Shown here: in pieces, positions 1 through 41,134 of the stretch
Layout of the letters: the number at the start of each line of letters is the position of its first letter
Position numbering within the stretch: position 1 is the first letter of the stretch
DNA from: Sulfurovum sp.
Lineage (GTDB): Bacteria > Campylobacterota > Campylobacteria > Campylobacterales > Sulfurovaceae
Assembly (NCBI GenBank): GCA_020721775.1
Contig: DYLZ01000005.1
Span: forward strand, 1 to 41,134
Direction of reading: 5' to 3'
Length of the DNA stretch: 41,134 nucleotides
Made by a program: the position numbers and the translations under genes
Notes under the pieces: generated by a model
Databases searched by the model: none
Told to the model about the DNA's origin: nothing
Seen by the model: only the letters and a program-made list of their open reading frames with translations

Positions 1-1039
1 TATATTCACCGTTTATGCTATAACCATCACCTTCAAGAGAAGATTTTGCATCTTGTGTTTTTACATATTGAGCTGCAAGCAAGAATTCCGGCTGATTATA
101 TACTGCATGGAAACCATACCAGTTAAAGTCATCATAATTGCCACCGCCAAGATCAGCACCTTTTTTAGCATTATCTTGGTTTCTTTGGCCAAAGAAAGAT
201 ACATTTGCGTATTGAAGATCTTTCTTGGCTTTCTCTTTACCGGTTCCTAGCAAGTGAGCTGTAAGTCTCCATTCTGCACTTAACCCATTATCTTTATCTG
301 TATCAAGAAGACCGTGGTAACCTTCACCGTTAAATAGTCCAAGTTCGCTTGAGATGTATGGAGTTTTTGTTTTGAAGTTTACACCAAGATCTGATGAGTT
401 TGTGAAATCAGGACCATAATTTTTATCTTCAACAAATACTTTTGCTATAGATCTGTAAGCCCAAGAGTTATGCTCTTCATAGTCTATCCAAGGTCTATGA
501 ACTTGTCCAAGCTCTACGCCGGTATATGGCAAGATATTATCAAGATAAAGATAAGCATATTTAAGTCTTACTTCCCAGCTGCCATCATCTGTATCGCCTT
601 TACCTTTATTTTGGAAAGTATCAAGAGTGATTCTTAAGAAATCTTTTGGATTTTCTTTGAAGTACGCTTTTGTTTGAAGATAGTTTCTTCTTGTTTCAAA
701 TTTATTTGTTCTGTAGTCTTTTACATTATCATCTTTACTTACAAAACCTAGGTAATGCGTTCCGCTAAAGTCAAGCGCAACTGCTTTTGATTTTACTTTT
801 ACGCCTTTTTTCATCTTGTTTTTAAGACTGGTGATTTGAGTCTCAATGCCTGCTATATCATCAGCAGTTGCTACTTCTGATTCTCCTGCTGTAGCTCTTG
901 CAGCTTCAAGAGCTTCTATCTTTTGAGCCATTTGTGCCATTTGAGCTTTAAGAGCTTTAAGCTCACTATTTGTATTTGCATTTGCTACACCGCTTAGAGC
1001 AAATACTGCCGCTGTTGAAAGTGCTATTTTTTTGATCAT
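1..1039 (-). CDS. Outer-membrane porin (partial, C-terminus beyond window start)
   Basis: Not in ORF track because it runs off the edge. Minus-strand reading from the ATG at 1039 gives MIKKIALSTAAVFALSGVANANTNSELKALKAQMAQMAQKIEALEA... (signal peptide + coiled coil) and then beta-strand-like, Tyr/Asp/Asn-rich porin sequence, open to base 1. Confidence 0.8.
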   Translation of the reverse strand, partial: MIKKIALSTAAVFALSGVANANTNSELKALKAQMAQMAQKIEALEAARATAGESEVATADDIAGIETQITSLKNKMKKGVKVKSKAVALDFSGTHYLGFVSKDDNVKDYRTNKFETRRNYLQTKAYFKENPKDFLRITLDTFQNKGKGDTDDGSWEVRLKYAYLYLDNILPYTGVELGQVHRPWIDYEEHNSWAYRSIAKVFVEDKNYGPDFTNSSDLGVNFKTKTPYISSELGLFNGEGYHGLLDTDKDNGLSAEWRLTAHLLGTGKEKAKKDLQYANVSFFGQRNQDNAKKGADLGGGNYDDFNWYGFHAVYNQPEFLLAAQYVKTQDAKSSLEGDGYSINGEY

Positions 1040-1191
1040 CTTATTTCCTTTTTTTAGTTTTAAGATATGAAAATATATTTAAAAATGGTTACCAAATGAT
1101 TACATTATTAATGATAAGTTAATAAAATATAAAAAAATATATTTTTATTAACAGACAATTCAAAGAACAAATTTATGTTATCATTGCATTT

Positions 1192-2091
1192 ATGAAACAA
1201 ATAGCGATCATCGGTGCAACTGCGAGTGGGAAAAGCGCTCTATCTATAGAGGTAGCAAAAAAGTATAATTGTATAGTACTCTCACTTGATTCATTGTCTG
1301 TCTATAAAGATATAGATATCGCTTCGGCTAAACCTACTCTTGAAGAGCGAGAGGGAATTAGGCACTTTGGAATTGATGAGATATACCCCAATGAGCCATT
1401 TGATGTTACTCTGTTTATAAAACTATATAAAAAAGCTCTGCATTTTGCTAAAGAAAATGATAAAAATCTCATAATTGTAGGCGGAAGCAGTTTTTATCTA
1501 AAAAGTCTCATTGGAGGCATTAGCCCCCTTCCTGATATTTCACAAGAAACAAAAGAAAAAACGGATAAATTTTTAAGCGATCTGCAATATGCTTATGGCT
1601 TTCTATATAACATTGATCCCCTATATATGTCAAAGATCAAACCAAATGACACTTACCGCATAGAAAAAGCTTTAAATATATATTTTGCAACAGAAACCAA
1701 ACCAAGCGATCATTTTGAAACAAACCCGCCAATACCTGTCATCACAGAAAATTTGCCTATTTTTGAAATAGATATGCCAAGAGATATTTTGCGAGAGAGA
1801 ATAAAACAGAGAACAAAAAAAATGGTTAAAGCCGGTCTTATAGAAGAGGTTAAAATGCTCGAAAACAAATACACAAGGGTACCAAATCCTATGAAAGCCA
1901 TAGGCATTAAAGAAACATTGAAATTTTTGGACGGCAAACTGACGAAAGATGAATTGATAGAACAAATATCAACTCATACTGCTCAATTGGCAAAAAGACA
2001 AACGACTTTCAACAGAACGCAGTTTAAAGAAAAAATTTTGATAAAAAATGATGATATAGAGATATTTGAGAAAATTTTTATGTTTTTGTAG
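1192..2091 (+). CDS. miaA: tRNA dimethylallyltransferase MiaA
   Basis: P-loop GATASGKSAL, LSLDSLSVYKDIDIASAKPT, GGSSFYLKSL, and C-terminal AKRQTTFNRTQF (QLAKRQ.TW.R-type) motif. Confidence 0.95.
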   Translation: MKQIAIIGATASGKSALSIEVAKKYNCIVLSLDSLSVYKDIDIASAKPTLEEREGIRHFGIDEIYPNEPFDVTLFIKLYKKALHFAKENDKNLIIVGGSSFYLKSLIGGISPLPDISQETKEKTDKFLSDLQYAYGFLYNIDPLYMSKIKPNDTYRIEKALNIYFATETKPSDHFETNPPIPVITENLPIFEIDMPRDILRERIKQRTKKMVKAGLIEEVKMLENKYTRVPNPMKAIGIKETLKFLDGKLTKDELIEQISTHTAQLAKRQTTFNRTQFKEKILIKNDDIEIFEKIFMFL

Positions 2092-2134
2092 GGTATGTTT
2101 GCTAACACACAAATCTGTAATGCAAAAAGAATTT

Positions 2135-2164
2135 AAAAACAGTGTGCTATATAAACGCACCCTG
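2135..2164 (-). terminator. Intrinsic terminator at the 3' end of the nuo operon
   Basis: CAGTGTGC (2140-2147) / GCACCCTG (2157-2164), 8-bp stem with one mismatch and 9-nt loop. On the minus strand it is followed by TTTTT (2139-2135) and more U-rich sequence. It begins 5 nt past the nuoN stop. Confidence 0.65.
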
Positions 2165-2168
2165 CTCT

Positions 2169-3653
2169 TTAAAATCCGCTTGCACTCATCATTGTATATA
2201 CAAATGTGAGTATTTTATCAAAGAAAAAGACAGAACCGACAGTAACAAATACTGCGATACCAACCACAACCATAAGTGGTTTAGATATATTGTAATAGAT
2301 AATATCTACGCTTTTTACAGGTTCTCTAAGGAACATATAAACAATAAGTTTTAAATAATAATAAGCAGCTATTGCGCTATTTAATCCCATGATAATAGCA
2401 AGTTTTATATATCCCGCATCAATAGCTGAACTCATTATATAGAGTTTTCCCCAAAATACTGAAAATGGGGGAACTCCCGCAAGAGAAAGCATAAATAGCG
2501 CCATTACAACAGCACCCATAGGAACTATCTTGATCATACCGGCAAATTTTTCATAAGGATGGTCAAATCTATCTGAAAATGCTTTTACTTTATGTCTGGA
2601 TATCCAAAGCATAGTAAATGCTCCAAGGTTGGTAAACATAAACAGAGCATAATAAACAAATATAGCAGTACTGGCTTTGGTTGTGCCTATAGCGATTGCC
2701 GCCATTACAAAACCTGCATGAGAGATAGATGAATAAGCAAGCATTCTTTTAACATCTTCTTGAACAAGAGCCATTATATTTGCAAGCGTCATTGTAACAA
2801 CAGATAAAATAAGTATTATTGTTTGGATACTATCTATTCCCAAATCAATATATATACTAAATATTCTCAAAGCTACTGCAAATGCAGCAACTTTAGGAAC
2901 TATGGACATATATCCTGCAAGTGGCGCTGAAGCTCCTTCATAAACATCCGGCGCCCATGTATGGAATGGGAAAAGAGATAACTTAAATGCAAATGCGACC
3001 AAAATAAGAACTGCGCCTCCTGTTATAAGAAGGGCATTTGAATTTTCTGTGCTCAAACTCAAAGCTTCAGATATTTGCCACAACTCAACACTTCCTGTTG
3101 TTGCATATATTGCCGCACTCCCCATAGCATAAAACCCTGCCGCAACAGCTCCCATTGTAAAGTATTTGATAGCCGCTTCAAATGAGTGATATCTGTTGTG
3201 CATAGCAATAAGTGCATAAAGAGCCAAAGACGATGTTTCAATGCCGACAAATATCAATATCAGGTTATCGGTAGTTACCATAAACTGCAATCCGGCAACC
3301 ATAAATACAAAAAGGGCAAAAAATTCCGGATAGGAGAATTCATGGAATCTTTTTGAAGTAAGTGCCAATGGGATAAAAAGCATAGATGCAATTAGTATCA
3401 ATATTTGAGAAACAATTGATAGTCCGTCAAACAACATCAGATCAAAAAAACCTCTGCCTTGCGCTGCTCCCAAAACAGAAAACAAATCAGCGCCAAATAT
3501 CATCAACGACAACATAACATATAGTGATTTATGTAAATTTGACTTGATAAGATCAATTATCAAAATACCAAGTCCGCCAAATATTGCTATAAGCATTGGC
3601 GCTAAAAGCGGCAGATTTAACTCTCCTAATGTAACTTGTATAGGCGTTACCAT
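2169..3653 (-). CDS. nuoN: NADH-quinone oxidoreductase subunit N
   Basis: 494 aa antiporter-like (proton-translocating) membrane protein, motifs KLSLFPFHTWAPDVYEGASAP and DVKRMLAYSSISHAGF; last gene of the nuo operon. Confidence 0.95.
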   Translation of the reverse strand: MVTPIQVTLGELNLPLLAPMLIAIFGGLGILIIDLIKSNLHKSLYVMLSLMIFGADLFSVLGAAQGRGFFDLMLFDGLSIVSQILILIASMLFIPLALTSKRFHEFSYPEFFALFVFMVAGLQFMVTTDNLILIFVGIETSSLALYALIAMHNRYHSFEAAIKYFTMGAVAAGFYAMGSAAIYATTGSVELWQISEALSLSTENSNALLITGGAVLILVAFAFKLSLFPFHTWAPDVYEGASAPLAGYMSIVPKVAAFAVALRIFSIYIDLGIDSIQTIILILSVVTMTLANIMALVQEDVKRMLAYSSISHAGFVMAAIAIGTTKASTAIFVYYALFMFTNLGAFTMLWISRHKVKAFSDRFDHPYEKFAGMIKIVPMGAVVMALFMLSLAGVPPFSVFWGKLYIMSSAIDAGYIKLAIIMGLNSAIAAYYYLKLIVYMFLREPVKSVDIIYYNISKPLMVVVGIAVFVTVGSVFFFDKILTFVYTMMSASGF

Positions 3654-5176
3654 TATTTTTCCTCCTTAGAGTTTTTTGCTATTATTATTTCTTTTGCCTC
3701 AGGAGTTATAGCTTTTTGCTCCATAATAGATAGTGTGGTTTTAACGCTATTGTCAATAATGCTAAGCACCGGTTTTGGATAAATTCCCAACCAAATAACA
3801 ATAGCTACAAGCGGTATAAACGATACAAGCTCATTTGCATTTAAGTCTTTTAATTTTCTGTTTGCTTCATTTGTAATGGCCCCAAAAAAACTTCTTTTAA
3901 ATAGAGAGAGCATATAAACAGCTCCTACTATGATGGAAGTCCCAGCCAAAACAGTTAAAATCGGAGAAATTTTATAAAAACCTATAAGCACCAAAAACTC
4001 GCCTACAAACCCTATGGTAAGCGGCAAACCGACTGATGCCATCAGCATGATCCCAAAAATAAGAGCATACTTTGGCATAATAGAAGCAAGCCCGCCAAAC
4101 TCGCTCATATATTTTGTGTGCGTTCTATCGTAAATTACGCCTACAAGCATAAACAGAGCACCTGAAACTATACCGTGTGACAGCATTTGAAACACGGAAC
4201 CGCTTATGCCTTCACTATTCATAGCAAAAATTCCAAGCATAACGATACCCATATGTGAAACAGATGAGTATGCGATGACCTGCTTCATATCTTCTTGAGC
4301 ATATGCTACCATCGCAGTATAGACTATCATAATGATAGAAAGTATAGCGATAGGCGCTATCATCATTATAGAAGCATCCGGAAACATTGGAAGCGAAAAT
4401 CTAACAAATCCGTATGTACCCATTTTAAGAAGTACTGCCGCAAGTATCACAGAACCTATTGTTGGTGCTTGACCGTGAGCATAAGGCAGCCATGTATGAA
4501 AAGGGAACATAGGTACCTTAATAGCAAATCCTACAAAAAATGCCAAAAATAACCAGAATTGATATTTCATATCAAAGCCGAGCGCATACCAATCGGTTAT
4601 AGCAAAACTCCATACACCCGCAGCGCTATAGAAGCTGTATGCTACAAAAAGCATACCTACAAGCATTATAAGAGAGCCGACAAATGTATATAAGAAAAAC
4701 TTGATAGACGCATAAACTCTAAGCGGTCCGCCCCATGCACCAATGATATAGAGCATCGGAACAAGAGACAACTCCCAAAAGAAGTAAAACATGATAGCAT
4801 CGAGAGCCAAGAATACACCTACCATTGTCATTTCTAAGAACAAAAGCGTTATTACCATATTTTTTAAGTCTTCTTTTATGGTCATACTCATCATTCCGAT
4901 AAGTGTCATAAAAGTAGTCATTATAACTAAAAACAGGCTTATGCCATCAACTCCCAAATAATAACTGATCCCAAAGTCTTTAACGATGGGAAAATGTTCT
5001 ATAAATTGAAATGTAGGATTTAAGCTATCAAAGTTCATCCATAAAAATAGAGATAAAATAAACTCAACTGCGGCTATCGCAACACCATAAACCCTTGCGC
5101 TATTTTTGTCTATGACAAAACCGAGCAATCCGGCCAATGCCGGGAAAAATACTAATATAGTTAAAATATTACTCAT
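3653..5176 (-). CDS. nuoM: NADH-quinone oxidoreductase subunit M
   Basis: 507 aa; FWELSLVPMLYIIGAWGG, KVPMFPFHTWLPYAHGQAPTIGSVILAAVLLKMGTYG, EDMKQVIAYSSVSHMG. Confidence 0.96.
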   Translation of the reverse strand: MSNILTILVFFPALAGLLGFVIDKNSARVYGVAIAAVEFILSLFLWMNFDSLNPTFQFIEHFPIVKDFGISYYLGVDGISLFLVIMTTFMTLIGMMSMTIKEDLKNMVITLLFLEMTMVGVFLALDAIMFYFFWELSLVPMLYIIGAWGGPLRVYASIKFFLYTFVGSLIMLVGMLFVAYSFYSAAGVWSFAITDWYALGFDMKYQFWLFLAFFVGFAIKVPMFPFHTWLPYAHGQAPTIGSVILAAVLLKMGTYGFVRFSLPMFPDASIMMIAPIAILSIIMIVYTAMVAYAQEDMKQVIAYSSVSHMGIVMLGIFAMNSEGISGSVFQMLSHGIVSGALFMLVGVIYDRTHTKYMSEFGGLASIMPKYALIFGIMLMASVGLPLTIGFVGEFLVLIGFYKISPILTVLAGTSIIVGAVYMLSLFKRSFFGAITNEANRKLKDLNANELVSFIPLVAIVIWLGIYPKPVLSIIDNSVKTTLSIMEQKAITPEAKEIIIAKNSKEEK

Positions 5177-5185
5177 CTACTCTCC

Positions 5186-7081
5186 TTAAGCTGCTATTAG
5201 TGATAATATTGACACCAATAGAAGCGCAATGGCGCCTATTGCCATCCAATTTAGATAATTAGAAAGGTTACCGCTTTGCATACCTCTGCTTTTGTCACCG
5301 CTTCTATATAGAAATTTTGCAATTGCGTCAACTGTAGCGTCAACAATTTTCATATCTACATTTTTCCACATCAATTTAGAAAGTTCGGCGTAAGGTTTAG
5401 ATATAACTGCTTCATATAAAACCGGTATATAGTATTGATTTGCCAATAGTTTATAAATAAATCCGTTTTCTGTTTTTTCGCTTCTAACTAATCGTTTATT
5501 GTATTTGATATAGGCAAGAAGAATTCCGCTTACTGCAACAGCTAATACTATAAGTCCCAAATACAATGCCAAATGGTGAGTATGCTCGCTCATTTGATAG
5601 TTAGGTAATAAATTTATTATAAAATCATTAAAACCGTCTTTGAAAAATCCTGCTATAACGGCCAAAATCGCAAGCGGCGACATAGCAACCAGAACATACT
5701 TATACATTTCATGAGGATGGATCCCAAATTCATGATATCTCTCATCGCCATGGAATGTCAAAAATACCTGACGGAAGCTATAGAATGCTGTCATACCTGC
5801 TGTTATGACAAGTGTTGCCCAGAGTATTAAAGAACCTTCATTGAATGCTGTCTCTATGATCGCATCTTTTGAAAAGAAACCTGCAAGAGGAGGTATGCCT
5901 GCAAGTGCGAGTGATGCTAACCCCATATAAAGATATGTTCCCCTCATTGCCTTTTTAAGTCCACCCATTTTGAAAATATCAAGCTCATCATGCATAGCAT
6001 GCATAACATTTCCTGCACCCAAAAATAAAAGAGCTTTAAAAAATGCGTGAGCGCCTAAGTGAAATAGAGCTATCCAATAAGCCCCAAGTCCTGCTGCTGC
6101 GAACATATACCCAAGTTGTGATAGAGTTGAAAAGGCAATAATTCTTTTTAGATCTCTATTGACAAGTGCCATTGATGCGGCAAAAAATGCCACAAAAGTT
6201 CCAAGTGCGGCTATAAAATAACTTACTTCAGGAGTTAGCGCAAAAATCGGATTTGCTCTGATCACCAAAAAAACGCCTGCTGTTACCATTGTTGCGGCAT
6301 GAATAAGTGCAGATACCGGAGTAGGACCCTCCATCGCATCTGTTAGCCATGTATGAAGCGGAAATTGCGCCGATTTTCCCATAGCGCCTATAAAAAGCGC
6401 CATTGCAGCTGTAGTAAGAACTGCTTGCGTCATATTTGGTATAGCGCTAAATACAACATCGTATTGTAAGCTGCCGACATTCCAATATATTATAAATAAA
6501 CCTACCAGCATACCAAGGTCTGCAATTCTGTTCATTATAAACGCTTCATTAGCTGCCCATGACGGTGAAATAGAAGGATTTATATCCCTTGTTACATCAG
6601 CTTTATGATACCAAAATCCAATAAGCAGCCACGAACATACACCAACGCCTTCCCATCCTATAAATAATCCGGCAAAGTTATCGCTCATAACAAGAATGAG
6701 CATTGAAAATACAAATGCCGAAAGGTATGAGAAAAATCTGTTGAAACTTTTGTCATGATCCATATAGCCTATTGAATATACATGTACAACGGTTGAAATA
6801 AGCGTTACAACAAACATCATTGTTACACTCACATGATCTACGATAAATCCAAATGAAATATTAAGATCTCCTGCTGCTATCCAATCCATAAGTTTAACAT
6901 GTATAGGTTCATTTGTAACAAGCAGATGATAACCTAATATTGCCGATGCGGCAAAAGAGATGAACAACAAAAACGACGAGACCACTCCTACAAATTGTTT
7001 TTTTGGAGTCATAGCAAAACTACCGGCAAACAGCGAGCTCAAAAGAGGCGCAAAAAGCGCAATATAAACTAAACTTTCCAT
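5186..7081 (-). CDS. nuoL: NADH-quinone oxidoreductase subunit L
   Basis: 631 aa; FIGWEGVGVCSWLLIGFWYHK, KSAQFPLHTWLTDAMEGPTPVSALIHAATMVTAG, DLKRIIAFSTLSQLGYMF. Confidence 0.97.
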   Translation of the reverse strand: MESLVYIALFAPLLSSLFAGSFAMTPKKQFVGVVSSFLLFISFAASAILGYHLLVTNEPIHVKLMDWIAAGDLNISFGFIVDHVSVTMMFVVTLISTVVHVYSIGYMDHDKSFNRFFSYLSAFVFSMLILVMSDNFAGLFIGWEGVGVCSWLLIGFWYHKADVTRDINPSISPSWAANEAFIMNRIADLGMLVGLFIIYWNVGSLQYDVVFSAIPNMTQAVLTTAAMALFIGAMGKSAQFPLHTWLTDAMEGPTPVSALIHAATMVTAGVFLVIRANPIFALTPEVSYFIAALGTFVAFFAASMALVNRDLKRIIAFSTLSQLGYMFAAAGLGAYWIALFHLGAHAFFKALLFLGAGNVMHAMHDELDIFKMGGLKKAMRGTYLYMGLASLALAGIPPLAGFFSKDAIIETAFNEGSLILWATLVITAGMTAFYSFRQVFLTFHGDERYHEFGIHPHEMYKYVLVAMSPLAILAVIAGFFKDGFNDFIINLLPNYQMSEHTHHLALYLGLIVLAVAVSGILLAYIKYNKRLVRSEKTENGFIYKLLANQYYIPVLYEAVISKPYAELSKLMWKNVDMKIVDATVDAIAKFLYRSGDKSRGMQSGNLSNYLNWMAIGAIALLLVSILSLIAA

Positions 7082-7083
7082 GC

Positions 7084-7386
7084 TTATCCTTTCATAGACG
7101 CAAGATCGTCAAGATCAAGAGTATTTTCTTTTTTATAAACAAGTATCAAAAGCCCAAGACCGATAGCAACTTCACTCGCAGCGATTGCAACTATAAAGAA
7201 TGCAAACATTTGACCGGTAAGGTCATGATAAAAACTTGAAATAGCAGCAAAAGCAACATTTGCAGCATTTAACATTATCTCTGTTGAGAAAAATAACATA
7301 AGCAGATTTCTTCTTCTAAGAACTCCTATGAGACCTATTGCAAAAAGAATACCTGATAAAATTAGATAATGATTCAGCCCGATCAT
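7084..7386 (-). CDS. nuoK: NADH-quinone oxidoreductase subunit K
   Basis: 100 aa, three TM, GLNHYLILSGILFAIGLIGVLRRRNLLMLFFSTEIMLNAANV and AASEVAIGLGLLI. Confidence 0.95.
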   Translation of the reverse strand: MIGLNHYLILSGILFAIGLIGVLRRRNLLMLFFSTEIMLNAANVAFAAISSFYHDLTGQMFAFFIVAIAASEVAIGLGLLILVYKKENTLDLDDLASMKG

Positions 7387-7937
7387 TCTTCATCCTTTAA
7401 TTGTAATACCTCATCTTTTATGTCAGTTAAGCTGGTATCCATTTTTTTACCTGCTAAGACAATACCGCCTATCATTGCTATAAGCAACATAACTGCAGCA
7501 ACCTCAAATGGAACTAGATACTTTGTGAAAAGAGCCATACCTACAGCTTCAGGATTTGTCATTTTATCGCTCATAGGCAAAGATGCATAGATAGCATCAG
7601 GATTAATGGCTCCCAAAAACATCAATGTCATCAAAAGTGCCGCCGTTACACCGACTATCAAAACCCAACCGGTTGAAGTTGTCTTCTCTTTTAAATTTTT
7701 TGTTACATTGAAAAACATCATACCGAAAGCATAAAGCGCCATAACTGCGCCGACATATACAATCAACTGCACAACGCCGAGAAAATCGGCTCCAACTAAA
7801 AAGAAAAATCCGGCAATTACTACCATGCCGCTAGCAAGTGATGTCATAGCATATAAAACATTTTTACTAAACACGGCAACCAAAAACAGTCCTATCGTTA
7901 GTACTGAAAAAAAATAAAATGCAATTTGTTCAAACAT
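7383..7937 (-). CDS. nuoJ: NADH-quinone oxidoreductase subunit J
   Basis: 184 aa membrane protein, FLGVVQLIVYVGAVMALYAFGMMFFN; ATG overlaps nuoK start region by 4 nt. Confidence 0.93.
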   Translation of the reverse strand: MFEQIAFYFFSVLTIGLFLVAVFSKNVLYAMTSLASGMVVIAGFFFLVGADFLGVVQLIVYVGAVMALYAFGMMFFNVTKNLKEKTTSTGWVLIVGVTAALLMTLMFLGAINPDAIYASLPMSDKMTNPEAVGMALFTKYLVPFEVAAVMLLIAMIGGIVLAGKKMDTSLTDIKDEVLQLKDEE

Positions 7938-7946
7938 ATTTTGCTC

Positions 7947-8582
7947 CTAGTATGCAAGTGGCGTTTTTTTGATATTTTCATCTGCATTTGGACTAATGCT
8001 TCCAAATCCTGCAAACTCTTTTTGCTCTTTTAGTTTGTCGATCGGCGTTAACATATCTTCAAACAGTGAGAATCCTGCTCTTTGTTCAGAGGCATTTTCA
8101 TATCTTCCACCATGAACTATTGCAAGCTCAGGGCATACTTCAGCGCAATATCCGCAAAATATACAACGACCAAAATTGATAGTATATTGGCTTACTTCTT
8201 TTCTCTGATTTTCATCATATCTTGTTTCCATTGCTATACAGTTGGAAATGCATATCTTTTCGCAAAGCCCGCAACCTATGCATCTATAATGTCCGCTCTC
8301 AAGCAGCCTTAGCATTTCATGTATAGCTCTATATCTTGGCGAGATCGGTAATTTTTCAAATGGATACTTTGTTGTATGCATTTTGCCCTTAAATAGCGCA
8401 TTTATCATCTCTCTAAATGTTACGCCTAAACCTTTAAGCAACTCTAAACTTAAACTTCTTTTTACGACCTGAATAAACGCCGGCATACCGAATTTCGGAG
8501 TTTTTCCCAGATCAAGCATTACATAGTTTTGCTTCTCTTTTTGAACAGTATGCGTCTCTTTATGTTCTTCAATATGTGCCAT
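7947..8582 (-). CDS. nuoI: NADH-quinone oxidoreductase subunit I (2x[4Fe-4S])
   Basis: CIGCGLCEKICISNCIAM...CIFCGYCAEVCPELAIVHGGRYE. Confidence 0.96.
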   Translation of the reverse strand: MAHIEEHKETHTVQKEKQNYVMLDLGKTPKFGMPAFIQVVKRSLSLELLKGLGVTFREMINALFKGKMHTTKYPFEKLPISPRYRAIHEMLRLLESGHYRCIGCGLCEKICISNCIAMETRYDENQRKEVSQYTINFGRCIFCGYCAEVCPELAIVHGGRYENASEQRAGFSLFEDMLTPIDKLKEQKEFAGFGSISPNADENIKKTPLAY

Positions 8583-8594
8583 ATTTTCCTCCTC

Positions 8595-9605
8595 TTACAG
8601 CATTACTACGATGCCGGTAATCAATATATTTATCACGGCTAAAGGCATCAAGACTTTCCAGCATAACCACATCATTTGATCGGGTCTAACATGCGGCCAA
8701 GCGGCTCTTGCCCACAACATCAAAAAGAAAAAGAAAACAACTTTTAGTACAAATAAAAACCAACCTGATATAAATGCCAAATCATTATAACCTCCGCAAA
8801 ATACAACTGCCGCTATGATAGAGATCGTGATCATATTTGCATATTCACCTATAAAGAACATACCCCATCTAAGGCCGCTATACTCAGTTAGATAACCTGA
8901 AACTATTTCAGCTTCATGTTCTAAAAGGTCAAACGGTGTTCTGTTTGTTTCTGCAAAACCGGCTATCAAAAACAACACAAATGCGATTGGCTGCTGCCAA
9001 ATTAGCCATGAAGTGATTCCGCCTGCCTGCGCGTCATTAAAATCGATCATAGAAAGGGAACCTACTAGCATAATAGGAGCCAAAACAGAAAGTCCTGTTA
9101 CAACTTCATAACTCAAAAATTGAACAGCTGTTCTAGCAGAACCTATAATACCCCACTTGTTTGATTGCGCCATACCTGCTAGCAGCGGACCATAAAGACC
9201 TGCCGCCATTGTTCCAAGTATAAACAATATACCTATATTTATATCTGCCACAGTAGATGGCACTATAGCACCTCCGATAACCGGAAGAGATTTGGGTATT
9301 GTAAATGTTGGAAACAGCGGTAATGCCGCCATAGCAATAAATGCTGTAGCCGCCGTTATTACAGGTGCTAATGAAAATATAAATTTATTTGCATTTTGAG
9401 GGATGATATCCTCTTTTGTAAACAATTTTATACCGTCTGCTGCAATTTGAAGCAATCCAAATGGTCCTACATGCATTGGTCCGAGACGACGCTGCATAAA
9501 TGCAAGTACTTTTCTCTCAATGTATGTTCCAAATCCTGCAATTGCAGATACAATTGCCAGAATTATCAATATTTTTATTATTGTTCCTATCGTTAATGCG
9601 TCCAT
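8595..9605 (-). CDS. nuoH: NADH-quinone oxidoreductase subunit H
   Basis: 336 aa; ERKVLAFMQRRLGPMHVGPFGLLQIAADGIKLFTKEDIIP; AETNRTPFDLLEHEAEIVSGYLTEYSG. Confidence 0.97.
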   Translation of the reverse strand: MDALTIGTIIKILIILAIVSAIAGFGTYIERKVLAFMQRRLGPMHVGPFGLLQIAADGIKLFTKEDIIPQNANKFIFSLAPVITAATAFIAMAALPLFPTFTIPKSLPVIGGAIVPSTVADINIGILFILGTMAAGLYGPLLAGMAQSNKWGIIGSARTAVQFLSYEVVTGLSVLAPIMLVGSLSMIDFNDAQAGGITSWLIWQQPIAFVLFLIAGFAETNRTPFDLLEHEAEIVSGYLTEYSGLRWGMFFIGEYANMITISIIAAVVFCGGYNDLAFISGWFLFVLKVVFFFFLMLWARAAWPHVRPDQMMWLCWKVLMPLAVINILITGIVVML

Positions 9606-9606
9606 A

Positions 9607-12081
9607 TTATGCCTTTCTTATGGATATAGATTTAAATCTATTTTGTCCAAAAAATTTATAAATCTCAAAAGAGTGTTTAAAATCAGGAAGTTTTACTATA
9701 TTCCCGCTCATTCTGTTATCTATCTTGACATCCAAAACAAATTCTGTGCCTTCCAGATCTATTACAACCCTATCGCCAAGCTCATCTGCTTTTTCTTCGC
9801 TTACATAAAGAGCAAACGGCTCAAATATCTGATGAGCAGTTGCGGTAAACTCATTAAATTGTCTTTGAGGATTGCATCTATAAGCGATTAGTTCTGCGCT
9901 CATCTCATTTAAGCTTATCTCTTTAGGTAAAGATTCTACAATCTTAACTCTTTGAGATTTCAAACCATATCCTCTATTTTCGCTTCCGTCGTTATTGTAA
10001 CCGTTCGGTAAGCTATCAAATTCTCGCGCTTCAAAACCTTTTTTGACAGGAAGCTCTTTTGTCCAGTCGATCGTCAATCTTTTGCCTATGCCTAATTCAT
10101 TTAGAATATCATTCAATGTATATCCATTATAGCTAAGCGCAGCATTTGTAGGTACTACGCGTTTGTGCATATTTGTTAATGTTCCTTCCTGTTGGTTCAT
10201 TGCCGGCATATCAAGATCGCCGTCACCTAAAGCGCTCAATCTAAAATCTCCTACTTCGTTGTAACCAACTATATATCCGCTGCATTCATCATCAAGATCG
10301 CATATCAAAGATACTCCGAGTGAATTTGTTTTTGGAGGAATTATAGCGACATTAAATGGTGTTGCGCTTTCGATCAATGCCACAAGGATTGCAAGATTTT
10401 TTGATCGTGGATGAAAATAGAGATCTTCACCTACAACCAATGAAAAATTCTCTTTTTTTGCCAAGAATTTCTCTACGGTATCGGCAAAATCATTAGGGGC
10501 GCCAAACATTTCAAGAAGTTTGCTTGTGTTTACCTCTATCTCTTTGTTAACTTTTTTAGGAACTTTTTTTGTAACTTCTTTGCTTTCACCTGTTGCTTCA
10601 TCTATTACTGTTTCTATTATATCTTCCATGATAGTTTCAGTTATAGTTTTTTTGGTTACTGTTGAAAGTGATGCTAAATAATCTTTTACTTCTGCAGGTA
10701 ATTTTTCTTTATCGGCAAATTTATCAAGTATCCAATAAAGTACGGCTTCTTCGCTATTTATCTTATTTGCTATGCAAGCAACATTTTTTCCAAGATTTTC
10801 TATCACTTTATCGCCGATCGGATGAAAATATAATCCTGCTCCTTTATTTAACTTTTGAATATTATTAAACAGATATCTAACATTTGGATTATCATGTCTA
10901 ATAGCTGAGCCTACTGAAATAATAAAATCACTCTCCTGCATCATTGTTCTTATATTGCCGTCCCAAAGCGTAGCACCTTTTGCATTTGAAAAATATGTCA
11001 TAAAATCTTTAAACGCTTTTGCATCACTGTTGAGCAGCTTAAGACCAAATTTTTCTTTTAGCGTTTGGAGCATAAGAGCTTCTTCGTTTGTGATAATAGA
11101 GTTAAATCTGACAGCATCGGCTTTTTTTATAGCAGCAACCGCTTTTTTAAGCGCATTTGCATCTTTTGATGCAGTTCTATTTTCAAAATCATATCCAAAT
11201 CGTCCGGCTCCGCATAAAGATACATAGTTCCACTCATTTGTTACGCGATATATCTTTTCATCCCTATTTGCAATACCTGTCGGTTTTGTTTCATAATAGA
11301 TCTGACATCCGCTGCTGCAATGCGCGCAAGTTGCAGGAATCTTTGAAAGCTCCCAAGAATTTGTGGTATACATAAAATCTCTGCTAACTAGAGCTCCGAC
11401 AGGACAAACAGCGATACACTCTCCGCAATCGCTGCAATTTGTTTGGTTTGTTTCATTACTTGGCACTATGACAGATTTTTGCAACTTGTTCCACATAGCA
11501 TAAGCATCTTTAGGCATAGTATCTTTTAGCTCTTTGTCCAAACCTTTGCCACCTCTAGGACCGGTTGTCAAAGCGCTGTCACCGATCATATCTTTACATA
11601 CAGTAATACATCTCTCGCACACTATACAAAGAGCTGGATCATAGTGAAGAACACTGCTCCAATTAGAGCTTTCTCTTTTTACATCGGCTATTTTATACGG
11701 CTGTTCATCAACTCCGATCTCCAAAGTATAATTTTGAAGTTCACACTCTCCGCTCTTATCGCAAACACCGCATTGAAGAGGGTGATTTACATCGTAAACT
11801 TGCATAATAGCACGACGCTCTTCAAGTATCTCTTCATTGCTTACTACAACATTCATGCCGTCCTTTGCCTTGGCATTACAAGCATACACTCTTTTACCAT
11901 CGGCTTCAACAAGACATAAACGACAAGCCAGTGTCGGCGAACATCTGGTAAGATAGCATATTGCTGGTATAAATATACCGTTTGCTCTTGCAATATTGAG
12001 TATATATTCACCCTCTTTTGCAACGCATCTCTTGCCGTCAATTGTTAAAGATATAAGTCCGTTATTTTCGATTTCTTCCAT
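9607..12081 (-). CDS. nuoG: NuoG-type subunit, paralog 1 (824 aa, with an extra ferredoxin-type Cys set)
   Basis: N1b-type and HxxxC N5-type motifs (HPLQCGVCDKSGEC), CIVCERCITVC + CSDCGECIAVCPVGAL, N7-type CAHCSSGC...LCGAGRFGYDF, molybdopterin-fold C-terminal region. Confidence 0.9.
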   Translation of the reverse strand: MEEIENNGLISLTIDGKRCVAKEGEYILNIARANGIFIPAICYLTRCSPTLACRLCLVEADGKRVYACNAKAKDGMNVVVSNEEILEERRAIMQVYDVNHPLQCGVCDKSGECELQNYTLEIGVDEQPYKIADVKRESSNWSSVLHYDPALCIVCERCITVCKDMIGDSALTTGPRGGKGLDKELKDTMPKDAYAMWNKLQKSVIVPSNETNQTNCSDCGECIAVCPVGALVSRDFMYTTNSWELSKIPATCAHCSSGCQIYYETKPTGIANRDEKIYRVTNEWNYVSLCGAGRFGYDFENRTASKDANALKKAVAAIKKADAVRFNSIITNEEALMLQTLKEKFGLKLLNSDAKAFKDFMTYFSNAKGATLWDGNIRTMMQESDFIISVGSAIRHDNPNVRYLFNNIQKLNKGAGLYFHPIGDKVIENLGKNVACIANKINSEEAVLYWILDKFADKEKLPAEVKDYLASLSTVTKKTITETIMEDIIETVIDEATGESKEVTKKVPKKVNKEIEVNTSKLLEMFGAPNDFADTVEKFLAKKENFSLVVGEDLYFHPRSKNLAILVALIESATPFNVAIIPPKTNSLGVSLICDLDDECSGYIVGYNEVGDFRLSALGDGDLDMPAMNQQEGTLTNMHKRVVPTNAALSYNGYTLNDILNELGIGKRLTIDWTKELPVKKGFEAREFDSLPNGYNNDGSENRGYGLKSQRVKIVESLPKEISLNEMSAELIAYRCNPQRQFNEFTATAHQIFEPFALYVSEEKADELGDRVVIDLEGTEFVLDVKIDNRMSGNIVKLPDFKHSFEIYKFFGQNRFKSISIRKA

Positions 12082-14324
12082 TACTGCTCCCTATTTAGAC
12101 GACTAAATCTGTATGAATTATTTAAACTAGCGTTCAAACCCATATCAAATATCGGATTTAGCGCTATTGTGCCTTTCATACTTTCATCGATCTTAAATAC
12201 TCTTTTGTATTTGGTTCCGTTGGCACTAAATGTTATCTCATCGCCATCATTTAGTTTAACGATACCGGCAAACTGAGGTGAACCTTTTAAATAAGTTTCA
12301 TCACTTTTAAATGCCTTTGTAACATTTGTAAATATATTCATATTTATATTTTCATTACAATTATAAACTATCGCTCCGTCAAATGTCGGCAACTCTTCTA
12401 TATCATCAAAGTCTTCTGCTGCTTTCACACTTTTTGAAGTCAGTAAATATCCTCTATGCTCGATCCCGCTATTATCAAAGTATGACGGCAGATTATCAAA
12501 ATTCTCCGGTTTAAACCCGGCTTTTTCAGGCAAATGAGTAGTGTAGTCTATGGTATATTCGGCTTTTAAACCAAGTTCATTTGCTATATCATTTAAAACA
12601 TATCCATTGTAACTAAGCGCTGCATTAGTAGGAACAACTCGTTTATCTATATTTGTCAATGTTCCTTCTTGCTGATTAAGCGCAGGCATATCCATATCTC
12701 CGTCTCCTAAACTGCTAAGCTCAAAATCACCTTTTGAATTATACCCTACCGTATATCCCTCTGCTTTCTCATCAAGAGAGCATATCAACGATACTCCTAA
12801 GGCATTTGTAGCAGGAGGAACGATTACGAAACTAAAATCACTATATTTATCTATGGCTCCTAACAATTTGGCTATCTCTTTTGCTCTAGGATGGTTATAT
12901 AGATCACTGCCGACAACAAAAGTTAGCTTTTCTTTCTTATCAATAGACTTCAAAAGAGCCATAAGCTCTTCTTCACCAACACTGCTCTCTGCGCTAATAT
13001 TGCCTATATCAAGGTTATCCAAAAAGCTTTTTAACTCCGGTGATATCTCGCGGCTGCTTAAAAATGTATTTGCAAGCAATGCTGCAACACCCTCTTCGCT
13101 TCCGACTTCATATTTGATAAATTGGGTTACGATATTACTGATATTGCTATCTTCCATAGGGTGCAGATATGCAACTCTTGCTCTATTTCTTTTACTTGCC
13201 ATTGTTATGTGGTATTTAACCATAGGATTGTCATCATTTATTCTACTGCCAAATACTATCACAGCGCTTGACTCTTTTATGGAATTTAAATTTCCGCTAT
13301 AAAGTGTCTCACCGGTGATACTTCCGTATGCTTTTAGGAATTGTTGATAACCGTAAGCTTCATCACAAACAAGTTTATATTTGTATTTTTCTTTAAGTTT
13401 TTGCAATATCAAAGCCTCTTCATTTGTTATTATGGCAGAAAAACTAATAGTATTGGCTCTTTTAAATGCGCTTATTGCTTCTTTGAATATCTCCGGATCT
13501 TTTACGGCATTTCTGTTTTCAAAATCAAATCCAAATCTGCCCGCTCCACAAAGTGAACTAAATTCAAAGTCATTAGTAACTCTGTATATTTTGTCATTTT
13601 TAACTTCATAATTAAGAGAACATGCACTGCTGCAATGTGCGCAACTTGCCGGAATACGCTTCAGCTCCCATGCATTTGAACTGTATTTAAAATCGCTACT
13701 TACAAGCGCACCTACAGGACAAACGGCAGCACTTTCTCCCAAAGATGGACAGGTGGAATTTTTAACATTTACTATAGTTGATCTATATCCGCCTACGCTT
13801 ATCTGCAAAGCTTCATTTCCTGTTATTTCATTTGATACCCTTACACACTTTTCACACATTATGCAAAGTGCAGGATCATATGAAACAAATCCCCAATTCT
13901 CAACTTTTTTATGAACCTCTCTTGCTGTAAAGTTTTGTTGAGATATGCCAAATTCCAATGTTTTATTTTGAAGCTCACACTCTCCGCTCTTATCGCAAAC
14001 ACCGCACTCTAATGGATGATTTACATTGTAAAGCTTCATAATGTTTTGTCTTTGGAGATAAAGATCTTTTGAAGTTGTTCTGACAACAGAACCATCAACA
14101 GCTTTTTCTTGACATGAAAGGATCATGCCTTCAACGCCCTCTACTTCCACGACACACATACGGCAGCTTGCGATCGGCTCAACTTTACTTAGATAACACA
14201 TTGTAGGAATATATATGCCGTTTGCTCTTGCAATTTTTAGTATTGTATCGCCATATTTTCCCTTGCACTCTTTACCATCGATCGTAATAGTTACGAGTTT
14301 TTTTTCTTCTCTTTGTGCACTCAT
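12081..14324 (-). CDS. nuoG: NuoG-type subunit, paralog 2 (747 aa, canonical cluster pattern)
   Basis: Same architecture as the downstream gene; shared GDGDMDMPALNQQEGTLTN.DKRVVPTNAALSYNGY block; CIMCEKCVRVS...AVCPVGAL (single N4-type site), N7-type CAHCSSAC...LCGAGRFGFDF. Confidence 0.9.
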   Translation of the reverse strand: MSAQREEKKLVTITIDGKECKGKYGDTILKIARANGIYIPTMCYLSKVEPIASCRMCVVEVEGVEGMILSCQEKAVDGSVVRTTSKDLYLQRQNIMKLYNVNHPLECGVCDKSGECELQNKTLEFGISQQNFTAREVHKKVENWGFVSYDPALCIMCEKCVRVSNEITGNEALQISVGGYRSTIVNVKNSTCPSLGESAAVCPVGALVSSDFKYSSNAWELKRIPASCAHCSSACSLNYEVKNDKIYRVTNDFEFSSLCGAGRFGFDFENRNAVKDPEIFKEAISAFKRANTISFSAIITNEEALILQKLKEKYKYKLVCDEAYGYQQFLKAYGSITGETLYSGNLNSIKESSAVIVFGSRINDDNPMVKYHITMASKRNRARVAYLHPMEDSNISNIVTQFIKYEVGSEEGVAALLANTFLSSREISPELKSFLDNLDIGNISAESSVGEEELMALLKSIDKKEKLTFVVGSDLYNHPRAKEIAKLLGAIDKYSDFSFVIVPPATNALGVSLICSLDEKAEGYTVGYNSKGDFELSSLGDGDMDMPALNQQEGTLTNIDKRVVPTNAALSYNGYVLNDIANELGLKAEYTIDYTTHLPEKAGFKPENFDNLPSYFDNSGIEHRGYLLTSKSVKAAEDFDDIEELPTFDGAIVYNCNENINMNIFTNVTKAFKSDETYLKGSPQFAGIVKLNDGDEITFSANGTKYKRVFKIDESMKGTIALNPIFDMGLNASLNNSYRFSRLNREQ

Positions 14325-14325
14325 A

Positions 14326-16338
14326 CTACACCGCCACCATTGAAATATAATAACATCTCATACATCTTTGCGCTTCATCTACGGCTTCTTCGCCCGTAAA
14401 GCCCATATTTACCTCTTTATAGTTATCTTTTCTCTCGTTCACTTCAAGTTTTTGACTAACAACTCTTGGAAGTCCCGGCATCCAGCCTATGATCTTCTCA
14501 TTTTTATTATAAACTTTTAGTTTTTTAAGATGATCTTCCATTATCTCATCATCAGTTAAACTAATTTTACCATCATATATGTATCTTGAGATAACCGATG
14601 CTGCTCTTTTTGCCTGACCAACAGCATTTACTATGGTCATTGGTCCATATTCACAATCTCCGGCAGCAAAAAGTCCAGGACGGCTTGTCATGTAATCTTT
14701 GCCGTTTGTGAGCAAGGTTCCCCATGATGTAAGAGCAAGCTCCCATTCGGCAGGCAACAATTGAAGATCGGCAGATTGAGAAACTGCAGGGATCAAATAA
14801 TCGCACTCTATTTCAAAATCACCATCTTCTCTTTTGACAAGCTGAGCTCTTCCACCGTTTGGATCAGGCACAAGTTCAAATTGATTAACTTTTAATTTTG
14901 TTATTTTCTCTCCATCATCAACAATCTCTTCAACAGCAGAGTAAAAGATAAACTCAACACCCTCTTCAAGCGCCTCATGATACTCTTCGTAAGTAGTATT
15001 TTTGATGATAGTCGCTTCATCTCTACGATAAAGCATAATAACTTTTTTAGCGCCCTCTCTAATAGCACATCTGACAACATCCATTGATGTAAATCCGCCA
15101 CCTACACATACAACAACTTTGTCTTTAAGTTCATTACTTGCAGGGCTTCCTATGCGGTATTTATTCCAAAGATTTACTTTGTCAAGCATCGCTATAGCGC
15201 CCCAATATCCGCCGATATCTGTCTTTTCATTAGCGGCACCTATTTTTTTAGAGAGTCTTGTTCCAAAGGCAAGAAGCGTAGCATCATATTCGCTCTCTAT
15301 CTCTTTGAGCCGCGCTGCATCAACACGATGATTCGTGATAACATTTACCGTCGGCATAGAGGTTACAAGCTCTATATCTCTATTGTACTTCTCTATAGGC
15401 ATACGATACTGCGGAACGCCCACTGCAACTTCTCCGCCAAGAACAGGCAGCTCTTCAAAAATATCCACCTGTATCCCTTCAAGAGCCAAATAATAAGCCG
15501 CTGTAAGTCCTGCGGGACCTGCTCCTATGATGGCAACTTTCTTACCGTCATTTCTCGGCTCTTTTGGCTCAAAAGGGTGTTGCCATGGAAGCCCATGATC
15601 TGTTTCATAGTCAGCTCCGAGTCTTTTAAGCTCCATTATAGATATCGGGCTGTCCAAATTTGCTCTTCTACATGCATCCTCGCATGGATGAGGACAAACT
15701 CTACCGCAAGTATGCGCTAAAGGCATAGTTTGTCTTGTCGCACTCAAAGATTTGGTAAAGTGCATATCCCTAACGCCTTCTATGTAAGCGGGTATATCGA
15801 CATGAGCCGGACACATATCTATGCATGGCGCAGTTACTTTTGCTATATAACTGATCTCTTCATTATAATAATGATGTGATGCTTTTTGATTATCTATCAA
15901 ATCATTAAAATCGGCCGCAAAATGTTCCATTAGATCCAAAATAGGTTTTGGTACAGTTTTTCCGATCTCGCATTTTGATGTCATCATCATAGTGCCGCAA
16001 ACCTCTTTTAGATGAGCGATATCATCATGACTGCCCTCACCTCTTGCTATTTTGTCAAGTAGATCATAAAGAATTCGTCCGCCCCATCTTCCAGGAGCGC
16101 ATCTGCCGCAAGCTTCTGAATAGATTTGATATTGCGCCGCATATTCCATTGCAAGTCTTACAACATCGACATCTTTATCAAATAACACTACACCGTCCCA
16201 GCCTATAAAAGCTTTTGAAGATCTATCTGTTGTATAATTTTCCGGCAAAGAAAATGCGCTTGTTTGAAAATCATCTTCTTTTTTATTTCTATTATCTACG
16301 AGTTCGCCCTGCCAAGTAGAGAAAAATACATTAGCCAT
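14326..16338 (-). CDS. NuoF-slot protein: NuoF-like N3-type Fe-S domain fused to a GltD-like FAD/NAD(P) oxidoreductase
   Basis: 670 aa. N-terminal SEACGRCAPGRWGGRILYDLLDKIARGEG...SKCEIG resembles the NuoF N3 region. It is followed by a GltD-type Fe-S region (CPAHVDIPAYI...TCGRVCPHPCEDACRRA), FAD motif VAIIGAGPAGLTAAYYLA, NAD(P) motif VCVGGGFTSMDVVRCAIREGAKKVIMLYRRDE and GLFAAGDCEYGP. Confidence 0.88.
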   Translation of the reverse strand: MANVFFSTWQGELVDNRNKKEDDFQTSAFSLPENYTTDRSSKAFIGWDGVVLFDKDVDVVRLAMEYAAQYQIYSEACGRCAPGRWGGRILYDLLDKIARGEGSHDDIAHLKEVCGTMMMTSKCEIGKTVPKPILDLMEHFAADFNDLIDNQKASHHYYNEEISYIAKVTAPCIDMCPAHVDIPAYIEGVRDMHFTKSLSATRQTMPLAHTCGRVCPHPCEDACRRANLDSPISIMELKRLGADYETDHGLPWQHPFEPKEPRNDGKKVAIIGAGPAGLTAAYYLALEGIQVDIFEELPVLGGEVAVGVPQYRMPIEKYNRDIELVTSMPTVNVITNHRVDAARLKEIESEYDATLLAFGTRLSKKIGAANEKTDIGGYWGAIAMLDKVNLWNKYRIGSPASNELKDKVVVCVGGGFTSMDVVRCAIREGAKKVIMLYRRDEATIIKNTTYEEYHEALEEGVEFIFYSAVEEIVDDGEKITKLKVNQFELVPDPNGGRAQLVKREDGDFEIECDYLIPAVSQSADLQLLPAEWELALTSWGTLLTNGKDYMTSRPGLFAAGDCEYGPMTIVNAVGQAKRAASVISRYIYDGKISLTDDEIMEDHLKKLKVYNKNEKIIGWMPGLPRVVSQKLEVNERKDNYKEVNMGFTGEEAVDEAQRCMRCYYISMVAV

Positions 16339-16340
16339 TA

Positions 16341-16571
16341 CTAGCCTTTTTTCCTAACAACTATAGTCCAATCCACCTCATTGAATTTAAGTGAATTTAA
16401 AAGCTCATGCCCTGCTTCTTTGACAACATCGGCGCTCTTTTGAATATGGCTGAAATCACCTATTTCAAAAAGAAAAATTCCGACTTCATTGTTTTTTAGA
16501 TCATTTTTGATGAGAGTTAGCATTCTGTCATAAAAATCATCTTTTAGATGTCTTAAATCATATCTTTTCAT
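16341..16571 (-). CDS. Small NuoE-slot protein (no Cys; not a thioredoxin-like 2Fe-2S NuoE)
   Basis: ORF-track start at 16592 is a TTG. The ATG at 16571 (MKRYDLRHLKDDFYDRML...) is preceded by GGGAGAG and removes the overlap with the nuoD end. Position between nuoD and the NuoF-like gene matches the Cj1575c-type locus of Campylobacter. Confidence 0.7.
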   Translation of the reverse strand: MKRYDLRHLKDDFYDRMLTLIKNDLKNNEVGIFLFEIGDFSHIQKSADVVKEAGHELLNSLKFNEVDWTIVVRKKG

Positions 16572-16581
16572 TCTCTCTCCC

Positions 16582-17811
16582 TTACCGATCAACTTCGCCG
16601 AAAACTATATTTGTGCTACCTATAATAGTAACCACATCAGCTATATAAGCGCCTACCAGCATTTCTTGAAGAAGTCCTGTATGGAAAAAACTTGGCGCTC
16701 TGCATTTTAATCTATAAGCATACGGCTCGCCTTCGCTTTTGATATAAAAACCAAGTTCGCCTTTTGGAGATTCAGTAGGAGCATAAACTTCTCCCTTTGG
16801 CGGCCTCATACCTTGTGTTACAAGAACGAAATGCTGCATTAAAGCATAGTTCTGCGTCATTATCTCTTCTTTAGGAGCAGAGATGTATTGCGGTGCATGC
16901 GCCATTAGCTGCGGGGCTGTCTTATCATACATAGGAACAAGCTGTCTTAGTATCTTGATAGATTCTTTCATCTCTTCCATATATAGTCTATATCTACCAT
17001 AACTATCACATCTATCACTTACCGGTATATCAAACTCAAGCTTGCTATAAAGTTCATAAGGCTCTTCTTTTCTTATATCATATTGCACACCCGAACCTCT
17101 TAACATAGGACCTGAACAGCCCCAGCTTTGCGCTTCTTCAGCTGAGATAACGCCGACATCCTCAAGTCTCATTTTCCAAATTCTATTTTCATTCAACAGT
17201 TTCTCGTAAGTGTTAGCAAGCTCATACTCAACAGTATCACACCATTTAAGAAGCTCTTGAGTCCAACCTTTAGGTAGATCAAGAGGAACTCCACCGATTC
17301 TAACGGCAGAGTGTGTAAGCCTTGCCCCACAATACTCTTCCATTAGATCCATACCGAATTCTCTTTCTCTAAATGCATATAAAAATATTGACATTGCTCC
17401 CACATCAAGCGCATGGGTTGCTAAGAAAAATAGGTGAGATATGATGCGGTTAACTTCAAGAAGCATTGTTCTGATAACTTGTGCGCGCTCCGGTATTTCA
17501 ATTCCTAAAAGCTGCTCAACCGCATGAGCATAAGCATAATTGTTTGAAGTAGACGCTATGTAGTCAAGTCTGTCTGTTGTAGGCAAAAACTCGTTATATG
17601 TCATATTTTCTGCCATCTTTTCTATACCGCGGTGAAGATAACCGATATCAGGATATGCTTTTACAACTTTTTCGCCGTCAAGCTCCAAAACAAGTCTAAG
17701 CTGTCCATGAGCCGACGGATGCTGAGGACCTAAGTTGATAACCATCGTATTATCATTTCTCTCAAAATTAAGGTTTTCAAAAAATGGGGTCAATTTATTG
17801 GTTTGTTGCAT
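16582..17811 (-). CDS. nuoD: NADH-quinone oxidoreductase subunit D
   Basis: 409 aa; [54 protein letters not shown]-terminal [14 protein letters not shown]. Confidence 0.97.
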
Positions 17812-17824
17812 GACTCTCTATCCT

Positions 17825-18607
17825 CTACTTTCTTTTATCTAACTGTTTTTGTGATTTTGTATAGTCAACCAGCGGCGCTTTACTATATTCAATATCATTT
17901 TCTTTTTCGCCATCACTTATATCTGCGCCAAACGGCACTTCATAACCGACTCTGGAAAATCTTTTTGTATCATATCTGTCTATTTTTGCAGGATCTCTAT
18001 TTTCGGGTCCGATCACATCTCTATATTCTTTACCGAATATCTTATCTACTTCATACCAGCTGGCAGCTTCATCGCCTTGAAGTGGATAAGTTTTTAGGAG
18101 TGGATGACCAACCCAATCGTCAGGCATAAGTATTCTCTTCAAATATGGATGATTATTCACCACGATACCAAACATATCATACATTTCTCTCTCGGAAAAA
18201 TTTGCTGATTTGTATAGACAAACAACACTTTCTATCGCTTCATCTTTTTTGATTCTTGTAACTACTCTAACTCTTTTGGCTTCGCTCATATTTAGCATTT
18301 GATAAAAAACTTCAAACTCACCGTCGCGTGCTAAATAATCAACGGCGCTAAGTTCAGAACAAACATTATATCCGCATTTATCTTTTAGTATCTCTAAAAC
18401 TTTTATATTGTCAGTTGATTTGATATGAATTATAAGCTGACCTAATTCTACATAAGATTCGCGCACAAATTTTTTAAGGCTGTTTACAACATCAGCAAAA
18501 TGGCTACCGCTCTGGACTTCGCTTCTTGGTACTCTTGGAACGACATAAAATCTATCTGTATAGTAAGATTTTTTTTGAACATTATCTTTTGGCGTGTACT
18601 TTCTCAT
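17825..18607 (-). CDS. nuoC: NADH-quinone oxidoreductase subunit C
   Basis: 260 aa; SANFSEREMYDMFGIVVNNHPYLKRILMPDDWVGHPLLKTYPLQG (30-kDa subunit signature). Confidence 0.95.
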   Translation of the reverse strand: MRKYTPKDNVQKKSYYTDRFYVVPRVPRSEVQSGSHFADVVNSLKKFVRESYVELGQLIIHIKSTDNIKVLEILKDKCGYNVCSELSAVDYLARDGEFEVFYQMLNMSEAKRVRVVTRIKKDEAIESVVCLYKSANFSEREMYDMFGIVVNNHPYLKRILMPDDWVGHPLLKTYPLQGDEAASWYEVDKIFGKEYRDVIGPENRDPAKIDRYDTKRFSRVGYEVPFGADISDGEKENDIEYSKAPLVDYTKSQKQLDKRK

Positions 18608-19125
18608 TATATCAACCTTAGATTTTGTTTTCTGTTTTTGTTCATATTTGCAGATTCTCTTCTAATTTTCTTTTGAAGCATCATAAGAGCATATTGAAGA
18701 GTTTCCGGTCTTGGAGCGCATCCGGGCAGATAAATATCAACAGGAACGATTCTGTCAACTCCTTGAACGGTAGCGTAAGTATTGAACATACCGCCTGTAT
18801 TTGCACAGCTTCCCATAGATATAACCCACTTCGGCTCTGCCATTTGATCATAAAGTCTTCTTGTGAACTCAGCATGCTTTTTTGATAAAGTTCCTGCTAG
18901 TATCATAACATCGGCTTGTCTTGGGGATGCCCTAAAAATAGTACCAAATCTATCAAAGTCAAATCTACTTCCCCCGCTTGCCATCATTTCGATAGCGCAA
19001 CAGGCAAGCCCATAAGTTAAAGGCCAAAGTGAATTTGATCTTCCCCAGTTCACAAGTTTATCTACAGTAGTGAGTACTATAGGCAACCCTGCAGATGAGG
19101 CGTAATTTACTTGATGCTGTGCCAT
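18607..19125 (-). CDS. nuoB: NADH-quinone oxidoreductase subunit B (start revised)
   Basis: [64 protein letters not shown] track starts at 19146, but the ATG at 19125 ([11 protein letters not shown]) has GGAG upstream. Confidence 0.93.
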
Positions 19126-19496
19126 TCTAATGCTCCTTTTTTCCATGCATATACAAATCCTATTGCAAGTAATAATATAAATAGTACCATCTCAACAAAA
19201 CCAAACCAACCAAGAGCCTTAAAATCAATAGCCCATGGAAACATAAAAATTATCTCTACATCAAAAAGTATAAAAAGCAATGCGATGAGATAAAACTGAA
19301 CTGAAATCGTATTTGGCTGTTTTGTAACTTCAGGCCCGCACTCATATATACTCATTTTAAGTTTTTCCGTATCGAGTTTTGCCAACTTTCTACTGATAAA
19401 TCTTTGCAATCTAAGTGTTGCGCTAAATGCAACAAATGTCAAAACAAATAGGACAAACACACCAAAGTATGGATGTTCACTCACAATATGTGTCAT
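19107..19496 (-). CDS. nuoA: NADH-quinone oxidoreductase subunit A
   Basis: 129 aa; [43 protein letters not shown]; first gene of the operon with AAGGGG SD. Confidence 0.95.
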
Positions 19497-19700
19497 ATCA
19501 ACCCCTTTTAAGATAATGGGACTTCTCCCTATTATGCAGACATATTACCCTAAAGTTGTTTAAAGTGCTTTGTTTTATTTGTTACTTTTTTGAACTTGTA
19601 TTTTTGTGATGTAACTATGTGAAACAGATTCTTTTAGAATTAAAATCTGTTGGAAGTTTGATGAGATTACTGAGGATTTCATGGATAAATATTTCAGATC

Positions 19701-19742
19701 TTGATGTAGGTCAATATTATAAATAAAAAAACTTGTTATAGT
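19701..19742 (+). promoter_or_regulatory. Predicted FNR/CRP-family class II promoter for the DUF2249 operon
   Basis: TTGATGTAGGTCAA at 19701-19714 (consensus TTGAT-N4-ATCAA, one mismatch). Extended -10 TGT-TATAGT with hexamer at 19737-19742. Box centre at 19707.5 lies about 41.5 nt upstream of an inferred TSS near 19749. Confidence 0.6.
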
Positions 19743-19778
19743 TTGTTCTGTTAAATTCAACAATAGGAGAAATATAAT

Positions 19779-20129
19779 ATGCAAACTATAATCAAACCCG
19801 CAGAGGCAGAAGAATTTATGCCGCAAGGAGCTACGGTTCCTTTTTTTAAATATCAAATGGGAGAAGATCAGATCGTTGAATTTGATACTTCCAAATGCGG
19901 TCCGCCTGAACCGATGGTCAATGCAATGATCGGACTTAAAATGGTTGATGAACACACCAAACTTTTAATGATCAATCATAAAAAACCGATGGGCTTGCTT
20001 GATAAAATAGGAGAAAACTATAATATCGAATCTGCAAAGATGGATGACGGAAGGATACAGCTGCTTTTTTCCTATAGTCATGGAAAAAGCGAAAATGCCG
20101 ATCTTAGTAATAGCACTTGCCATGGATAA
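19779..20129 (+). CDS. DUF2249-like small protein with C-terminal STCHG tail
   Basis: 116 aa; VEFDTSKCGPPEPMVNAMIGLKMVDEHTKLLMINHKKPMGLLDKIGENYNIESAKMDDGRIQLLFSY resembles the PPEPM/short alpha-beta pattern of DUF2249; good SD (AGGAG). Confidence 0.65.
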   Translation: MQTIIKPAEAEEFMPQGATVPFFKYQMGEDQIVEFDTSKCGPPEPMVNAMIGLKMVDEHTKLLMINHKKPMGLLDKIGENYNIESAKMDDGRIQLLFSYSHGKSENADLSNSTCHG

Positions 20130-20136
20130 TCATTAG

Positions 20137-21372
20137 ATGTTTAATGTTTCAAAAGATTATGCACCTCCATTTGGGATGATCGCACCTTTTTTTAAGATGG
20201 GATCATTCTTTTATATAATGGGTATAATTTTTTTATTCTTTATAAAATCCGATTTTTCACATAATGATTTAAATCTATTGGCTTTGGTTCATTGGTATCT
20301 TTTGGGTTTTGTGATGATGATAATTTTTGGAGCTATGGCGCAATTAATACCGGTCGTAATGGAAGTTGGACATTTCAGTATCGATCTATATCGTCTTATC
20401 TGGCCTTTTTTGACAATAGGTACTTTTTTGATGGGGATCGGATTTCTTGTTTCCCCTAAAATCCTGCCATATGGAGGTCTATTAGTAATTGTTTCTATGT
20501 CAATATTTTTATATGATACGATTATGACACTCAGACATGTGGAACATATCTCGCTAACGGTCAAAACGGTTGCGGTTTCAAGCTTATTCCTTTCTTTGGG
20601 TATTTTTTCCGGTTTTATGATGGCTTTGGGAATTGGAGAGGGGCTTGGTATCGATATGGATAAATGGTTAGATATTCATGTCGTGTTCGTCTTGGGAGGA
20701 TATGTTACATTAACTATTATGGGGCTGTCCATTATTTTATTGCCAATGTTCGGTCTTTCTCACGGTTTTGACGAAACTCCTATCAAACGCGCATTTTGGC
20801 TGATGGTAGCAGGAGTGTCCGGATATTCGATCACAAGATTTTTAGGTACAGTTCAATGGGGAGAATTGTTGTCTCTATTGGTTATTTTTATATCGGTATG
20901 GTTTTATTTATATCAAATAATGATTATCTATCGCTCCAGAGCGAGAAAAGAGAATGACATCTGGGCAAAATCCATGTATTTTGGCTACGGATCACTTGCA
21001 TCGGCATTGATTTTAGGGATGATAAATATTTTAGTCCACTCTGAACAGCTTTTACTTGCTGCAGGATGGTTTGTGATCATGGGATTTTTTACATTCCTGA
21101 TCACCGGGCATCTTTATAAGATCATACCTTTTTTGGTTTGGTTTGAGCGGTTTAGCCCTTTAGTGGGCAAAGAAAAAGTGCCTATGCTTCATGAGATGTA
21201 TCCCAAAAAAGTAGCCCAGTACGAATTTGTGTTTTCCTCTTTGGGCGTGGTCATTGGAGGTTTGGGTCTTTTATTAGGAAATGATACACTGTTTAAAGTG
21301 GGAATATCTTTAATGGTGGTAGGCGGAGGATGTATGTTTTACAGTGTTAAATGGATGATGAATTATAAATAA
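20137..21372 (+). CDS. Polytopic membrane protein, NnrS-like / heme-copper-oxidase-subunit-I-like
   Basis: 411 aa, about 12 hydrophobic segments with conserved-looking His in helices (LALVHWYLLGFVMMIIFGAMAQLIPVVMEVGHF; DIHVVFVLGGYVTLTIMGLSIILLPMFGLSHGF; LITGHLYKIIPFLVWFERF). Confidence 0.55.
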   Translation: MFNVSKDYAPPFGMIAPFFKMGSFFYIMGIIFLFFIKSDFSHNDLNLLALVHWYLLGFVMMIIFGAMAQLIPVVMEVGHFSIDLYRLIWPFLTIGTFLMGIGFLVSPKILPYGGLLVIVSMSIFLYDTIMTLRHVEHISLTVKTVAVSSLFLSLGIFSGFMMALGIGEGLGIDMDKWLDIHVVFVLGGYVTLTIMGLSIILLPMFGLSHGFDETPIKRAFWLMVAGVSGYSITRFLGTVQWGELLSLLVIFISVWFYLYQIMIIYRSRARKENDIWAKSMYFGYGSLASALILGMINILVHSEQLLLAAGWFVIMGFFTFLITGHLYKIIPFLVWFERFSPLVGKEKVPMLHEMYPKKVAQYEFVFSSLGVVIGGLGLLLGNDTLFKVGISLMVVGGGCMFYSVKWMMNYK

Positions 21373-21382
21373 AGGAAAGAAT

Positions 21383-21703
21383 ATGTGTACAATCACAAAA
21401 GATCAGGTTTACAAAGCTATCAGTACTGTCATTGATCCGGAAGTAGGTTTTAATCTTGTAGAGATGGGACTTATATATGATGTCATGATTGAGGAGTCAT
21501 GCAATGTAAAAGTGGTCATGACGCTTTCAACAAGAGGATGTCCATTGCATCAGATGATCACCCAATGGGTGCGTGAGGCAGTAGAGCGTATAGAGGGAGT
21601 GGGTATCGTAGAAATAGACATTGTTTGGGAGCCTGCTTGGAATATCTCAATGGCAGACGAAAGAGTGAAGGCTGCACTCGGCGGTGGCGGAACAATGTGG
21701 TAA
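21383..21703 (+). CDS. DUF59/MIP18-family (PaaD/SufT-like) metal-sulfur cluster assembly factor
   Basis: 106 aa; VYKAISTVIDPEVGFNLVEMGLIYDV..., VVMTLSTRGCPLHQMI; SD aaaggaaag. Confidence 0.85.
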   Translation: MCTITKDQVYKAISTVIDPEVGFNLVEMGLIYDVMIEESCNVKVVMTLSTRGCPLHQMITQWVREAVERIEGVGIVEIDIVWEPAWNISMADERVKAALGGGGTMW

Positions 21704-21749
21704 TAAAATAGGTATGGCATTTATGCGATATTTTTAAATAAAAAATAAT

Positions 21750-23132
21750 CTAAACGCCGATAACGCTCTTTATATCTCCTGCTATACTCTCGGCCTTTGT
21801 TCCAAGAACTATTTGGAGTGAATTTTTATCAGCTCTTATAATGCCGCTCGCACCCAATCTTTTTAACATATCATCATCGGCTAATGAGGCGTCTTTTAAA
21901 CTCATTCTAAGTCTTGTTATACAAGCGCTTGTCTCTATGATATTTTCAGCTCCGCCTAAAGCTTTTATAAACTCATAAGTTTTATCACAGCTATTGATAA
22001 CGGTGTCTGCTTGCTCATCTTCATCTTTAAATAGATTTAGCTTAAATATTCCCAAAACAAAATATGTGACAAAGAAGTAGATCAGACCAAACGCAATGCC
22101 AAGAGGAATAATAAGAAGAGAATTTTGACCTAATTTATAATTTATAATATAGTCTATAAGTCCGGCTGAAAATCCAAACCCCATATGAATATTAAGAAGC
22201 TGCGCTACAGCCATTGCCAATCCTGTAAGCAATGCATGAATGACAAAAAGTACAGGTGTGGCAAAAATAAACATAAATTCCAGCGGCTCGGTGATCCCTG
22301 TCAAAAATGATGTAAATGCCACTCCTGCAAGCAATGCGCCTGCTTTTTTTCTACTCTCCTTTGGTACTCTTAGATACATTGCAAATGCCATAGCAGGAAG
22401 ACCGAACATCATAACTGCATAAAATCCGGACATATAAAAACCTGCACTTTTATCGCCTGCAAAAAATCTATGCAAATCGCCATTTGCAACTGTTGCTACG
22501 CCGTCTTTCATAAATTCAAAATCACCCAGCTGAAACCAAAAAACACTATTTAGTATATGGTGCAAACCTATCGGTATCAAAAGTCTATTTAGCGTACCGA
22601 ACAAAAATGTGCCAAATGCGCCAAGATCTATTATAAAATGGGAAAAACTATCTATTGCACTACCTGCAAAATGCCAAAAATATCCGGCAATAACGCCTAC
22701 TATTATAGCGCTCAAGGTTGTAATGATCGGAATAAATCTCTTGCCTCCAAAAAATCCCAAAAACTCAGGCAGCTTAATCTCATGAAATTTGTTATAAAGC
22801 GTACCTGCGATCACCCCCATGATGATACCTATAAAAACTCCCATTTTGAGATTTTCATCGATACCGAGATAAACTGCCTTTGCCGCAATTACCCCCACTG
22901 CTCCGCTTAATGCCGCCGTGCCGTCATTGTTCTTTGCAAGCCCGTATGCTATACCGATACCAAAAAGCAGATCAAGATTGTTAAATATACTCTCTCCTGC
23001 AATTTTGGCAATTTTAGCTATATCGCCGTCAAAAATATCCCCAAATCCAAGTCGGAGCAAAAGCGCCGCAATCGGCAATACTGCTATCGGCATCATAAGG
23101 GCTTTGCCTATTCGTTGCAAAAAATTAAACAT
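21750..23132 (-). CDS. PTS glucose/N-acetylglucosamine-family IICB component
   Basis: 460 aa; MFNFLQRIGKALMMPIAVLPIAALLLRLG (NagE/PtsG IIC start), GITEPLEFMFIFATPVLFVIHALLTG, C-terminal IIB ETSACITRLRMSLKD with active-site Cys. Confidence 0.9.
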   Translation of the reverse strand: MFNFLQRIGKALMMPIAVLPIAALLLRLGFGDIFDGDIAKIAKIAGESIFNNLDLLFGIGIAYGLAKNNDGTAALSGAVGVIAAKAVYLGIDENLKMGVFIGIIMGVIAGTLYNKFHEIKLPEFLGFFGGKRFIPIITTLSAIIVGVIAGYFWHFAGSAIDSFSHFIIDLGAFGTFLFGTLNRLLIPIGLHHILNSVFWFQLGDFEFMKDGVATVANGDLHRFFAGDKSAGFYMSGFYAVMMFGLPAMAFAMYLRVPKESRKKAGALLAGVAFTSFLTGITEPLEFMFIFATPVLFVIHALLTGLAMAVAQLLNIHMGFGFSAGLIDYIINYKLGQNSLLIIPLGIAFGLIYFFVTYFVLGIFKLNLFKDEDEQADTVINSCDKTYEFIKALGGAENIIETSACITRLRMSLKDASLADDDMLKRLGASGIIRADKNSLQIVLGTKAESIAGDIKSVIGV

Positions 23133-24927
23133 TTCTGATCCTTGATTTTATAGATGGAACCATTTTTGAAGGAACGCTTAGAGCTTCAAAACCGATATTT
23201 AGAAGTCTTTCTATAGCCCCCTTATCACTTGCCAGCTCACCGCAAATACTAACCGGCTTTGATGACTTTGAAATAACCAAGCTCAAAGCATCAAAAAGCG
23301 CATTTGAATATGGGTCAATTTTAAGCGTTTTATGGGTTCTATCTATCGCAAAAAGATATTGAGAGAGATCATTTGTGCCAATTGAATAAAAATCAACTAC
23401 TTTATTGAACTCTTCAAGTAAAAATAACACTGACGGCACTTCTATCATGATGCCGAAACTTACATTTTCTAAACTGAGTTTATTTTCTTGCGCGATCTTT
23501 AGAGCAAGCTCTTTTGCTTCCATGAATTCATCAACCGCAGCGACCATGGGAAACATTATCTTTAACTCTTTTTTTCTTTTTGCGCTAAGAATAGATAAGA
23601 GCTGTTCACTCATAAGCTCTTTATGAGTTTTTAAAAGCCTGATGCCCCTTACGCCTAAAAATGGATTTTGCTCCGCCTCCAAAGATATATATGGCAATGA
23701 TTTGTCTCCGCCGATATCAAGAGTTCTGATCGTTACCTCATCAAACAGCTCAAAAATTTCACTGTATGCCCTAATTTGTTCATCAACGGTTGGTTTTTTT
23801 TCTTGAAATAAAAATTCACTTCTTAGAAGTCCTATACCGTCACATCCAAAGTACAAAGCTTCTTTTGCACTTTGTACATCTGCTATGTTTGCTTGAACTT
23901 TGATCGTTTTGCCTGTTTTTGTATCTGCGCGTTTATGTCTGCTGTCAAATTCGAGTAAATCTTTATCGATATTTTTGCTTATCTCTTCTTTTACTTTTAG
24001 CAAATCATGCTCACTAGGCTCGACAATCAAACATCCGTTTGACGCATCTAGTATAACAACATCATTTAATATTTCTATACTCTTATCAATACTAATGGTC
24101 GGAATTTTATGACTTCTAAGTAAAAGTGCTACATGGCTTCTTGGAGGTAAATTTTTGACAACCGCACCTTTGATGGAATAATTTGAAAGTTTAACAATAT
24201 CACTAGGAAGCAGCTCGTCTGCGATGATTATAAAATCATCTTTTGGAAATTCTACATTTTTTTCACCGCTCATAATTGCTTTTATGGAGTTTAGCAAATC
24301 TTTATAATCTGCCGTCTTTGCTTCATGTTCGCTTCCGGCAATGGCTTCTATCGCTTCGTTAACGGCGCTTTCAAACTCTTCAAAAGATGTTTTTGGCAAA
24401 CTCTCCAATAATGCTTTTTGTGCCATAAATATATCATTGTCATCTATTGACGCTAAGTTATCCAGTGTTTGCATATAAGCATTGTCAAAAGTTTGTTTTT
24501 CGACAACATTATTTTCATTATTTCTTTGCCAAAAATAAGGCTTTCCAAGACCTAAACCATTGCTTATAGTATTGCCTTTTATCGTTTTGCCTTGAAAATC
24601 AAATGACTTATTTGAAATGCTTTGTGTGTCATCTGCTTTTTCATTTGTCAATGTTAATAAAAAATTGACAATTTTATCAACTACCGCCCTACCGTTTTTA
24701 CCACCTGCCATCACCTCTATCTCATCGCCGTCTTTTAATCCTAAGGCTAAAATTTTATTCATATCTTTAGCATCTATTTTATTTTTATCTAAAGCGATAA
24801 ATACTTTACCGTTATGGCTTTTAGCAATTGATGCTATCATAGCGCTTGGCCTCAGATGAATGCCATGAGGCGCATTTAGTTTTACTTTTGAAATTTCGTT
24901 TTTTGAAAATAGGTCAAGAATATTCAT
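23125..24927 (-). CDS. HPr-Enzyme I fusion of the phosphotransferase system
   Basis: N-terminal HPr (NAPHGIHLRPSAMIASIA...), then EI: PPRSHVALLLRSHKIPTISI (His site), GCDGIGLLRSEFLF, QNPFLGVRGIRLL, FYSIGTNDLSQYLFAIDR, ICGELASD. Confidence 0.93.
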   Translation of the reverse strand: MNILDLFSKNEISKVKLNAPHGIHLRPSAMIASIAKSHNGKVFIALDKNKIDAKDMNKILALGLKDGDEIEVMAGGKNGRAVVDKIVNFLLTLTNEKADDTQSISNKSFDFQGKTIKGNTISNGLGLGKPYFWQRNNENNVVEKQTFDNAYMQTLDNLASIDDNDIFMAQKALLESLPKTSFEEFESAVNEAIEAIAGSEHEAKTADYKDLLNSIKAIMSGEKNVEFPKDDFIIIADELLPSDIVKLSNYSIKGAVVKNLPPRSHVALLLRSHKIPTISIDKSIEILNDVVILDASNGCLIVEPSEHDLLKVKEEISKNIDKDLLEFDSRHKRADTKTGKTIKVQANIADVQSAKEALYFGCDGIGLLRSEFLFQEKKPTVDEQIRAYSEIFELFDEVTIRTLDIGGDKSLPYISLEAEQNPFLGVRGIRLLKTHKELMSEQLLSILSAKRKKELKIMFPMVAAVDEFMEAKELALKIAQENKLSLENVSFGIMIEVPSVLFLLEEFNKVVDFYSIGTNDLSQYLFAIDRTHKTLKIDPYSNALFDALSLVISKSSKPVSICGELASDKGAIERLLNIGFEALSVPSKMVPSIKSRIRNV

Positions 24928-24933
24928 TGGACG

Positions 24934-24939
24934 ATTATA
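24934..24939 (-). promoter_or_regulatory. -10 element (TGG-TATAAT) very close to the HPr-EI ATG
   Basis: Minus strand ...TTTGGTATAATCGTCCAATG; perfect TATAAT with extended TGn, 6 nt before the ATG codon at 24927-24925. Confidence 0.5.
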
Positions 24940-25025
24940 CCAAATTTTTTATATCACCCACCTACTCACACTCACACTCATTGCTCAACAAATATTTCGC
25001 TACTTTTGAGCAATTCAAGCAGTTC

Positions 25026-25376
25026 TCAATCTCCCATTTCGCACGCTTTTCGTGCATCTTTAGTTGCATTTTTATAGTCACCTGCGCGAGAATAAGAAAC
25101 GCCTCTATTGATAATAGTTCCCAGATTGTTTGGCTTTATGCTCAAAGCTTGCGTATAATCATTTACCGCAGATCGGTAATCTTTCAGCTCATAATATACA
25201 ATTCCCCTATTGTTATATGCTTTTGCATTTTTAGGATTTGCAGATATTGCTTTGGTATACCATTCTATAGCTTGTGTAAAATTGCCCTTAGAGTACTCCC
25301 TGTCGCCTCGTATCATATAATTATCACTATAAGCAAACAGAGTCAACAGAAATACAAATAATATTTTTTCATACAA
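25026..25376 (-). CDS. Secreted TPR-repeat protein
   Basis: 116 aa; hydrophobic N-terminus MYEKILFVFLLTLFAYS then three TPR units (AKAYNNRGIVYYELKDYRSAVNDYTQALSIKPN). Confidence 0.8.
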   Translation of the reverse strand: MYEKILFVFLLTLFAYSDNYMIRGDREYSKGNFTQAIEWYTKAISANPKNAKAYNNRGIVYYELKDYRSAVNDYTQALSIKPNNLGTIINRGVSYSRAGDYKNATKDARKACEMGD

Positions 25377-25390
25377 ACCACTAGCTTTGA

Positions 25391-26005
25391 TCAGTATATC
25401 AGCGGCACAAAGGCAAAGCCGGTATACTCTTTGGACTCTATGCCTTGCGGTGTTTTTTTAAATTTAAATATAGAATTGCGTATAGGAATAACCAAACTTG
25501 CCCCTATATTCAATTGGTCAAAAAGCTCTTTTGGCAACTCTTCTGCGCTGGCAGAAACTAAGATGGCATCAAATGTTTTTCCTGGAATCCCAAGTTTATC
25601 GCCTGCTTTTTCTATACTGATATGAGGCATATTTAATTTTGCTATATTGTTTTTGCCTATCTCAACTAGCCTCTCAACCCTCTCTAACCCTTCAACTCTG
25701 CCGCTCTCTCCAACCAAATTTCCAAGCAGTCCTGTTGTCCATCCGGAACCTGAGCCTATATCAAGAACATGATCGCCCTTTTTTACCCCTAAAAGTTCTA
25801 ACATAAAAGCTACCGTTGACGGCTGAGATATAGTTTGACCTCCGCCTATAGGAAGCGGCCTATCCAGATACATATATTCTCCGTATTCGGCAGGAATGAA
25901 ATATTTTCTATCAATGGTTTCAAACGCTTTTTCGATCTCTTCTGAGCGCAAAACACCTCTTCTTTTCATGCCATCGATCAATTCTTTGTTAGTTTCATAA
26001 TTCAT
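25391..26005 (-). CDS. pcm: Protein-L-isoaspartate O-methyltransferase
   Basis: 204 aa; RPLPIGGGQTISQPSTVAFMLELL, HVLDIGSGSGWTTGLL. Confidence 0.92.
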   Translation of the reverse strand: MNYETNKELIDGMKRRGVLRSEEIEKAFETIDRKYFIPAEYGEYMYLDRPLPIGGGQTISQPSTVAFMLELLGVKKGDHVLDIGSGSGWTTGLLGNLVGESGRVEGLERVERLVEIGKNNIAKLNMPHISIEKAGDKLGIPGKTFDAILVSASAEELPKELFDQLNIGASLVIPIRNSIFKFKKTPQGIESKEYTGFAFVPLIY

Positions 26006-26008
26006 TTG

Positions 26009-26818
26009 CTATCCTTCTATAAAAGCAGCGCTCAAATATCCAACAACTGCACTTTTATCGCCGCTTGCATCTGCACTTGTACGATAATCAAGCAATTTTG
26101 ACTTTAATCCCATATTTTTAGCGGCTATTATCATTGCTTTTATTCCTATTTTTCCGCAAGCTTCACAACCTTTATCCAATATTTCGCTCTCCTCTTTTAC
26201 TATACCTTCCAAACAGATACCATCTAAGGTATTGGCTTTTTGAATATCATAATAGTGGCTTAGATCGGAACTTATCACGACAGCGCTGTTTTTATCAGAC
26301 AATATATATTCTATGACTTTTGACAAATCCTTACTCGACTCATCGCCATACACCATCTCAACTACACTACGATCATTCAAATAATGGGCAATAAAAGGCA
26401 TTTGCACCTCTGTGCTATGTTCATTGTGGGCATTTGGAGCAAATGACAAATTAAATCTATTTGACAACTCTTCGTTCAATTTATTGTCAATCTTTAAATT
26501 TCCAAATGGTGTTTCATAATGATCATATTTTGCAATACTTGTTCCTTTGAGATATACGCGATGGCTAGGGCCAATGACCACTACTTTTTTTATGTCTGAA
26601 TTTGCAAGCAGCCTAAAAGCAATATTTGCCGTAAAACCTGAATATACATATCCGGCGTGTGGAACTATTATTGCTTTTGGTTTCAAGTTTAAGATCTCTT
26701 TATCTGTTAAATATTCATCTAAAAGAGCGTTCCAATGATCTATCATCTTTAAAATTTCATTTGAATCAGCCGGATAGAATTGACCGCTAACTGCGCATTT
26801 TCGCACACTCATTTCCAA
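26009..26818 (-). CDS. amrB: MEMO1-family protein (AmmeMemoRadiSam system protein B)
   Basis: 269 aa; VSGQFYPADSNEIL, AIIVPHAGYVYSG, VVVIGPSHRVYLKG, AHNEHSTEVQMPFI, SSDLSHYYD. Confidence 0.9.
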   Translation of the reverse strand: MEMSVRKCAVSGQFYPADSNEILKMIDHWNALLDEYLTDKEILNLKPKAIIVPHAGYVYSGFTANIAFRLLANSDIKKVVVIGPSHRVYLKGTSIAKYDHYETPFGNLKIDNKLNEELSNRFNLSFAPNAHNEHSTEVQMPFIAHYLNDRSVVEMVYGDESSKDLSKVIEYILSDKNSAVVISSDLSHYYDIQKANTLDGICLEGIVKEESEILDKGCEACGKIGIKAMIIAAKNMGLKSKLLDYRTSADASGDKSAVVGYLSAAFIEG

Positions 26819-27795
26819 ACTCCTTTTATAAATTCACCACATTTTGGACACTTGGAATCAACTATTTTATTCTCACTTGCCATGTATCCGCTTCTATCGA
26901 TCAAAAGCTCCTTGCATTTTGGACAATATGTATTACCGTCACTCACAACATTTCCGAGATAAACATATTTTAATCCATCTTTTTTGCCTATCTCTTTGGC
27001 GCGATTAAGTGTATCTAAGCCGGTCCGTTTAGTGTCAAGCATTTTATAATCAGGATGAAATGCGCTCAAATGCCAAGGCACATCAGCGCCTAGGTCTTTG
27101 GCTATAAATTCTGCCATTTCATTCAAGTCTTCATCACTATCATTTTGTCCTTCTATTATGAGAGTGGTAACCTCTACCCAAATTCCGGCTTTTACCATCA
27201 GTCTCAGCGTATCCTTGACCTCTTCGAGCCCGCCTTTTAATATTTTTTTATAATACTCTTTATCCCAGCTCTTAAGGTCAATGTTCGCGGCATCAACCCA
27301 GCTTTTCATATCTTCGATCATTTCCGGAGATTCAAAGCCATTACTGACAAAAATATTTTTGATGCCATGCTTCGCAGCTATCATACCTATATCTTTTGCA
27401 TATGGATAAAATATTGTAGGTTCGCTATATGTATATGCTATAGATGCGGCATTATGTTTAAGCGCTAATTCAACCATTTGCTCCGGAGTAACTACAATAT
27501 TTTCGTTTACATTTTTTTCTTGCGATATATCCCAATTTTGACAAAATGGGCATTTAAAATTACATCCAACTGTTCCGAATGAAAGTGCAGTGCTTCCCGG
27601 TAAAAAATGATATAGAGGCTTTTTTTCTATCGGATCTACATTTATGGCTATCGGATGAGAATATACCAAATTTACAAGCTCACCATTTTGGTTTTTATTT
27701 ACGCCGCATATCCCAACTTGCCCTTCCTTTAATTTGCAATAATGCCTGCACAACCGGCAAACTATATGGTTTCCTTCTTCTTTATAATATTTCAT
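26809..27795 (-). CDS. amrS: AmmeMemoRadiSam system radical SAM enzyme
   Basis: 328 aa; CRLCRHYCKLKEGQVGICGVN, GTVGCNFKCPFCQNWDISQ (CxxxCxxC), AYTYSEPTIFYPYA; SD AAGGAGG. Confidence 0.93.
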   Translation of the reverse strand: MKYYKEEGNHIVCRLCRHYCKLKEGQVGICGVNKNQNGELVNLVYSHPIAINVDPIEKKPLYHFLPGSTALSFGTVGCNFKCPFCQNWDISQEKNVNENIVVTPEQMVELALKHNAASIAYTYSEPTIFYPYAKDIGMIAAKHGIKNIFVSNGFESPEMIEDMKSWVDAANIDLKSWDKEYYKKILKGGLEEVKDTLRLMVKAGIWVEVTTLIIEGQNDSDEDLNEMAEFIAKDLGADVPWHLSAFHPDYKMLDTKRTGLDTLNRAKEIGKKDGLKYVYLGNVVSDGNTYCPKCKELLIDRSGYMASENKIVDSKCPKCGEFIKGVWK

Positions 27796-27862
27796 TAATT
27801 AGCCTCCTTAACTAAAATAACTTTATATTCTCACGCTAAATGTTATAATATAGCTTTTTAGT

Positions 27863-27890
27863 ATCTTTGTCAATATCTTTGTCAATATCT
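27863..27890. repeat. Short tandem repeat (ATCTTTGTCAAT)x2 + ATCT
   Basis: ATCTTTGTCAAT at 27863-27874 and 27875-27886, then ATCT; in the divergent intergenic region between amrS and the AAA+ gene. Confidence 0.8.
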
Positions 27891-27940
27891 ATGATGTAAA
27901 CTTATTTTTGATACAATAAATAAATTTAAAAGGAAAAAAC

Positions 27941-29674
27941 TTGAAACATTTTATAGATTTCTTAAACGCCAAAGATGTCGAAAAAAGTCCTCTTTTTCAA
28001 CATCTCAAATGTTCTAAAAATGAAGCGATCATTGTACAACACTTGTGCCGCAAATATGCCAAAGGAATAGAAGAGATCGGTACTATCGAGTTGATCTCCG
28101 AGTGTTTTGACACAAAAGGATATGAACATATAAACTATCTTGAACACATTAAAAATATACTTGATCTTGGTTGGGCGGTGCAAAGCAGTTTCGGTCAGAT
28201 CAAGACTCACGAGAGCTCCAAAATAGAGCTGCTAAATACTTCAATTACCCCAAGTGTGTCTCTTCTTAGACTCTTGGAAGAAGGTTCGCTTGATATGCCT
28301 ATGCCTGAAATAAAACCATACACAGATCATCTTGAGTATCTACAAGATCAGTTCGATATGATAACTCTTATGCGCTCGATCGCATCATCCAAGCAGGGCT
28401 TTGGGGATACATCTTTTGTAGGAAGGGCAAAAAATAGACTTTCTATGCTAAACAAAAGAATAGAAGAAAGGCTAAAAATAACAACTGAACCGATCATTGT
28501 GGAAGAATTTTTTAAACAAAGAGGGCTTGACGAAAGAGAGAAAAAGATATTTTTAGCTCTTCTAAAAGAAGAATATAGCGCCGGTGACGGTCAGTTTAGA
28601 GAGATGAACAGCCTGATAGAGCTTATCAGTTTTGATGATTATGACAAGATTAAAAACAGGGCATTGCTTGAAGACGGCTCAAAGCTTATAAGTGATGAGA
28701 TCATAGATTATGATGAGATACTAAATATGTTTGGCGGTATCACAAGATCATTTTTTATAAACGAGGATATCTTACAGCAGATCATTCACCCTAACAAAAA
28801 GAAAAAAGTAACAAAACTAAAATTTGATATGTTGGTAAAAGAGCAAGACATTTTTGAATACCTGGAGCCTACGACATCTCTTGACGATGTAGTGTTACAC
28901 AACAAAACAAGACAAACACTTGAAACAATAATAAAACAGATGGATAAAGATGTTTTTGCAAAATTAAAAGCATGGGGCATTAAAGAGAAAAGAAAAGGCA
29001 TTGATGCAAAGATCATATTTTACGGACATGCGGGTACCGGTAAAACAATGACTGCAGTAAGCCTTGCCAAAACCCTCAAAAAACCGATCCTTTCATTTGA
29101 CTGTTCCAAAATCTTATCAATGTATGTCGGTGAGAGCGAAAAAAATGTAAGGCGTATCTTTGATGATTTCAAAACTTTAAGTCAAAAAGCAAAAGTTGAA
29201 CCCATATTGCTGCTAAATGAGGCTGATCAATTTTTGAGCAGCAGAGTCGAGGGGGCCGGAAGCGGAGCTGATAAGATGCACAATCAAATGCAAAATATAT
29301 TTTTAGAGCAGATAGAAAAATTTGAGGGCATTCTCATAGCTACTACAAACTTGCTTGGCAATATCGACAGAGCATTTTCAAGAAGATTTGACTATAAGAT
29401 CGAGTTTAAAAAACCGACCAAAATACAAAGAGTGCAACTATGGCAAATGATGCTGCCGGAAAATGCCGACTTTGAAGATGATTTTGATATAAGCGCTTTG
29501 GCAAATTATGAATTAACCGGAGCGCAAATACATTTAGTGATCAAAAATACTGCATATAAAGTGGCAGTAAGGGATGAGAGTCTTTTTATGATGAGCGATT
29601 TTATCGAAGAGATACAAAAAGAGATGGGTGCCAGTTTTGACAATGACGGAAAAAGTATGGGGTTTAAGGTATAA
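27941..29674 (+). CDS. AAA+ ATPase with long N-terminal region
   Basis: 577 aa, TTG start after AAAAGGAAAAAAC. Walker A YGHAGTGKTMTA, Walker B-like ILLLNEADQF, ATTNLLGNIDRAFSRRFDYKIEF (sensor/Arg finger region). Confidence 0.88.
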   Translation: MKHFIDFLNAKDVEKSPLFQHLKCSKNEAIIVQHLCRKYAKGIEEIGTIELISECFDTKGYEHINYLEHIKNILDLGWAVQSSFGQIKTHESSKIELLNTSITPSVSLLRLLEEGSLDMPMPEIKPYTDHLEYLQDQFDMITLMRSIASSKQGFGDTSFVGRAKNRLSMLNKRIEERLKITTEPIIVEEFFKQRGLDEREKKIFLALLKEEYSAGDGQFREMNSLIELISFDDYDKIKNRALLEDGSKLISDEIIDYDEILNMFGGITRSFFINEDILQQIIHPNKKKKVTKLKFDMLVKEQDIFEYLEPTTSLDDVVLHNKTRQTLETIIKQMDKDVFAKLKAWGIKEKRKGIDAKIIFYGHAGTGKTMTAVSLAKTLKKPILSFDCSKILSMYVGESEKNVRRIFDDFKTLSQKAKVEPILLLNEADQFLSSRVEGAGSGADKMHNQMQNIFLEQIEKFEGILIATTNLLGNIDRAFSRRFDYKIEFKKPTKIQRVQLWQMMLPENADFEDDFDISALANYELTGAQIHLVIKNTAYKVAVRDESLFMMSDFIEEIQKEMGASFDNDGKSMGFKV

Positions 29675-29771
29675 AATTATTTCTTTTTTGCTTTAATAAA
29701 AAAATATGATACTAGAACTAAAAAAGAACGATTATTTATTATAATAACATATATTAAACATAGGCTGCGAG

Positions 29772-30302
29772 ATGGGATACGGTAGGATTGTTATTTTTAT
29801 ATTTGTATTTTTTTCAACATTTATATATGCAGCCAAAGAGATAATAATAGATTTAAAAAATCAAAAAATATATGCGATAGAAGATGGTGTCATCATGATG
29901 GATGATAAAATATCTTCCGGCAAAAAAGGGTACAGAACGCCTACGGGTAAATTTAAAATCTTGGAAAAACAGAGGCATCACATCTCGACCATATATAACC
30001 TGCCTATGCCTTATATGTTACGGCTAACAAATAGCGGTGTTGCGATACATCAAGGATATGTGCCAAACTATCCGGCTTCCCATGGATGCATTAGAGTACC
30101 TAAGCGTTTTGCAGAGAAATTATTTTATTGGACTCCGTATAGAACAACAGTATATGTTACATATAATTTTGAAGATTACAATAAAACATTGATCACATAT
30201 GAGCAATTCAAATCCATGAAAGATCAAAATGCTACACAGAGTATTGAACCCTCTGAACAAACCATTCAAGCCAAGAGTTTGCCACGACTAGAACCCCGCT
30301 AG
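29772..30302 (+). CDS. L,D-transpeptidase (YkuD-fold) family protein
   Basis: 176 aa; signal-like N-terminus, IIIDLKNQKIYAIEDG, YRTPTGKFKI, VAIHQGYVPNYPASHGCIRVP catalytic motif. Confidence 0.9.
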   Translation: MGYGRIVIFIFVFFSTFIYAAKEIIIDLKNQKIYAIEDGVIMMDDKISSGKKGYRTPTGKFKILEKQRHHISTIYNLPMPYMLRLTNSGVAIHQGYVPNYPASHGCIRVPKRFAEKLFYWTPYRTTVYVTYNFEDYNKTLITYEQFKSMKDQNATQSIEPSEQTIQAKSLPRLEPR

Positions 30303-30470
30303 CTAACGCCTTCGACCTGCCTGGCAAAATTGTCTATCAGTATTTATTCAGAGGATTCAATTGTTAGCAAAGAAATTTTAGATAAGAATATTACGCAAAA
30401 AAAATTTGAATTTACCAACAAACTGACCAAAAAATAATTATTTGGCAAGTTTAGAGAAATTAAAATATTT

Positions 30471-31595
30471 CTATTTAAAGAGATTTTCCAAAGCGGTTGT
30501 ATCTTTTGTTTTAAGCACTTCGTTTGTCTCTGAGGATAAAGTTTTAGGCGCTGTTTGCCCTTCTATCTCATTTAACTCTATTGTCATCCCTGTGAGCATT
30601 GAAGCAAGCCTTATGTTTATCCCGCTTTTACCGATAGCTTTTGCTTTTTGATCACTGGTAATAGAAACGATTGCCTTATCGCCATCAATTTTAACTGATC
30701 TCACCACCGCGGGACTCATAGCTCTAGTTACTAGGATCTCTTTGATATCAGAATGTTCGATACAGTCTATGTTTTCGCCGAGCAATTCATTGCTTACCGC
30801 ATTTATTCTAACACCTTTTACGCCGACCGCTGCGCCAACCGGATCGATGTTCGATCGCATTGCTCTTAAAGAGATCTTTGCTCTCTCTCCGGGAATCCTT
30901 GCGCAATTTGTAATTTCAAGCAATCCGTCTGCAATTTCAGGAACTTCTCTTTCCATAAGAGCTTCAAGAAATTTTGGCGATGTTCTGGAAAGCTCTAGAA
31001 ATAGTCCGAATTTTGGATTTATGCTTACATATCTAAGAAGCGCCTTGATCGTATCTCCCGGCTTAAATTTTTCACCTTTTATACGGTTTCTTTGCTTAAG
31101 AATGCCTCTTAGCTCTCCAACTTCAACATATGTATCGTCTTCGCTGTCAATCCTTGTTACAGTTCCGATAATGATAGTTCCGACTTTCTTTTTGTATCTC
31201 TCTAATATGCTTTGCTCTATCTGTCTTTGTATATGATATTCTAATTCCCTGAAAAGATTTGCAGAAGCCGTTCTGCCGTAATCTTCCAAATTAAACTCAG
31301 ACTTAAATATATCGCCGACTTCGATTGAATCGTCAAACTCTTTAGCAGTACTTAATGCCATAAAGCCTTCTTTGTTGCCGACAACTCTTTCATCCTCATC
31401 ATCTACTATTGTGATCGTTCTAAAGATCTTGTAATCTTTTTTTTGATTATCAACAACAACTTCAAATATATTTTCCGGCGATGTCAATCTTTTTGCCGTG
31501 TTGATAAGCGCTTCTTTAAATGCTTGTAAAGCATGTTTCGTTGAAATGCCTTTTTCATGTGCAATGGCTTCAACTGTATCAATAATTTTTTCCAA
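30471..31595 (-). CDS. nusA: Transcription termination/antitermination factor NusA
   Basis: 374 aa; GISTKHALQAFKEALINTAKR, VKGVRINAVSNELLGENIDCIEHS, KAKAIGKSGINIRLASMLTGM (KH). Confidence 0.95.
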   Translation of the reverse strand: MEKIIDTVEAIAHEKGISTKHALQAFKEALINTAKRLTSPENIFEVVVDNQKKDYKIFRTITIVDDEDERVVGNKEGFMALSTAKEFDDSIEVGDIFKSEFNLEDYGRTASANLFRELEYHIQRQIEQSILERYKKKVGTIIIGTVTRIDSEDDTYVEVGELRGILKQRNRIKGEKFKPGDTIKALLRYVSINPKFGLFLELSRTSPKFLEALMEREVPEIADGLLEITNCARIPGERAKISLRAMRSNIDPVGAAVGVKGVRINAVSNELLGENIDCIEHSDIKEILVTRAMSPAVVRSVKIDGDKAIVSITSDQKAKAIGKSGINIRLASMLTGMTIELNEIEGQTAPKTLSSETNEVLKTKDTTALENLFK

Positions 31596-31762
31596 ATAAA
31601 ATCCTTTTTAATATTCTAAAAAAGCAAAACTAACAACGACAATATATCTTTATGTGATTTTTTGTTTTTGTAGAGTGCAATTTTATCTAAACAATCCTTT
31701 ACTCAAAGTTAAGTATAATATGTATTAGTATAGATTTATTCATCCAAAGAAGGAGACATTTT

Positions 31763-31999
31763 ATGAAATTAAAATTAGCAAGAACTAGTTTAAAATCAAA
31801 GCCGAAAGTAGTAGAAATAGAAGAGATCGCAGAGCAAATGCCGAACAAATCAATATTTTATTTCGATAAAGAAAACAGTCATAAAGACATCATTGATATG
31901 GTCAATTACTTTGAAGAAAAAGGTCACAATGTATATATGAGAGAGGTCAAATACGGGCTAAACGAAGATGAGTATATCTACGAAGTACATATTATATAA
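31763..31999 (+). CDS. HP0268-like small protein (nuclease-family in Helicobacter)
   Basis: 78 aa; [49 protein letters not shown]; strong SD AAGGAGA; directly upstream of miaB as in the HP0268-HP0269 order recalled from H. pylori. Confidence 0.75.
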
Positions 32000-32001
32000 A
32001 T

Positions 32002-33309
32002 TTGATGCAAAAAAAACTCTATATTGAAACACTCGGTTGCGCAATGAATGTGCGAGACAGCGAACATCTTATCGCAGAACTATCGCTCAAAGAAAATTAT
32101 CATCTAACTAACGATATCAAAGATGCTGACTTGATAATCATAAACACATGCAGCGTTAGAGAAAAGCCTGTTGCAAAACTTTTTTCCGAACTAGGCGTAT
32201 TTAAAAAACAAAAAAAACCGGGTGCCAAGCTTGGTGTTTGCGGTTGTACCGCCAGCCATCTTGGGGGTGAAATTATAAAAAGAGCCCCATATGTTGACTT
32301 TGTGCTGGGAGCCAGAAATATATCTAAAATAACGGATGTTTTACACAAAAAACACGCAATAGAAATTGATACGGACCATGATGACAGCTCGTTTGCATTT
32401 GGCGAATTTCGAACAAATCCTTTTAAAGCAATGGTAAATATCTCAATAGGCTGTGATAAAGGGTGTACATTTTGTATAGTTCCGGTTACCAGAGGCGAAG
32501 AGATATCAATTCCAAGTGAGCTTATAATAGAAGAGATAAAAAAATCTGTATCAAGCGGAGCAAAAGAAGTTATGCTTCTTGGGCAAAATGTAAACAATTA
32601 TGGACGAAGATTTAGTAGTGAGAGTAAAATAAAAGATTTTACAGATCTGCTAAGAGAGATAAGTAATATTGAAGGACTGGAGAGAATAAGATTTACATCT
32701 CCTCATCCACTTCACATGGATGATGAGTTTATAGAAGAATTTGCTAAAAATCCAAAAATATGCAAACAGATCCATGTTCCGCTTCAAAGCGGTTCGACTA
32801 AAATTTTAAAAGAGATGAAAAGAGGATATACAAAAGAGTGGTTCTTAAATAGATGCGCTCTCATTCGCTCATTAGTTCCAAATGTTGCAATTTCAACTGA
32901 TATTATTGTAGGTTTTCCGGGTGAAAGCGACGAAGATTTTAACGATACTATGGATGTACTTGAAATTGTCAGGTTTGATCAGCTTTTTTCATTTGCATAC
33001 TCGCCAAGACCACACACACCTGCGGCTACTTATGAAAATCAAGTTGATGAAAAAATTGCATCAGAAAGACTTACAAAACTTCAAAATAGACATACACAAA
33101 TACTTGATGAGATAATGGAAAAGCAGTTAAATACGATACATGAAGTATATTTTGATGAACTTAAACCGAACGGCAAAATAGCAGGCAGAAGCGATGACGG
33201 AAAACTCGTATTTGTAGATGGAAGCGAAGAGTTACTTGGACTTATAAAACCTGTACTTATTACCAAGACTTCAAGAAGTCTCCTTGAGGGTAAAATTATA
33301 GAAAATTGA
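32002..33309 (+). CDS. miaB: tRNA-2-methylthio-N6-dimethylallyladenosine synthase MiaB
   Basis: 435 aa; [52 protein letters not shown]-terminal TRAM. Confidence 0.96.
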
Positions 33310-33310
33310 T

Positions 33311-33925
33311 ATGAAAAATTTTTTTGTTTATAAAATTGTTCCATTTTTAATATATGCTTTAATGAGAATAATTTGGCTTACAGCCAAAAAAGAGTTTCGC
33401 CCAAAAACATTGCCTAAAATTGATAAGCAATACATATTTGCTTGCTGGCATGGGGAACTGCTTATATCTCCTCAATATTACCGCAAACTTTTTCCAAATC
33501 ATACTGCAGGCGCCATTGCATCGAACCATAAAGATGGACGAATAGTATCAGAAACGATCAAATACCTAAATATTTATCCCATTGAAGGCTCGACATCAAA
33601 AGGCGGGGTAAAAGCTCTTATAAGCTCTCTAGGCGCTCTTAAAAGAGGAGAGGATGTCTTGATCACTCCGGATGGTCCAAGAGGTCCAAGGTTTACAATA
33701 AATGACGGCATTGTAGCATTAGCGCAAAAATCAAATTTAGAAGTTTTTGCCATTAACTTTCAAGCACAAAATTACTGGCAATTAAAAAGCTGGGACAAAT
33801 TTATCATACCTAAACCTTTTAGTAAAATAATCATATACTCTGAAATTATAGATATAAAAGATATTAGCAATGAAGAAGCAAAAAAGCTCATACAAGATAT
33901 TATGCTCAAGCATACAACAATATGA
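33311..33925 (+). CDS. DUF374 / lysophospholipid acyltransferase-like protein
   Basis: 204 aa; [63 protein letters not shown]. Confidence 0.88.
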
Positions 33926-34758
33926 AAAACGATCTTTTAAAGTTTTTAGATGATTTTTTGGACTATCTTTATCAAATAAAAGGGTATAGCGATACGACAA
34001 TAATAACATATGAAATAGCTTTAAAGCAGATGATCGAAAGTAGCCATATTGACGAAGTGAACAATGTTATAAACATAGACATAACACCATTTAGATATAA
34101 CATAATCAAAAATACAAAAAAAACTATCGCCAAAAAGCTTAGTGCTGTACGATCTTTTGTTAAATATTTGAACGATCAAAAAAGCCTAAATGTTAAATAT
34201 TTTCCAAACGAAAGCATCAAAGTCCCCTCAACCCTTCCTAAGCCGATCGAACAAAACTATATTAAAGAGATACTTGAAGATGCAAATATTGAAGAAAAAA
34301 CTATTGTTTATATGCTTTACGGACTGGGCTTGCGGATAAGTGAGTTGGCAAATTTAGAGCTTGACAATATCAAAAACGGCTGGGTATTGGTGCACGGCAA
34401 AGGCGGCAAAACAAGGGAGCTTCCACTGCTTTTAGAGTTAGAAAAAACTATAAAAGAATATTTAGCCATTTACAGTCCTGCAAAATACCTGTTTGAAAAA
34501 AATAAAGCTGCTCTTGGAGCGGCATCTCTTAGGTATAAGCTATCTAAACTTTTTGCAAAGCACGGCATCAAAGCAACCCCCCATCAGCTTAGACACTCAT
34601 TTGCAACACATCTCTTAAATAACGGTGCCAGGATATCTGATGTCAGCGAGCTTTTAGGTCATTCCACTATGGCAACTACTCAAATTTATACAAAATTGGA
34701 AAGTGTCAAAAAAATGGAAGAGTATATGAAAGCGCATCCGCTTGCTAAGAAAGGTTAA
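33922..34758 (+). CDS. Xer-type tyrosine recombinase
   Basis: 278 aa; [72 protein letters not shown] (R..K..HxxR..H..Y). Confidence 0.92.
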
Positions 34759-34790
34759 AAGAAAAAATTAGATAAAAAGCAGGCTCTATA

Positions 34791-35771
34791 CTAACAAATT
34801 ACTTCTAAATCAATATTTTCATCATATATATATCCCCGTACAAGCGGTGGTATATGTGATATTCTGCATTTTTCCTTGAACTTTTTTGGCAAAACTGTTT
34901 TTCTATACGGCGCAATAAAGAGCATATCGCAACTTACCCCTATTGCCCAAAGTCCGCCTATGACCACATTTTTGTTTTCCGTCACCTCTTGTCTCTGTTT
35001 TGACGACATTAGGTATCCAAGTTCTTTTAGTATGAGATCTGCTGCTTTTGCTAAATAGCTCATATCTTTCATTTTAGCAACTGCCAGCTCTTGTTGTTTT
35101 AAAATGATCTCATATTTACTCTCCATTAGCAAAGCGTCATTTTTTAAATATTCAAAACTTTTTTTGATACCGCTTTTATACTTTTTGATCAGTTCATTTG
35201 AAAAATTTACTCTAAAATAGTTTCTCTCATACTCTTGGTTGCTATTTGTTTCATCTATAAAATATTTGTGATCGTTTGCTTTTAAATAATCCAAAAGTTC
35301 ATCTTTTGAAAATCCAAGTAACGGTCTAACAAGCAGATAATTTTTCTTTTTAGTAACTTCATTTAAGCCAACAAGTTCACTAACTCCGGCACCTTTACAT
35401 AATCTCATAAGCAGCCATTCCAAATTATCATTTAGTTGATGAGCCGTCAACAAAACATCATATCCTTCTTTGTTTATGATATCTTCAAAAAACTCATAGC
35501 GAAAATTTCTGGCATTTTGTTCAAAATGACTTTTAAATTTTGGAGCAACTGCAGTAAAACATTTGATACCGTAAAGCGATGCCAGCTCTTTCGCATAGGC
35601 AACTTCATCTTTGCTTTGCTCTCTAATCCCATAATCAACAATTGCCAAATCGCATTTTATACCGTTTTGCAATAGCAAAAAAAAGAGAGCCGATGAATCA
35701 ATACCGCCGGAAAATGCAAGAAGATTTTTTTTACTCTCCAAGAGTAAGCAGATATCAGATGATAGGTTCAT
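34791..35771 (-). CDS. tilS: tRNA(Ile)-lysidine synthase
   Basis: 326 aa; LLAFSGGIDSSALFFLLLQ (PP-loop), LTAHQLNDNLEWLLMRLCKGAG, LVRPLLGFSKDELLDYL. Confidence 0.93.
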   Translation of the reverse strand: MNLSSDICLLLESKKNLLAFSGGIDSSALFFLLLQNGIKCDLAIVDYGIREQSKDEVAYAKELASLYGIKCFTAVAPKFKSHFEQNARNFRYEFFEDIINKEGYDVLLTAHQLNDNLEWLLMRLCKGAGVSELVGLNEVTKKKNYLLVRPLLGFSKDELLDYLKANDHKYFIDETNSNQEYERNYFRVNFSNELIKKYKSGIKKSFEYLKNDALLMESKYEIILKQQELAVAKMKDMSYLAKAADLILKELGYLMSSKQRQEVTENKNVVIGGLWAIGVSCDMLFIAPYRKTVLPKKFKEKCRISHIPPLVRGYIYDENIDLEVIC

Positions 35772-37086
35772 ATTTTTCTACTAGTGTTGCCAAAAGCTGT
35801 GATCCTGCAAGCTCGGTGATCTTGGCTTTGTAAACTTTGCCAAATTCTATTGTCAAATCAGATGTATCATTTACAAGCAGCTCTCCATCAATTTCAACCG
35901 CCCAGCTAAGAGGCCTTGCACTTAGTAAATACTCATGTTCCTCGCTCACATTGTCAATCACAATATCAATATCTTTGCCAACCATTTTTGACAGTGATGT
36001 CAATGTTGTTTCATTTACTATATCTCCCAAGATTTTTGCTCTTTTATCAATAATTTTTTGTGGGATCTGTTCCATATCAAATGCGCTTGTCTCTTCTTCG
36101 TTAGAGTAACTAAACACATTTGCCCTGTCAAATCCAAACTCTTTTGTAAACTCGCAAAGCTCTTTAAAGCTCTCTTCGCTCTCCCCTGGATGTCCTACTA
36201 TAAATGTAGTTCTTATAAATGCGTCCTCTTTGCTCTTCATATACTTTAAAAGTTCTTTTGTTTTAACCTCTCCAAAACCTCTTTTCATAGTACGCAACAT
36301 ATCATCATCGCAATGCTGGATAGGCATATCATAGTAGGTTTGAAAAACTTTTGACTCGGCAATTTTGTCTATAAGCTCAAAAGTTGTAGTGCTTGGATAT
36401 AGGTATAGTATCCTTGCGCTCTTTACGCCTTCTATTTTTTCAACGGTATTTATCAGCTCAACAAGTCCGTCTTTTAGCCCCATGTCTCTGCCATAGCTTG
36501 AGCTATCTTGAGATATAAAACTAAAGTCCCAAAAACCTTTTTTAACAAGCGATTGAATCTCTTTTACTATCGAACTTAGTGTTCTTGAGTGAAGCTTGCC
36601 TTTGAAATGCGGAATTGCGCAAAAAGAACAGGCTTGGTTGCATCCTTCTGCTATTTTGATATATGCGTGATAGTTTGAGCCTGTGATCACTCTCTCGTTT
36701 GTATCGTCAGCTAAAAATACTTCACTAGAATAATTACTTTTTTTAAGCTCTATCAACTCATCTATCTTGTCATAATCGCCTACACCTGTAAATATGTCAA
36801 CTTCTTTTAGCTCTTTTTGCAATTCATCTTTATATCTCTCGCTCAAACACCCGCTCATAACAAGCAAAGAGTCTTCTTTTCTTGCTTCATGAAGGTTTAG
36901 TATAGTATTTATAGACTCTTCTTTTGCGGCATCTATAAACCCACAGGTATTGACAATGATGACATCTGCGCCTTTTGGATCGTCAACTATTTTATAGTCA
37001 CTCAAACGACCAAGCATCACTTCGCTGTCAACTAAATTTTTGGCACATCCCAGACTTACCAAGTGGAGTGTTTTTTCACTCTTCAT
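35755..37086 (-). CDS. rimO: Ribosomal protein S12 methylthiotransferase RimO
   Basis: 443 aa; LHLVSLGCAKNLVDSEVMLG, IKIAEGCNQACSFCAIPHFKGKLHSR, FISQDSSSYGRDMG. Confidence 0.95.
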   Translation of the reverse strand: MKSEKTLHLVSLGCAKNLVDSEVMLGRLSDYKIVDDPKGADVIIVNTCGFIDAAKEESINTILNLHEARKEDSLLVMSGCLSERYKDELQKELKEVDIFTGVGDYDKIDELIELKKSNYSSEVFLADDTNERVITGSNYHAYIKIAEGCNQACSFCAIPHFKGKLHSRTLSSIVKEIQSLVKKGFWDFSFISQDSSSYGRDMGLKDGLVELINTVEKIEGVKSARILYLYPSTTTFELIDKIAESKVFQTYYDMPIQHCDDDMLRTMKRGFGEVKTKELLKYMKSKEDAFIRTTFIVGHPGESEESFKELCEFTKEFGFDRANVFSYSNEEETSAFDMEQIPQKIIDKRAKILGDIVNETTLTSLSKMVGKDIDIVIDNVSEEHEYLLSARPLSWAVEIDGELLVNDTSDLTIEFGKVYKAKITELAGSQLLATLVEKYEPII

Positions 37087-37600
37087 TTATTTCCTCGTTT
37101 TCTAACTCTTCTAAAAATTTTACTACGCTTTTTTGCCCCATTTTTACCGCATACTCAATTGCGCTCATACCACTTTTATCTTTTCCGTCCGGCTTGGCTC
37201 CGTTTTTAAGAAGAAGCTTGATCATATCAATATCATTAAAACAGCCGGCAAGCATAATAGGAAGTATACCGCTTTTGCGTTTAGTAGTATTTGGGTCTAT
37301 ACCGCTGTCAATGCAAAATTGAACTATGTCGTATCTTTTAAATTTGATAGCAATATCCATAATCCCCACGCCTTCCCTGTCTATGGCAAATATATCTGCG
37401 CCGTTTTCTACTAAGAACTTAATGAGTTCTAAACTTGCACCTTTTCGGACTGCATAGTTTAAAACGCTTACCTCATTCGGGCTATCTAGATCATACTCTT
37501 CACCTATGACAAGTGTTTGATTTATATCTTCACCTTCAGCAAGGAGTTTTTTTAATTCTGCTATAGAGTCTCTATCTATTGCATTTGAGAAGCTGCTCAC
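37076..37600 (-). CDS. Ankyrin-repeat protein
   Basis: 174 aa; repeats such as ELIKFLVENGADIFAIDREGVGIMDIAIKFKRYDIVQFCIDSGIDPN...MIKLLLKNGAKPDGKDKSGMSAIEYAVKMGQ; overlaps rimO start by 11 nt. Confidence 0.9.
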   Translation of the reverse strand: MSSFSNAIDRDSIAELKKLLAEGEDINQTLVIGEEYDLDSPNEVSVLNYAVRKGASLELIKFLVENGADIFAIDREGVGIMDIAIKFKRYDIVQFCIDSGIDPNTTKRKSGILPIMLAGCFNDIDMIKLLLKNGAKPDGKDKSGMSAIEYAVKMGQKSVVKFLEELENEEINEE

Positions 37601-37693
37601 ATTTTATCCTTTATCGTAATCGTATTGTAACAATTTTTATTTATAGTTACTTTGCTTAGATATTATCTAAGCAAAATTAAAAAAAGGAAACAC

Positions 37694-37822
37694 ATGAAAT
37701 TAAAAACTATACTAAAAAAGATATTTAAAAATGAGAGCAAAAATTCACAAATTTCAAGAAAAATAAAAGAGTTAGCAAAATCAAGAGAATTTGATTATCT
37801 TGTAGATGTAAAAAAGATATAA
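37694..37822 (+). CDS. Small basic ORF (42 aa), function unknown
   Basis: MKLKTILKKIFKNESKNSQISRKIKELAKSREFDYLVDVKKI, preceded by AAAAAGGAAACAC; below the ORF-track length cut-off. Confidence 0.5.
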   Translation: MKLKTILKKIFKNESKNSQISRKIKELAKSREFDYLVDVKKI

Positions 37823-37839
37823 TTTTTACTCCACAGTTA

Positions 37840-38208
37840 TTATTCAAGCCCCTCAAGAAGTTGCGCTATAGTATTGTCATCTTCTAATATAACCAATTTT
37901 GGTTTATAAGTAGAAGCTTCTTTGTGATCCATCTGGGCATATGCTATGATGATGATCTTATCTCCCACATGAACTTTTCTAGCAGCTGCACCGTTAAGGC
38001 AAATATCCCCTTTTCCTGCTTCACCTGCTATGATGTATGTAGAAAATCTCTCGCCATTATTGATATTTACTATATCAACTTTTTGCCCTATAAGCATACC
38101 GGCAGCATCAAGCAGATTGGCATCTACTGTAATGGAACCGACATAGTTAAGATTAGCATCCGTAACAGTGGCACGATGGATTTTGCTTTGAAGCATAGTT
38201 ATAGTCAA
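37840..38208 (-). CDS. panD: Aspartate 1-decarboxylase
   Basis: 122 aa; [25 protein letters not shown] (GS self-cleavage site), [39 protein letters not shown]. Confidence 0.96.
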
Positions 38209-38262
38209 TGCTTTTTCCTCTAATATTAAGATTTATCGTAATTATACTAAAAAATTGTGATT

Positions 38263-38643
38263 TTAATGTTGAACAAGAGTTTTAGGCTCTATCGGCTCAC
38301 CCCACATCTCTGTCGGGATCACATACTCTTCAACTACATTGCCGCCTATAATATGCTCTTCTATGATCCTATCTATCTTTTCTTTATTTAGATTTACATA
38401 CATTGTATGCCCCGGCTCAACAAGCATGACAGGTCCAAGCTGACATCTGTTCAAACAGCCTGTTTGTATCGGCTGGACTGTTGAAATGATGCCTTTTTGC
38501 ATAAGACTTTGCGCCATATACATAAAAAGCTGTTGAGACTCTGCGCTTGCTTGACTTACACAGCTTGGCTTTGGCATACCGGCAGGCGCGCTTTGCTGGC
38601 ACTTGAAAATGTAAAATGCCGGTTGTGGTACTGAATAGTTCAT
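38263..38643 (-). CDS. Thioredoxin-like 2Fe-2S ferredoxin domain protein
   Basis: 126 aa; IFKCQQSAPAGMPKPSC...QPIQTGCLNRCQLGPVMLVEPGHTMYVNL. Confidence 0.8.
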   Translation of the reverse strand: MNYSVPQPAFYIFKCQQSAPAGMPKPSCVSQASAESQQLFMYMAQSLMQKGIISTVQPIQTGCLNRCQLGPVMLVEPGHTMYVNLNKEKIDRIIEEHIIGGNVVEEYVIPTEMWGEPIEPKTLVQH

Positions 38644-38730
38644 TGTTTTTCCTTGAATAAGAGTAATTTTATCCTAATAATACCAAAGTTTTTTTAATGT
38701 TTCTTAAATTCGCGATAAATTGTTTAAAAA

Positions 38731-38766
38731 GTGGATTGGCAAACCCATCCTACGCGCCAATCACCA
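38731..38766. repeat. REP-like palindrome (GATTGGC-N15-GCCAATC containing CCCATCCTAC)
   Basis: GATTGGC 38734-38740 and GCCAATC 38756-38762; loop AAACCCATCCTACGC; the reverse strand carries GTAGGATGGGTTTGCC. Confidence 0.55.
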
Positions 38767-38777
38767 ATAGCTGCTCA

Positions 38778-40064
38778 CTACCGATTATTTAAATACTCTC
38801 TAACAACTTCCCTGTCATCGAAATGGTGCTTTACGCCTTTTATCTCTTGATAATCCTCGTCGCCTTTACCCAGTATCAATAGCGCTTCTCCTGCGCCAAG
38901 CTCGTCTATTGCTCTTTGTATTGCCTCTTTTCTCTCAATGATCACATTAACATTATCTTTACCCTCAAGCCCTGCCATAATTTCGCTAATGATAGCTTCA
39001 GGCTCCTCATCCCTCGGATTATCGCTTGTTACATATATCTTATTTGCAAATCGGCCTACGACCGCACCCATGCGAGGACGCTTAAGCTTATCTCTGTTTC
39101 CGCCTGCTCCAAATACCACTGAAAGCTTTTTGTCTTTCATGCTTTGAAGCACTTGAAGGATCCCGTCATCAGTATGGGCGAAATCCACGATAACCAAAGG
39201 ATCGCGGCTTACTACTTCCATTCTTCCGGCAACTCCGCCAAAATCCTCGACCACATCACATATCTGCTGTAATGGTTTATTTGTCAAAAGCGCTACGGCT
39301 CCGATTGCTGCCATTAAATTGTAAAGATTAAATAATCCTACCATATGCGAGTGGAATGTTGCTTCTTTTTCTAAATATTTTATATAAGCCGTAATCCCAT
39401 TTTGGAGTGAAAATGCCTGAACTTTAAATGTTGCAGGATTATCAACCCCGTAACTATAAGCATTGATAGGATTATATGTCAAATGCGCAAGATCGTCTTT
39501 ATTTAGCAACTTCATAGATCCATCTGCAAAAAACAGACTTTTTACCCTTCTATACTCTTCTATCGTTTTATGATAGTCAAGATGATCTGCGGTAACATTT
39601 GTATGAATTTTCAATGCAAATTCTATGCCTTCTATTCTTTTTTGCTCGATTGCATGTGAGCTTACTTCCATGATAAAATATCTACAGCCCATATCATATG
39701 CCTGTTTCATATGATATATTGTTTCAAAGACAGATGGCGTTGTCATTGATCTCTCTTTCAGTCTCTCTTCGTTTGCAAAAAATCCTCTAGTTCCCTGCAG
39801 CGCGACTTTTTCTCCAAGATCAAGCAAAATGGAATAGATAGCTCCACTCACAGTCGTTTTGCCATTAGTTCCTGTTACGCCTACAACTTTAAGATCATTG
39901 AGATCCCATATCTCTATAAGTTTATCGGGTGTGATACTCTCACTCTCTATCCCAGTCATATATTTACTATTTTGATTTGTTTGCAAAAGAAGAGTCTCGT
40001 CATCTATCTCTTTTGTATTATCTGTTATATAGTTGTATTTGAGGTATGAGAACGGGATCTTCAC
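38778..40064 (-). CDS. murE: UDP-N-acetylmuramoyl-L-alanyl-D-glutamate--2,6-diaminopimelate ligase (start revised)
   Basis: VVGVTGTNGKTTVSGAIYSIL, TTPSVFETIYHM, NVTADHLDYHKTIEEY, DNPRDEEPEAI (DAP-type DNPR). The ORF-track start at 40097 is TTG; the GTG at 40064 has AAGGA 5-6 nt upstream. Confidence 0.93.
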   Translation of the reverse strand: MKIPFSYLKYNYITDNTKEIDDETLLLQTNQNSKYMTGIESESITPDKLIEIWDLNDLKVVGVTGTNGKTTVSGAIYSILLDLGEKVALQGTRGFFANEERLKERSMTTPSVFETIYHMKQAYDMGCRYFIMEVSSHAIEQKRIEGIEFALKIHTNVTADHLDYHKTIEEYRRVKSLFFADGSMKLLNKDDLAHLTYNPINAYSYGVDNPATFKVQAFSLQNGITAYIKYLEKEATFHSHMVGLFNLYNLMAAIGAVALLTNKPLQQICDVVEDFGGVAGRMEVVSRDPLVIVDFAHTDDGILQVLQSMKDKKLSVVFGAGGNRDKLKRPRMGAVVGRFANKIYVTSDNPRDEEPEAIISEIMAGLEGKDNVNVIIERKEAIQRAIDELGAGEALLILGKGDEDYQEIKGVKHHFDDREVVREYLNNR

Positions 40065-40089
40065 TTTTATCCTTCGTATAATATATTTA

Positions 40090-40116
40090 TCAATCAAAGT
40101 TTAAAATATTGATTGA
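40090..40116. repeat. 8-bp perfect inverted repeat TCAATCAA-N11-TTGATTGA between murE and the IS110 element
   Basis: TCAATCAA 40090-40097; TTGATTGA 40109-40116. Confidence 0.7.
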
Positions 40117-40123
40117 GGTTCTA

Positions 40124-40290
40124 TAAAACTCATAGCTCTCACAAAAGCTAATAATAAACAAGTTTTTTCCTTTTAGGATGAAGATACCTACATATAAAAC
40201 GTCTTGTGTTAGCTTTATTAAATCATCTATAGGATGCTAAGGAGAGATTAAAAACTTCTACCTTTTATATAACGAAGCTATGAGATTTTA
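40124..40290 (+). ncRNA. Candidate IS110 bridge RNA region (structured 5' non-coding segment)
   Basis: TAAAACTCATAGCT (40124-40137) pairs with AGCTATGAG(A)TTTTA (40276-40290), 14 bp with a single-nt bulge. Nested AAAGCTAA (40144-40151)/TTAGCTTT (40209-40216), asymmetric 6x1 internal loop, then ACAAG (40158-40162)/CTTGT (40203-40207). Sits directly upstream of the IS110 transposase. Confidence 0.45.
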
Positions 40291-40316
40291 AACTATCACA
40301 AACCTTGGAGGAAATT

Positions 40317-41134
40317 ATGTATTATGTTGGAGTTGACATTGCTAAAGATAAACACTTCGTTTGTATTTTAGATACCTTAGGTGAAATTGCCTGTAAACCA
40401 TTCTGGATTTATAGTGATATTTCGGGTCTTAGAAAACTTCTTAAGCAATTAGCTGAACTCTCTTCGGATAGTAATGATTTTATCATTGGCATAGAATCAA
40501 CCGGGGCATTTAGCGAGAACTTTTATAGTTATATGAGTGATGAGAATTACAAAGTAGTTTTACTCAATTCATACCAAACTGCAAAGTATAGAGACTTCTC
40601 TACCATTAAAAAGATTAAGAATGATTCTATTGATGCTTATGTTATAGCCGAGCTTTTAGCTACCGGCAAATATAGATCAAGCTACATCAGTAATGAAGAT
40701 TATCACAATTTAAAAGTTTTAAACAGGCTCAAAAAATCATTGGATGATAAGATAAAAACGGTTAAAAGAGAGATATCAACTGTTATGGCTACAGTAAATC
40801 CTGAGATTGCCACTGTTTTTCCAAATATCTTTACAAAAACGGCATTGGCGATCATTAAAGCCTATCCAACAGCATTGGATATTCAAAAAGCTACGCCTAA
40901 AAAGCTAACCAAGCTGTTTCGCCATATTAAAGGTAATAACTTTGGCGATGAAAAGGCTAAGCGGTTAATCGAACTTGCCAAATCTTCCATCTATACAGGT
41001 CGAGCTTATGAATCAAGAGCTTTAATGATCAAGACTAATATTAGTATATTAGAGCTTTTATGTCAAGAAAAAGATGAAGTTGAAAAACAAATTAATGATT
41101 TAATCAACTCTAAACTTGATGATGATGCCTCCAA
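40317..41134 (+). CDS. IS110-family transposase (partial, C-terminus beyond window end)
   Basis: Not in ORF track (open at edge). MYYVGVDIAKDKHFVCILDTLGE..., IGIESTGAFSENFYSYM, KKIKNDSIDAYVIAELLATGKY (DEDD RuvC-like domain pattern); SD GGAGG at 40306-40312 region. Confidence 0.9.
   Translation, partial: MYYVGVDIAKDKHFVCILDTLGEIACKPFWIYSDISGLRKLLKQLAELSSDSNDFIIGIESTGAFSENFYSYMSDENYKVVLLNSYQTAKYRDFSTIKKIKNDSIDAYVIAELLATGKYRSSYISNEDYHNLKVLNRLKKSLDDKIKTVKREISTVMATVNPEIATVFPNIFTKTALAIIKAYPTALDIQKATPKKLTKLFRHIKGNNFGDEKAKRLIELAKSSIYTGRAYESRALMIKTNISILELLCQEKDEVEKQINDLINSKLDDDAS

What the first reader, a model, noticed from the sequence alone, without database searches (positions are those of the whole stretch)
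40124..40290. Long-range base-paired ~167-nt segment upstream of an IS110 transposase: bridge-RNA candidate
Seen: a 14-bp helix (5 + 9 bp with one bulged A) joins 40124-40137 to 40276-40290, enclosing a second helix (8 bp, 6x1 internal loop, 5 bp) at 40144-40162/40203-40216. A smaller hairpin CATC-TATAG-GATG (40224-40236) and an alternative hairpin at 40239-40264 are also present. Such a nested helix/internal-loop layout is unlikely by chance in about 250 nt. Established: IS110-family elements encode a non-coding bridge RNA (177 nt in IS621) next to the transposase, with internal loops pairing to target and donor DNA. Inference: this region is the bridge RNA of an uncharacterised Campylobacterota IS110 lineage. 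The long closing helix is not how I recall the IS621 bridge RNA being drawn, so it may be a structural variant.
Basis: partly seen in the sequence, partly recalled or inferred. Interest (0 to 1): 0.75.

Follow-up and report, generated by a model that had tools for sequence, protein, structure and literature searches.

The report
Bridge RNA targeting ribosome-binding sites
The segment is the guide ("bridge") RNA gene of a mobile DNA element of the IS110 family, and its target-reading loop is complementary to the ribosome-binding sequence in front of bacterial genes, which fits the finding that copies sit just before start codons, here that of the cell-wall gene murE.

Summary
The structure is real and is the bridge RNA of an IS110 element. 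All named helices are at the stated coordinates. In 17 relatives the fold is 93.8% paired, against under 47% for slid controls, with 11 compensated pairs. Element ends were mapped from relatives and from 12 identical copies in one complete genome. The left core is 40073-40074, outside the segment; the right end is on another contig of the same genome. Loop sequences match donor ends and targets and change with them across subclades.

Added here: (1) the target guide carries an anti-Shine-Dalgarno motif (TCCTT); in 26 of 29 insertions a start codon lies 10-12 nt from the core. Firmicutes relatives do the same, and IS900 has a published motif of this kind. (2) The closing helix puts the donor guides in a multi-branch loop, as reported for IS1111, not IS621. 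Within the window clade its covariation is moderate. (3) The RNA's first 46 nt form an inverted repeat with the transposase's 3' non-coding region, function unknown. No transcript was tested.

The parts
40062..40072 (-). Target flank: murE start codon GTG (40062-40064) and the GGA part of its Shine-Dalgarno sequence, left intact by the insertion
   Evidence: GTG at offset 10, 428-aa ORF; murE by NCBIfam TIGR01085, 1.5e-117
40073..40074 (.). Left copy of the core dinucleotide TT
   Evidence: comparison of relatives' ends; right copy on contig C8
40075..40082 (+). Left terminus CGTATAAT: right donor half-site and -10-like box TATAAT (40077-40082)
   Evidence: TATAAT at the same place in 24 of 25 left ends; promoter role inferred
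40090..40116 (+). 5' stem-loop TCAATCA/TGATTGA
   Evidence: CAATCA/TGATTG versus CAACCA/TGGTTG: one pair with two-sided change in 5 sequences
40118..40163 (+). Segment X, whose imperfect inverted copy X* lies after the transposase stop in relatives (outside the window)
40124..40137 (+). Closing helix, 5' strand
40144..40216 (+). Target-binding hairpin: outer stem 40144-40151/40209-40216, inner stem 40158-40162/40203-40207
   Evidence: outer-stem swap test p<0.001 in the window clade
40163..40172 (+). Left target guide TTTTTTCC and core TT: anti-Shine-Dalgarno
   Evidence: matches 7 of the 8 bases left of the core in its own target
40174..40190 (+). Stem-loop inside the target loop (TAGG/CCTA; TTGG/CCAA in relatives)
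40192..40201 (+). Right target guide ATATAA, core complement AA (40198-40199), handshake-like CG
   Evidence: only the position next to the core is strongly matched (19 of 20)
40226..40236 (+). Left donor guide TCTATAGGATG, matches right end TTTATAGGATG
40239..40264 (+). Donor stem-loop AAGGAGA/TCT-A-CCTT
   Evidence: 7 of 8 pairs with two-sided changes
40272..40277 (+). Right donor guide ACG, core complement AA, then G
   Evidence: ACGAA with TT|CGT, ACGAG with CT|CGT, TTAGGAG with CT|CCTA
40276..40290 (+). Closing helix, 3' strand
40317..41132 (+). IS110 transposase, first 272 codons; the contig ends inside the gene
   Evidence: PF01548 9.2e-30; full-length relative L053 also has PF02371 and matches IS621 and ISCro4

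Best explanation
40073-40290 is the left end of an IS110-type insertion sequence and encodes its bridge RNA, probably about 200 nt (about 40089-40290). The RNA has a 5' stem-loop, then a closing helix that holds a target-binding hairpin, the two donor guides and a donor stem-loop in one multi-branch loop. By analogy with IS621, the recombinase binds this RNA; the donor guides pair with the joined right and left ends of the excised element, the target guides pair with the target, and strands are exchanged at the core TT. The left target guide is an anti-Shine-Dalgarno sequence (TTTTTTCC|TT), so the element enters ribosome-binding sites, left end towards the gene, at a fixed distance from the start codon. 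Because the core stands on both sides, the Shine-Dalgarno sequence and start codon stay intact, here those of murE. Shown by sequence: fold, ends, insertion sites, guide-donor and guide-target agreement. Inferred: transcription, RNA ends, binding, catalysis, and continued murE expression.
For: Covariation. Ends from relatives and 12 identical copies, right junction of the window copy, uninterrupted site in the nearest relative. Donor guides differ with donor ends among four subclades. Start codon 10-12 nt from the core in 26 of 29 insertions; 18 of 22 open an ORF of 60 or more codons, against 1.9% of random sites and 16% of TCCTT sites in the window. Guides follow differing Shine-Dalgarno targets in Firmicutes relatives. 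Recombinase related to IS621 and ISCro4.
Against: No RNA data. The closing helix alone has only moderate covariation in the window clade (covariation score 2/500 shuffles, but pairs with two-sided changes 220/500), and a local alternative exists. The right target guide matches weakly beyond the first base. Targets are AT-rich, so guide matches alone carry limited weight. Three of 29 insertions do not fit the start-codon rule.
Confidence: 0.88

Rival explanations
1. The structured region is only a regulatory leader of the transposase mRNA (attenuator or translation control), not a guide RNA.
For: It directly precedes the transposase; its last helix ends about 17 nt before the ribosome-binding site.
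Against: Unpaired loops are more conserved than some helices and match donor ends that differ among subclades, and target guides follow targets; a leader would not need this.
Confidence: 0.04
2. It is a bridge RNA, but the functional donor module is a local IS621-like stem (1b:1', with 2:2'), and the long closing helix is a minor or transient form.
For: The short strand before the donor guide varies with the same partner across subclades (TCAT/ATGA, CTCAC/GTGAG, CTTAC/GTAAG; read), and 2:2' passes a swap test in subclade B (p=0.007).
Against: Partition functions give the long helix in all 28 RNAs (4.6-8.0 expected pairs) and almost none of the local form; the helix extension has its own compensations, e.g. 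AAAA/TTTT to AACG/CGTT.
Confidence: 0.2
3. Start-codon proximity reflects survival only: insertions elsewhere are lost because they break genes, and the guide has no preference for Shine-Dalgarno sequences.
For: Gene-dense genomes do purge harmful insertions.
Against: It does not explain the fixed 10-12 nt spacing, the excess over TCCTT sites, the single orientation, or guides that follow differing Shine-Dalgarno variants such as TCACCAC|CT.
Confidence: 0.04

Closest known systems
IS621 and its 177-nt bridge RNA (IS110 group; PMC11208160, PMC11208158)
   Same: RNA upstream of the recombinase; 5' stem-loop; target and donor guides on both sides of inner stem-loops; core in both guides; handshake-like base next to the core; related recombinase.
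   Different: Core TT instead of CT in the window clade; donor guides in a multi-branch loop closed by a long helix; targets are Shine-Dalgarno sequences; long right end; recombinase about 405 aa against 328.
IS1111-group bridge RNAs (PMC11208160) and seekRNAs (PMC11187229)
   Same: Donor guides in a multi-branch loop are reported for many IS1111 members.
   Different: Their RNA lies downstream of the transposase and they have 7-17 bp subterminal inverted repeats; here the RNA is upstream.
IS900 (IS110 family, Mycobacterium avium subsp. paratuberculosis; PMC8141618)
   Same: Published target motif CATGNNNNNNTCTCCTT, i.e. Shine-Dalgarno plus start codon in reverse complement; a cited title says it targets translation initiation signals.
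   Different: Different host phylum; its guide RNA was not examined here or in that paper.
ISBth13 and other Firmicutes IS110 elements (L095-L102)
   Same: Same insertion layout before annotated start codons; anti-Shine-Dalgarno guide that follows the target.
   Different: 28-33% identical recombinase; no long inverted repeat with the 3' region; the window-clade RNA model does not find them.

Membership tests
IS110 family element | DEDD (RuvC-like) transposase domain | tested here: met
   PF01548 9.2e-30 in the window
IS110 family element | C-terminal Transposase_20 domain with catalytic serine | tested here: inconclusive
   cut off in the window; PF02371 and alignment with ISCro4 over a conserved SG in close relative L053
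IS110 family element | Insertion without target duplication beyond the core dinucleotide | tested here: met
   12 copies share only CT; window copy TT on both sides
IS110-group bridge RNA | Structured RNA in the left end, upstream of the transposase | tested here: met
IS110-group bridge RNA | Guides complementary to both donor ends, varying with them | tested here: met
   (by-eye comparison of four subclades)
IS110-group bridge RNA | Guides complementary to target flanks, varying with them | tested here: met
   left guide strong, right guide weak
IS110-group bridge RNA | Expressed RNA that binds the recombinase | not testable with these tools
   no RNA or binding data
IS621-type bridge RNA layout | Target and donor modules as two separate stem-loops | tested here: inconclusive
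   multi-branch fold predicted in 28 of 28 RNAs; a local alternative is not excluded
IS1111 group | Bridge RNA downstream of the transposase | tested here: not met
   RNA is upstream
Rfam families | Match above gathering score | tested here: not met
   none in the window

The most novel reading that the evidence does not exclude
In this Campylobacterota lineage the bridge RNA is a switch. Its first segment X (40118-40163: closing-helix strand plus target-stem strand) can pair either within the bridge RNA or with X*, an antisense arm in the transposase's 3' non-coding region. When X is taken, the freed strands can pair otherwise (1b:1', 2:2') into a donor-only form, so the transposase mRNA would control whether the RNA reads targets, donors or nothing.
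Probability: 0.2. Interest if true: 0.8.

Novelty: new variant of a known kind. Interest (0 to 1): 0.62.

Why it matters
It offers a guide-RNA explanation for an old observation, that some IS110 elements such as IS900 insert at translation start signals: the target guide carries a copy of the anti-Shine-Dalgarno sequence. Such an element can enter the leader of almost any gene without breaking the gene, unlike IS110 elements with narrow targets. It also adds a bridge-RNA layout (multi-branch donor loop in an upstream RNA, core TT), and one complete genome with 12 natural copies gives a ready test set. The inverted repeat with the 3' region is a testable lead on how bridge RNAs are regulated.

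Tried and rejected
Rfam gave no match. Energy with flanks was not significant. The viral-contig search gave no answer twice, so viruses were checked only through phage records, which hold no similar DNA. A direct (not inverted) copy of the RNA in the 3' non-coding region was looked for and not found. I first took the donor stem of the G173 group as IS621-like (CTTTAGTTG/CAACTAAAG); consensus fold and partition function favour the closing helix there too. Swap tests for the closing helix within subclades B and C are uninformative because the strands hardly vary. I thought the CAT in the G173-group guide matched the start codon; it is one base out of register, so I draw nothing from it.

Full report
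Observation. The 167-nt segment folds 3.5 standard deviations below shuffled sequence, but with flanks only 1.4, so energy alone would not settle it.

Covariation. The gene starting at 40317 matches Pfam PF01548; the contig ends inside it. Relatives were collected from genomes and plasmids. Seventeen left ends align. The proposed fold has 93.8% of cells paired against 36-46% for slid partners; 11 pairs carry changes on both sides (shuffles 6.0 +/- 1.5), and RNAalifold predicts the same fold unprompted. With the covariance model R1, 26 sequences including a more distant subclade give 96.9% paired cells and 23 of 46 pairs with two-sided changes, 5 of them in the closing helix and 7 of 8 in the donor stem-loop. 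That alignment was fitted to the model and leans towards it; the first was not. Taken alone within the window clade the closing helix is only moderately supported: covariation score reached by 2 of 500 shuffles, but number of two-sided pairs by 220 of 500; 90% of cells paired against at most 50% when slid. R1 finds 15 of 400 related genomes; two of these hits (L110, L112) are relics.

Element ends. Close relatives share CCTTCGTATAAT on the left and TTCTTTATAGGATGGTT on the right. A complete genome (G173) with 12 identical copies of a 41% relative gives exact ends: CT|CGTATAAT and TTATAAAAAGG|CT. The shared core is TT in the window clade and CT in the others. For the window copy the left core is 40073-40074. 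Its right junction is on contig C8 of the same genome: TATAGGATGG|TT, then the end of the gene that precedes murE in relatives. The nearest relative has the two genes joined, with the Shine-Dalgarno sequence between them. murE is confirmed by NCBIfam.

Donor guides. In the window clade TCTATAGGATG (40226-40236) matches the right end TTTATAGGATGG, and ACGAA (40272-40276) is the complement of TT|CGT. In other subclades the ends differ and the guides differ with them: AAACG and AAAAG on the left; ACGAG with core CT; TTAGGAG with CT|CCTA (compared by eye). The two bases after the core complement of the target loop also follow the donor end in subclades B, C and D (CC with GG|CT, CA with TG|CT), like the handshake guides of IS621; in the window clade only the first of the two matches.

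Target guide. The left target guide ends in TCC|TT (window clade) or TC|CT|T (others), so the core is shifted by one base on the same motif. On the gene-sense strand the insertion sites read AAGG-N-ATG. In 26 of 29 insertions an ATG or GTG begins 10-12 nt from the core, and in 18 of 22 with enough flank it opens an ORF of at least 60 codons. In the window, random sites do so in 1.9%, CCTT sites in 7.7% and TCCTT sites in 16%. Three of four further left ends found with the RNA model fit too (L103, L106, L107; not L113). The guide matches 5.8 of 9 left-target bases on average against 3.05 along the flanks; on the right only the first base after the core is strongly matched (19 of 20).

Generality. 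Firmicutes IS110 elements on plasmids, 28-33% identical, have the same layout, with annotated gene starts 289-321 nt from the transposase start in seven of eight, and most of their guides follow their targets (CACCTC|CT, TCACCAC|CT, TTTTCTC|CT, GTTCCCCC|CT for GTTCCCGC|CT). In one (L101) I found no clear guide. IS900 has the published motif CATGNNNNNNTCTCCTT (PMC8141618). I found no paper in the library that links such targets to a guide RNA; the library lacks most subscription journals, so this does not prove novelty.

Topology. IS621 has a 5' stem-loop and two separate stem-loops (PMC11208160). Here the partition function of 28 RNAs from four subclades contains the closing helix in all (4.6-8.0 expected pairs) and the target stem in most. 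The donor guides then lie in a multi-branch loop, which is described for many IS1111 members, whose RNA lies downstream of the transposase. A local alternative (1b:1' and 2:2') also varies in step, 2:2' significantly in subclade B, and cannot be excluded.

Inverted repeat. In 21 of 21 elements with both ends read, in all four subclades, the RNA's first segment X (40118-40163 in the window) has an imperfect inverted copy, 27-74 nt long, after the transposase stop. Local scores are 36-60 against shuffle means of 17-25, each above the best of 100 shuffles, and own pairs score better than swapped pairs in the window clade (46.4 against 36.2, p=0.0002). Firmicutes relatives lack it. The 3' region of the transposase mRNA would thus be antisense to the RNA's first half. 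Function is unknown; a regulatory switch is my guess. The window copy's own X* lies in the unassembled part.

What is inferred. There are no RNA data. The transcript start is inferred from TATAAT at the same place in 24 of 25 left ends. Binding, catalysis and the expression of murE are inferred from IS621 and from the intact Shine-Dalgarno sequence.

Noticed in passing
window 40118-40163; after the transposase stop in L007, L016, L053, L018, L022 and others: Long imperfect inverted repeat between the first part of the bridge RNA and the transposase's 3' non-coding region, conserved in all four Campylobacterota subclades with a recurring central mismatch.
   Followed up: partly
L003 (G000:C46) 86-168: About 80 bp of the window's transposase end (the last bases of the contig) recur near the end of another contig with different sequence on both sides; a relic or an assembly effect.
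   Followed up: no
L014, left flank: The left flank resembles the element's own 3' non-coding region, as if a copy had inserted into another copy.
   Followed up: no
L054, both ends: Aberrant left terminus, and CGTATA directly after the right end, like a donor junction left behind by end-to-end recombination.
   Followed up: no
L110 1501-1669; L112 1501-1634: Bridge-RNA relics without an intact transposase of this clade next to them.
   Followed up: no
L009 2545-3700: Relative with several in-frame stops in the transposase but intact ends and RNA fold; probably dead.
   Followed up: no
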